Positions 1-64,000 of a DNA stretch of 64,000 bases are shown here, piece after piece; the first letter of the stretch is position 1; each line of letters opens with the position of its first letter. The stretch covers positions 236,001 through 300,000 of the forward strand of contig JAHLKD010000073.1 in the NCBI GenBank assembly GCA_025526935.1, written 5' to 3'. The DNA is from Cladochytrium replicatum. Taxonomy: Eukaryota; Chytridiomycota; Chytridiomycetes; Cladochytriales; Cladochytriaceae. The position numbers and the translations under genes are program-made. The notes beneath the pieces were generated by a model that was not told the DNA's origin, ran no database searches, and worked only from the letters and a program-made list of their open reading frames with translations.

Positions 1-764
1 GGCGCATCAATGACCTTGTGCAGGTGGATGATGTTGGGGTGCATCTTGAGCTTGGCGAGCATGGCAGCTTCCCTGCGCTGGGCAGCGAGCTGCAGGTCGT
101 CGAGACCGTCCTTGAACATGCACTTGACCGCGTAGCGGGTGCGACGGTACAAGTGCTCCGCGAGGAAGACCACGGCGAAAGAACCTGAGCCGATAATGTC
201 GAGAAGCTTCAAGTCGCCTTCAATTACGGTGCCGACGAGAGGCTGGGCACGGGCTGTCAAGTCCGCACCGTTGACAGCAGGGGGGTTGTGATTCTGCTGG
301 GGCACAGGGGCAACCGGTGCAGGAGCCGGAGCCGGAGCCGGAGCGACGTGCTGGTATTGGGCGTACTGGTGAGTAGGCTGGAGATGCGAATGGGCATAGG
401 TAGGCTGGTGTTGTTGCACCACCTCCTTTGATCGACGCTGATGACTTCTAGCAGTCGAGTGACGGGGGCTTTGTACAGGGGTCGCATTTGGCGAGTTCAG
501 AAAGCTGGTATTGTACAGCTGAGCGGTGTACTCCTGCTGCTGGAGCACGGCTTTCGCATGCAGATGGGCAGCGGCAGCGGCAGCAGAAGTGACGTTAGTA
601 GCAGGGCGTTTTGGTGGCGAGGCCCTGAATGAAGCGACCTGCTGAGCAGGGGAAGGGTTGACAGCGGTAGTGGCAGTTGTAGTAGTGGAGATAGACGAGA
701 CCGAGACACCCGAAGCAGACAAAACGACGCCCGGGTGGGTAGGAGAGTTTGGCGGCGAGGGCAT
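1..764 (-). CDS. Ser/Thr protein kinase of the Ran1/Ksp1 type, 5' part only
   Basis: One open frame runs from an ATG at 764 to the window edge, so the C-terminal part is missing. The first ~175 residues are low complexity, rich in Ser/Thr, Ala, Gln and Pro, with a Pro-Ala run. A kinase N-lobe follows: glycine-rich loop GSGSFAVVF, the ATP-anchoring lysine in YAVKCMFK, then HPNIIHLHKVID. The sequence after the lysine (FKDGLDD) resembles fungal Ran1/Pat1, Ksp1 and Sks1 kinases, which act in nutrient and meiosis signalling. The HRD and DFG motifs would lie outside the window, so activity cannot be judged. A second kinase of the same general type lies at 3023–4750 on the same strand. The start is the first in-frame ATG and is followed by a Pro/Ser-rich stretch. 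Confidence 0.85.
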   Translation of the reverse strand, partial: MPSPPNSPTHPGVVLSASGVSVSSISTTTTATTAVNPSPAQQVASFRASPPKRPATNVTSAAAAAAHLHAKAVLQQQEYTAQLYNTSFLNSPNATPVQSPRHSTARSHQRRSKEVVQQHQPTYAHSHLQPTHQYAQYQHVAPAPAPAPAPVAPVPQQNHNPPAVNGADLTARAQPLVGTVIEGDLKLLDIIGSGSFAVVFLAEHLYRRTRYAVKCMFKDGLDDLQLAAQRREAAMLAKLKMHPNIIHLHKVIDA

Positions 765-847
765 ATCTTCAGACAGCAAATTGTAGTGGTTGTGGTTTAG
801 GGCAGTTCCGACCGGCATGTATGTGGCAACAAAACAGACAGTACTGC

Positions 848-850
<3 letters not shown>

Positions 851-895
<45 letters not shown>

Positions 896-924
896 GTCAG
901 AGTCAGAGTCAGAGTCAGAGTCAG
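851..924. repeat. GA dinucleotide and TCAGAG hexamer microsatellite
   Basis: A perfect (GA)n run of about 40 bases at 851–890 is followed directly by about five and a half copies of TCAGAG at 891–924. It lies about 90 bp upstream of the kinase start codon at 764, so it is in that gene's promoter or 5' UTR. Length changes could affect expression, but that is inference. The rest of 765–1399 shows no gene. Confidence 0.95.
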
Positions 925-1399
925 ACGGGAATCCACAGACCACCAACCCACAGCCCCACCCAGCAACACACCCACCACCCTTAATGCTCGCAATACGTGC
1001 GTACGTACGGAATTCAACTCAATAATCGAACGCTCGTCCGCTCGGTGGCTGTGACCCTTTGACACTCCCAGAACGGCACTGCCACTCGATTCATATCCCC
1101 TTATCGGGGCAAGGCGTGGTCGCGTCACGATTACTTAATTTAGCTGTATCGACATCCAAGCATCACAGAAAAAACAAAGCAGCTGGCGACGACAATCACA
1201 GCTGTTGGAGGAAAAGACGGGAGGAAATAGGGATGGGGAGACCAGAGATCATTGAAAACGCAGACAAATCTCGTTGGCTGAAAAGGGTAGCAAATAACAA
1301 CAACGGGAGAGAGGGTTCACCTGAAAGCACTGAAAGTCTCGACACTGTGTTGTATCGGAAATGCCCTGAATGATGATGATGATACGCGTGAGAACATTT

Positions 1400-2250
1400 C
1401 CTCTCAAGAATATGTCTCAGAGATTTATTACCAACAATCTTCTTTGGCTCCCACGGCTCTTCCAAATATTTGATACCCGCCGCGCTGAGCTTAATGTGCG
1501 TCGCCGCGATAGCCCCCTCGACGTACTTGATCTAGCCATAACCAGCCTCACATTAGACAATTTCTTCTGCTCGCTTTCGCGACGCACGTCGTGTCGTTTT
1601 TTCACATCTGAAACACCAACGACCGCTGTCACACCGGGTTTCGGCAGCTACCAAGCTAGCGCGACCGCGCTTGTGGTCTTTCCCAAACGGTCCGAAACGT
1701 CCTTGGGTCGCTTCAGAACCTCGTTGTCGGAAGGAGTCAAGCCTGAATATACCATCGTGGTAAGAACCACCAGATCTTGTCGAAAAAAGCAAAGCTCTCT
1801 ATTCTTGAGGGCGTCGATCTGTTCGCTGACACCGTTACTGTACACGTCTGCGGTGCTTAAAACAAACGACAAGTAAGGCTTTGGACGTTTTCAAGTCAGA
1901 CTCTCGAACGTACTCGAAGAAGTTGATGCCCATGCATTGAGTGTCCCAGTGATGCCCATGCATTGAGTGTCCAGTCTATTTTGTTTGTATGAGTGACCAG
2001 AAGAGTAGAATTCTGTTTTTGGATTCGCTCTCACCTTGCCATTCCGGATCACCTGTTGAAAAGGGCAAATGCGGTAGGTTCGGTCACAAAATTTTCTGGA
2101 TAACTCAAGCATGTACTTACCAAAGCTCATGCATCCAACGCAGATCTATCCAAAAAGATTATAAACAAACTGTCGGTGGTGAACCAACCTTGGACACCTT
2201 GAGGCCAGTCTTGCCAAGGCGAACGTAAACTCTTCAGAGAGCTTGACTGT
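1400..2250 (-). pseudogene. Decayed aldo-keto reductase (voltage-gated K+ channel beta-subunit type)
   Basis: Fragments appear in family order on the minus strand. First comes YVRLGKTGLKVSK near 2235, then a good intron, then ICVGCMSFG, then GINFF. A second good intron gives the classical DTADVYSNGVSEQI near 1840. After VVLTTMVYSG the frame jumps directly to SDNEVLKR and AVALAW, so roughly 170 residues (central barrel strands, usual catalytic Lys and His) are missing. An in-frame TAG at about 1648 follows LAW, then KPGVTAVVGVS. A frameshift leads to the family's end, GIKYLEEPWEPKKIVGN, near 1430. A 26-bp tandem duplication sits at 1924–1975. Intact members are about 330–350 residues NADPH-dependent oxidoreductases. 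Surviving introns suggest a once-normal gene that decayed in place, not a retrocopy. Confidence 0.8.
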
Positions 2251-2550
2251 GATGCTCATGGTAACTTTTATGTGCAAACTGTGGTTTGTGTTGACGTAGA
2301 TCTGGTGGTACTTTCGCACGCATTTATTATCAGTTGGCATTTCTCACGCACAGGGGGACAATGACTGCCCGAAATGCCCACGGCACTGTCCACGTAAGCA
2401 GAAACCGCTACGCTTCCGACCCAGCAAGGATCACATTTTAAAAGCCTCGCTTATCGTACCCAACGTATTAATTATAGCCTCTGGATGTGTGATTGTGTCT
2501 GCATCATTTATTTGTTACGAAACTCAACCGCTACTTCTACATACTCAAGT

Positions 2551-2776
2551 TTGTTGTTCTTTTTTTTGGTTTGATGATCATCAATCATTCCATTTTGATA
2601 CAAGGAAGAAGAAGAGGAGACTGAATAAACAGATATTGATAATTGGCAGAACTAGTGCCAAGACTGTTGTTTTTTTTTAGTTTGATGTTCATCATCAATC
2701 ATTCCATTTTGCCACAAGGAAGAAAAGAGGAGACTGAAAGTACAGATATTGATAATTGGCAGAAAGAACTAGTGCT
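2551..2776. repeat. Imperfect tandem duplication, two copies of about 110 bp
   Basis: Copy one (about 2551–2660) and copy two (about 2664–2776) share a T-run, the string ATCAATCATTCCATTTTG, a purine-rich GGAAGAA block and GATATTGATAATTGGCAGAA. They differ by small indels and substitutions. No coding potential is visible. The rest of 2251–3022 holds no gene I can support. Confidence 0.85.
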
Positions 2777-3022
2777 TTCCAGTTTTTGTAGAGCCACGCG
2801 GGAAACAGAAGTCACGTCATCCAACACCAGAGATGGGAAAGATTGCACAAACCGTCAAGGTCATTCCATCGGTTCGTGAAGGGACTATCGTTCCTTCAGT
2901 AAAATAGTCGCAAACACCAAGAAAAGAGTGAAGAAATATAAAAAGTAGATACAATAGTCCAAAGCTACAACATACAAAGGTTCAACGTCGAAAGCGCATT
3001 CGCAGCAAGGTTGACAGTCATT

Positions 3023-4750
3023 TCATCGTGCCGTGACACCGACCGTGTATGGCGGGGACCGCCTTCCGATCTGGGATTCCTCGACAAGCAGACCTCGTAA
3101 AGCTACCACAGCGTCTCTGACGACTCTCCGATGCGGCGACAATACCGGCGACATGGGAGACGCCTTGCACTTTTCCGCCGCGGCAGCTGCTGAAGATACA
3201 CCAAGCGCCGGAGTCGGGGGCGGAGCCACCGGTCTTCCGCCGTGGAACGGCACAAACGCATGGAACCCAGAAACCTTGCTCGACAACGGCCGTGGCGACT
3301 CCCACCTCCACTCCTCGACCTCCTCGCTCTCCAACGCATCTTCCCAATCCGACGGGGGCTCCGTAAGCGCGAGCAACCCGACGGCATTGAAACCTTCCTC
3401 ATCACCTTCGTCTTCGACATCGTCGTGGACACGGCACGGCCAGAACGTTTTGGACCCTGCGACGACGTTGGACCTGACGAGTCCCCACTCGCGATCTTCG
3501 TCTTCCTCGTCCCGGTCGTCGTCGGGGACGAGTGAAGAATCGCGGAGGGAGGCCCAGAAGCACTCGCATTGCTCAACGCGGTTTTTCAGTCCTGCAACTC
3601 CGAGACGTCCCTCGACCCCCACGCGCATCGCATCGCCAAGCAGTCTTGCGCAGTCCCAACTGACACCAAAGCCGTCCACGAAAACGTTGACACCGCGCGC
3701 AATGTATTCCGCGTACGTCGGGTCCTCTGTGCTGGGAAGGTGCCAGGGATTCTTGAGCGTGAGGAGGTTGAAGAGGATCACACCGAGGGACCAGACGTCG
3801 TTAGCGAAAGGGTCGTATGAGGATGTTGGGAGTGTTTGCGGCGTTAGGAGACATTCTGGGGCCATGTAGCGGACGGAGCCGCATGAAAAGTCGGTTGCCC
3901 GGGTTGATGTTGTGGCGAGGCCAAAGTCGGTGAGTTTGAGGTGGAAGGTGTCGGGTGATGATCCGGATGAGATCAGAATGTTTTCGGGCTAAACGTGAGA
4001 GATGAGCGAATTGTGAGATCCATGCTCCAGAAAGGGTAGACCGCGAAGCGGTGAACAGACGCGAGCACCCATTTAGCCCATTAGCCATGAGAGCACCCAG
4101 TGCTCCTGGTATTGCCTGTCCTGGATGTTTGCACCCGCTTTTCCGTTTGTTTTCACGGCGCATCGCGCCGTATCCCTCTCTCGACGAGCCAGAGCCTGAA
4201 TCGCGTTCTTCATACCTTTAGATCACGATGAGCGACCCCCAACGCATGACAGTGTTCTACAGCGGCGAGAATCTGGGCAAACAGTCTTCTAACGACTAGG
4301 TCGCTGATCCTCTTGCCATTCCATGCGGCAATGACCTCAAACAAGTCAGTTTTGCATTCTTCCATAAGCAGACCGAAATGAAGATGGGTGTCGATGACAC
4401 GAACGAGTTTGACAATATTGGGATGGTTCTGTACACGAGAAGTGATTTCCGCTTCGGTTCTTTGAGCGTCGAGCTGAGAAGGGGACAGAGAATGTTTTGG
4501 GAGTAGTTTGAGAGCGAATGTAGAGTAAGGAGGCGAGGTAGATTTCACGCGGTAGACAGTAGCAAAGGAGCTGCAAGAGGGAAGAGTCAGGAGGTGTTGT
4601 GAGCTGAGAGAGTGGAGCCAACAGGACATACCCTGCGCCGAGGACGGACAAGATTCTGAGAGAGCCGCCGTCAATCGAGTCACCAGGGCAGAGAGACTGT
4701 TCGATCGTAAGCGAGTCATCCTCGAGGGAATGGGATATGGTGTGGTCCAT
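3023..4750 (-). CDS. Ser/Thr protein kinase, Ran1/Sks1-like
   Basis: Three exons (4750–4632, 4570–4216, 3988–3023) splice in phase to 479 residues. The kinase domain is complete: glycine loop GAGSFATVY (split by intron 1), FALKLLPK with the ATP-anchoring lysine, HRDLKPEN (split by intron 2), DFGLA, YMAPE and DVWSLGVILFNLLT. The stretch NPWHLPSTEDPTYAEY after subdomain IX is characteristic of the Ran1/Pat1–Ksp1–Sks1 group, which links nutrient state to growth and development in fungi. The C-terminal ~150 residues are acidic, Ser/Pro-rich and probably disordered. The ATG at 4750 is the first in frame. The long open frame on the opposite strand (3033–3869) is a codon-bias shadow. Confidence 0.9.
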
Positions 4751-5692
4751 TTGCACTGAATGGACCGGCAGTCAACAACACCGGATAGCACGTAATTAAA
4801 AGCACTGATTTACAGGTTTACAGGTGTACATCAACCACCAGTCAAGTCACATGCGGGCAGAGCATGTGACCCGAGTGGCAGCAGCAAAGTGATTGGTGGG
4901 TGCTGCATGGCTGTGTTGCATTGCTTTGCTTTGCCTCGTTGCTTTGCCTCATCACACCTGTTATTATTATTGGTATTATTATTATTGATGGCTATTGCGG
5001 ACAGGTCCCCCTTCGCCCTCGCCCAACCGAATCGATCGCATAAACCAAACTTGGTTTATCTTATTACTTGCTGCTCGATCGATCGAACATGCCTCCCCTT
5101 AGCCGACCCAAATACAGTCAGCATTATTGCTATCTGATAATCCCTTCCCCGTGAACAGGTCCAGATTCAACGACTCTTAACCGTCGGCATCAACGGGAAA
5201 GTCCACCCGTCCCCACCGCCGCGACCCACCCAAAGCTTAGGCGCAAGGTGAAGCTCGATGAGCCTACGAGAACTTGAACAAGGCATAACAAAACGCTATT
5301 AAGGTCGAAAGTATGTCGACATCCTGATTCCGATGGGCGCAGCTTTGTTGGCATGGATGTAGAGTTGGACACGTGCCAGTTGATGTGTGGGAAGAGGGGC
5401 GTTGTTGGATTGTTGGATGGGGCGAAAAGGTTTGTTTCGCAGAGGGAGGAGAGAGGGGGCACATGTTTTTGCTTGCTGGATCCTATGCCCATTTCATGTT
5501 TTTTTTCCGAATTGTCTATATTCTGGGGTTTTTTAAAGTAATCCATGGTGCTCTTCGCTGGTATCGTGGATTTTTTGCCGCATCTTTGTGCGTTTGCAAG
5601 ATCTTCCCCTTATTCCTTGGGCATCCAAATCTGACGTGCTTGTAACTTTTGTCCTCAAACAACGCGTTGCCACGTGCACCGCGTTTTCCACC
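4751..5692. other. Intergenic region without a supportable gene
   Basis: This stretch separates the divergent kinase (minus) and ankyrin gene (plus). It contains ATT-rich simple sequence near 4965–4990 and a GATC-rich patch near 5030 and 5075. Open frames here are short, overlap on both strands and show no recognisable domain. Presumably it holds both promoters. Confidence 0.6.
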
Positions 5693-6423
5693 ATGAGCCC
5701 CACAATCGAGGTAATTGAACTGTTCCTCATTATTAGCATGGAAGAAAGCATGTTGCAACTGTTCGATTCATCCTCAATGCATCCGCACCCATCCACTCAC
5801 CTTTCTTTAAAAAGGATCTTTTCAAAGGTAGTTTGGATTCCCCACCGAGGATCCCGGACCGCCCCCTAACCTATTCTATTCGCCAGCCATCAAGGCATCA
5901 AATTCGGATGAAGTCCGCGATATCCTTCTCGAAGATAAGACCCTGACATCGCAACGACACCGCGACCCGACCATCCGGTTCGAAGTGGAGGTCGAGCTTG
6001 ACGCATACAAGTTCCTTGGGGCGTACATTGGCGCAATGACGGCATTGCAGCTTGCGATATTGACGGGAAACGACTCGATTGCCAGGGATATTATCGAGAG
6101 AACGCTGAAGGACGATTTGGACTTGACGTTTGGGGTGAGGCGGAGAATGTGAACCGCATATGGGGTTGCTGATGGGTTCTCTCTTGAAAGGGCGGAAACA
6201 CGGCATTGCACTTGGGTAAGTTTGAAACCGAAGCGGGTGGTTTTTTGGGGCTGAATCTGGTTTGATGGTGATTTCAGCTACATTTGTGGGGGCAAAAGAT
6301 CTGGTGAAACTCTTGCTGGAAAGAGGAGCGAACCGTGCACTTAGGAATTCGAAAGGATTTGCGCCAGTGGATGTGGTTGACGACACTGACATGCGAGCAA
6401 CTTTCGAGACTGCAACTCAATAA
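5693..6423 (+). CDS. Small ankyrin-repeat protein
   Basis: The model starts with a short exon (5693–5710) followed by an intron ending at 5894, then exons separated by introns near 6132–6189 and 6216–6278. The product is about 150 residues. The ankyrin signature is clear: GGNTALHLATFVGAKDLVKL continuing into LLLERGANRTLRNSKG, and an upstream degenerate repeat with GAMTALQLAILTGND. Ankyrin repeats mediate protein–protein contacts; no catalytic domain is present. The start is the least certain part, since an upstream ATG and another acceptor at 5886 are possible. The 3' end abuts the broken end of the acireductone synthase remnant on the other strand. Confidence 0.7.
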
Positions 6424-6474
6424 ATAGTTCGTGTCCATTGTAAATAGAATACTGATCCTGAACATACTTACCTT

Positions 6475-6935
6475 TCATTGCACCAGATTCAAATCCTCCT
6501 CTCCACATGTAACCCTGTTTCAATCTACCATCTCAGCACTTTTGGGAGCAATGATCGTTGCTCAAAGTAGAAACCCTTCGGTGCAACCGATTAGGGTCCG
6601 CCGCCATCTGCCATCGATCGTTTCCGACAACGGAAGCAATAACCTCGCCTTCATCACCCTCGATGATCGGATCTACTCCAGCAAGTCCATCAATGACATC
6701 CTGATTTGCCTGAATTAAATCACAACAGTTATGATTTTCCAAACTGTGCAAAAAGGTTGCATTCTACCATTGCTCTCATAGCGTTCAAGTGTTGCTGGGT
6801 TTCAGGCTTGTCCAAGTTGTCCTGAAGTGGGAATCGACATTGCTCCAAGAATGGGAAAAGTACGTCATGGACGAACGAAACTGAAGTCCTCGTCCCCTCG
6901 ATGTTCAATACGACATACTTAATCTTTTTACAAAC
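6475..6935 (-). pseudogene. Acireductone synthase (enolase-phosphatase E1), 5' remnant
   Basis: Three consecutive exons with good splice signals survive. The first carries KYVVLNIEGT and SFVHDVLFPF, the second ANQDVIDGLAG and NDRWQMAADPN, the third GYMWRGGFESGAMKG followed by a consensus GTAAGT donor. These match the N-terminal half of the E1 enzyme of the methionine salvage pathway (about 230–250 residues when whole). No further exon follows: the donor opens into DNA ending at the ankyrin gene, so the C-terminal half is gone. The first Asp of the HAD-family DxEGT motif, the nucleophile in active enzymes, is Asn here. Both facts indicate an inactive relic. No start codon exon could be placed. 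Confidence 0.8.
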
Positions 6936-6989
6936 AGCAATTAGCCTTGCCTCGTGCAATACCAAGTCATCTTTCTAAGAAACGTTTGC

Positions 6990-7855
6990 TACTAACGCCA
7001 CTGGCACCAAGTGCAGCTTCGCCAAAGCTCTGATTACTGTCTCCGGACACAATCAGTTCAGAGGAATCACCCGATTGGTGATGAAAGAGACAGATCAGAA
7101 GAATCCAAGCTCGTTCGATGCCAGTGACGTTGTGCTGGAGGCAGCCAACCTCCGTACTGCCAGTGACAACCGTGCAAGGAAACTGGCACTCCTCTTCCTC
7201 TCTCGCATGACCATAGTTTTTATCCATATGGTTTTGTTTGGTAGAGGGAGTCCTAGTAACTTTAGATAATATCCTGAGTTGGGCGAGAACCGGCTCGATG
7301 TACAGCATGACCTTCGGTCTCTGTGAATAGTGGATAATAGCCGAAGAGAATGACTGGTACGTCTAATCTTCCTCTTTCAGCGTGCAGAGGCGCTGAGATG
7401 GTAGACTTCTTAAGTCACAGATTTGATCTTGAGAGATCTGATGATGTTTAGATGCATTCTGCTGGCCTCTCCGCAACGATCAAGATGGGATGGGTATCGA
7501 ACCCTATGCAACTCCTCGGCAGTCCGATATCATGATCGTCGCCGGAAATCTCACGAATAAGATGCCGCCCGTTGCTTTGAAGGCTGTACGATCAGATGCC
7601 CGAGCCTAGATGGGTTGTCTCCATGGGGAACCTGTGTGAGAATGGAAACCAGATGTAATTCAGGGTGCTGACGGGTGAAAACGTGGAGGCTACTACCACT
7701 ACTCTTACGCGGTAGCTCGAGCATGCAATCGTATGTTCCGGTGGATAATCTATATCCCTGGATGCCCACCTACGGCAGAAGCTTTGCTCGTACAGTTACA
7801 GAAAAAGATTCGCCGAGACAAGAGTAATCGCATGTGGTATGAATTTATAAAGCTG
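6990..7855 (+). pseudogene. Decayed duplicate of the adjacent NDUFS7 gene
   Basis: Pieces of the neighbouring NDUFS7 gene occur in order: [13 protein letters not shown] near 7100, ILSWARTGSMYSMTFGL near 7280, [19 protein letters not shown] near 7520–7565, [11 protein letters not shown] near 7710, and [13 protein letters not shown] to RMWYEF near 7750–7845. They lie in different frames and are broken by stops and indels. The exon 3 segment carrying the tandem cysteines of cluster N2 was not found. Divergence is substantial, so the duplication is not recent. It is head-to-tail with the intact gene 400 bp downstream. Confidence 0.85.
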
Positions 7856-8252
7856 GACAGCATTCCCTTGAGCTGCAGAGATGTTGTGTGTAAGGTATCA
7901 AAAGGGAGAAGCGTGAGAACCGGTGGTGATGGATGCTGTCAGCTTGTTTTGTTCATGCTCTTCTCCACAATCGATTTTTGTGAGAGGATGTTTGAATATA
8001 AAACCATTGTGCTAAGGATCTCATCAAATCAAGATCCATTCTCCATTCTTCATAGTCCTACCTTTTCAGATTCAAATCCTTGATCACGTGCTTCTCCTAT
8101 GGCTGCTTCTTCTGTGGGCCTTCGCGCGTTGCGATGTGAGTGAACACTGGAGGAAGGCACGTCGGAATCTTTTTCTCTTCTAATCGTCTCCGTCTTGTAG
8201 CGACGTAAGATTTTCGATTTGACGGTGCCGCTCAGTAGATCGTGCTCACCCC

Positions 8253-9229
8253 ATGCTCCTTTCCAGCTTGCCTTCTCGTGCTCTCACACTGACCACCCCA
8301 CTTCAGAATGCTCTTATTCCAGCCTCTCTCGCTGCCTCCCAGCAGACCCGTTCTATCACTCGCATTGTCATGAGTGACAAGAACTCGAAGAACCCCAGTT
8401 CATTTGACGCAACGGATGTAAAATTGCCGCCGGCGAACCCGTACAACTTGCCGAAGCCCGTCAACAACATCGCCGGTATGCTGGAATTTTTTTCAAGCCT
8501 GAGCGTGACGATGGTTGACGCTCAATTCGTTCAGAGGGTGTATTGACGACATTGGACGGTGTCCTTAACTGGGCTCGCACAAACTCCATCTGGCCCATGA
8601 CCTTTGGTCTTGGTGAGTTTACAGAAGCTGATGATTTTCAATCGCGCATCTAAATCGATTGTTTCAGCTTGCTGTGCCGTGGAGATGGTACCCTGAAGTT
8701 CGGTTGATCATTTTACTCCATGCTCACGTTATTTTGCAGATGCACATGGCCGCCTCTCGTTACGACCAAGATCGTATTGGGATTGTATTTCGTGCGTCTC
8801 CACGTCAATCGGATGTGATGATTGTTGCCGGTACTCTCACAAACAAAATGGCCCCTGCTCTTCGAAGAGTGTACGATCAAATGCCGGAACCTAGATGGGT
8901 GATTTCCATGGGCAGCTGTAAGCACTACCGCGTAGTTTCAAGTTAAATTTTGTTGTGTGAACAATGTCTTTAATTAGGCGCAAACGGCGGTGGTTACTAC
9001 CACTACTCATACTCCGTCGTTCGCGGCTGCGACCGTATTGTTCCGGTTGATATCTACGTCCCCGGTTGCCCGCCCACCGCAGAGGCATTGTTCTACGGTG
9101 TTTTGCAGCTCCAGAAGAAGATGCGTCGTGAGAAGGTCACTCGCATGTGGTGAGGGTTACAATTTGGCGAAAACGACGATCTAGTTCTGTATATTCATCC
9201 CTTCTTCCTTCTGCAGGTACCGAAAGTAG
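8253..9229 (+). CDS. NDUFS7: NADH:ubiquinone oxidoreductase 20-kDa subunit (PSST/NuoB), mitochondrial
   Basis: Six exons (8253–8475, 8535–8612, 8668–8687, 8740–8917, 8978–9149, 9217–9229) join in phase to 227 residues. The N terminus is Ser/Leu/Arg-rich and fits a mitochondrial targeting sequence. The conserved core is complete: MTFGLACCAVEMMH with the tandem cysteines of iron–sulfur cluster N2, [47 protein letters not shown] and [11 protein letters not shown] with the other ligands. This subunit sits in the Q module of complex I and passes electrons from N2 to ubiquinone in the matrix arm. Exon 3 is only 20 nt, and the last exon holds just the final three codons and stop. A decayed copy lies upstream. 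Confidence 0.97.
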
Positions 9230-9399
9230 ATTGTCTGGATTCCAATGGGCTGGAACGTTATACCACAAGGAGCTCACGGCTTCAAGGGCATTTGATTTCA
9301 GTCTGTTTAGTTTCATTTTGAACGAAAACAAGAATTATTTACTTCAATCTCCACATTCCAAGCTTTGGTTGACATAACTATATTGCACAAACATGTGTC

Positions 9400-12300
9400 T
9401 CATATGAGGAACCTCAGATCTAACAGCGTTTTTCTCGCAATATTCCGCTCGCCGAAAAACTTTCTGCATAACCTGATCATAACATCGAACAGATATGTCA
9501 GCAAGAGCGGCAGGAACGTGTAGGTCGGGGTGCCATCGTTGTTTGTGGTTGTAGTTGTTGAATAGGAAGGGTAAGCGAAGATGTCAACGACATTGTAGAG
9601 GAGTATAAGACAAACGAGGTGAGAAAACTCGATTCCGGCGAGCACAACCGAGCTCAGGATCCTTTCATCTTGTGGAGGTTATCATTAGTTGGGCAATTCC
9701 AAACCTTCACCCGCGATCAATACCGTGCACGAGAACGGTTCCGGCATTCATCTCTGGGGTGGTGCCAAGGAACCTCTCCAAATATGTCTTCTGACGTACT
9801 ATGTACGGATATTCCTTCAAGTTCTGCAGAGATAAGATCATATATGTACGAAACATACATTCAATCCCAACTTATATTTACCTTGTCAAAGAAAGAGAGG
9901 AGGAACTTATTGATTGTTTGATATGCCTTCAACGACTTTTCTGTTCCAGCTTTTGGTGCCCTTCGCTGCGGTCCGTCTGTGCAACTGTTGAGGAACATTG
10001 ACTTTTTTAGTACATTTGATTGGCTTACTTAATTGAACGTTTGATATAAAAAACTTGTTCTTTTGAATGAGATTAAACAGATGCAAAGTGAAATAGACCA
10101 ACCCCCATACCTCGGCCACAACAAGTCGGTACACCTTCTCATATGTGGTTCGGAACTGTTTTGTGAGAAAGACCTCGAATGTCTGCTGATCAGTGTCGTT
10201 GAGGCCACGCTTTGGTACTAGATCGTTCTTCAATGGAAAGGTCCGTCATTCTCTTCTTGTTCAACAAATTTCTGCAGCATATTTAATTCTACCTCCTCCT
10301 TTTTAAAGTTTGCGTGCATCTCGGGCATGTCCGTGTCAGCGTATCCGTGTACGGATCGACCATGGATGTAGTATCCATGGCACCGCTCGTCGAGAACGAT
10401 GAGGGAGACATTGGATACAGAAAGCAGATCGACATATTGGAGCATACGATTTCGGTAGAACCGATCAAAGAGTATGACCCTGAACGAAACCTGTGATCGC
10501 TTTCGGTGTTTGACCTCGTTTCAACGTTCGTTTTGTTCTCCGCTGACTCACCTGAGCAATGATGAGTACGAGCCAAGTCAGCGAGTTCACCACAAAAAGG
10601 AGAATGGGATGGACGGTTCCTCCGACGGCACCGGAGTTAAGGTCCCAGCCCCGATCCGTGGTCGCTGGGACCGGACTCGCAGCATTACGAAGTCTGACGC
10701 CGTGAAGTATGACATATAGAGCGATCAGTGTGAACTCAATGTTGATTCTCCTATGGCACTGATCGTTTGACAAAACGTCAATAACAAGAATGTAATCCAG
10801 GAAACACAAATCTTTACCTGGATAGAGTTGAGCTGGTTTGCCATGAAGATCGTACGCCAGACGCTCACTGGCGCAGGGCGAGATACTCCTTCGCTCGTCG
10901 GGCCTTGCAGTGTCCCTCGAGACTTTTCCCAATCCACGAAAAAGACGTCAATGCTGCATTGATTGTACACTTTCATTCCGACGTATGTTGCCTATGTGCT
11001 TGAATTGTCAATGCCAAAGGGATCAGTTCTGGCGTATGCTTAAAGAATCATACCTCGGCAACAAACGCTGTAATCAGCACTGCTTGGAAATTTCCAATGT
11101 CCCAGTCGCCGACGGGGAGAGTCGTAAACAGCACAGTTTGCCCCTTGAAGAAGATGAAGAAGTACAGACAAACTCCCAGCAACAGAACAAAAAAGATTGG
11201 TGCCATGCAGCCAGCGATGGTGAACACAAGATGCACAAAGAACTATATCAACTAAGTTAATGACGGTTTGTAAGGATGGGGCGACAGAACCTTCAGATCA
11301 TAAGATTCGTTTATTCCGTTGTTTCGTTTGCTCCAGTGGTGGGAGAAATAGATTCCAAGACATCCTCCAATAACACATGCAAAAGAGAAAAGAATGGTCA
11401 TCACTCTCCAGAAGTCTTCCAGGTCCATGCTGTATGTGACACCAAAGAAAAACTGCAAACAATGCGAGTGAGGCAGCTTTCTCGGTTAGTCGACATAAAA
11501 CAGACCTTTGGTGATGAAACAATCGACCCATCGGTTGTGGATAGATCTGACACACTCCGCTCAGCGTACTGAACATCAACGAGCGGTAGGAAAATCTGCA
11601 TGCCGGATGACTCGTCTGCGTTTTTGGTTATCCTAGCGTGAATGGTTGTCAGAGCTCGCGGTAAAAGTGTAAAAGATGTGATTTACCAGATCTGAATGCG
11701 GACAGGAACCCGAACGGCGCGCAGTACCCCATTCTGAACACCAGTGACCGTATCGTATAACATAAATCGTCTCACAAAGCGGTTGTTCGAAAAAGAGAAT
11801 GCACCGGTCGACTGACTGCTTACGAGGGACGCAGCACCCGGAGCCCCGGTGTTGCTGGTCCGGTCCTGAACATTTACAAGTCTACCGGCCGAGCGGAAGT
11901 TCAGAGGACGAACCGGAATTGGGTACAAGGTGCCGTCTGAGAGCATATAGACTGAGAACGAGAGGTTATCAAAGCGCGGAACTACACAGTCTTAAGAACT
12001 TGCATATTTCGTAGAACAGCGTCTGAGATTGCCCTGCTCGGATCAACGGGACGATGTTTCGCGCACACTGAATTGCGAAACCTGTTCCAAACTGCAACCA
12101 CGAAAGCAATGATACGCTGGCGCTGCTCTCACAAAGCTTTTGGACAGTTAAGACAATTTTTCCGAGTTTGAGAATGAAAAACACACCCCGAATTGTGTAG
12201 TTAGATTCTGGTACCCCAAAAACGTTCCATTGACTGTATAGGTACCGAGGACAAAAGCAAAGGTGTGTGATGCTCCCTGAAAAATCAAAGCTGTGAGCAA

Positions 12301-13690
12301 CTCTTCGATTATCGTTGAGGGACATGATTACTCTCTCTATTGATGCAATCGCTAACGATACATTCAGTATCCGCCGTGCGGTTACTGATGGGTCTTCACG
12401 ATTCAGGAGTCCGTAGTACAGCCATGGCATGCCCTTGGGACTATGTCATTGAGATCCATGAATTTCAGTTCAAGTTTTACAACACGTTCTGCGTACGTGT
12501 CTGGATTGTCTGTGCTGCTTGATGAGCGAGTAGTTGCGATCCGTTGGTAGGCAATACACGGCGATGACGCTTCATCATAAAGTTGCAAGATGCACAGATT
12601 GGCTAGAGCGTTACAGGCCTGAGTGCTCCAGTACGTCTGAAGACCCGTTTTAGTGTTGAGCAAAGTTCGTTTATAGAAGCTTACCTCGCACTGCACAACA
12701 GTGCTCATGAAAGTGGAGGAAATGATATCAGATTGGAGAGATAGACTTGTAGATGATAAAGAGGGTCCAATGATGTCCTGATTCAAAAACTGGTTCAGAA
12801 ACGATGGATTCGTGTGTTGGTCATATCAGACTTGGAAAGTGACTAGACCAGCACTTGCCGAAGGGAACCGTGACTGAATATCGTTGATCTCGCTTGTCAG
12901 AAGACAAAAATTGTTTCTCTGAAGTATTCTTCATGATTAACGTATCTAAATGAGTTTAGTTTGGGACACCCACTGGCGTTTGGCTGTATCCAAGATTGGC
13001 GCGGCACGAACAAGTGCACGTAGAGTTGGTTTGTGAGCATGAAGCGATCATTTTCTCTGGTTGAGGACAGGGGATACAGCTTGATTGATCTGGACTTGGA
13101 TATGATCCTGCTGGACAGTTGACACAACGCCCTTGCGAAAGACGGATCCCCGAGGTGGGATCGATGGAAACTGAGACAAAATCAGAGCGATCGAAAATAA
13201 GAAAGACATCGAAAAAATAATATGAATCCTTGTCAGCTTTACCAAATGTTTGGCCTGGTGGGCAGGTGCATTTTGTTTCATCGTCGGTGGCGACAAAAGT
13301 CCCTGTGGGGCACAAGAGACAAAATGATCTTTCCTTTGATGAGGCCTGATTAGGCAAGCACTGAGAACACGCGTTCGCTTGTTGTATTTGTTTTGTCATG
13401 GCTCGAGTCCACCCAGATTTGCACATGCATTGGCCTATTCGAAATGGGTGAGTTTATAACCAGAAAGTCGAAGCGAATATACTTGTTAAAGAATCGGGAG
13501 TTTGACCGTCTGGACATGACACGCATGACTGCAGCGTGGAGTCGAAGTATTGGGTTGTGCCATTGCAGATTGGAATAAGAAGAGATGGTGGGAGCGACAG
13601 CGGCTGCACCAAAGACGTGATTTGTGCATTCGCGTGGATCAAGAGAAAGTAAATGATGCAGATCGATTTGATCTTCCCGGAGCTAGGCAT
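9400..13690 (-). CDS. TMEM67: Meckelin (TMEM67/MKS3), ciliary transition-zone membrane protein
   Basis: A long gene of many exons. The ATG at 13690 begins a signal peptide (core ICIIYFLLIHANAQ). A Cys-rich ectodomain follows, with CVSCPDG, CKSGWTR, CSQCLPNQAS, CLLCPTGTF, CTCPPGQTFG and CVNCPAGSYPS. Next come QACNALANLCILQLYDE (12600 region), a region with YPIPVRPLNFR and NNRFVRRFMLYD (11750–11930), and several hydrophobic segments from about 11450 to 9450. The C terminus, FFGERNIARKTLLDLRFLI, agrees with the conserved meckelin tail. Meckelin belongs to the transition-zone gate complex at the base of cilia; its presence implies a flagellated stage. Exon borders were not all resolved. The start lies 92 bp from the divergent EMC4 start. 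Confidence 0.85.
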
Positions 13691-13782
13691 CTCGCGTCCC
13701 ACCAATATCGCGAGTTAATCAGGTTCTTTTGTGAGTCCCACACTCTACACGTGACCCAGCCAACCCCAACGCAAAGCCGACA
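13691..13782. promoter_or_regulatory. Short shared divergent promoter, meckelin and EMC4
   Basis: Only 92 bp separate the two start codons, so both 5' UTRs and the promoter elements must overlap here. A CACGTG hexamer lies at about 13748. No clear TATA box is visible. Shared control is inference from the spacing. Confidence 0.6.
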
Positions 13783-14645
13783 ATGGCTCGCTCAAAATGG
13801 CAGCTCGACCTGACGACTCTGGACAATTCTTCGTAGGTGGAGTGGAGACCACGTAGAATGAGTTACTTAAACCGTCAACTTCCAGCAAAAAGCATTCGAC
13901 GAAGATTGATCCAGCTGGATTTTCCCTTAACATGTACGACCGTCTCCGTCCTGGACAGGTATGCTGTCGACAGTATCGTCGGAATAGATAAATTTATTAA
14001 AAGCTGGCCTCGGCTTTCCACAGAGCACTAGCGATTTAGCGGAAAGCCAAGAAGATCCCCAAGCTCAGTTGAAGTTGAAGGTTCGAGAATATTTCTGCAC
14101 ATTTACTCCAAAATCGCTCATCATTCATTCTACATTAGAAAGCCTGGGAGACTGCATTAGGACCGGGGAAATCAGTTCCTATGAACGCGTTCATGCTTTA
14201 CATGTCTGGAAACAGCGTCCAAATTTGGAGTATCCTCATCACCGTCATGTTGCTTTTTAACTCAATTAAAGGTGCCATGGGTGTCACTCCAGGTATGAGT
14301 CTCACGTACTCGAACTTTCCTTGCTACCCCCCCAATTAATGTTTTACCTACTAAGCTTTCGAACGATTTGAGTCTTCTGCGACTGGAGGGAAAGCAAAGA
14401 GCTTTGTAGCACAAATTGCCACAGATCCCCTGCTGCTGCCCAAGCTCGCGTTCGTGGGCTTGCAGTTGGTCAATTTCGCTCTTGGTCTCTACAAGTGCTC
14501 TACCATGGGTCTCTTACCAACCGCGCAATCAGACTGGCTGGCGTTCTTGGAACCGAAAACGGTGAGTATTTAGCGATTGGTTTACTTACGTGACTAATTT
14601 TTGTTTCTAAAGCCATTGGAGTATACTATTGGGGTGCACGGTTGA
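13783..14645 (+). CDS. EMC4: ER membrane protein complex subunit 4
   Basis: Six exons (13783–13832, 13886–13958, 14024–14080, 14139–14292, 14356–14561, 14613–14645) join in phase to 190 residues; human EMC4 has 183. The family core is plain: [15 protein letters not shown], then a hydrophobic segment [45 protein letters not shown] and SDWLAF near the C terminus. EMC inserts tail-anchored and multipass proteins into the ER membrane, and EMC4 lies on its cytosolic side. The N-terminal ~80 residues are hydrophilic, as in the family. Confidence 0.93.
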
Positions 14646-14817
14646 TCAAAACTTCAATAAAGTTCGCTTCTGTGTCACAGGAATTTGCAAAATTAATAGC
14701 TCAAAAGGTCGTCGGACGCAAAAGCGAAACGAGAAACGATGAAATTACTCTCCGGTTTACCAAGCCATTTTGCTATCACGTGACGAGTCGCGAACCTCCC
14801 GTCCCACTAACATAAGA

Positions 14818-16839
14818 ATGACAGTCATACAGAAGAAGCGTAAGCGGGAGTACATGAATGCATCGGTGGATGGTATGTGATACTTAAACTATTATATATA
14901 AACGAATTGATATAAATTGCCGTCTTTGGTTTCTGACAGCCGGAGAGGACTACGGGCAAAAGTACCACTGCGATAGTTGCCAAAAGGACATAACAACGAA
15001 CGTGCGAGTACGTTGCGCCGAGTGTGCCGACTTTGACCTCTGTGTGGAGTGCTTCAGCAAAGGCGTTGCGCTTGGTGACCACAAGAATAACCACCCTTAC
15101 CGTGTGATGGTGAGAATTGGCATACTACTATTGCTGATGTCGTTGAGATTCAAACATTGACGTTGTGATCTAGGAAATCCTTGATTTTCCTATCTTTGAA
15201 GAATCATGGACCGTCGAAGAAGAGCTGGCTTTGATTGAAGGCTGTGAGATCTTCGGGATCGGAAACTGGGAAGACATTGCGACCCACATTGGTACCAAGA
15301 CTACCAAAGAAGTCGGAAGACATTACATTGAAACCTATGTCGACAGTCCATATTGGCCCGTCCCGGTTTGTGTCTCACCATGATCGGTAGTTCGTAAGCT
15401 TAAGATTTAATTCATTCAGGATGTTTCACGCGAGTTTGACAAAGCAACGTACCGTAGGGGAAGGAGAGCACCTCCTGTATTGGACAGTAAGTGGATTCCA
15501 AAATGGGACGCATTATTGCCGAATTCTGAAACTGCTTTGCATTCCAGCAAAAAAAACCGCAAAGGCTAAGGTAAAGGAAGATAATCAGAATCCTTTAAAT
15601 GTCGCGGCTGACTTTCCATGCTAGCCGATATCCAGTGTTCCCGCAAACCACGAAATTCAAGGATATATGCCTGGCCGTAAAGAGTTTGAGCATGAGCACG
15701 AAAATGAGGCGGAACAAAGCGTCAAAGATTTGATCTTTGAAGATGCGGATACCCAAGAAGAACGGGGTATGCAGCTATGATATTTCAATTGCTTCTGAGA
15801 TTCATTGACGGTCTCGAACCATCCAGAGCTCAAACTTGCAGTTCTGGATATATACAATACCGTTATTGACAAAAGAGAGCAGCGAAAATCATTTATCTTT
15901 GAGCGCGATCTCCTTGATTTCAGAAAGGTATGAACGATAAGTACAGGTACATAAATATTAAACGCACAATTACAGATTCAAGCGAACGAGAAACGCCGAC
16001 CCAAAGAAGAAAAGGATCTGTTGACTCGAACTCGAGTGTTTGCCAAAATGCAAACTGCACGGGATTTCGATGTGCTTGTCGAGGGGATGCTAAGTATGCA
16101 TTGATCACTGCTTTTCAACTTCCAGATCTTACAAAGGCTTTTTCAGGCGAAATGAAACTCCGTCAAAGGATCGTGCAACTCCAGGAATATCGGCGGATGG
16201 GAATCATGACGTACAAAGACGCACAGGAATACGAGAAAGAAAGAGCTCAACGTGTATGCCGCTATATGTTTTGGAAGGAAAAAAAAGGATTGAACTCATT
16301 TTCCACAGGCATCGATGAATATTCGTCCACTGAGTGGTCATTACGGAAATCCTCGATCCAGGCAGCGTTTGGACGACGTAAGAGTGAATTGATTTGCAGG
16401 GGATCATTAATCAAATTCTGATTGTCCCTAGGCTGTAACTCAATCAATATCACCATCCCGTGGAGCCACGCCTGCATCCAAGCACGTATCTTCTTTCGTT
16501 GCGACCCCATCCAACCTCGGACCCTCTGCATCCAGTTCCACTCCAAGTACCGTCCCGCGCCGCAATAACCAACCAGCCGCAATTGACCTCTCAGCCCACG
16601 AGTCGTTCGAGCTTCTCACACCAGAAGAGCAGACGCTGTGCAGTAATCTCCGTGTTGTTCCGAAGGCCTATTTACAGATCAAGGAGGCCATTTTGCGTGA
16701 GTACCATGCACGTGGTGGAAACCTTAGGAAGCGTCAGGCCCGTGAGCTCGCCAAGATCGATGTGAACAAAACGTCCAGAATCTATGATTTCTTTGTGGAG
16801 ATGGGGTGGATTAGTCCGCCAGTGACAAACCGAACCTAG
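14818..16839 (+). CDS. ADA2: Transcriptional adaptor ADA2 of SAGA-type histone acetyltransferase complexes
   Basis: The multi-exon gene encodes about 470 residues with the full ADA2 order: a ZZ zinc finger ([18 protein letters not shown], then [17 protein letters not shown]), a SANT domain ([41 protein letters not shown]), a central region with [16 protein letters not shown], and a C-terminal SWIRM domain ([20 protein letters not shown] to [10 protein letters not shown]). ADA2 bridges Gcn5 and Ada3 and helps present nucleosomal histone H3 to the acetyltransferase. The ATG at 14818 starts a short basic N terminus (QKKRKREY). EMC4 ends 172 bp upstream on the same strand. Confidence 0.95.
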
Positions 16840-17075
16840 CACGCTGAAGTTTTGTTGCTATTCTGTACTCATGTAATGTTTCCTTGCGGTGATATCAATC
16901 GATACAGCGGATCCCTGGAAAAGAAATAATGGTTTGAAGAAGTTGGGACAGCTTGTTTTAATATCATAGAAAGCATACAAGAGAGATTCACAAAAGCGCA
17001 AACAAGGTGCAGCCCACTATCTAACGCCACGCAAAAATGAAGAAGACCTTTGCTGGAATATCATTCTAAATGAGG

Positions 17076-18274
17076 TTACTCTTTCAAGTCAGCAGGGAAT
17101 GTGTAGCCGTTCATCGCTGCGAACGGGAACTTGTTGCCGTTAGTAGTCTGGGACCAACTGTCACGGAACTACAAAAGTACTCATAAGCTACGTTTCGAAA
17201 TTGTATATGTGTAACTTACAAAATCGGTGGCCAGGTGGTTGACACGACCTTTAGCGGCGGAGAACTGGCTTGAAGTACCAAGCTGGTAGATCCGGCTGAC
17301 GTAGCCCTTGGCCTTCACTTCATCTGCGATTGAAGGCCAAGCGCTGTTGCTGACATCCATGTTGAAGAAAACAGTGTGGCCAGACTGCTTGCTGGAGACT
17401 TCAGCTACGCTGCCTGCCTCGGGCATCAAGTAAACCTGAAGTTGGTATCACTGAAGTGTTTTAAATCAGTGCACGCCCTTGCAGTCTTACCAATGGATCC
17501 TGGCCATCAACGTACTTGGCGGAGCGGTAGGTATTCTGGGCGCCCTCCCTTCCAGTGAAAACAAAGATGAATTTCCCCTTAAGTTCGGAAAGCAAGGGCC
17601 ATTTTGTTTGAGCCACGGATGTCATGAGGTTGTTCTTGGACCATGTTGCGCTAGATCCCAAGCGCTTCAGCATATCGGTGGGGGCGTACACCATCGACCT
17701 GGACATTTTCTCCAGGATACGGTCATCGACGTTCTGGGGAGTGTGGTCCGCGTCGAACTCGTCCTTCAGGTCGAAGAAACTAACGACGACTTCGTGGTTG
17801 GGGTTCGAGTTGTGGAACTTGACAAGGGAGTCGAGCCAGTCGTTGAGCCTAAAAAAAACCGCAATTGGATGAACAGTCTCCACGCAAAGCGTCGTTTCTA
17901 TTTACCGGTCGGTGTTGGTAATAGCGAAATCGTAGATTTCATGCCAAATGTACCTTTGAACAAAGCATATGTAGTATCATTTGAATGATAAAACCTCCGA
18001 ATTGGGGTGTTTACCAGTTGTTCTTCACAGCCGATGCCAAGGGCTTTGAAGTGTGGAGATCTGCCTCAAGCGAGCGCGAATTGTAAACAGATAGCTGATC
18101 ATAGATGGGCTCCCATCGCTGGTAAGAGTTGTGGTTCGACTTGGCGGTAATGAAGTTGAAGCGAATGTCGCTGTATGATGTGATTGCAGTCTGACGGCGA
18201 ACGGGAACGGGAGCAGCCAAACCACTTGAGAAGGTGGCTAGCGTACAGACGAGTAGCACCAAGAGCCCCTTCAT
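17076..18274 (-). CDS. Secreted PI-PLC-like phosphodiesterase
   Basis: Five exons (18274–18015, 17953–17906, 17848–17491, 17435–17220, 17168–17076) join in phase to 324 residues. The ATG at 18274 gives a signal peptide (MKGLLVLLVCTLATFSSGLA). A PLC-like TIM-barrel pattern follows: FNFITAKSNHNSYQRW with the HN pair, then SRSLEADLHTSK (first metal/acid-base region), HEIYDFAI, VVVSFFDLKDEFD and KGKFIFVFTGREG. These fit the secreted, Ca2+-dependent PI-PLC-like phosphodiesterases of fungi and bacteria, which cleave phosphoinositide or similar phosphodiester bonds. No GPI signal or membrane segment is visible after the signal peptide. Upstream in-frame non-ATG extension was rejected because the signal peptide fixes the start. 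The exact substrate cannot be told. Confidence 0.8.
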
Positions 18275-18568
18275 GGATGTATGAGATGCGTGCATATGAC
18301 AAGAACACGCAGATAGTTTTTCACGAATAATATTAAATAGGGGACTCACGCACGTGCTGTCAATTAATGAAAATTTTCCATGCAATGCCAATGAACTTTT
18401 AAGTTCAGATCACAACATCAGACTCCCCGCTAGTGGGCAATGTGGTTGGGAGATACTGTTACTCTGCTTCTACCGCTACATATGAGGTATCTTCTTTCCT
18501 GAACTCGCTCAGGATTTCGTCTTGGTTGCATCGCAAGCGAGCCATCAACTCTTGGGAAGTGGCGATGA

Positions 18569-20654
18569 TTAGTCTCTGTAAGTGTCTCCTTGAAATCCTT
18601 CTGATATCCTCCTTGGGGGCTTCGGGGAGCTTGGAATATATCTTCTTCTGTCCGTAGGCACAAGTTGATACGGGGATAAGTAGGGACCTGAATTGCCCAT
18701 GCTAGGTTCGCCTCGCCCGTTCCCCAGTTGATAAGGGGAAGTTGTAAGTAACGGACTTTCTAAACTGATCTTCGCACCACTGCGATCCAGGGTCTGACTA
18801 CTACTCTGTCCGTTTCCGTTAAGCTCGAAGGAAACCAGCTTTTCATCTATCACAATGTTTGAGTTGCCCCGAACCGATCTATCTGAATGCAGGAAGCTCC
18901 CCCGACGAGATGGATTAAAAACATGGCCAGAGGCATGCGGGACATAGGTTAAAGCACTATTAATGCCCAAAGTCGAAATCGTGTGGGGCTGGCGAAGAAG
19001 CTCTGGTTGAACGCTCTCCGAGCGTTCTATTGGGCGATTGCTCGTGAGGTCAACTGACATATCTTCGACATCCGACATTGAACATTCGTTCCAGTCTGCC
19101 CATAGTTTTACAAAACTCTCCACGGAAGATTCGAGCAGCAGGATAAGGCTCCAGATGGTCCTCTCAAACGCCGTTCGTGCACCGCGCACCTCGCTCAGTA
19201 TGTGCACCGTAATTGCAGCTACCCAGAGGATCACGGTCACTGCGAGGACAAAGTTGTACGTTGCCAGAAGCATTTGAAGCGGGTTATTTTTCTCGGTGTA
19301 GCGCATCATTTTTGGGTGCAGGTCGTCGGCGTACTTTTCAGACCTGTTGAACCTAACACCGATGTTTCCCCGTTTTCCAGAGCCAGTTTGGTCGGAATTC
19401 GGTGTGAAGAAGTAGGAAGCAGCACGTTGGGCAGATTGGAGATCCCGTAGCATACGCTTTATGGGACGGTTAAACTGTATCGCACTAATTACAATCATCT
19501 AAATAGAGCTATCAGAACTTACTTCAGTAGGTTTCTGGCTCTGCTTACCGTTAAGGGATACATCACAAGCCCAATGGAAGACATCACAATCTCTAGGGGA
19601 GTTCCGAGCCTTTGGCGCAGAGCAATACTTGCGATGATAAATCCCGCGAAAGATAAACTTAATGCCGAATAAGCAAGCAAATGCTTCATCCGCTCACGGA
19701 GATCGACTTTTGGAACCAAATGTCTATCGGTGATAAGAATCATAAGGACGAAGGGTAATATTCCTTTGAGAGGGACGTCCCTCTGGAAAAAAAAGCGTGA
19801 GGACACGCAGAATAAACAGAGAGTACTTACAAGCTCAAAAGCATCTTTGGACGTAATAACGGTTGTTGTAGCCAAGGGACCAATAATCAGCATCGCTGAA
19901 GAAACACTGCATGTACCTATAAGGAATAGAGAAACAATGCACAGAAGGATATGTCTGGTTATGCCCTTCTGGAGCATAATTTGCCCGTAGCTCAGCACGC
20001 CAACACGTCCTTTCCTAGGCAATGATATTGAAGTTTCCACTTTGGTTGCTTTGCTTGGTTGATGGTCGACTGATTCCATGGATGGAAGTTCTGTTTCAGT
20101 ACTCAGCTGAGGAAGACGGTCAGATTGAGGAGCGGAGGGACGCCCCATGATGCGTGAGGAACTGATGGAATCAACCTTGGCTTGATATTCGTTGCCATAA
20201 TTATCCAGTTTATCAATGTTGTTTGAAGAAGGGGGTGATAAGATAAAAGGAAAGCTAATATCCTGATCTCCAACATTTTCTGAAGACGAAGAGCTTTTAG
20301 ACGTTATTGAAATGCACACATTTGGTGGGGCAAGTGGAGCAGGGCCATTATTTGATCTTCCCGAATGTCTTCTCCCATCAGTTGACTTCTGACAGAATGA
20401 AGGAACAACTGATGGTCGGTGAGCTCGAGGCGGAAGATCGCTCTTCTGCTTTCGTTTGTACGACTTGGAGCTTTCATGGGATCTGATTGATCGAACAAGA
20501 GATGTTACATTGATAATCAGGCTGTGAAATACAATGGTAAGGTTGACACCCAGCAGCCTAAGGGACAAACATTAGCAAAGTGAGAAGGATGATCGTGACA
20601 CAATCACCAGCGTTCGAGAGGTGGATTGATCTGGAGACCAGCTTGTGTGTTCAT
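18569..20654 (-). CDS. Putative seven-helix membrane protein, copy A (DRH motif)
   Basis: Four exons (20654–20608, 20557–19831, 19782–19549, 19498–18569) join in phase to 645 residues. I do not recognise the family. Hydrophobic segments in order: LLGVNLTIVFHSLIINV (TM1), a hydrophilic Ser/Arg/Pro-rich insert of about 150 residues, HILLCIVSLFLIGTCSV (TM2), GILPFVLMILI directly followed by TDRH (TM3), LLAYSALSLSFAGFIIASI (TM4), IVMSSIGLVMYPLT–MIVISAI across an intron (TM5), LLATYNFVLAVTVILWVAAI (TM6) and IWSLILLLESSVESFV (TM7). A Ser-rich tail of about 160 residues follows. Order and the D-R-H after TM3 are GPCR-like, with N terminus outside and the insert and tail inside. It is a paralogue of the next gene, 204 bp upstream, with matching intron positions. 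Confidence 0.7.
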
Positions 20655-20857
20655 TTTTGGACGATCAAAAAATAGTCAGCAACATATGCAACCTGGCCAC
20701 AACCATCTGATTGGGCTTTCAATCAGATGGGATGCAATTCTTAAACGGTAGAAAATTTTCAATGTTATTGGAGAACCACAAAGAATGGACTTATTCGAAA
20801 AAAGGGTAGTTTCAAGCTCCGATTTTAGCTTCTTCTCCGCCGAATAAAGGTGGTTCC

Positions 20858-23013
20858 TTATCGCCCACTAAATGCACTAAAAGATGTTCGGCGGTGAATG
20901 CGTCTATCGCCATCTGGCTTATTGTTTGCAGCAGCAGCAGATGCCAATGCTTGAAGAGCCTGCGTGCTCGTTGGACTTGCGATACTGTTCCTGCGTCCAA
21001 CAAATGGGTCGGATTCATCAGCAACCGGACGATCCGGAACTAATCGACGTTCCAAGATCCCACTCGGAGGTCCACCGACGCTGCTTCGACGTGCTCTCGT
21101 GGGCCCCACTTCGATTGCTACGCTCGTTTCGCGTGGCTGGTCTGAGGGTTTTGCGAAAGCAAGCTTTGACGTCGTGAACGATTCAGAAGGTTGCGACATT
21201 CCTGAGGGTTGTGAAGTTGAAACTCTGGGAGGAAAAGAGAAGTACGATGAGACCTCGAACTTTCGACTGGAGGATGGCGATTCTTTGCGTGCTTTTCTTG
21301 ATCCATCCGAGGAGCTTGATTGGTTACTTTCTTCGTCCGAATCACCGAGGTTGCCCGAACTGGAGATGCCACGTTCAGCACTGGGAGACATAGTCACAGA
21401 GGAAAGCACATTGGATGGAATTTGCGTGAGGAATTCCTTCTTGTTCACATTCGCAACTGAGAACCCATTTGAAGAGGTTGAAGTTTTAGATGAGCCGACA
21501 CTCGGATCCTCAAGTCCATCAACCAAGCAAGTTATCGACGTAACCCTGTTCAGTTCGTCAGCATAACGGGACCAAGAACTCCATTGTTGCACAATGTTTT
21601 CAATTGATGATTCAAGAAGAAATATGAGCGAAAGAAGGGCATTCCCGATGCCGCTGCCAAATTGAGTTTCCGATCGCACAATCGTGATGATTATTTGTAA
21701 GATCCATAACGTAACGCTTAACCCAAGGCAGTGATTGTAGGTCCAAAGTAGAGTCTTTGCGCGGTGTAGATTGACTTTTCTGTAAACAGCCTGCAACAAA
21801 ATGTTTGGTTGATTGAGCACGATAGCAAGCAGAAAGCGACCTACGTCTCGTTCGGTACTCTTTCCGTCTCGACTAACACGCGATGCTGAATATTCTTCCG
21901 AGCTCACACTAAAGCTGGTTTCACTCCTATTGGTTGTCCTTCTACTTCTTTCCGAGCGCACAGACTCAATCCTGTTTGAATCGAGGGCATCTTTGCTCAT
22001 TTCACGTAGCATGGTTCGGAGCGTCGGAGTAAAAATGAGGCAATTGACAATTGTGGCCTTGATTTATAACATTAGCACACTTCGCAAAATTTCGTGTCTG
22101 TTTCTCACCAGCAACGGATGTATGGCAAGTGTAGCAACTTTGATCACAAGTTCCTCTTTGATCACAAATAGCCGAACGAGCCAATGAGCAACTGTTACAC
22201 TGACAACAAAAGGCAATAGCAACAGCAATGAACCAATTCGCTTTTTCTTGTCAGTGAGAACGGAACAGTATCTGTCGATTGCTAGCGAAGTTACACTTGC
22301 CATAATAATTGCACCGTCAATTGCTTGAACCTAATTTGCAAATAAAATGTTTATTGAGCTGAATTGGGTGCTAAACGTTCCCAGATTCTCACCACAGTTG
22401 TATCTACATCAATGGATGACCCGAACACGTTAGCATTTGTTACTAATGAGTTGCAGACAACGATTATAGAAGAGGAGAGGAGGAGAAGCACGCTGCGCAC
22501 GGTCGGTGGCTTCAAGTTTCTGATGGATGGTTTGGAACCGAGGACAGATTCTCCCAGCCCACTGACTCGCCGAGCCGCAGATTTGTTTGCAACGGCTGCA
22601 GAAGCGGACGAGCTTGCAGAGCTACCTCTCTCACTGACCGGTGCGAGTGCTCCACGCCGGGCTGGAGAGGGAGTTAAGGCCGTCGGTTGTATCTCGTGAG
22701 CTTGACTCTTCTGATCTATGTGAGCGCTCGCAGCTGCCGAACAGATTGCACGCCTCTCTAAGGAAGCCGACACACATGAATCTCTTCTTTCTAACACTGG
22801 CGAGCCTCTTATCGAGGAATGGGCTCTAGATCGTTGTCTGAGGTGATCCATCCATATCTTGTCCTGTTTTCTCCGAAGATTCCCAATCCCAGTGCTCCGT
22901 AGTACATTTCCAATGCTGAGTATGAAAGAATATAACACAGCGCCAAAACTCACACCTGTGAGCCTGGAAATAACTATATCAGCTTACACTTGGCGTTTGC
23001 ACAACGTTCGCAT
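20858..23013 (-). CDS. Putative seven-helix membrane protein, copy B (DRY motif)
   Basis: Exon 1 (23013–22988), exon 2 (22963–22393) and exon 3 (22330–22109) are in phase; the remaining coding part (about 22055–20858) holds a 54-nt phase-0 intron near 21850. The product has roughly 590 residues. Paralogy with copy A is visible at TM1 (GVSFGAVLYSFILSIGNVLRS against GVNLTIVFHSLIINVTSLVRS, same intron phase before it) and at the TM5 junction (PTLRTMLREM against RPIKRMLRDL). TM2 is SVLLLLSSSIIVVCNSL, TM3 runs into SLAIDRYCSVL, TM4 is IGSLLLLLPFVVSVTVAHWL, TM6 is LGLSVTLWILQIIITIV and TM7 is LLSLIFLLESSIENIV. The ICL1-like insert and the tail are Ser-rich. The sequence around DRY looks like the TM3–ICL2–TM4 junction of rhodopsin-type receptors. 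Exon 1 is the weakest part of the model. Confidence 0.65.
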
Positions 23014-23169
23014 TATGTCTACCACTGATCTAGCCGAGCTGTCCTTTCCAGATCATCCATTCGCTACGTTTCACAGCAAAAGCTTCCGAAAAGTCATGTG
23101 TGTCCGCTGTACGTCAAAGCCAAATGTTTTGATTGATGCCAATCAGACTTGTGAGTGATCAATCCCGAA

Positions 23170-23196
23170 ATGGCGCAGTTAAAGGCCTGGAAATGA
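23170..23196 (+). promoter_or_regulatory. Upstream ORF overlapping the POLD3 start
   Basis: An ATG at 23170 opens eight codons closed by TGA at 23194–23196. That TGA overlaps the POLD3 start codons at 23193 and 23196 in a TGATG arrangement. Such overlaps can support termination–reinitiation or dampen translation; the effect here is inference. Confidence 0.45.
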
Positions 23197-25166
23197 TGGG
23201 CCAGGACGCGAACGATCTGCTCGACAGCATGGTGCACGGAGAGGGTGCTGTCGTGTCGTACAAGATGCTGGCGAGGAAGATGCAGGTCGATGTAAATGCT
23301 GCAAAGGGGTACGTGGAGAGGATTTCGATCGAGGATTGCGGAGTTGAGTGCTCTGTCAAATTAGACTCTTGGAGAAATACCTTGCTCTCCCTCCAAATAA
23401 GAAGACGTACGCGACCTACTTCATACAAGGCTCCCCACGCTACGATGAAGAAATGTCAGAAAGCCCAGATCAGGACCAAAACCAACGTGTGAGGACAGCT
23501 ACACTTTGCCAAATTGTCGGGGAAAGTAGGCTCGAAGGTAAATTCACCCGCATAGCATGAGAAAGGTCTAAATTTACCCCGTAGACATTAAGCGAGAGTA
23601 TGAATCTTTCACAGTTCACATTTATAGTGTTGAACCTGCAGAAATACATGTAAGGAAGCCGGATGTCTTTGAATTCATCGTTTTGCGAATCAATCTGCTT
23701 CTCAGGATGGAAACGTGTTCGCTGCATCCGATTTTCAGCTTTGCGAGAACGACACCTTTGACACGATAAAGTCTGATTCATGAACATATATAGTTGGATG
23801 CTTGTTTATCTATGTATCTTTTCACAGGAGTTGCAGAATCATTCAAAACGATGACATCAATTACATTCTACGAGGTCGGCATGTTACTTCTAAACCAGAA
23901 AACCAAACAGTTCCTGCACCTGCATTTGGGAAGCCTTCAGTCAAATCAAGTGCTGCACCTGAGGTTGCTGAATCTGCAGGAAGGTCTGAAGGGCTCACTG
24001 AATCCTCACGCACCGCGTCGAGCTCAAAGTCTACGACGGCGAAGTCGGCAAAACAGGACGTGAGTCAGAAAATTGTCAGAAATTGAACGTCGTGTATTAA
24101 TCGCCTTTGTCTTCCAAAAGTCAAAGTTATCTGCCTTCTTCTCAAAAGGAGGGCAAACGCCCGCTGTTTCCAAAATGGCGCAATCAAAGGCAGACACACC
24201 AGCCGTTCCTTCTCAATTCTCAAAACAGGAAAACTCCTCATCATTTTCAAACCAGCAAACTTCCTCAAACGTACCGGAGAAGAAGCAAACGACGACAAAG
24301 TCAAGTGAACCATTGCCGTTAGTGCAGCCTAGACGTACACCATCGGCCTCTGCAACGGAAAAACAAAAGTATGTGCTGTAGTCTGAAGTGCGCTGATCTT
24401 CTGATTATTTGGAAGGGGGAAAGTCGAGCAGGCAAAAATCAGCTCAGAATTGGAATCAAGGCTCTTCGACGAAGATGAAGTAGATGGAGAGGTTAGTGTT
24501 TTAAGAGTTGTGCACAATGGCACCTTTTTTCCCAGCATTTTTCATTTCTAGTCGCAACCGCAAGACGAAGAGCAAGGTAAGCAGCCAACGTATTCGTGAT
24601 GGAGGCCATTCTCATTTTTATTAAGCTGTCGTATCGATGGACATTGATAGTGAATCTGTTGACAAACAGCCAAATGAAACCACGTCAGAAGCACAAAACG
24701 CTCAACCCACGCAAAGCGCTCCTCCCAATAGGCGGCGTGTTCGCAAACGCAGGAAGGTGTCGAAGAGGGTCAGTTACATGGATGGGAAATATCTCAGTGA
24801 GTGGAAAGACTTAAACCTTCTGATTGGGATTTGAAACTTTATTGTTTTTCAGAGACGAAGACGGAAGATGCTTGGGAATCGTACTCCGAATCGGAAGATG
24901 ATGTCCCTGCAGCACCTTCACCAAACCCTGCATTTGCTCCAATTGGAAGCAAGCTGACCCGAAGTGAATCAGTCAAATCGGTACCGGATCACGATTCTCA
25001 CTTGGACGATGACGAGGAGGATGGGCAGAGATCAAAAAAGAAGAAACAAGCTTCTGCTGGTGCCAAGGTGGGAGGAGGAGGAGGATCACGAGCTGGGAGA
25101 GGTGGGAAGAAGAAGGATAGTGGAGGAAAGCAGCAATCCCTTCTCAATTTTTTCAAAGCTCCATGA
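23193..25166 (+). CDS. POLD3: DNA polymerase delta third subunit (POLD3/Cdc27)
   Basis: The N terminus has the POLD3 pattern: DANDLLDSMVHGEGAVVSYK, MLARKMQVDVNAAKG (spliced) LLEKYLALPP and TYATYFIQG, then after introns VKREYESFTVHIYSVEPAEI (as IKREYES). The long middle is Ser/Lys/Pro-rich and disordered. The protein ends in QQSLLNFFKAP, a textbook PCNA-binding PIP box (QxxLxxFF). Cdc27/POLD3 stabilises polymerase delta and tethers it to PCNA during lagging-strand synthesis and repair. The start is taken at 23193 (two adjacent ATGs), giving an N terminus of family length. An 8-codon upstream ORF at 23170–23196 overlaps it. The start lies about 180 bp from the divergent membrane-protein gene. 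Confidence 0.85.
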
Positions 25167-25429
25167 TTACTTGTCATATCCTTGGCTCAACCCTCAGCGA
25201 ATGCTTAAAAATACGTACGTTCCTGCCAATGTTATACGCCCAGCTCAGCAAGTCCAAGATTCCATAATGTATGCTTGCACAAATTTTGGCTTTGGTTGGT
25301 GGAAGAGACTGTGCGCCGCACTATTAGCAGTGAAGGAAGTCTCTCATCATCCATCTATGGGATGCTCGGTACATTCACCCTCCTCGTGGGCCTTCTAGCA
25401 AGGGCAAATGGACCACTGTGAGTAGACGG

Positions 25430-26123
25430 ACTTGTACTTTGTACCACCGCCTCCAGGAAAGCACAGCGTAGGTAAGAGCTGATACAGCCTTGTCGTCACA
25501 TGGACGCTTACTGTGATTACATAGGGGCATGGCTCGATTACCCGTCCGCGGGTACGGATGTATGTGCCCCACCTTTTCTGCTTCTATCGCCCTGTCCGAC
25601 ACTGGTAAATAGAACACCTAGCACTATCTGTGTTTATACTAGTTCTAATGCGTCATTCTTTCACTGCGTTGGGTTAACTCCCGGTAGTAATGAAGCAGAC
25701 GATGTGGCGACAGTATATGACCAACACAACTTTCTGAACAACTTCAAAAACTAACCCATTGGACTTTCGAGTTCCGTAAGTTCCGCTCAGACATAGTTGA
25801 TTTATTGGGATGATAAACACTGAAACAAAATTACAGGCAAGAACGAAGAGGGCTCATTCCGTGCTTTCGTCGTCACCCTCGAGGCTGCGGTGCTTGCCGC
25901 GTTTAAAGCCGATCTCGCAAGCTTGTTTGCATGGTCAAGCAACACTGGGGTCGATCTTGAGACCACCCAATGTTACAACGGACACATGCTTGAACCCGAA
26001 CGCTCCCGGAAAATCCTGGTGGATCTAGCGGTAGTGGCGGCGGTGGACGCGGTTGGAAGGAGCGGTAACAATGGAGTTGGTGCAGATGTTGCTATGAGCT
26101 GGGGGATGGTCGTGACAGGCTGA
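25430..26123 (+). pseudogene. Decayed, internally deleted copy of the GH26-like gene at 55517
   Basis: Segments of the intact gene occur in order. PPPPGKHS matches its EPPAGKHY; GAWLDYPSAGTDV is identical; SNASFFHC matches FNASFFHLA; then the frame jumps to RQYMTNTTFLNNF, matching GQYITNATFLTQF. The next block, EEGSFRAFVVTLEAAVLAAFKADL, is written here only in part but matches the C-terminal part of the intact protein. About 230 residues with both putative catalytic glutamates are deleted. Stops and frame changes break the rest. The C-terminal Gly/Ser linker and hydrophobic GPI-type tail are still partly visible near 26040–26120. Confidence 0.85.
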
Positions 26124-26347
26124 ATTGTTGCAATATTCGGTATTTTTCTTTAGATGCACGAACACATGGCTTTTCTGGGTGACAGCCGCACAAAGTCAGT
26201 TTTCGTTTTGAACACTCTATTTTTCTAAAGCGGGTATTTCTTTGTTTTACTTTTTCAACCCCCAGAAAATGTTTTCAGTGGCGCATACAATACTACCTTA
26301 AAAATTAACAATTTGATTGTCCCACCGGAATCAACATATAAACATCA

Positions 26348-29336
26348 ATGGTGTTCCGTCACAGCAGTCAGATCACAAGCGCTGAAATGCCTTCCGTTGG
26401 AGATGTTTCTACTATACTGCCGAAAATCTCGAGTAACATGGCCACGTACATCCACTCATTCCTCACCGACACATCGACATCTCAAACAGATATAGAAGCC
26501 ATGGTTGAGTTTGTCTGCCCAGTATTGGAATCAGAGGACGTGAAAATGGATGAAGCTGAGCTTGAAAGAGCTTGCAGAGAACTTCTAGCGACTCTTTCCC
26601 TGGAAAACGATCAGACCAAGGAGGATCTCGTTGATTTGGATGAACCACGTCGAATTGCCCCTCTGTCAACTTCCACCGCCTCAAACGTCCCCTCCGCACC
26701 TTCATCACAATCTTCTGATGTTAGATCCAGAGCTACATCTCCACCGTCAAAGTCGAGAACCCCTAAACCAGCAGGCAAAGCATCCTCCAAAGCTGCCACT
26801 TCCCCGGGAACCGAGAAAGTTGCTCCTCCTGCACTGGAAAAGCAAAGATCTGCTTCGGGATCAGATAGAATGAATGCAGAAGTTATTGTCACCACACAAG
26901 TATCGCGCTTCTGGCTGGACTCGTTCGACCCCGATTCAACAGAAATCGACTTACCTGGCGTCCAAGTGATCGTCGATGGCCGCGAGCTACTCAAAAGCTC
27001 GAGATTGAGATTGAAGCAGGGTGTGCGATATGCTCTATGCGGGAGGAACGGCGTCGGAAAGTGGGTTCCTATCCACCCATCTCTGGTTCATTGCTAATCT
27101 GTTCCAAAAGAACGAGTAGGTTCCCATTCTTTGTCGGTCACAAGGCTTGAAGATTAGCTAAATGGTGTTTCTTAGCTCTGATGTATGCCATCGGAAACGG
27201 CACAATGATTGGATTTCCTCGGAACATTCGCGTTCTATATCTCGAGCAAGAGGCGTCCCTCGCCAACACAGATCAGAACGTCGTTGCATCCGTAGTTGCT
27301 TCGGACAAGGAACGCGCACGTATCATGAAGGAATCCAAATGTACAACCCAAAGCATTATTACTTTGCATTGTGCTGACCCTTCCATGCTTTGCAGTGTTG
27401 GAGGCAGCTATCAAGGAGGGAGCGGACGCAACATCGAGAGCGTTTCGCGAAATAATCGCTGAACATGCTGAAGCGGAGCGGCTGATTGCATGGCAGAATG
27501 CTGAGAAGCGATCTGGTGCGAGAGGCTGGGACGCTCGAAAGGTTCTGCTCATCAAAGAAGCTGCTGCAAACGCAGCCAATCGGTGAGCTGATGGAACAAA
27601 GTATTCTTGCTTTTGCTCATCGTTTCCATAGAAACGCAAAAGAAGGAGTAGATGATGTTACAGCAGATGTCGAAGCCGCGCATGAAATGCTGAACAAACT
27701 CTATGAAGATCAGGCTGAGGTGAGATTGAAATTCTTAGAGGTGTTGCCTTCCTGACTTTCCATCCAGATCAATGCGGAAGAAGCCATGCATCGAGCGGTA
27801 AAAATTCTGGAGGGTCTTGGATTCGACGAAGAGAAGCGGGATAGTACCATTTCGGAACTTAGCGGCGGATGGCGTATGCGACTTGCACTGGCACAAGCTC
27901 TGTTCTTGAATCCGGATCTATTGCTTCTCGATGAGCCAAGTAAGAATGAGTCAATGGCTGTGTTTCATAACTCTAAGAATGGGTTCTATTCAAACAGCCA
28001 ACCATCTTGACCTCCCTGCCACCCTCTGGCTACAGGAGTATCTCAAAACAACCACGTCAACCATCCTACTTGTTTCGCACGATGTCAACTTCCTGAATTC
28101 TGTGTGCAACGAGATCATCCATTTCTTCGAGCAGACGCTTGCTTACTTCCCCGGCACATACGACGAGTTTGTGAAGTTCCGAGATGAAAAGCGATTAATG
28201 AAGCAGCATCAGCAGGAGGTAACGAAAACAATGCACATCTGTCCTCAATCGGCTAAAGTGTAGCCAAACACAAGGTGCACGACAAGAAGAAGAAGCACAT
28301 GGAAAAATCGATCGAGCATGCACTGAAGGCAGCGCGAGCGCACCACGACGACAAGAAGTTGGCGCAGGTTGCAAGCAGGAGAAGGGTGGGGCGAAGTCTT
28401 TTCAAGTAATTTTGCGTCCATCTGACTTTTGTTCCAACAGGCAATCGAAAAGCTTGGGCCAACACATTATGACAGTGGAAAACGGTTTAAGCAATCATAC
28501 CATGAAGGGCATCATCTCACAGAGGGTCTCGGGATCGAGCAAGTTGCGGAAGATGAAGAAGTTACTATGAAGATTCCATCTCCGGAGAGTAGGATCCGCA
28601 ACAACACGGACTTGATCCAAGTGGACGGGTTGTCCTTCCGGTACTCACCAGATAGCGATTGGGTCCTGACGAACGTTGAGATGGGGCTGCCACAAAGGTG
28701 TAGGGTTGGAGTCATTGGTGCAAATGGCAGCGGTAAGTGCTAAGAACACAAGGATATTACGTATCTCACTGGCTTGATGCAGGAAAATCGACATTACTGC
28801 AACTGATCCTTGGAATCCTCACTCCAACGAAGGGACACATCAACCGCAACCCGGCGATCCGGATTGGATACTTTGCCCAGCACCAAGTCGAATCCCTCCC
28901 CGCCGGTACGATCTCCCCGCTTACCTTCATGAAGCAACGTCATCCAGACCTAACCGAAGGCGACCTGCGCGGCTGCATGAGCGGTGTTGGACTACCCTCC
29001 TTCGCACACACATCCCAAACTATCTCAACTCTCTCAGGCGGGCAGAAATCGCGTCTTGCGCTCGCCGATGTCCTGGCGTCGAAACCGCACCTGCTTGTTT
29101 TAGACGAAATAACGAACCATTTGGACTTGTGGACGATCCAGGGGCTCGCGGAGGCGTTGAAGGAGACGGTGAAGGACGTGGGGTTCCTGATTGTGTCGCA
29201 TGATGTTAGGTTTGTCAGGGACGTGTGTGAGCAGGTGTGGGTGGTTTCGAAGGGAGCAGTGAGGAGGCTTGATGAGGGCCTGGACGAGTATGTCAAGACG
29301 CTGCAGAAGGCGGTTAGGAGAGGTGGAAAGTTTTAA
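26348..29336 (+). CDS. ABCF-type ATPase (Gcn20/Arb1-like translation or ribosome factor)
   Basis: The protein has about 190 N-terminal residues, then two ATPase domains and no membrane segment. NBD1: Walker A GRNGVGKTTLM, signature LSGGWRMRLALAQAL, Walker B LLLLDEP–TNHLD (split by an intron), LLVSHD. A Lys-rich helical linker (KVHDKKKKHMEKS) follows. NBD2: GANGSGKSTLL, LSGGQKSRLALADVL, LVLDEITNHLDL and LIVSHDVRF. Twin NBDs with LSGG and HLDL without helices define soluble ABCF proteins, which act on ribosomes. Two oddities: the NBD1 P-loop can be read only through a 5-nt microexon (27111–27115), and NBD2 has DEIT in place of DEPT. The ATG at 26348 is first in frame; one at 26390 (MPSVGDV) is an alternative. 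Confidence 0.92.
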
Positions 29337-30309
29337 GGAGCTCGCGGATTTTTTTTTGCTATGCTTTCTGGCATGTATATCAGTGTAGTTTCTTTGCTTT
29401 GCTTTAATGAGCATGACCATACAATCGGATTGTTACACAGTTCTATTCGTGCAGAGAAATCTCGGGTGAACTGGTGAGGTGTCGCCCATGCGATTCCGAT
29501 TCCCGGATCACATAACAACTCGTTGAAGTTGGGCATGGGAGACACAATTTTCGTTTGAGATGTTTACCATGTATTGCGTTCAAAGTCGAATACGTTCAAG
29601 GCAAACCGGTGCCATATCGCACACTTGCCGTATTTTTCGCGGTGTGTTCAACTCTGCCATTTTGGATCATCTGCTGCACCAAAGGAATCTCAAGAATTTG
29701 GTGTCTGGTCTTCATAAAAGACATCTGTACTTGTCGAACAGTCACACTAGATTCAACTTGACGAGTAGCGGCGTTGAGGTTTGTGTGATACTGGCGAGCG
29801 TCTATCTATGGACTAAATACGCACTTCACCAGCCTGAGAATGGGCGACGGCGAACAAACACACCGATGTTATCAACTGGTGGAGAGCAAACTATCTACCT
29901 ACCTTCCACGGATCTTCCGAACAAAATGCGGTTAGTATTTGGTCTCTTGTGAGCACAACACAGTGAGATTCATCAAAGAAGAAAAACGGCTTTTAATGAA
30001 TTCGTCACAACATCCGATTAAATTTGTTCAGTTGTGTATGATGGTCAGAGCGGCCGTGTATAGATAAACTTCTAAGTCTTTGCTGAATACCGAATCAAGC
30101 GAGTCCCGGACCAACAAACACAGAACATTTCGGGTTTGTTTTGCCAACCTCAGTCTCAAACTTTCTAGTCGCAACTAGTTTTTCCAAAGGATCCCAATCC
30201 AACAAGAGCGCCGAGGTATTGTGCTGGTTCTTCCGTTGTAGTCCTTATCGTGAGAACATGAAATCAACAAAAGCAATGACAGAGCAGTGCTCATACAAGA
30301 TTTCATACA
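29337..30309. other. Intergenic region; one unsupported 130-codon ORF
   Basis: A plus-strand frame from an ATG at 29560 to 29952 encodes 130 residues with one weak hydrophobic stretch (GVEVCVILASVYLW). It has no recognised domain, no convincing introns and no homology I can name, so it is not called as a gene. The rest has nothing I can identify. Confidence 0.4.
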
Positions 30310-31380
30310 ATTCACAATCCAAACCTTTCAAGTTGCAAGCCCGAGGGACGCAGCAGAATACGAGACTGGCTCATCACAAATGAGATCCTTTCTGACACTT
30401 CCTTCCCAACTGCATCCAGAAACTTGTTTTTGGTATCCTCGGTGACCTGATAATGCTTCGAGTCTGAAACGTCCACTTTGCGATGAAAACTTGGGGTCCT
30501 CTTCTTCATCGTTATCCAACCGCATACACTTGAACTGAAGGTTCGAATCATCCGGAACTACACTTTTGGCTTCCTTTTCCTCCTCAGGAGTAATGCATAT
30601 GTCGAACTGAACTACTGCACGAACACATTTGGTCACAGGAGAGACGTTGTGAAGACAATCCTTGTGGAACGCCAAGAGGGTGCCAAAATATAATTATTGA
30701 ACAAAAGGCTGTCCGATCCTCTGGCCTATTGTCCCCCCTCGTAATCCCCATTCAATCCGAGAAGCAAAGTGCCAACTTGATTCTCACCATCCCTGTGCTC
30801 CTCGAAATGCCCTTCGTCTTCATACAAACGCATCCAGTACAACTCCACGCGGATCTTGCCCCTTTGGAAACAAATCCCTCAAAGGGCGGTTCCAGCTGCT
30901 TTCATCGTGCGGCGTCCGTCGAGCCTGATTCTGTCCGCTTTGATCTCGACGCCATCACGGACACCGACGTCGTATACGGACACCGACGTCGTACACTGTC
31001 TCCTCGCCACGACCGAACGGCGCGTTTGCCGGCGATGGACATAAAACGCCAGTCCGTTTTCGGAGACCAGGGTCGTTGTCGCGGAAGGATTTTTTGCCGC
31101 GGGCATCCGGGTGGTCCACAGTGACCCGTTGGAGTTCTTGCTTTCTCGAGGTATTTCAAGTGGCCGCTTGCACAGAAGGGGCCGAACATGGTAGCGTAGG
31201 CATTGGAGATTGGGTGGTCGATTTGGAGAGTTCCTTCAACGGACGGACCTGCATCTTTCGGCTCGGGTTTGACACCGAAGAAGGACGACCTCCTGGTGTA
31301 GCTGAAGAGGTTTGTAAACCGGATAGCTTTGGCGGAAGGTGGAGGAATTCTATCCGCAAGCAGAGGGACCAACCAGCGGA
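30310..31380 (-). pseudogene. 2-oxoglutarate/Fe(II) oxygenase-like relic
   Basis: The strongest segments are IRVELYWMRLYEDEGHFEEH–RDGE (HxD metal ligands) followed by VGTLLLGLNGDYEGG, and downstream GTLLAFHKDCLHNVSPV (distal metal His) with RAVVQFDI. These fit the double-stranded beta-helix fold of fungal 2OG oxygenase-like proteins. An in-frame TAG follows YEGGQ at about 30722, and the next segment is in another frame with no splice site between. A 19-bp tandem duplication at 30957–30994 shifts the frame further upstream. Segments near 31180–31370 (AIRFTNLFSYTRRSSFFG) probably belong to the N-terminal part. The gene appears dead; its substrate is unknown. Confidence 0.6.
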
Positions 31381-32330
31381 CTTTTGATGGACAAAAAGCA
31401 ATTCATTTTTTAACCTTAAAGCCAGCACATTTCGTTGTTCGGAACATAGCAACGGGGACCCAAAAGGGTAATCGCTCAACACACCTCATAAGCGAACAAC
31501 GAGCGAAACATTGAGGGGATTTGAATGGAAAACAGGAAGGTGTCGCAATCAAAACGATGGCAACTTCTCATGGAGTTGTGAGCGCCATTCTTCTAAAAAA
31601 ATCTTTCAAAAAATCGGTCAAGAGGTCTTTCAAAGTTAAGGGGATCCTTATGAGCTACGAGAGAAAAATTATGAAAAAATGTTGAATAGGCAAGAGCTAC
31701 CCTAATTTTCTGAAAGCAACTCTTTTTTGTTTTGTTTTTTGGTAGTTTTGGCGTTCATAAAATGTTCCTTTAAAAAGGGAGAGTCGAGAAAGCGATAACT
31801 GGGGCAAAGCGAACAAAAACATCTTCAGATTCTTCACTGGCTGGCTAAAACAAAAACAAACAAAAAACACACACACTACAAAAATAGCAAAGCATCCTCA
31901 TCCTCCATACACACAAAACGAAAACGTTGCTCAAAGCAACCTGGTTGCAAGACAGTTCGTGGAATCAAACAGAAAAAAGCTGTTCCATCGCTGGGGATAT
32001 ACATTGGAAAAAAAGAAAACAAAGCTTGGGAAATATAGAATTGTGCCATGCGCAAAAAAAAGAAAACAATGTATCGAAAAACGGGGGATGGAAGCATAAC
32101 TTTTGAAAATCAAAACGATCTCAATACGTATCCTTCATTTGAGGCCTCTGAAAAAATAGGATAGGGAGGAAAGAAGAAAAAAAATGTGAGGAAATGAAAC
32201 GGATATCAAAAAATAAGGAAATTCTAGAGCAAAGGCTGAAAAAATCCATGGTCTGGGCATAACCCTTGAAAACGACAACGCCATCCCAATTGGTAAACAT
32301 GTCCTTCGCTCGGACAAACACTCCAAACAA
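31381..32330. other. AT-rich intergenic region
   Basis: This stretch holds many short A- and T-runs and no credible coding frame. It probably contains the 3' UTR of the RRM gene (minus strand, ending at 32331). No repeat family is evident. Confidence 0.6.
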
Positions 32331-35327
32331 TCAACCCCTCCACTTGCCCTCATTAGTCCACACCCCGCCTCCATATCCCTCCTCGGCCCCCCGCCCACTC
32401 CCAACCTCACCCTCCGCAGCCCCCCACCCACTCCCCGCATTCCCGCCCGCCAACGACGCCAACGCCGCAATCCCAGCAGCAGCCTGCCATCCCGTCCCGC
32501 TGCCGCCTTTCGTCGCGTTCGGCGGCGTCACGACACCACCCCAACCAGTCGTGGCACCAGCCACCCTCGACAACGGCATCGTCGTCGACGGCGGTGTTAG
32601 CGGCTTCGGGCTTCCCATCGGACTACCCCCATCGCCCCATCCGACTCCGGACCCGACGCTCGCGATCGACAGGTTCCCAGCGCTGCTCTTGCGAGACAAG
32701 TCCCGGTTGAGAACGGGTAGAGGTGGCTGCCACGGCCCGCTGCCTGTGCTTGGGCTGCGTCCGGATTCGCCGATCGCCCCCCAGTTCGCTTTCAATCGGT
32801 TCGAGATCGCAGACGCGACCGCAGGGTTCGTTGTTGTCGTTGAGAAACTCGGTTTCGGCGCCCACCCGGTTCCGTTACCGGAAGGTGTGCTCGGCGGTGA
32901 CGACCCTTCGTCAACGTCCGCAAGACTGCTGCTCGGCCATACCATGTGGCTCCTCGACCTTCGCACGCTCGGATGATGCTGCCCGGCTGCATGGTAGATC
33001 TGCGGGTGCTGAAGCGAAACGGGTCCGTGCGCATCCAACATCCCAGACGAAAGCGGCGAACCGTTCCCACTTCCACGTTCACTCGTGGGTCCCCAGCTAT
33101 GCGTAGGTGCCATACTAACCGGTGCGGCTGTAGAAATATTGCTCATCCCAAGCGTCCTTTGCTCGCCCCACATCTTCGAGCTACCACTGTGATAGTTTTG
33201 GTTCAGATTGTCCACCGACACCGCACGCGTCGGACCCTTCCATCCTGGCGACAGATCTCTATGCCACGCCTGTCTCGGTCCACCACGTTCAGGCACAGGC
33301 GCCCCAACCGCACCCCAGGAAGGTTTCGCGCCCGGTGCAACGTGCTGTGGAAGTGCGCTCCCACCAACCCACGTGCCTTTCCCACCAAACCCGCCGTAAT
33401 TCGTCCCGGGCTGCTGTCCAGGCGTTCCCTGTGTCGTAGGCGGCGAAGCCGCGTCGTCCCATTCCGACGAACTGGGCCACGGCATGTGGCTCCTCGACCT
33501 CCGCACACCAGGATGATTCAGAGCGTGATGCAGCTGTGCAACCTGAAACGGACTCGTTATGTGTCCACCCACATCAAGCGACAGTGGAGAATGTGCGTAT
33601 TGCGGCTTTTCATTCCATGTACCCCCGAGATCACCTGCGGCGCCAGCACCGCCGGATCCAGCTCCCCAGTTCTGGCTCGCAAGATGGTTACCGCTTGTCG
33701 GCCCACCTTCCGCGTATCCTTTCCGCGGAGTGTGTCCGAGGGAAAGGTTGTCCAAAGAAACGTGGCGCGTCGGACCACGCCAAGCAGGTCCGTTCTCTTG
33801 CGCAGAAAGGTGCGTAGATAGAGAGTTCCCGAATGCGACGTTGAGTGCAGCTGCAGCCGCGCTGTTTGCGCTTGCGACTGCCGCAGCGATTGTCGAGGAA
33901 GCAGGGTTCATACCTGGCGGCCAGGTAGGCGAAGGGTGCGGGGAGTTGCTTCCAGACCGCGGCCACTGCCCACCAAACGCACCACCAGGTGACGGGCCTA
34001 CGCTGCTGCTTCGGATGGTTGATTTGATAGGGTTATGACTTGATGTGCCGTCGTTCCAGCCAAGCGCATTTGGTTGCGCCGGTGCCGAAGTGTCGTTGGG
34101 TTTGTCCCAGTTAAGCCCGGTAGAAAAACTTGAGTTGTTGGGGCGGGGCGGGGAGTCCCATGAATGGGTTCCCGCGCCGGAGCCGTTGCCTGTGGACGGT
34201 ATGTTCCATCCAGCAGGAACGGCGATCGAAAGACCACTCTGGGTCCCATTTCCAGCTTCTCCAGTGCCACTAGCAGAGGTTTGAAGTCGTAGAGGGACAG
34301 ATCTGTCCCGAGCAGCTGGTTGCGTGTTGATTGTGAGGTCGGTTGGTCTCATGGAGCGGTTGGAGTCCTTCTTGCCATAGGATTTGAGTCGACCTGATAA
34401 TCAGAGAAAACATATGTGAAATGTAAGCAACTCCACCAATATAGATAATATTCGTACTTGGATCGTATTCAATCTTAAGACGAGATCCACGCATACGCTG
34501 AGAGAAAGGGCAGGACTGATCAGAATTACATGATATACATATGGCCGATCGACGTACCTCTCCGCTCAGTCTAAGGGCACGTTCCAGATTCTCTGCATCC
34601 GCAATGTCAATGTAAGCACACGGCCTCTTGTCCGAACGCTTTGCCGACACCTTGACCCTCATCAGCTATTTATAAAAGCAAGTAAATCAGATGTCAAATA
34701 TCTCTCACTCGGTCAACACTTTCACTTTACTTGAATTCCTCTGAAAAAACCACGGACATCCTCCTCAGTCACGTCTTCGGGAAGATTGCCGACCCAAACG
34801 GTCATCCTGAGCACCGAATCGGGTAGTCCGTGATGCGAGATTCCCGACGACGAAGTAGTCGAGTCCTCGCTCCGGGTGTCATCCCAGCCGCTGGTCTCCG
34901 GGACAGGAGCTGGCACCGCGAAGATCTTTAAGGCGGTGTTCGACTTAAAGTTTGATGCGGGGTCCTCCTCGGGTACCATATGCAGCTGGAGCCCGCGCGA
35001 AGGAGGTGGAATGGGCTGTTGCTGGTGTTGCTCAGCGGCCTCCCAAGACTCAGCAAAGACAGGGAGCGGCAGACCTTTCCCCATGCCGAATGTGGTGGGT
35101 TGCGTGTTATTGTTATCACTGGACCATTCTGGAGTTGAAGGGGTCGAAGAGTTTGCAGAGACCTGTGTGGTAGGAGCGCCTGACGCGCCAGTCGGCGTTG
35201 GGAACCAGCCAGAGCGGGGAAAAAGATCGGCGGAGGTAGTGGTTGGCGCGGGGCCCCAACCTATGGAGGGAGGGGGGCCGACGGATTTTGAAGGCGAGTC
35301 TTTGCGTGTTCCGGGATCGCAGGTCAT
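32331..35327 (-). CDS. RNA-binding protein: one RRM and long low-complexity tail
   Basis: The ATG at 35327 starts a Ser/Thr/Pro/Gly-rich N terminus of about 175 residues. An RRM follows across several exons: RNP2 VWVGNLP, EDVTEEDVRGFFRGI, and RNP1-like RPCAYIDIADAENLERAL, ending RLKIEYDPS near 34460. The last exon (about 34395–32331) encodes about 690 residues rich in Gly, Ser, Pro, Trp and Asn with no domain. It holds internal repeats: VRRSRSHM[PV]WPSS twice and GPTR[HA]VS[LV]DNL twice. Tails of this kind often mediate condensate formation, which is inference here. I cannot assign an orthologue. Large open frames on the plus strand over the tail are codon-bias shadows. Confidence 0.75.
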
Positions 35328-35764
35328 AGTTAGGTAGTGGTAGAGGTTAAGAGTGCGATCGGAGGAACAGGCAGCAGAGAAGAAGCTGTCGAGGATAATA
35401 GAAATCGACGGTACTTTTGGCAGCGGAGAGGCAACGGATCGGCAAGCACAGCGTCGGAGGCAACCAGCAGACACAAAGTAGGCAGACAGGCAGGCTGAGC
35501 TGGGGGTAGGACGGGAGAATAGAAAAGACCGGAGGAGTTCCAGAGGTGTACACACACTGCAACCGGTTGCCAGCACGACGGGCTGTGAGACGATTTGGCG
35601 GACTTGAGAACACACAACCTGTCGATGAAACTGTAAAAAAATAGAAAACAAAAGTGAATCTAACTTTGCACTCTCTCTGACGGACAGTTTTTGGAGAATA
35701 TATGGATTGTGTATGTGCGTCCGTGTACAAACTAAAACAGCCTTTTTTAAATTGTGGGTTATGT
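35328..35764 (-). other. Gap between RPS4 stop and RRM gene start
   Basis: About 440 bp between two minus-strand genes. Apparent open frames continue from RPS4 through here only because RPS4's last intron is read through. It should hold the RPS4 3' UTR and the RRM promoter. No other gene is visible. Confidence 0.7.
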
Positions 35765-36966
35765 TCACTGGGATGCAGCGCGCTCCCTCCGGCTGTGGTA
35801 TGTATTAGATCAGCACATGTCAAAGTAATGTTCGGCAGAAATACATACAGGTCACGCTCCTCGGCAATGGAGAGCTTGACACCGCGGCCCTTGGGCAACG
35901 AGATCCAGGGCTTTTGGCCCTGACCGATGACGAACACGTTGGTCAATCGGGTGGCGAACGAGTGACCAGCTGCGTCCTTGATGTGGACAATGTCGAAACC
36001 GCCGTGGTGACGTTCACGGTGGGTGATAGTACCGATACGACCCATGTTACGACCGCCGGTGATGTAGGACAAGTTACCAACCTCAAAGTGAACAAAGTCG
36101 GTCACCTTGTTGGCGGCAATGTCAATCTTCACGGTGTCGTTGACCTTGATGACAGGGTCGGGGTAACGGATGGTGCGACCATCGTGCGTGACAATGAAGG
36201 GGATGCCCTTGGCGCCAACCTGCACACGTTTAACCTTGCACAATTTGTATTGCGCCTCGTTGTCGTCAATGCGGTGGATGGTGAAACGACCCTTAACGTC
36301 GTAGACGAGACGGAAGTTCTCCCCAGTCTTCTCAATGGTGATGACGTCTGCGATATCAAGGTTAAAACACATGCACAAAAACATTTCAATATCTGTAGCA
36401 CACCCATGAAGCCAGCGGGGTAGGTAACGTCGGTGCGGACCTTTCCGTCGACCTTCACCAAGCGCTGCATAAGGATGGTCTTTGTCTCCTTTCCGTTGAG
36501 CGCATATTTCAGGCGATTGCGGATGAAGACGATGAGCGGAAGGCACTCGCGCAATTTGTGGGGGCCAGGCGAGGGACGGGGAGCCCAGGTACCCGTCAGT
36601 TTGTCCAACATCCAGTGCTTGGGGGCATTGAGCTAGAGTGCAAGAAAGTGAGACCAAAGAAAAATAAACGTTCTCGGACGTACCCGCTTCAAGTGCTTCC
36701 TCGGTCCGCGTGCCTGAAAGGTGAATAGCAGTCAGCTTCAGATCAGCAAAACAGCCATGTCCACTCAACAACGTCGCTGCAATAATCACCATCACGTCTA
36801 TCCCATCCATCCATGCTCCATCCATCCATCATATCATCACTGAATCATCCATCATCGATGCATCGCAGCGCTACTCTGCACTGCACTGCACTGCTCTGCT
36901 CTGCATCGTTCGCCTCATAACTCGCCCGGTACGTCGCCCGCAAACGCTCTGCCAGTTAGTTACCAT
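35765..36966 (-). CDS. RPS4: 40S ribosomal protein S4 (eS4)
   Basis: Conserved along its length: [95 protein letters not shown] and [20 protein letters not shown]. It contains the S4-type RNA-binding and KOW regions and sits in the small subunit near the body–shoulder. Exon 1 codes for the start Met alone (36966–36964), followed by an intron to 36714 and a 30-nt exon 2 (36713–36684). The last exon is tiny: after ERDL it encodes RRERAASQ and stops at 35765. A simple run of CTGCACTG/CTGCT units lies within intron 1 near 36877–36905. Confidence 0.95.
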
Positions 36967-39070
36967 GTCGAAGTTGTTGAGCGAGCCGGGGGTGCACTGC
37001 CACAGATAGGAGCACTCACTTGTCTGAGCCACTGGAAAATCACCACATGTCAAAGCCACTGGAAGTGAATGTGAAGCATTTCCTAACGGTAACTGATGTG
37101 ACTATCCAAGGAAGTCGAGTGCGTATGCCAGTATCATATTAGTCTTTCTCTCCTGCAAAATCATCCAGAATATCAAAGTATTGGAAAGAGTTGGTGTTGT
37201 CGATTGACATCTGCCAGGATTCAACATGAGGGAGCAAACATCATACCAGTTGCATGACAGAGTTTGAAAGTTGATTGTTTGAAATCTTTGGGATCATTGC
37301 AGTTACAGAGTTTGAAACTTGATTGTTTGATGTCTTAGGGAACAGACTGGCCGGTGACTGCAGAGCAAGCTTTGTGACTGGCCTTTTTATCTTCATAGTG
37401 ACAAATCTGGAATAATCATGTGCTGAATGAATGGATGCATTGGATAAACCTGACTGATTCAGAAACAAGCAACCGATTTGGCTATTGTTCAAGTAGCACA
37501 ATCTCATCATAACCTGACTTAGAAAGTTGTGAAAGATTGTGTGTTTCATTTGCATCTTCCAGTTGATGATCCAATTCCTTGACAAGTTCCAAAGGAGTAT
37601 CTCAAGTTCCATAGAACGAAAGAGTTTGCATGAGTAATTATGCTGCAGGACTGACAGCTGCTATTGAAGCACTGATTATTTTTGCAAGAGGTTGTTGTCT
37701 CTAAAAACTGAGGGAGAGATAACTATCAATGTATTCTGACCAGATCAGAGACTGTGCTTTGCTCGAGTCCAATCAATGCATCGGCGTAATATACCGCAAG
37801 CTGCAACCTATCAACATGATTGAGATGTTTGTCAAGTGCTACAGATTCTTTATATGGCTCTCAATAATTTTTCATATGTCTCTCAGACGCTGCCGCAAAA
37901 AGGCTAGATTGTGTTCATTTGACCAATGTTTGAGTGCGAGTGCACGGGTGCAACGAAACTAAACGTCCAAGTTTGAACTTTCTCGTGCGGCAACAATCAC
38001 ATCTCCACTAAAAAAGTGTCGCAGGAGACCCAGAGGATTGAATTGTAAAACGCTTTGAGCTTGTTGGAATACTCTAACGCAATGCTCCTATCCAATTCCC
38101 CGACAAGATTAAATTGCCCCATGTCCCTGAACATCATCCCAGACGTCCTCTCGACCAGAAATGCGCAGATGGTTCAGGCAGCGTTCACACATTGCGAGTT
38201 ATTTCGGCACGAATCAATTTTCCCGCCCCGAAGTGAGTGGACTGATGCTGATCTACAATGTAAGTTTTGCAACAAAGGTGAGAAGTTCCTGTTGCTTACG
38301 TTGTTCTAATGTTTTCAATTCACGGGGATGTCAGCGTTACCGCTACAACCTGTAGCTGTCATCGCGGATGGTAACCGGTTGGCTGGCGATGATCTAGGTG
38401 AACTCTGGGACATAAGGGTTAGTTGGACCGGAAGTATGAAGTTGGTCATCGCAGCGTCGAGAAGTCCTGCAAAAGTTAGGGGGACGCTAACGCCACTGGG
38501 GTCGGTTGGTTGAATGGATCTCGAGAAGTTGGTTGAATGGATGTCGAGAATCAGATTCTCTGTCGTCCCAGCGGATGTGATGGGCTTTTCTTCGGGTTCA
38601 TTGTTTGCACTGGAGACAGAGTTGTGAACAAGGGGACATTAATCAATTGTTGTTAGTTGCACTTCATCACGCACTCCAACTTGTTCTCACAAACCCCAGG
38701 TTTATTACAATCCATGATGAGAACCACGGGTTCCCAAAAAGCGAGTGTACATATATCCAAAAAAGTAAGCCTTGGCCAGGAAAGCACAAAGCGAAACAAA
38801 TAAACGACAGACGACGTGCACTACTGCTGTATGTCAACTCTGCACCCAATAAATCAACCGCTTCGCATCAACAAAATGCCAAGAAGAAAACAAGCGCAAA
38901 AGCATCTGAAGAAGTGGGAAATTCTTTCTGTTCTAAGCAGGGTGGGGAAAAAGGTAAGAAGAGACGATTGTGAAAGAGCGTGCACTGTAGACTTGATGAC
39001 CCCAAGGATAAACGGCAAAGGAATATGCTCAAAAAGAGTAGTGCTTGTGGGAGAATGAGTGAAAACAGGC
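36967..39070. other. 2.1-kb stretch with only weak coding signals
   Basis: At 37258–37345 a 36–40-bp unit occurs twice, with core CAGAGTTTGAAA and TTGATTGTTTGA. At 38085–38513 a two-exon plus-strand frame can be built (intron about 38261–38332) with segments NIIPDVLSTRNAQMVQAAF and VAVIADGNRLAGDDLGELWD. It has no recognised domain and no clear start, so it stays a hypothetical or relic. The rest shows no coding pattern. Confidence 0.4.
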
Positions 39071-40213
39071 TTAAAGGAAGAAGGCTGCGCTTGCGACCAA
39101 GACGAAAGCGGTTGCAACACCAGTCTTGAAGACGCCCGTCTTCCAAGATGATGCAGCACCCTGTGCAAGACCTGCTGCGTCAGAGTCTGCACCGCTGCTT
39201 CCACCGTAGCTGGGGTCAGTTCCCGAACCGCCGGACCCGTCGGAACCGCCAGCGCCGGTCTGACCATCGAGAGGTTCGCAATCAAATTCGTCGCCGTTGA
39301 CATCTGTGCACATAAAGTCCTTGCCAAAGTCAACATCCTCGATGCAGTTGAACTCGTTTTCGTCGATGGAGTTGACGTCCTTGCACATCAGGTTCATGTC
39401 AACAAGAACTTCTAGGCAGTCAAAGTCGCCTTCAACGTTGCCGCCATTGTTGCCACCAGCCTGACCAGTGGGTGTTGCGTAAACAGTAGTTGTGGTGGTG
39501 CCGTCGACGTTGACATCGGTTGGTGCACCTACTTGGAGAGCAGTGCCAGTTGTGGTGGTGGTTCCATCAACGTTCACATCGGTGGGCGCGCCGACTTGGA
39601 CAGCCCCACCAGTTGTGGTACCGTCAATGTTGATGTCAGTTGGTGCATCGACTTGGCGTTGCTCAGTTGGGCTGTCGGTTGCTGCAGGAGCGCCAGTTGC
39701 GTTGGGGTCAACGTTGACGTCGGTGGGAGCACCAATCTGAACGGCAGCACCTGATGTTGTGGTACCAGCTTGGTTGTTTAGGAGAGGAAGGTCGTTGGGG
39801 TTCATGTTAAGGGCAACTTCCCAAGAGTCAGGAGCGGAGCCAGCTTCAGCGGGCGCACCACCAGCGGTGTCGGCAGCAGCGGTGCCGGTTGTGGCACCTG
39901 CAGAAGAGTCTCCACCGCCGTAGCCATAGTCGCCAGCAGCAAGAGCATTGAACGCATCCCCATCAAGTTCTTCATCTTCAGGTTCATCACTTTCATCATA
40001 ATTGGAGTTCTCGTCAGCCAAAGCAAGGGCGTTGAAGTCGATTTCGTCACGCTTGTTAATCTTGTATGGAAGACGGTTGCTACCGATGTGACCGAGTGGG
40101 TTCGTTTCGGCATCGCCTACGCGGGCTGGAGCAGCAGAAGCGATAGGAGCATTGGAGAGGGTAGCGATGGTGGCCGCAACGAGGGCAGCGATGGTAGCAA
40201 CGGAGGGACGCAT
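39071..40213 (-). CDS. Secreted, probably GPI-anchored repeat protein
   Basis: A single exon of 380 codons. The N terminus is a signal peptide (VATIAALVAATIATLSNA, cleavage near ASAAP). A dibasic site (NKR) follows at about residue 54. The next part is acidic, with FNALALADEN and FNALAAGDYG as a diverged pair. The middle carries four copies of the unit [QD]xGAPTDVNVD or its variants, separated by Thr/Gly-rich spacers. A Cys-containing acidic domain follows (FDCLEVLVDMNLMC, FNCIEDVDFGKDFMC, FDCEP), itself apparently duplicated. The end is Gly/Ser-rich then hydrophobic (TGVATAFVLVASAAFFL), as for a GPI-anchor signal. Wall or surface location follows from this. I do not recognise the family. Confidence 0.8.
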   Translation of the reverse strand: MRPSVATIAALVAATIATLSNAPIASAAPARVGDAETNPLGHIGSNRLPYKINKRDEIDFNALALADENSNYDESDEPEDEELDGDAFNALAAGDYGYGGGDSSAGATTGTAAADTAGGAPAEAGSAPDSWEVALNMNPNDLPLLNNQAGTTTSGAAVQIGAPTDVNVDPNATGAPAATDSPTEQRQVDAPTDINIDGTTTGGAVQVGAPTDVNVDGTTTTTGTALQVGAPTDVNVDGTTTTTVYATPTGQAGGNNGGNVEGDFDCLEVLVDMNLMCKDVNSIDENEFNCIEDVDFGKDFMCTDVNGDEFDCEPLDGQTGAGGSDGSGGSGTDPSYGGSSGADSDAAGLAQGAASSWKTGVFKTGVATAFVLVASAAFFL

Positions 40214-43200
40214 GGTGAAACTAAAGGATGGGAGGTGTTGCTGTGATTACGGATTGAAGGTCCGAGGTGGGGCAATACAAGAGAAGAAGAAGTGGCAGTG
40301 CGGAGGGGTTGCGGTAGAGGAGGCGCAAGGGGCCTACCATACAGGGTTATATGAGGGGGAGCGGTAGGGTGGCAGTGTGATTGGGAAAATATACACCGGA
40401 ATGGTGTTGGCAATTATTAGATGGTTGAAAAATTGTGAGTCTGTGCTGGCTCTTGTGCAGAGAGGAACGTGGTCACGTGTGTATTGATTTATGGCAGGAC
40501 GGCACATTTGTGTAGAGGGCACGTGTGACAAAAACACCTACATATTGGACAGGATGATACAGGCAGGAGGGGACCACTATGGCATTAGTGTATAACATAC
40601 TGAAAAGTAGTCCAGGCATATGACGGCTTTTTCGCACAAAATTGAACAGCCCCTATGTTACCTCTTTTTTTGTTTGTGTTAATGAGAAATTTAACAAAAC
40701 GTGTCTTAGCTTGCCACATCCTCTTTTTTGGGATGCACAAGAACGTGTGTTTGATTTATCATGTGTCTTCACGCCACACAAAAACGTCTGTCGGATTTAA
40801 ACTTCTGTATATTAAAAAATGTCACCATGGACAACTCTGAATCATGATGCTAGGTCTTATCAATCACAAAAGTGCATGACTTCACACCACACAGCCTCAT
40901 GCAAAATTGCCCGCACCGTCAGAGAAGTTGCCTCGATCGCTGAACTGGATGCTCAAAAGATCTGATAAAATGGTTCAGATTAAAGATGTGTTTAGATGTC
41001 ACATACTACAGATAGGTGGTCACATGTATAATTAGTTTCCGGATTAAGAACAAACACAAAGTTGCTCATATAGGAGTTTTTGTGCAGTGGCTTAAAACAG
41101 CAAGCTCAAAACATCAAACAGGCTGAGCTATTTTCTTATAGACACATCCAATTTTCCGTCACAAACACCCCCCATTTCCATAACAGGATTTCTGTGCATA
41201 AAAGCCGCCATACAGGCATGTCTGTGCTCCTCACCCATGCCAAAACATCTCATCTTCACTTTGTCCAAACTGATCCTTGACTTGGGCTCTGCTGCTGACT
41301 ATCACAGTTACACATGTCACCCCATTGCCTACTGCCTGTGATATTTGTTATCGGACATCTTCAAATGCTCACTTAATTGAAATCAAAAATCTTATCTCTC
41401 CACACAGCAATGCAATGCAAATGAGATGTACATTGAGGCGATTGTCGATGATAGGGATGATGATGGCAGAATCAATGAAGATATTAATTGGTCGAAGAAA
41501 ACGACAACAACTTTGCATCACCATGGACGCTGAAAGTTCAGCAAGTGATAATATTGATATATTAAAGGAGAGCCTGATGGATGTTTAATTCTGTGTATCT
41601 TTGATGGGTTCGATCATTGGTTGCTAGTGTTGGACTAGACAGCTTACTGGACTCTATTATAGTCACTTTAAACAACTACAAAACACACTACGAAATAGCA
41701 GGTAGACTGGAGACATCCAGGAGTTCTCAATGCAGGATGCAGAGGGACATGTTGGTTATAATTGTGAAGCTGGTAACAATCATTTACTCTGGAAGAATAA
41801 TATGTAATTATGATGGTGAGAACATGTGCTTAAGTGTCTTCTATGATGTTACCAAGTATAGTAAGGTGCACCACGGGTGAGACTGCGCAGGTGTTGAGTT
41901 ATTGTTTTGAGTTGTTTTGCTGATTCTTAGGGGATGCAGGAATTGCAGTGGAGGTTTTTTTCTGACTTGGTGAAGTGGTTTATTGTTGGTGTCTCTTTTT
42001 GAGGTAAGGTGCAATGTGAGGTCATTCCAGCATTGAAATTGAAATCTGGCTGTGTTCCCCTCCACTATCAATTCAAAAGCGTTTCTGAGACCTGCAATAT
42101 CTGGTGGATGGGGCCGAAAAGCATGCAGATAGTAATGACAATGTCAGTAGAAGCTCTTCCAAGGCAAGAATGACATTGACTTCGTCGAGCGTCCACGATT
42201 CAGGTGGGGTTTTGCAGGTAAATTAACTCTTAGCACTCATGGTTCTTAAGAGGGAACTGGCGGTGTGTTAAAAACTAGCATATCAGACTGTTCGCTATAT
42301 GGGTTATCCTTTGGGTTGTCTTTTTTCTCTTTAATCTGAGAGTTTTCTTGTCAATCCCTCTTCGTTCTTATTTATGGACTTGTATTTCATGTAATTATTT
42401 CCATGTTTGGCAGGTTCTGTGTAGAGTGATGGTGGCATTTAGTGGGGAATGTGGTGTGGCTTGGTCCTTGGAGTTGATGTGACCAATGTCTTTGACCACA
42501 GCATTCCCTGGTTGCCTGACCAGCTTGGGTGTAGTGTACAGCCTGTCTGATTATTAGGCATATACACACACCTGGGAGAACAGGTACTGGGCCAAGAGAC
42601 GGAACCTGGAGCTGTTGTGCTAGCTACAGTACAGCTAAAAACACCCTACCGCTGCCAGGAGAAGCCCTTGGTTTTTAACACGGTGCACACAAAACAGAGT
42701 TGTAAAGGAATGGGATTGCTGGGAATTCTGTTGGGATTGGTTCTTTGGGAGAAAGTGACAAGGTGTCAATGTCATGAAGATGCTATCGGGGGTGAATCGT
42801 TCAAGAATTGACTGAACGAGGTTCTGGATCCTGACAAGTACAAGTGGGCTGTTGATATTGTAAGGGCTGATGCTGTTGATCATAGTTTTATTGAAATTTT
42901 GGCTACTAAGGTGCGCGAGAAGAAAGAAAGTGATTCCACAAAGGAGGGAGATCTCTACCTTGTTAAAAGGGTCAATCAATCAGCGTCCTGCTCTTTGGAG
43001 GACATGCTGGATGCATGAAGAGATCTGACGATGTGTGTTGGATTATGAATAAACTCTTTTTCTACAGTCACTTTAACAACCATATACAGAACACATCGTA
43101 ACATTTCAAAGAAATGTTACATGTTACTTCAGTCCAAGAGTATTCTTTGTTCCCATGTAGGAACGAAGACCTCATTGTCTGATTGAAGCACTGTTTAGTG

Positions 43201-44608
43201 ATCACCAGTAATATTTTCTTATTGGGAACAGCAGTTTAGTAATCAAGCCATACTACTATATAAGAGTATGCAACAATTATTGAATGGCGTGTATGAGTCT
43301 CAGGATCTACTCTACTCAATCACATTCGAACCGAGTTTTCCCTACTTATACTCTGCCAATTTACCACAGTATTCTACATAACAATTTTCGATGTTCTATC
43401 AATCGTCATTGAGGATCAAACAACAATCACGACCTAGACATCATCCAATCATTTTCTCAGCTGAGTATGGATGAAGCTGAAACCTTTCAGTGGAGAGTCT
43501 CTCCACGCGAGGTCTGCTTTAAGGACGCCAAGGCTTTTGCCAAATCGAAGGGATGCATTCGACATCTGTACCGGTATGCGATCACAGAACCCCAACTTGC
43601 TTTTGGTCAACTACCTCAAATTCCGGCTCCAGTACAAGCTCCGCCTGCGGGAGCTGATCAGGCTGACACATTCCAGCTACAAGTCACAGCAGGTCAATAA
43701 CAACAGTGCGTCAGAGAACAGTTGGGCTCAACAGCAGTACGACAGTGACATGACTACATGACAATCAGACAACCTAAACAACAGGCGAAGAGCATCCTCA
43801 AGGAATGTTTTCCCCTTTACTACGATTTGGTAGAATCACTCGATCATGCATACAAACTAGTTCAGGGAATCCGGGCTATCTTCGCTAGAGACACTCAGAT
43901 GACATTTCATTTTAACAGCTGATCCAATAATGGGAATGATTCAATGGGCAAAATTTCCAAAGTTTGCCTGGCGTGGATCAAGAAATCTGAGCGGAAGCGT
44001 CCAATCAAAGCTTCCTTCAACTTTCCCAGTTTTCCAAATCCTGAACACGCTCATGCCTCCACTGTTCATCATGACCGTCCCACCAGCGTGATGCCACAGA
44101 ATTATCTTTGAACCGCAGCACCATAGCTTGAGCTTGCATTGGTTCTGTCCAAGTTTGACTAATTGCAACTTTACTCACCGCTTTGAAAAACTTCTCTAAC
44201 TCATTTGAACTGCATCATCAGCCTGGCCTGAAGAGGAAGTCCCAGCAAAAAGAGGTGTGTTGTTCAGAGCATTCTGGTCCAACTTCTCTGATTGTTTGGT
44301 GAGAAGCCCAGTTTGTTGGACTGCTGAAACAATTTCCAGTCCAAACTAACCTGCTTGAGCAATACAGCCGATTCGGCACGTTCTTCTAAGCTCTCGAGAC
44401 AATGTGATGCTTGAATACAGAGACAGAGCTATCGAGACATTGTGATGCTTGAAAACAGATACAGAGATCCAAATTCAACTCCAAGTAATTTTAGGGACAT
44501 ATGTATGAGTTGATATTATGTTCGAGCAGTTTATTGAGCAGTAAAAATAGGTTGAACAATATAACCTTAGCTCTTCCCACAGCTCTTCCCACAGCTCATT
44601 CTCCTGCT
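40214..44608. other. 4.4-kb AT-rich gene-poor region
   Basis: No frame here shows a recognisable domain or convincing exon chain. A frame at 43471–43761 ends in a basic helix-like stretch (NYLKFRLQYKLRLRELIRLT) and could be debris of a mobile element, but nothing diagnostic (DDE, reverse transcriptase, terminal repeats) was found. Near 44397–44466 a unit with GACATTGTGATGCTTGAA or close variant occurs twice about 44 bp apart. CACGTG hexamers near 40475 and 40520 lie upstream of the secreted-protein gene. Composition changes towards more A+T than in the flanking genes. Confidence 0.5.
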
Positions 44609-45850
44609 TTAAGCAGCGCTCGCCTTCTTATCAGCTTCCCTGTACATCGCCTCAATCTTATCCACTTCCGCCGCATCTCCCAGATAGATTCCAGAGCGGG
44701 CATGAATTCCCTTGGGTAGCAAACTAAGCACCCTCTCACGTCCAGTGGACGCCTTTCCTCCCGCCGCCTCTATCAGCATCGACATTGGGAAGCCCTCATA
44801 CAGAAGCCTGAGCTTGCCGGTAGGGTACAAGAACACACCTCCGTAAAGAATCGTTCGGTGGATCTGAAATTAGACATGCTAAAGACACTGTGGAGATATC
44901 TCGATACGGTTGACATACATCAGCGACCATACTTCCAACGTAACGAGCGGAGTATGGCTCTTTTCCAGCAGGAGGGAACTTGAGGTTGTGGACATATTCT
45001 GAGATCACGCTGTCGAATTTGCTCGCGTGACCTTCGTTTACAGAGAAGATCTTCTTCTTCCCAAGTTTCATCTGTACCAAGGTTTAGTCCATAAATGAAT
45101 TGCGCCAAGTGGTCATATTTTAACTCACCGCTCGGTGGGTCAGAATGAACTCTCCGATGTTAGGATCGAGTGTGTATCCGTTGACTTCCTTCCCGTCGAT
45201 TGTGAGCACTAGTACGGTCGAGCTCCCGTACATACAGTAGCCTGCCGCGACCATCTCTGTTCCCGGCCTCAGTACATCACTCACTTTCGGTTCGTCCTCG
45301 TTATCCTTTGTATGACATCATCATCAGTTTCGTTCACCTGCTAACTCTACAAGCACTCACTATTTTGTAGATTCCAAAAATAGTCCCGATCGAAACACCG
45401 CAATCAATGTTTGAGCTCCCGTCGAGCGGGTCAAACACGACGCAGTACGAACCACGGTTCTCACCCTCCATAAAGATGGCCTCGTCGTTCTCCTCGGAAA
45501 CCAAAATTGCAGTTTTTCCGCTCCGCCGCAGCATGTTGATCATGATCTGGTTCGAGAGCACATCCAACTTCTGTTGTGCTTCACCCTGCACATTCGTTCC
45601 TCCATCGACTCCAAGCCTATCCGAAGAATGACCAGTCAGTATGCGGAGCCAATTACTTCAGAGTGCCGCTCACATACACTTTCAACAGGTCGGCCTTGCG
45701 CACGACGTTGGAGATCCATTTTGCAGCGATAGCGATTGAGGTGAGCAAGATCGTCAGATCTCCAGTAGCCTGAGCGACGCGCTGCTGCTGCGACAGGATG
45801 TGAGTAGTCAGCGGCAGGATGTCTGTGCGGGTGTCTGCTCCTTCGCTCAT
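44609..45850 (-). CDS. FBP1: Fructose-1,6-bisphosphatase
   Basis: Multi-exon gene from ATG 45850 to stop at 44609, about 330 residues as usual. Family motifs: [30 protein letters not shown] (metal-binding glutamates), [20 protein letters not shown] (metal and substrate site), [35 protein letters not shown] and [19 protein letters not shown]. The enzyme hydrolyses fructose-1,6-bisphosphate to fructose-6-phosphate, the committed step of gluconeogenesis in the cytosol. The N terminus starts with [11 protein letters not shown]. The neighbour upstream is TRP5 on the same strand, 332 bp away; no functional link is implied. Confidence 0.97.
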
Positions 45851-46181
45851 TGCTGTTCCAAGCTGTTGTATGAAATACAGGGGAAACGCGGGTTGCGGGG
45901 AGCCAAGGAGACGCGTTTTAAGTTTGGGAAGTTCACCCGGATTTTTTGCAGCTTAGAACATAGTCATGCATTTGCAAAGAAGGGACTGACGGCAAGGGAA
46001 CGGAAGGAACGGTTAATCATAAACTAGACGTAACGCATGCTTGTGCCATGCTGTGAAACTATGGACACAGCTGACGTCATATTACGCTGCTGTGGTGGGT
46101 GCACAGACTTGGCTATCCAGTCCATATATTCAACCCAATTCTTAAGCAAAAATTTCACTATCTTCTTCTTCAGGCAATGTC

Positions 46182-48862
46182 CTAATGCCCATTCACAGCA
46201 GCTGCCCCGCGCGGCATTGATCCCGCAAGATCACCTTCAAACCTCACATCCCTGCGAAGAAGTCTAAGTCTGGATAAAATCCGATTTTCAAGATGTTAGC
46301 GTACCATCCAATCTTTTCTCCAAACTTGGGCAGCGCCTCGGCGACTGAAACGACGTCCTTATCTCCGCGGCCGGAAAGACAAATCACAAGGTCCTGATCT
46401 GTGCCCATCGTTTTCGCAACATCTACTGCCTTGATAATTGCGTGCGAAGTCTCGAGAGCAGGAAGAATTCCCTCGGTTTCTGCTAAGATCCGGAATCCTT
46501 GCATCGCTTCAACATCCGTCGCAGCAATGTAAGTCGCACGACCTGAGTCCTTTAGGTGTGCGTGCTCAGGACCGACACCAGGATAATCCAGCCCCTATAA
46601 CAAGAAAATTAAGAATATGTTCATCAGAAGAAATAATTCAAACTTACGGCAGAAATAGAGTGGGTCTCCAAGATCTGCCCCTTGTCGTCCTGGAGCAAGT
46701 ACGTCCTCGTTCCGTGAAGCACACCAGGCACACCCTTCGTCAGCGTTGCAGAATGCTTGTCCGTATCCAATCCATCTCCGCCCGCTTCAACCCCAACAAT
46801 CTTCACAGTCTTATCCTCCAAGAACGGATGGAACATCCCAATAGAGTTTGAACCTCCTCCAACACAAGCCATCACACAGTCCGGAAGCTTCCCCTTCTTT
46901 TCCTGCAACTGCTTCTTCGTCTCACGCCCGATCACACTCTGGAACTCCCGGACGACCGTCGGGAAAGGGTGCGGCCCAATAGCAGATCCAATAAGGTAGT
47001 GGGTGTTCCGCACATTCGTTACCCAGTCCCTCATCGCTTCGTTGATTGCGTCCTTGAGCGTCTGCGAACCAGAAGTAACAGGCACGACCTTAGCACCCAA
47101 AAGACGGATCCTGAACACATTCAACGCCTGCCTTCGCACGTCTTCGGCTCCCATGTAAATAATACACTCTAGACCGAACTTTGCGCAGACAGTCGCAGTA
47201 GCAACACCGTGCTGCCCTGCACCAGTCTCTGCAATGATACGTGTCTTGCCGAGACGCTTTGCGAGGATGATCTGTCCCAACGCATTGTTGATCTTGTGCG
47301 AGCCGGTGTGGTTCAGGTCCTCCCGCTTCAACCAGATCCGAGCGCCACCAGCGTAGGCGGTCAGGCGGTCAGCGAATTGGAGTGGAGACGGACGACCAAT
47401 GAACGGGTAGTAGCTTCTGAATTCTTCCCAGAAGAGTGGATCATTGATAGACTTCTTATATGCAGCTTCAAACTCGCTGAGGCAGTCCACAAGGGCTTCA
47501 GGGGTGTACTGTCCACCAAAGTTCCCGAAGCGGGGCTGAATAAGGTGTTGAACTGCTTCCTATTGAGGAGATGTGCTTTAATATGAATATCGATCAGATT
47601 TGTTGGACGCAGCCCACCTCGTGTCCAACTGGCGAAACCGCCGCAGCAACGACGTTGCCCACTTCCTCGGACACAGCTGTAAAACCAGCGATTGAGTTAA
47701 TAGCACAACAAAATCAAAAATCACTGAAGAACCTACCAACCGGCCCGTTTCTGCCCGTAACATACTTGGCGTACTCACGCACATTGTGTGCGTGCTTTCC
47801 CGTATCTGACAATTATCACTTTATCTGAGAAAATAGAACTTGACTCCTGAAGTCATAACCCACTTACCAGATTTTTTGAGCTCAGAAATGATCCTGCTTC
47901 CGATCACAACACCTTCCGCAACCTTGGCCACGTTCTGGTAGTGTTCACGAGTCGCCACACCGAATCCAACCGCCAGCGGAGTGTCCTTTCGTGCAATTTG
48001 AGCACGCACGCGCTCCAGGAGAGGCGCAAGCTCCGCACTCACTGCATCACGAGCACCAGTCACACCAAGGGTGGACACGACGTAGATGAAGCTGTCGGCC
48101 ACAGTCGAGAGCAGACGAATGCGTGCGTCAGTTGTGGTTGGCGTGATCAAAGGAATGTACGAAAGCCTTTTCATAAAAATAATCCGTTAGATGCGAGATC
48201 AAATTCCTCGTCGAACAACGCACCCGTTTTCAGAGCATGCACTACGGAAACGCAGTGCTTCCTCCGGAGGCAGATCGACAACGATGAATCCGTTGACACC
48301 AACGCTCTTGCACTTCTCCATGAGCTTCGCCTCGCCGTACATCAAGAACGGGTTGTAATATCCCATGAAAACAACGGGGATCTTGAGACCTTTCGAGCGT
48401 GCTTCGCTCACGTAGCGCAGACAGTCGTCGATGTCCACCTTGTGTTGAAGTGCGACCTTATACAAACATATCCGCTTGTAAGCAAGCTCTTTCGAATAAA
48501 CCATGTTGTATTTCAATACCCAGTTGGCATCTTGGATGGTAGGTCCGTCCGCGATGGGGTCGGTAAAAGGCACACCGAGCTCGATGATATCAGTACCACC
48601 CGCCTGTAATGCAAGCATGGCATCCACAGTCACATCGGGGCTGGGAAACCCCGCCATGATGTACGCAACAAAGGCAGGTCGCGCTATCGAGTCCAGCCCG
48701 AAAACCGAGCGTCAGAAAACACGTTCTCTTGGAAATATCAAATCGCCCTCAGTCCATCGCCCCCCTCGCTGCTGTTCCATTGGCGAGTCAAGTTGCCATT
48801 CAACTGTAGTACGCACCTTCCTTTTTTGCCGAGCGGAATGCGATCGAGAGTTGTGATGCCAT
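46182..48862 (-). CDS. TRP5: Bifunctional tryptophan synthase, alpha–beta fusion
   Basis: The N-terminal alpha domain starts at ATG 48862 ([16 protein letters not shown], then an intron). It has [27 protein letters not shown] with the catalytic Glu and Asp, [37 protein letters not shown] and [11 protein letters not shown] linker leads to the beta domain: [35 protein letters not shown] (PLP lysine), [45 protein letters not shown] and [12 protein letters not shown]. The last small exon gives [12 protein letters not shown] and ends at 46182. Alpha cleaves indole-3-glycerol phosphate; beta condenses indole with serine to tryptophan. The fusion in one chain is the fungal arrangement. Confidence 0.97.
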
Positions 48863-49188
48863 GACAGGAGAGTGCTGGACAGATTGAGAAGTTGAGAACG
48901 ACACCGGCCTTCCTCCAGAGTCCTTGACGTACCTGCTTTTTTTCGCCTCGAGTGTTCCAAGAATCAAAATCAAATCTGATGACTGGTAGATCACGGGTGA
49001 AGATCCACGAGCAGTAGACTTTAAGATATTTATTGCTGTATGTTGCTTTGATCTCGATGCTTCGCTTTTGGCTAGTATAAAAAAGCGCTCGAAATAAGAG
49101 AGCCTTCACAATATACTATACTCCTTTAAAGTGCAGGGTCAATCCAAGTCTTGCCATATCACAATTAATCCACATTTCCAAGCCAACC

Positions 49189-49964
49189 ATGATGGAAAAA
49201 GTGCAGAAGAAAGGAGGAATCGCATCGGTATGCGTATTCTGTGGGCGGTAAGAGTTCAACGTTAATTTATCTTCATGAATAGTTAAATATTGAGACTGCA
49301 CAGCTCGGATGGGTCGCGTAAAATATGGCTGAGCTCATGAGATCCATTCATTTTGCTCGTTTGCTTATTCTGGCAGTATTTGTGGGAAGCGAGGAGATTA
49401 GGAAAGTTACTCGGAGAAAAGAGCTTTAATCTCGGTGGCTCGCGAGGTCTTGTAGGCCTTGACTACCTTCTGCGCCAAGACGCCGAATCAGCTCACACCT
49501 ATGGCGCAACAGTTATCGGTGCAACTCCAACTGCAATGCCAAAGATTGAAGGTTTCACTCTCTATGGCAACGCTCGCATCGTTCCAGATATGCACTCGCA
49601 AATCACTCATGAACGAACTCAGCGATGCGTTCCTGGTACTCCTCGAATGACACGGGACACTCGAGGAATTGCTTGTGCTCAGCCCACCGAAAACCGTAGG
49701 TTCAAGGCAGAGTAGGAGAAATCAGGCAGTCAAACTTCCCCCTATCTCAGAATCGTCGCTGTAGACGTCGACAGATACTATGCTCCGCTGAAAGGTAACC
49801 ATAAAGTCAAATCCATTTGTAGGATGTTCCGAGCCTCTGCTTGTCCGATTTCTCTCGCAGCACTAATTGAGAACGGTTTGCAATGCGGCTTCATCCGTGA
49901 ACCCAACAGCAAACTCGTCCAGTATGCAACGTCTGCATATGAAGCACTCGATACACTCGCATAG
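49189..49964 (+). pseudogene. Decayed LOG-family (cytokinin-activating phosphoribohydrolase) gene
   Basis: Exon 1 gives GGIASVCVFCGR and ends in a GTAAGA donor. After an acceptor near 49375 come LGKLLGEKSFNL and GGSRGLVG, with the usual VYG before GGG lost. Then, in shifting frames, YGATVIG, DAFLVLLE followed by a stop, GTLEELL (the rest of the PGGxGTxxE motif; its PGG part is destroyed), VAVDVDRYYAPLK and FIREPNSKLVQYATSAYEAL, ending at 49964. LOG enzymes release free cytokinin bases from their ribotides; the fold is shared by a wider family once called lysine decarboxylase-like. Several frame changes and the broken catalytic motif make activity unlikely. Confidence 0.75.
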
Positions 49965-50639
49965 TATCACAACCGAGTCGTGTCAACAGCTCGTTTCAAC
50001 TGGGATTGCGCAGCCGGTAGCATTGACCATCGAAGTTTACATGACAAAATCTGTTTATGTTTGAAATAAAGTCTCTTGTGAACTATTCTTCGCCCTCGTC
50101 ACAAGTTTCCCGCGTGTGTGACGCTGAGCACAATCATCAACGCACATTTGTTTATGGTGCGAACATAATATTGGATTCGCTAACTAGGATTGTTCCATGC
50201 CTAACCAGTGTTTTCTATGCTCCGGGTAGTGGCACGAACCACCAACCCTAGTCAAGCACACTTTCCTAAAAGTACGCACCAGTACTCTTTTGCACCTCAA
50301 TTGATGCAAGAAGCGAATAATTGTGGTTGAGAATTTTTAGTTTGCACAGGCCGAACAGGACGCTTGATATCTTTCGCGGTTGTAGAGACCCTGCTCCTAC
50401 TTTGGACATGGGCGGGCGGAAAATTGCTTCTCAGTTCTAGTTCGGAATATTAATATTATCACATCTGATTTGTATGCGCTAATCGGGGACCACAGAAACA
50501 GCGCGCATTCCGGTAATGTTCATGACGAGATGAGGAGAAAGAGCATGCCATTCAAACTCTAAATGCCATCCAAATAGTCTCTTGATCCTGTATAAAGCGA
50601 TTCCCATTAATCGCAACACCGACTTTGCTCCTCCATGTC

Positions 50640-51337
50640 CGACTCCACTGAAACGAAGCCAGAGAAAAAGTTCTGCATCAACAGCCGCGAACGTGATAAT
50701 CATTCATCGGGATTGGTGGACCAAGAAGTCCGATGCCGAAGTGAACAAAACAACCGAACCGACTCCACAGAAACGAAGCCAGAGCAAAAGTTCTGCCCCA
50801 ACAGCCGCGAACGTGATTATCATTCATCGGGATTGGGTGGACCAAGAAGTCCGATGCCGAAGTGAACAAAACAACCGAAGTGAACGGAACGATCGCCAAC
50901 ATCGAAACCTCTAAGTCTAAGAACAAGACAAGGATCTACATCAACACCCGTGAATGGGACCCTCCTTTTATCGGGATCGGTTTGACCAAGAAATCCGAAT
51001 CAAAAGAGAAGGAGCCGACCGAGTCCGACGCGAAGGAGAAAACGATGTTCTACGTAAACAACCGCGAACGGGAAACTCCTTTCGTCGGTAGCTGTTGGAC
51101 CAAGAAATCCGAGCCAGAAGAAAACAAACGTCGACCGAGACGGAGGAGAAGAGGATCTTCCACGTCAATAACCTTGAAGGCGTGCCTCGCTTCGTCGGAA
51201 TCTGGTGGACTGGCAACTCCAAAACCGAGGATGCAGCCGGAAGAGAGAGGATCAAACGCGCAGAGGAGAGGTCAGGGATGAATCGGAATACCTTTTTCAG
51301 CGAGTTTAGTCTTGTGAAGAGGTGTATTGCCTGGTGA
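50640..51337 (+). pseudogene. Five-unit repeat protein broken by frameshifts
   Basis: Units 1 and 2 (from 50644 and 50764) are near-identical 120-bp copies encoding TETKPE[KQ]KFC[IP]NSRERD. Units 3–5 (about 50884–51235) are diverged: KTRIYINTREWDPPFIGIG–LTKKSE, KTMFYVNNRERETPFVGSC–WTKKSE and RIFHVNNLEGVPRFVGIWWT. The shared pattern is K-x-[IFC]-[YCH]-[IV]-N-x-R-E-R-[DE]-x-P-F-[IV]-G-x-x-W-T-K-K-S. In units 1 and 2 a one-base deletion after RERD moves WTKKSDAEVNKTTE into another frame, and another shift separates units 4 and 5. I do not recognise the repeat. A living gene with programmed frameshifting is unlikely but cannot be excluded. Confidence 0.55.
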
Positions 51338-52365
51338 TCTGAAATTCAGTTCCTGTCTGATCTTCATCGCCTCCTTTAACGGTCTGAATGCTATTTAGTT
51401 TTGAGGAAGGGCCGCTTTTTTCTATGGTTTTGCATGTATGACTGAACAAGATATGCCGTTGAGGCCACTGAACATCTCCGCTCCATATTCAAACTTCGCA
51501 AAAGAAGATCCGTGGGGACAATGTCTACTTCTGGAGTAAGATCCCCTGGGATGCTATCTGTGCGAGCAATTAAGCTTTTCTGCAAATTGCTCCACAGTTT
51601 CAAGTTGTCCTGCGGTGGTCCAAGCTGTTGACCTTTTCCGGCCTGCGACTGTTGCCATCCTCCTCCAAATCTTCGGAAATATCCTGTACTAAGAAAATGT
51701 CATACGAATCGAAGTGCCAAGGTTGTTCATTTGAAGCTGTTAGCTATGTGTGACCCCAACGACAAGTGCAACCTTCACTGATGATGATAGCCAAAGTGAG
51801 CCTGCTATCACTAACTTCGCAACACCAGCGAGGAGATGCGATTGCAAATGCCGGGAATCTTTCAATTTGTAGATCACTGCTGTGGAATGCTGCATAAGAT
51901 GAACCACCTTCAAACAGGTCAACGTGAAATGCCAACACGTCCTTCGCAGTGGCATACAAAATCCTTCACTACCATTTGGTAAATTTGGTGAGCTTGAAGA
52001 ATGAAGAAAATCACTTGACTGGTCTGTAGTTCCGATTTGGCTGCGCTAGAGTGCAACAGCATAGCTAGACACTGCCCAGCCTAATGTATTAACGTACCAC
52101 ATACAACCCTTGATCAGTTTAGTTTCGTATCTGTTTCAGGATGAAATCTGTGTGGCTGACACGCAAGGTTGCCGTTAATAAAATAGATCTACAATCCAAA
52201 TTTAGACATTTTGGGTGCACAGACCAGTCAATGTCTTTCCTGATTTGGGCGTGAATTGCCTGCCGTTGCGGTGGCTGTAAATCCAAGCTTTGCGCTCCGG
52301 GCCGCTATAAATACCCCCCAGGGGAAGTCTTCGTACCCGAATTCACTTTCAAACACCTCGTCATC
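51338..52365. other. Intergenic region without a clear gene
   Basis: A minus-strand frame ending near 51744 contains DVLAFHVDLFEGG–SSYAAFHSSDLQIE, which reads like natural protein but lacks a start, a known domain and flanking exons. It may be another gene fragment. A run near 52300–52365 should hold the DOMON gene promoter. Likewise 49965–50639 holds nothing I can identify. Confidence 0.4.
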
Positions 52366-53119
52366 ATGAAGTTGTTCCCTCTCATTGCCGCCCTTATCCT
52401 TGCCTCGGTTTCGGGATCCACAGCCCAAGGAATGTGGTGCAGTAAGGGTAAGTTCGTTCACGTCGGTTTCACTTGCGCACTTGGCTGATCTCTTTCCTCT
52501 TTCAGACAAGTCAGTATGTGCCAAGGCCGTAGTCGACTCAGCAAAGAAGAACGTCACCGTCACAGTCACCAGCAGTTTCACGGGCTGGGTCGGTCTTGGT
52601 ATAGGTTCTGCGATGGCCGACGCTGACATTGTCGCTGGCTGGCCAAACGCTGCCAAAAACTATGTCGTCTCTGATCGCAGCGCGAAGGGGCACGTCCAAC
52701 CTACCGTTGACACTATTCAGGACATCAACTGGACGCGAAACCAGTCCACGTCCTCAATCACGCCTCTCGACCCCTCGCACACTGGCGTGCGCTTCACGTA
52801 CTCGCGTCAACTCATAGGTGGTTCTTCCGCATCAAAAGCAATCACTCCCGGCACAGCACAGTCGTTCATCTGGGCTGCTTCTAACCAGGCTGTAAACAAC
52901 GGCACTCTTCTTCAGCACGATGGCGCCAACAAGGGTACTTTCCAATGGGACGTTCTCCTAAGCGCCGGCAGTGCATCTGGAACCAACGGATCCTCTTCTT
53001 CAACTGGTGCTGCTTCAGGTGGCACCGGAAGTGGTGCCATCTCTGCATTCGCTGCGACCTCTGCACAGGCTGTCGGGCTTTCTCTGCTCAGCGTTATCGT
53101 TTTCGCCATGTTTGCATAA
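52366..53119 (+). CDS. Secreted DOMON-domain protein, probably GPI-anchored heme or sugar binder
   Basis: Two exons (52366–52447, 52506–53119) join in phase to 231 residues. The signal peptide is MKLFPLIAALILASVSGSTA. The DOMON (cytochrome b561/cellobiose-dehydrogenase-type) fold is shown by NVTVTVTSSFTGWVGLGIG, SAMADADIVAGW, NYVVSDRSAKGH, DINW and FTYSRQLIGG, then SFIWA. Met follows the GIG motif and could be an axial heme ligand as in CDH cytochromes; the second ligand is not certain. A Gly/Ser-rich linker leads to a hydrophobic tail (AQAVGLSLLSVIVFAMFA), typical of GPI anchoring. Extracellular DOMON proteins carry electrons or bind sugars; the exact role is open. Confidence 0.85.
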
Positions 53120-53920
53120 ACAGCTCAAACTCCTGCTTTTGGGCTACTGAGCACATGTATAGTTCGTGTTTATTAACTTGCGGCTTTAATAAGATTACTA
53201 TTTTTGGTTCTATCTTGAAAAATGGAAGAAATCAAATTTGGCAATTGAGAAAGCGCAGCCGAGTTTTGGAGGAATGAACCAAGTTGGGTATGTGGAGCGC
53301 CTTGCGGAAGTGAAAAGCGGCCATAAAACGCCGTGGCTGGATGTATGACTCGCGAGGTGTGGTCCATCAAACAGCTCGGCAACATCGTTGCATGCATCCA
53401 GCACATCAGGCGTTTGGCCCCACGGTTTTCTCCGCATCACCACTGCTAGCACTGCTAGGGATATCGTGAGGGGACAAATGACAACCAGAACGGTATGCCA
53501 TGGGATAATTACGGCGGATTTCTGCGCGAAAAACTGCGATCCGAGCTAGACGCGCCAGAAAGGCGAGTTTGATCGTGTCGATGCTTTTGTGGACTCTGGA
53601 CTCGACAAAGTCTCACCCGTGCAAGGAATTTTTCAGCTCCTTCCACGATTTTGACTCTGTCGGTGATATCTGGGACTCGATCATGGCATCAAACCTAATT
53701 TCGCGGCCCAGAACTATCGAGGGCATGTCTTATTTGGGAGCTGGGCTTGTTGCTCTCTCCGTTCCGTTTAACACACCCGATCGCCCTAAAGTCCACGACA
53801 CCGCAAAGGATTTCGTAAAGTCGAGCGAAAGCTGAGGCAGCTTTGGTTGAACGTCCAACGGCGCGGGGAGCATGATGAAAAGGATTGCAACAGCATCGAT
53901 GGACATTGGTGATGAATCGT
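53120..53920. other. Gene-poor stretch with unassigned fragments
   Basis: A plus-strand frame at 53569–53835 (for example IWDSIMASNLISR) and a minus-strand frame at 53210–53452 have no known domain. Neither has a convincing start or exon chain. Nothing else is seen. Confidence 0.35.
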
Positions 53921-54207
53921 TCTAATGATAGTGTTGCAGAACTGATACACATTGTGAATCATTTTTCAACCAGAATTCTTATTTTTCACTTTTTGGCACC
54001 TTTATTACATGAAGCGATAACAAATATACGTCTCAAAGATTGTTTCAGTGATCTGCTTTGCCGCTCTAATGGTAGTGTTGCAGACCTGATACACATTGTG
54101 AATCATTTTTCAATCAGAATTCTTTTGTTCCCTTTTTGCCACCTTTATTACATTAACCGATAACGAAATATACGTCTCAACGATTGTTTCAGTGATCTGC
54201 TTTGCCT
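53921..54207. repeat. Tandem duplication of 144 bp
   Basis: Two head-to-tail copies start at 53921 and 54065. Each runs from TCTAATG[AG]TAGTGTTGCAGA through ATACACATTGTGAATCATTT to GTTTCAGTGATCTGCTTTGC, with about 10% differences. The second copy runs into the 3' end of the FAD monooxygenase relic, so the duplication probably arose from sequence next to it. Confidence 0.9.
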
Positions 54208-54840
54208 CATCAAAAACGAGCCCCTCTTTACATCATCAGCAGCTGCCGGGACACACATCGGAAGGAATAAGGTGACCATATCTTTCGGCGAATTTGAGTT
54301 GAAGAAAAGCTTCAAGTTGTTCGCGGATTCCTGGATGCCCTCCTGGATCCTTACAAACATCTCCTTTTCGTAATCCTCCACCACAAGGCTCAAATCTGTC
54401 CCCTTGTCAATCCACTCGATTGGTTTTGCGGCTAAATCTGACGTATCCGCCATCGCCGCGTTGACTCCGTCCTTGGCGAAAGGAGACATGAGGTGGGCTG
54501 CATCAACAACGAGTGTGACCCCGGACCTGGATCTCCAAGAGTGTCCGACGGGGAGGGTGTATGTTGGTCTCAATGATTGATCTGGGATCAAAATAATCGA
54601 TCAACTACCTCAAGCTTGTGACCGACCCAGCCATCGTACAACTCCAGCAAGACAGCAATGCGGGAGTCGAGAGAGGCTTTTGTTGACGTTGTGATCTGTA
54701 CGCTAGTCTGCGATTTATGTCTCAGGCTCCAAATCAGCCCATTTGAAACCCCGCTCTTGTTGGAATCCATCATTCGAAAGAAACAGATAAATACGTGTCG
54801 CCGGGACAAAGCGTAGAAAGAGACTGATTTACAAACCATC
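54150..54840 (-). pseudogene. C-terminal remnant of an FAD-dependent monooxygenase
   Basis: Near 54530–54430 the minus strand encodes RPTYTLPVGHSWRSRSGVTL followed by VVDAAHLMSPFAKDGVN and AMADTSDLA. This is the GD-motif region of aromatic-ring or TetX-like flavin monooxygenases, where FAD ribityl is bound. The canonical GDAAH is VDAAH and the usual G[EG]GVN is KDGVN. Upstream, ALLELYDGWVG-like sequence (AVLLELYDGWVGHKLEVVD) is in the same order as in the family, but a stop separates the two. The N-terminal Rossmann motif GxGxxG is absent from the flanking DNA. It is a truncated relic. Confidence 0.7.
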
Positions 54841-55516
54841 CAATAATTTTTTTTGGAAAATCATTACTTGGAGCAATTCAACATGAAAGTGGACAAACAT
54901 GCAGCATGAACCAGGGGTAAAACTGGGTCTTCCTGTGTTCTGCCAGCCTTGTAACGTCCAACGAAGGACACCAACTTCGTTGTGATGCACTGCGAACGTT
55001 GTGATGCAGTGTGAAACGAACGCACACCAGTTCACACAAACGGTTTCCGCGGAGGTTCCTGGACTCGCGGTTCCATCGCACACTTCCCGATGAATTCTAC
55101 GCGACAGAACATCCGCCGTCGAAGTCTCATCTTTGTGATTTGCAATGTGTTCGCGCTAGCCCGTTCAACTTATGCTAAGGGCCGGGCGATTTAATCTTGC
55201 CAAGGAATCATTTGGGGTCCCAAGGCCCTTCCATAACGTTTACTAATGCTTGCCTCAATGCAGCCAAGTGGCAAGATTCCCAACCATTGGGCGGCTGTTC
55301 CACCAGCAGGCTTAATCCACAATTTATCTTCGCCATTCTTCATATTCATATGATCTCTCAACAATTAATGATGAGCTCAACTCGACCCAACTCGACCAGC
55401 AACTGTGTGCTCAGCAGGACTCCCAAATTTTCTCCAACGGTGCTCCAACCAATAAAAACGAAACTTTATTCTTGAGGCACAAAACTCTATTCCACACCGA
55501 AAATTTCCGCCTGAGG

Positions 55517-57445
55517 ATGGAGTCTGCAAGTCGCTGCTGGTCGCTGAAGAGAGTCGCGGCCCTCGCTGCAGCTGCTCTGGCTGTTCCCGCTGTCTCTGCC
55601 ATGTTTGTTGCTTGAAACGTACCCGTGCTCCAATTCTAAGCGTCTGTTCAACAGTCACGAACCTCCAGCTGGGAAGCACTACATTGGTGCATGGCTCGAC
55701 TACCCTTCCGCTGGAACTGACGTATGTCCTCGTACACCGTTGCCAATTTCGATGGCTCACCTCTTGACTATTATATTCAGCTTCCCGTGAACTTCAATGC
55801 CCGTCTCGGCTTCAACGCCTCCTTCTTCCACTTGGCCGTAAGTATCTTGGTGCATTTATGCTTAAACCACGCTTACTACTGCTCTTGTCCTCTGTCCAGA
55901 TGGACTTCCCGGATGCCACGGAAGCATCTTTCCCCAGAGCGGCTCTGGGCTATGTGGACAACACTCTCAGCGATGCCTTCGTTTATCTCTCGGTCTACCC
56001 GAAGCCCAGCCCTACAACCGTCACGGACGACCAGATCGATCGCTTTGCGCGCCTGCTTGCTGGTGTGACCTCCAGGGGTCGCCGTTTGTTCGTTCGTTTC
56101 GGTCCCGAGATGAACGGAAACTGGCAGGTGTATGGCCAGAAGCCCGACCTGTTCAAGGACCTCTGGAGGCGTACCACCGTCGCCATCAGGAAATACTCAA
56201 AAGACATTGTAAGTCCTGGAGCTTTACTCCATTTCGATAATTGGTTGATTGATTTGAATGTAGGCGATGGTCTGGTCCCCTAACTTCGGTATTCTCACCA
56301 CTATTATGTAATCAAATTCTCAATGTCTGACCATTTATTTGCGTTTCGTTTTTTTAGGTGATGGTTACCCTTACCCTGGTATGTGGACCTGGGGTGTTTT
56401 ACTGTCCGCCTAATCACTCTTTACTTCTTTACTAGGTGGTCAATATGCCCCAACTGCGGGCTCATCTGACTATAGGGCTCTTGACACCAACAACGACGGA
56501 ACTCTCTCTGGCACTGACGACCCTTACAGCCCTTACTACCCCGTACGTAACAAAGTCCGAACAGCTGTGAATATTAAAAAGTGTGATCCCGCATTAGGGT
56601 GATGATTTGGTTGACTACGTCAGTCTTTCCGTGTACTGGTTTGGCCCTTCGTACCCGTACGTCAACAATACCCTCCCAGCGGCCGGTCTTTTCGAGCGCT
56701 TTCTCACGACGCCCGTGAACTTCTACCAGCTCTACTCTGTCGCCAAGAACAAGCCTATGTTCATTACCGAGAGTGCTGCTGCATTCCACGAACGCATTCT
56801 TCCTGGATTTAACGCTCCGTCTGGCAACAGCACTGGTGTCACCAACGTGTGGTAAGTTATTATCCCTTTAAGAACTGCTCTCAAAGACTGATGTTTGCCA
56901 CGCCAGCGCACCATTCACTCCTGGTGCTATTCCCGTCGGACCTGGCGAAGTTGCCATCAAGCGTGCTTTCTGGGGCCAATACATCACGAACGCAACTTTC
57001 CTCACCCAGTTCTCTCGTATTGTCGGCTTTGGTCTTTTCGAGTTCCGTGAGTGCGCCTCGCTAACATCTCAAGCCTGTTCGTCTCACATGATCTGTAGGC
57101 AAGGAGGAGGAGTGCACATTCCGTGACTTTGGCGTGACCCTCATCAACGAAACCCTTGCGGCGTTTAAAGAAGACCTCGCCCCAGTCCTCGCCTCGAGCA
57201 TCGCTGTTGCCAACTTAACAGGCCGCAATCTCAACACCCAAAACGTCACTCCTGACACGTACAAGAACCCCAACGGCACAAGCGGTGGTGGTAACGGTGG
57301 TAGTGGAAATGGCAGCGGAAACGGTGCGGCACCTTCGAGCGCCGCTCGCCCGGGCTTGAGCTCGCCTTTGGGAGTGAGTTCCTCAATCGTGGTCGCGTCC
57401 GTTGTCTCCGCAGCGATGTTGGCAGTCTTCGCTGTTGCGGCATGA
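55517..57445 (+). CDS. Secreted GH26-like glycosidase, probably GPI-anchored
   Basis: About eight exons encode roughly 440 residues. The signal peptide contains VAALAAAALAVPAVSA; exon 1 ends at about 55596. The mature part runs GKHYIGAWLDYPSAGTD, NARLGFNASFFHLAMDFPD, ALGYVDNTLSDAFVYLSVYP, then LFVRFGPEMNGNWQVYGQ, where the Glu of the PEMNGxW motif matches the acid/base of GH26/clan A mannanases. Later MFITESAAAFHE is a good candidate for the nucleophile. FGLFEFRKEEECTFRDFG follows. The tail is a Gly/Asn/Ser linker and a hydrophobic end (ASVVSAAMLAVFAVAA) as for GPI anchoring. Clan-A membership is inferred from these motifs; the substrate is unknown. A broken copy lies at 25430–26123. Confidence 0.8.
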
Positions 57446-58017
57446 ACCTGGCCGGCGTTTCCTTTTCCAATGGCCTTTTGCCAGCGTTCCGTTCTTTCCA
57501 TGTGGTCGGTAAATTGGCGGTCGACAATATTGAAAAGTATTGTGGTGCAATTGTTCTATTCCACTTTTCTTCTTTGTTCTAAAGCGTACTTGTACGTCTC
57601 TAATCGTTTCTCAGTGTCCTCTTCCTTTTTTTGCAATTTTGTAAGAACAAATTTAATTTCACAGCACGTGAAAACGCGTTGCCACGTGTTTGATGGTTCT
57701 CGGTTTTCGCGTCGAAGGAACGCAATAGAAGGTTGGATGGTGAGTCCATGAGCGATATCACCATGGCCACGGTTCTATTTCCACTCTCTTACTTTGAAAG
57801 GAGAGGAGGTTTCAACGAGCTCCGTTGCAGTGCTTCCCATTTGCCTTTCCATTCCTCCAACTTACTTGCTAACCCAAAAATATCGTCCTTTTTCCCCAGA
57901 TTATAGAGAAACAGACTATTCAGACAGCTTACCCTCCCCGCAAAGCCTGAGTAGACCGATCACACCAAGCGACGAGCTCATAAAGCAGTACTAGCCACAA
58001 TACAAACGGCAGCTTAT
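57446..58017. other. Intergenic region, SNF5 promoter side
   Basis: No supported gene. A plus-strand frame at 57794–57994 ends 23 bp before the SNF5 start; it could be an upstream exon, but a TAG lies in the SNF5 frame near 57950 and no clear splice pair joins them. CACGTG hexamers occur at about 57665 and 57683. Confidence 0.5.
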
Positions 58018-60108
58018 ATGAATATGTACCCTCAGTCAGCCTTCGTCGACATAGACTTCGTAGACGCAGACTACGACACCGCGCTTGCACGGATCGAGGG
58101 AACTCCGGGGTTATCGCTGCTTTCCGGTTCCGCTGGTGGCCTAGTTGCAAGCAGCAGTAGTAGCAGGAAGATCGAGCCAGATTACAGATACAATGTAAAC
58201 TTACGACGTGCAAAGACACGGCATGTATATGGGTAGGTGAGGAGAAGGTTTCGAAGAGAGGGTCCAAGGCTGATCGTTCGTTGATCTAGCAGTAAAGACG
58301 AGCTTGTCGCGATGGCAGATGTGCCCGCTAGACTTGTTCCGATCCGGCTGGATCTCGATGTCGATGGCGTCCGTATACACGATGCGTTCACTTGGAATCT
58401 CAACGGTGTGTTTCAATTCATTTCACAAATTGCAACTCACGCTCTTGTTTAGAAACACAGCTTACTCCCGAAAAGTTTGCTCAGATGCTTGCAGATGATT
58501 TCGAGGTTCCCGTTTCAAACCAGTTCGTCCCAACCATTGCACAGGCGATCCGAGATCAGTGCGCTTCATACGCTGCAGCCGCCGAAGAAGATGTTTTTGC
58601 GCCTACCGGTGAATTACAAAACGCGAGCGGTGGACTTGGTCGAGTCAGTAGATCACCTGGATCCAGCGGTCACTCAAGTTTCGTTGCTGAAGAGCACGGA
58701 TCCGACGTCGGCATTGTCGTCAGCGTAAGTTAAATCATAAAAAAGGCTCTAGCGCCAATCACACTAATCTTTTGATCAAGCTTAATATCCAGGTCGGCGT
58801 AGTCCACCTCCGTGATCGCTTCATCTGGCCGCTCTACAACTTCCAAAGCAGTCCCGAGGCCTTTGCGCGTTCGATGGCGGCGGATCTGGGACTAGGAGGC
58901 GAGTTTGTTCCTGCAATCGCGCACTCGATCCGTGAACAAGTATGCAATGCCCGCTTGCACTTTGACGACGCGCCTATCGCACACGAAGAAGGACGATACT
59001 GGCCCTTCCGGCAGGATGTGGGGGACCACGAATGGGAGCCGGAACTGAGAGAGCTCTCCGAGGCTGAGTTGGATCGGATTACGAAGGAGAGAGATCGTAA
59101 TGCAAGGTATGGAGAAACAAATTAACCACTACCGACGATTTTACATAGAAATGTTCACGGCTAGACGGTTGAGGCGGTCGCAGAGGGTGACGAGGTCTTC
59201 CCAAAACGGATACAGTCTGAGCGATGGGCTCAACCCATACCAGCGAAGCATCAGTCCCCCATCGCAACCGCAAAAAAGTATCCCGTACAAGAACTACATC
59301 CCAACCCACGAAGAGCAGATGCTCATGAGTCAACTCCACATCCTTAGCCCATCCAACCAACCGGACCCTTCCCAGGAGCCGTGGTCAATCGTCAAGAGTG
59401 ACTCAGTCACCACCCCGCCCTACAAACGTCACCCATCTTTCGACGAGCTCACGTTCCCTCCCCCACCTCCACCAGCCTACCCATTCCACTACACCGACTT
59501 CCAACACCACCAACAACCCTACCCTCCGTTCCTCGGCGTCGACCCAACTACGATTGCACCGCAAACTGCATCCCCGCTTGATTTCCAGCCTACTGCGCTT
59601 GCACACGGCCCATCACCGACTCCAAAGAGTGGTGGTCCAAACCGCTCAAAGAAACGCTCGGCAGGACCCAAGGAGCCACCGACGATTAACACAGAGATGG
59701 TGAGGAGGCAGGTGGAGAGAATGCAGATGTCGCCGGTGAAGTGCTCCTCAGCTGGGAGTGATGTTCCAAGGTTGACGCCTGGATCAGCGAGCTCAAGTGA
59801 TGTTGGTTACAAACTCCCCAAGCAGCACCGTGGATTCGGAGCATCTGCAATGCCTTTCAATGCAGATGGATCTGTTGAAGTTGGAGGTAAGCTAAAACCA
59901 GGGAGTTTGTGCAGCTGGATCTGATAGGAATATGTCAGAGTTCCGAAAAAATTGGCGTTGCGGCTGGTGTCTTCTTTCCGGTGCATTTACACCCACACTC
60001 CGCAAGGGACCACTTGGATCCAAAACACTGTGCAATGCCTGTGGGATCTGGTTTTCCAAGCATGGGAGTTTGCCAGAAGAGCGCTTCCATGAGCATGCCT
60101 CTGATTGA
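58018..60108 (+). CDS. SNF5/INI1-type SWI/SNF subunit with C-terminal GATA zinc finger
   Basis: After an N terminus with [17 protein letters not shown] and [19 protein letters not shown], both SNF5 repeats follow: [36 protein letters not shown], and [53 protein letters not shown] ends the conserved core. A Pro/Ser/His-rich linker of about 250 residues leads to the last exon with [36 protein letters not shown], a GATA-type finger (CxxC…CNAC). SNF5 proteins are core subunits of SWI/SNF or RSC remodellers in the nucleus. The finger could add direct DNA binding. The ATG at 58018 is first after an in-frame stop. Confidence 0.88.
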
Positions 60109-60261
60109 ATTGGTAAATTGACGTTGCCAGAAACAGACAGCTTCATGTTAATTTGTCAATAAAAGCTTGTTTAAAAAGGCGTTTGTTGCACGATTTTTTT
60201 TTATAGTACTTAAGCGAAGCCTGCCCCTAACAGTTATTCCAAGCCAGAATGTTAATAACAT

Positions 60262-60425
60262 TCGGACGGACCGTCCGACGCGAATTTATTAAATGCGGAC
60301 GGACCGTCCACCTCGAATTTATTAGCCACGGACGGACCGTCCAACGCGTTTTTATTAGGCGCGGACGGACCGTCCAACCCATTTTTATTAACCATGGACG
60401 GACCTTCCAGATGCAATTTATTCGG
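60262..60425. repeat. 33-bp minisatellite with palindromic core, five copies
   Basis: Five units of 33 bp each contain CGGACGGACCGTCC or a close variant followed by about 18 bp ending in TTTATTA. The core GGACGG-A-CCGTCC is an inverted repeat around one base; the fifth copy has one mismatch (GGACCTTCC). All copies carry the same orientation and keep the core better than the spacer. It lies 154 bp downstream of the SNF5 stop. Confidence 0.93.
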
Positions 60426-60578
60426 CTTCAACTGTAATTCATGCTACCTCAATCTCTCTTGTAGCTGGTTTTTCACTAAGTCTTTTCATTTCATGGGCCG
60501 AGCGATGATGCTGTTGGGCGAGAGTCCTTTGATTTCGTGGGCAAGAGCATGCTACTGGAGTAGAGAACTGATTCTTTG

Positions 60579-60980
60579 TGTTTGATTGTCCAAAATCTCC
60601 ACCAACCTTACACCGCGATAACAAGCTTCTCAGCCACAACGGGAGATATCCTTGTCAGGAAGCCAGAGGCAAGGCCAGACCACAGGGTCTTGCTGCTATA
60701 GATAGTGGATCCCACCTCCCTCTCCGTGTCCATACCACAGCTTCTGGAGGGTATTTCCAAACAGCGAAGTCCAGAAAGTGGCATCCATGATCTGAGAAAG
60801 TTTCGGAGAGCAGAGTAACATCTTCTTGAAGCTGAAAAAGACCACGGCAAATTCGAGCAAGCTCTGTAAACTTTTCCGTATTTTGTAGATATAGGAAGAG
60901 AAGGGACTTCATCGCGTATGCTGCATGACAATGGGTGGATGTGGCACGAAGTAGGCAATCTTTTTCAAGTAAAGGCACGG
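60579..60980 (-). other. Unassigned ORF, possible gene fragment
   Basis: A minus-strand frame of about 107 codons (60978–60655) reads like real protein (CLLRATSTHCHAAYAMKSLL, FTELARICRGLFQLQEDVTL) with helical, low-Gly composition. It has no ATG in a good context, no recognised domain and no clear exons on either side. It may be a fragment of a helical-repeat protein stranded between repeat arrays. I cannot name it. Confidence 0.3.
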
Positions 60981-61254
60981 AATTTCCCTCCTGTACGATA
61001 GGGTCAGCTAAAAGACGGACAGATTCAGACTGAACCGCGAACCAATTCCGACTCAGACAACTCAGAACGGCGCAATGTCCGCGGAATATGGATAGGGTCT
61101 GACATCGATTGCATCTGCGCAGTGTAGAAGTTAATTTGGTTCGGGTGAATGTAGAGGAAACACGGCAGTTTCAATGTGGAGTAGCTGTTCTTCTGTCCTG
61201 CTCTTGCACGCGGGAAAGTGGTTCCAACCGGGTACTATGAGTCACCCGACTTCG

Positions 61255-61900
61255 CGAGGTCCGTACCTCGCAAACTTTGGAGTTGGTTTCCGGCTCAACC
61301 GCGCTCGCGCGCGACTGGCACCCCATACAAGCCAAATAGATGAAGAAGGCCACTTTTGGTATACCGAGTCTGGCGAGCAGGTAAGAATCCGTACTGGATC
61401 CCACTCCGGGGGTCACGTGATTTTTCGAGGTCCGTACCTCGCAAACTTTGGGGTTGGTTTCCGGCTCAACCGTGCCCGCGCGCGACTGGCACCCCATACA
61501 AGCCAAATAGATGAAGAAGGCCACTTTTGGTATACCGAGTCTGGCGAGCAGGTAAGAATCCGTACTGGATCCCACTCCGGGGGTCACGTGATTTTTCGAA
61601 GTCCGTACCTCGCAAACTTTGGAGTTGGTTTCTGGCTCAACCGCGCCCGCGCGCGACGGCACCCCATACAAGCCGAACAGAAGAAGTACACCGCTGGGTT
61701 TAATAACCAAGCTAAAAACGTCTTGTGGTTTGGACGTCTCTTGCCCCGGGGTCACATGATACCATACCCACAAGAAGTACATCGATGTTGGTATCCCGAG
61801 TCTGGCGAGCGTGTACAGATGCGTAACCGATCCTACCGCTGGGGTCACGTAATTTTTTGAGGTACGTTCCTAGCAAACTTTGGAGTTGGATTCCCGCTCA
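61255..61900. repeat. 171-bp satellite-like tandem array
   Basis: Copies begin with TCCGTACCTCGCAAACTTTG at 61260, 61431 and 61602 (period 171 bp). A degenerate fourth begins near 61863, after a copy lengthened by about 90 bp. Each unit has a CG-alternating patch (CGCGCGCGAC), GATGAAGAAGG, CCGAGTCTGGCGAGC and GGTCACGTGATTTTTCGA at the junction. Copies 1–3 are above 90% alike, later ones more diverged. Open frames here on both strands exist only because 171 is divisible by three. Confidence 0.93.
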
Positions 61901-62112
61901 GCCACCCGAGCACGAGTAGCACCTCATACAAGCTTGGGTGAAGAAGTACCCCGCTGTTGGTACACTGAGTCTGGCCAGCGGGCAAGGGTCAGTTCCTTCT
62001 CCAACTCCCCGGGGTCGCACGATTCTAGCTCTTGGAGGTTCAGATCGGAACCTTGATCTTGAAGGTTCACCAATTTCCCAACCACCTACTTACTGCCGAG
62101 CAAAACTTGGGG

Positions 62113-62334
62113 GCGTTTCAGTGCGCCGCTGCCAACGTTGTCTGAGGGAAAGTCCCTGGAAGCTCCAGCCAGGTCACTCATACCGGCAGGAAACATGAAT
62201 TTACATGCAGTTTATCCGTCGCGTTCATCGAACGGGGTCTACCGTGCGTTTCCGCTGAGAAAAACGCCTAAGAGTGCGGCGATAACCGCGCTGTTAACAG
62301 TGGGTGCTAGCAAAACGCGTAGTTACTAGAAAAA
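62113..62334. repeat. 222-bp direct repeat, copy 1
   Basis: The segment from GCGTTTCAGTGCGCCGCTGC to GCGTAGTTACTAGAAAAA recurs almost base for base at 62451–62672. Only about two substitutions were seen (for example CATGCAGTTT against CATGCATTTT), so the duplication is young. Confidence 0.95.
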
Positions 62335-62450
62335 ATCTTGCAGGAGTGACCCGCTGGCCATCCCTTCTAGAACGTTTCGTAGTTTATTACGCAAAGCACT
62401 GTTTTCTGTCGCTATCGCAAGGCGTTTGGGCAAGAATGTAGGGGTTACAA

Positions 62451-62672
62451 GCGTTTCAGTGCGCCGCTGCCAACGTTGTCTGAGGGAAAGTCCCTGGAAG
62501 CTCCAGCCAGGTCACTCATACCGGCAGGAAACATGAATTTACATGCATTTTATCCGTCGCGTTCATCGAACGGGGTCTACCGTGCGTTTCCGCTGAGAAA
62601 AACGCCTAAGAGTGCGGCGATAACCGCCCTGTTAACAGTGGGTGCTAGCAAAACGCGTAGTTACTAGAAAAA
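62451..62672. repeat. 222-bp direct repeat, copy 2
   Basis: Second copy, 338 bp downstream of the first. The 116 bp between the copies is not repeated. Both copies contain a short hairpin-capable stretch, CCTGGAAGCTCCAGCCAGG. No protein, tRNA or transposon signature was found inside. Confidence 0.95.
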
Positions 62673-63399
62673 CTTTGCCCTCTGGCCGTTTCCGACGATC
62701 CCTGCTAGAAGGAATCTTAGATATGGTCGTATATTATACGTTTCGCTGGCTACACGCTCGCCTGCTGCGGTATTACGGTCCTGGATGAGGTTGTGTACAA
62801 AACATCGATTTCAAATACACGCTCTATGTCCCTCATTATGGCCCCGCATACCTTCAGAAATGCTCAGTACGTGCTCTACTGTGTAAATAATATGTTGCAA
62901 TAGGATAAACATCCCGCTGTGGTGTTTTGCAGCCTCTGTGTGGAGGAATATGCGACTCTGAGGAGCGTTGCGTGCTCATTCTGTCGTCAAAACACCTCCG
63001 ACAAGGCACAGACTGGTACACGTATTAGATTCATGCGTAATAATGATCGTACGATTGGGTTTACACCTACGCGTAACGTTTTGGAGGCGTTTGCGGCCAA
63101 TTAGAAACGTCCGCAAACGGAATCTTGCCTATATCTCAGCATAAACGCGTTACGGCGCCCTAGGAACGACAGAGAAGCAACATTATTTGACAAACAACAC
63201 AACACGATGGGGCGGGCACCGCAAAGCCTGTGTGTAGGGCCTAAGAGTAGCGTGAGAAATCTGGGCTAATGTGGACCAGCCAGTGAAACCCAACCAAACC
63301 GACATTGGGAGTGTCCAGGACTCTAAATACAATACCTTTACACTTCCGAAGTACTTTACGCGTGGATAAACACTGTAGAGATGCTGTTTTCTGGCCCTA

Positions 63400-63770
63400 A
63401 TGCGTGAATAGCAGAGCTTCCTGAACGGGTCTCTGAGGGCAACTCTCTCACATCACCTCAGAGAGGCCCCAAGCGCTAACAGATCGTAGTTTGTAGTCCC
63501 CCGTAAACGTTGCGCTGGGTTAAACACTGCAGAAGCGGTGTCCTCAGGCTCTCCACAGGGTACTGCAGATGTGCCCAATCGAGCCCCTGAGGGCAACTTC
63601 ACCAAAACAATCCTGATCAGTTCCAGCGTCACTCAGAACATAGAAAATACTGCTCTCCATACGATACGCTACAGTAAACACCAATGCAAGGACGTTTAGC
63701 ATGTGTTTTTGGCTCATTGCGAAAATGACCAAATCGAGCCTCTGAGAGCAACTTTGCCAAACCCGCACTA
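63400..63770. repeat. Degenerate repeats of about 155 bp
   Basis: The string CTCTGAG[GA]GCAACT[CT] or CCCTGAGGGCAACTTCACC recurs near 63430, 63583 and 63738. Around it are AAACACTG[TC]AGA[AG] and AATCGAGCC blocks in the same order. Identity is much lower than in the other arrays. The region 62680–64000 has no supported gene; a short frame at 62934–63104 with CSLC and CSFC pairs has no ATG and no partner exon. Confidence 0.55.
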
Positions 63771-64000
63771 GGGGACCTCTCCATCACACACGGAATATTC
63801 CTGTTGTATATCTATTTGTTACGATAGGTTTAGGTACCTCCGGCTCACGTTTTGACAGCGTTCTGGCAAGAAAGCGTCTGCGCTTTGCACATATTCGAGT
63901 GCTACGCGTTCCACAGGCACTACCCGGGCCTCTGGGGCATTGCATTACTTAATTCCACGTATGAATTAGTGCTCATGTTGTCCTAGAGGCCATCTATAGA

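Follow-up and report, generated by a model that had tools for sequence, protein, structure and literature searches.

Two neighbouring genes of Cladochytrium replicatum, here called A and B, and a third intact gene of the same genome, C, encode a family of proteins with seven predicted membrane helices and an Asp-Arg-aromatic motif directly after helix 3. A and B lie within a stretch of 64,000 nucleotides (contig JAHLKD010000073.1, positions 236,001 to 300,000), which is referred to below as the window. On the basis of topology and conserved motifs, the most likely reading, to which we give about even odds, is that A, B and C form an orphan plasma-membrane seven-helix family that works like G-protein-coupled receptors (GPCRs). 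An earlier note on this DNA had described the tandem pair; to this we add C as a further member, a broken copy of each of the three genes, and a test for selection on A. Many seven-helix families of fungi are still unclassified. Surveys of fungal GPCRs that rely on Pfam would overlook a receptor-like family with no Pfam domain, so that this family would enlarge the list of candidates for chemical sensing and for fungal signalling in general. If the receptor reading is true, it would furthermore represent a receptor plan in which a large regulatory segment lies in inner loop 1, and not solely in loop 3 or the tail.

Gene models and paralogy

A and B form a head-to-tail tandem on the minus strand (Table 1), and both spliced models translate without stops. 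The introns of A, all GT-AG, measure 50, 48 and 50 nt; those of B measure 59, 62, 51 and 54 nt. Because the fourth intron of B (21844-21791) is in frame and free of stops, it may be retained, giving a protein of 676 aa instead of 658 aa. The start of B, formerly placed at 23013, has to be moved to 23060, the other earlier coordinates being right. Exon 1 of B (23060-23023) ends in a Trp codon, as exon 1 does in A and C, and in the same phase, and the start, the Trp and the GT donor can be read by eye when the broken duplicate of B is aligned to B. A start at 23013 would require an intron of about 24 nt (counted by eye), against 59 nt with the start at 23060.

Table 1. Features of genes A and B, in positions of the window
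Feature	Position	Strand	Remarks
Gene A, 645 aa	18569..20654	-	exons 20654-20608, 20557-19831, 19782-19549, 19498-18569; open spliced frame
Gene B, 658 aa	20858..23060	-	exons 23060-23023, 22963-22393, 22330-22109, 22057-21845, 21790-20858; open spliced frame
D-R-H, cytosolic end of helix 3, A (predicted)	19720..19728	-	D-R invariant in A, B and C
D-R-Y, cytosolic end of helix 3, B (predicted)	22268..22276	-	D-R invariant in A, B and C
Predicted cytosolic loop 1 of A	19951..20496	-	182 aa, 23% Ser/Thr, 26 K+R
Predicted cytosolic loop 1 of B	22495..22899	-	135 aa, 21% Ser/Thr, 24 K+R
E-S-S-V-E, helix 7 of A	19118..19132	-	family motif E-x-S-x-E-x-x-V-x-x-W
E-S-S-I-E, helix 7 of B	21599..21613	-	family motif E-x-S-x-E-x-x-V-x-x-W

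The third intact paralogue, C, is found on contig C99, where an open spliced frame encodes 564 aa with D-R-F after helix 3. That A and B are paralogues, as had been proposed, is borne out by a sequence similarity beyond that of shuffled sequences and by the common positions and phases of introns 1-3. The two proteins match by BLASTP at E 7e-14 unfiltered and 3.5e-6 with low-complexity filtering; under the same filtering A and C match at E 3.1e-14, and B and C at E 8e-6. When sequences were shuffled in a way that keeps the local hydrophobic pattern, the real score was reached in 0/500 shuffles for each of the pairs A-B, A-C and B-C. Introns 1, 2 and 3 occupy equal aligned positions in the three genes, with phases 2, 0 and 0. 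For introns 2 and 3 this is weaker evidence in C, since their acceptors in C were picked by us to fit A and B; the one of intron 2, CCGGAG, is unusual. The genome holds further relatives, a fragment on contig C62 related to C and another on contig C25 related to A. The search of the genome followed the best candidates of single-protein queries in six frames, and the family therefore has at least this number of members.

Predicted topology and conserved motifs

Seven hydrophobic segments had been described for A and B, and each of the three members does have seven non-overlapping hydropathy peaks above 0.9. The seventh peak scores 1.24-1.37 and the eighth 0.66-0.85 on a 19-residue scale, helix 7 being the weakest of the seven in A, B and C; this topology was derived from hydropathy alone, with helix limits set by hand. 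Lys and Arg residues near the membrane are distributed between outside and inside as 8/20 in A, 4/24 in B and 7/23 in C. This charge bias, present in all three members, favours a topology in which the N terminus is outside and the C terminus inside, in agreement with the earlier proposal that loop 1, the D-R-Y region and the tail face the cytosol. On the predicted outer side, N termini have 12-27 residues and loops 4-21. The inner parts are longer: 182, 135 and 123 aa between helices 1 and 2 in A, B and C, with 21-28% Ser/Thr; 68, 75 and 100 residues between helices 5 and 6; and tails of 179, 243 and 116 residues. A segment of about 150 Ser/Arg-rich residues had been reported between helices 1 and 2 of A and B, and its existence holds but its length does not, A exceeding that figure and B falling short of it.

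The motif directly after helix 3, noted before as D-R-Y or D-R-H, is D-R-aromatic in all three proteins (DRH in A, DRY in B, DRF in C). Aligned from helix 3 to helix 5, the three have 13 invariant columns, including the Asp-Arg that closes helix 3 and one Pro of helix 5, with identities to A in this part of 22% for B and 27% for C. Helices 6-7 have 15 invariant columns, among them Tyr-Asn at the start of helix 6, Leu-Trp, and Glu-x-Ser-x-Glu-x-x-Val-x-x-Trp, whose E-x-S-x-E lies in the second half of helix 7. Asp-Arg, Tyr-Asn and Glu-x-Ser-x-Glu are found near the inner ends predicted for the helices; by analogy with GPCRs, a G protein would bind on this side.

Arg-Arg-x-Ser/Thr is a site of the PKA type. 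It occurs 11 times in the inner segments, against a mean of 3.0 in composition shuffles (reached in 1/10,000), a result to be read with the fact that the motif was picked after looking. R-R by itself is likewise enriched there (25 against 13), and R-x-x-S/T shows no enrichment in these segments (30 against 28.6, P 0.41).

Relation to known receptors and other membrane proteins

No Pfam family passed its cut-off for A, B or C, and no GPCR family appeared for them at E up to 10. Searches of solved structures with a profile of the three members, with a profile of helices 3-5 and with exon 3 of B found no GPCR and no credible match. As a control we used another gene of the same genome that is likewise of the seven-helix receptor type (L001, on contig C152); unlike A, B and C, its main exon matches GPCR families. 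This exon passes the cut-offs of Frizzled, 7tm_2, 7tm_1 and Dicty_CAR, 7tm_1 narrowly (31.3 versus 30.5 bits), and all 31 of the 31 PDB matches listed for the gene are GPCRs (E 2.3e-6 to 4). Consequently, these searches are able to find a diverged receptor in this genome; A, B and C are out of their reach. The similarity of the control protein to A, B and C is not significant (best E 0.077). Two partial AlphaFold models, made from unspliced sequence, have low confidence (mean pLDDT 52 and 58), and fold searches with them gave no significant match and a few GPCR entries at noise level.

The lack of GPCR homology in sequence searches would also suit a seven-helix protein that is not a receptor, such as a transporter, a lipid-handling protein or a scaffold, with a D-R-aromatic motif of other origin and disordered loops that bind cytosolic partners. 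We regard this as a serious possibility, if on the doubtful side. The two conserved Glu residues of helix 7 are compatible with ion or substrate handling too, and A has sub-threshold matches to DUF3429 (E 0.0063, 17.2 bits, cut-off 39.1) and to OST3_OST6 (E 0.1, 12.5 bits, cut-off 27). However, B and C match neither family even when E values up to 10 are admitted, no transporter family passes its cut-off in any of the three members, and an E of about 0.006 can be attained by chance in membrane sequences, as a rhodopsin exon of the same genome scores MFS_1 at E 0.0063.

The likeness to rhodopsin-type receptors that had been pointed out is not enough to support membership of that class. A, B and C share with class A GPCRs the seven helices, the outside N terminus, the D-R-aromatic motif ending helix 3, the Pro in helix 5 and a Ser-rich tail. 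In contrast to class A, where inner loop 1 has a few residues, theirs has 123-182, and they have no detectable homology to that class. Only two of seven class A landmark residues are kept in the three proteins, namely the Arg after helix 3 and the invariant Pro of helix 5, P5.50. None of NPxxY, CWxP (the Pro of helix 6), D2.50, N1.50 and the Trp of helix 4 is conserved in all three, B alone having a Trp in helix 4 and G-N in helix 1. The outer Cys pair, which in class A forms a disulfide between the top of helix 3 and outer loop 2, is missing: in A, B and C neither helix 3 nor the first two outer loops contain a Cys. Opsins carry their retinal-binding Lys inside helix 7, and there is no Lys in the helix 7 core of A, B or C. 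Since so few landmarks are kept and the searches found no GPCR, we do not assign the family to class A.

It is accordingly improbable that A, B and C are true, highly diverged members of the rhodopsin class, with an ancestry common to animal receptors. Helix 3 of B does end in S-L-A-I-D-R-Y, close to the class A pattern, and the helix 5 Pro is in keeping with such an origin. The small number of landmarks argues against it, as does the fact that 7tm_1 is missing from the matches of all three proteins, even with E values of up to 10, and that the control gene narrowly passes its cut-off. Chytrids are reported to have receptors of the rhodopsin, glutamate and Frizzled types (available text of PMC3251606); the rhodopsin-class genes, described there with ERY and NPXXX motifs, also speak for this origin. 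Still less probable, to the point of being very remote, is a gustatory-receptor-like protein, that is, a seven-helix ion channel as reported in the chytrid Spizellomyces. The seven helices, the inner loops longer than the outer ones and the occurrence of such proteins in chytrids are in its favour. In PMC7746228 (available text), however, such proteins were selected for an N terminus inside the cell and a length of about 350-500 residues. The charges of A, B and C indicate the opposite topology, and these proteins are longer, with 564-658 residues and long tails.

The fungal GPCR classes 1-17 of PMC12842992, as described in its available text, likewise have seven helices, an extracellular N terminus and an intracellular C terminus. 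Because A, B and C have no Pfam-A family over cut-off, that classification, in so far as it uses Pfam, would probably miss them. The same 2025 work left 141,666 seven-helix proteins of fungi unclassified, grouped in 1969 clusters; it annotated the ten largest and studied the largest as candidate GPCRs, with consensus predictions all from Agaricomycotina. The A/B/C family may be within one of its other unclassified clusters. Our literature search, part of it limited to abstracts and excerpts, did not find the family described, and in the available text of a 2026 review of fungal GPCRs (PMC13308352) the words 'chytrid', 'early-diverging' and 'Neocallimastig' are absent.

Selection, proposed function and genomic setting

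A segment on C62 is a duplicate of the C99 locus, and a segment on C25 is a duplicate of the window, with 67-81% DNA identity in most of the longer aligned stretches. For each of A, B and C a broken copy exists in these duplicated segments. The copy of A on C25 contains stops and an insertion and has no match past residue 333; that of B, also on C25, retains, with stops, only the exon 1 region and part of the tail; and that of C, on C62, is reduced to two fragments in opposite orientations. Comparison of A with its broken copy gives a dN/dS of 0.18 (NG86) or 0.26 (YN00) for 182 aligned codons out of the 645 of A, taken from the alignable stretches only and leaving out the remainder, including exon 3 past its stop, a choice that may depress the value. 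Differences at codon positions 1/2/3 number 41/27/82. For comparison, the neighbouring Ada2-like gene gives 0.03-0.05 in one exon and 0.09 in another (the latter by NG86 only). As the broken copy may drift freely, a low dN/dS still points to selection on A, and suggests that A has been retained by purifying selection.

In favour of the GPCR-like reading we count the topology, the D-R-[HYF] motif, the helix 5 Pro, the motifs at the inner helix ends, the G-alpha genes of the genome, the R-R-x-S/T sites and the dN/dS of A; against it we count the lack of a Pfam or PDB match to GPCRs, the missing class A landmarks and the low-confidence partial models. G-alpha matches over cut-off fall into nine gene clusters, by our grouping, plus one marginal match on contig C120, in a genome of 50.5 Mb and 198 contigs, so that receptors would have partners.

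The surface location, ligand, G-protein coupling and phosphorylation that we infer for A, B and C can be put together as follows. The short N terminus and the three short outer loops would leave a ligand pocket among the helices, which makes a small molecule the likely signal. Once the ligand is bound, helices 3, 6 and 7 would shift at their inner ends, where D-R-aromatic, Y-N and E-x-S-x-E are found, and the rearranged receptor would activate one of the G-alpha proteins. A kinase, plausibly PKA acting on the R-R-x-S sites, would phosphorylate the long Ser/Arg-rich loop 1 and the tail, and this would tune or desensitise the receptor or recruit partners. A bolder proposal, which we put forward very tentatively and consider rather unlikely, is that A, B and C represent the first members of a so far unclassified GPCR class of zoosporic fungi, with a very large regulated inner loop 1, that senses small molecules and steers zoospores or rhizoids.

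Chytrid zoospores can swim to chemical cues, for example N-acetylglucosamine, and a 2025 paper on Rhizoclosmatium calls the mechanisms poorly understood and does not use the word 'receptor' in its main text (PMC12115818, available text). The neighbours of the pair are the Ada2-like gene, which has SWIRM and Myb domains, a gene of the PI-PLC type and, judging from a sub-cut-off match, probably a POLD3/Cdc27 gene; none of these neighbours points to a pathway. Elsewhere in the genome, and in line with the zoosporic fungus supposed in the earlier note, contig C58 has two microbial-rhodopsin matches over cut-off at no more than 10 kb from guanylyl cyclase exons (one over and one below cut-off); the chytrid Rhizoclosmatium globosum is known to have rhodopsin-guanylyl cyclases (available text of PMC7655827).

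Duplicated segments with broken copies of the putative receptor genes

A segment of contig C25 (L033) duplicates positions 12.3-25.6 kb of the window. Alignment of the two gave DNA identities of 80.5% in the Ada2-like region and 77% in the POLD3-like region, and receptor genes A and B were both disrupted in the duplicate. Gene C, the third intact paralogue, followed the same pattern between contigs C99 and C62, with a duplicated segment in which the receptor gene is broken. Together, the two pairs of segments suggest a large-scale duplication or a hybrid origin, after which genes were lost.

An insertion interrupts the disrupted A copy on C25, and stretches of it recur in the window at 41.6-43.3 kb with 76-83% identity; this repeated sequence is possibly a mobile element.

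Features in the window and in other segments of the same genome (G000)
Feature	Location	Strand	Match or position
Duplicate of window segment (L033)	G000:C25:451500-461000
Insertion in broken A copy	L033:5097-6101
Stretches recurring from insertion	window 41624-43318
PI-PLC-type gene	window 17464-17901	minus	PF16670, E 5.7e-8
TIR-domain gene	L007 (C99):694-1350	minus	TIR_2, E 4.7e-15
Two adjacent G-alpha match clusters	C99:44.7-48.4 kb		near gene C
Two adjacent G-alpha match clusters	C62:242.5-246.2 kb		near gene C relic
Microbial-rhodopsin matches (n=2)	L028 (G000:C58:21500-31499)	opposite

Neighbours of the putative receptor genes

The PI-PLC-type gene lies immediately downstream of gene A. 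The TIR-domain gene is about 2 kb away from gene C, and the corresponding stretch is present in the C62 duplicate (79% DNA identity). The G-alpha cluster pairs are 30-38 kb distant from gene C and its relic, respectively.

Rhodopsin and guanylyl cyclase locus

Near the two microbial-rhodopsin matches on C58 we found guanylyl cyclase exons, one above the cut-off and one below, in an arrangement resembling the rhodopsin-guanylyl cyclases of chytrids. Judged by eye, this segment may hold three such genes.
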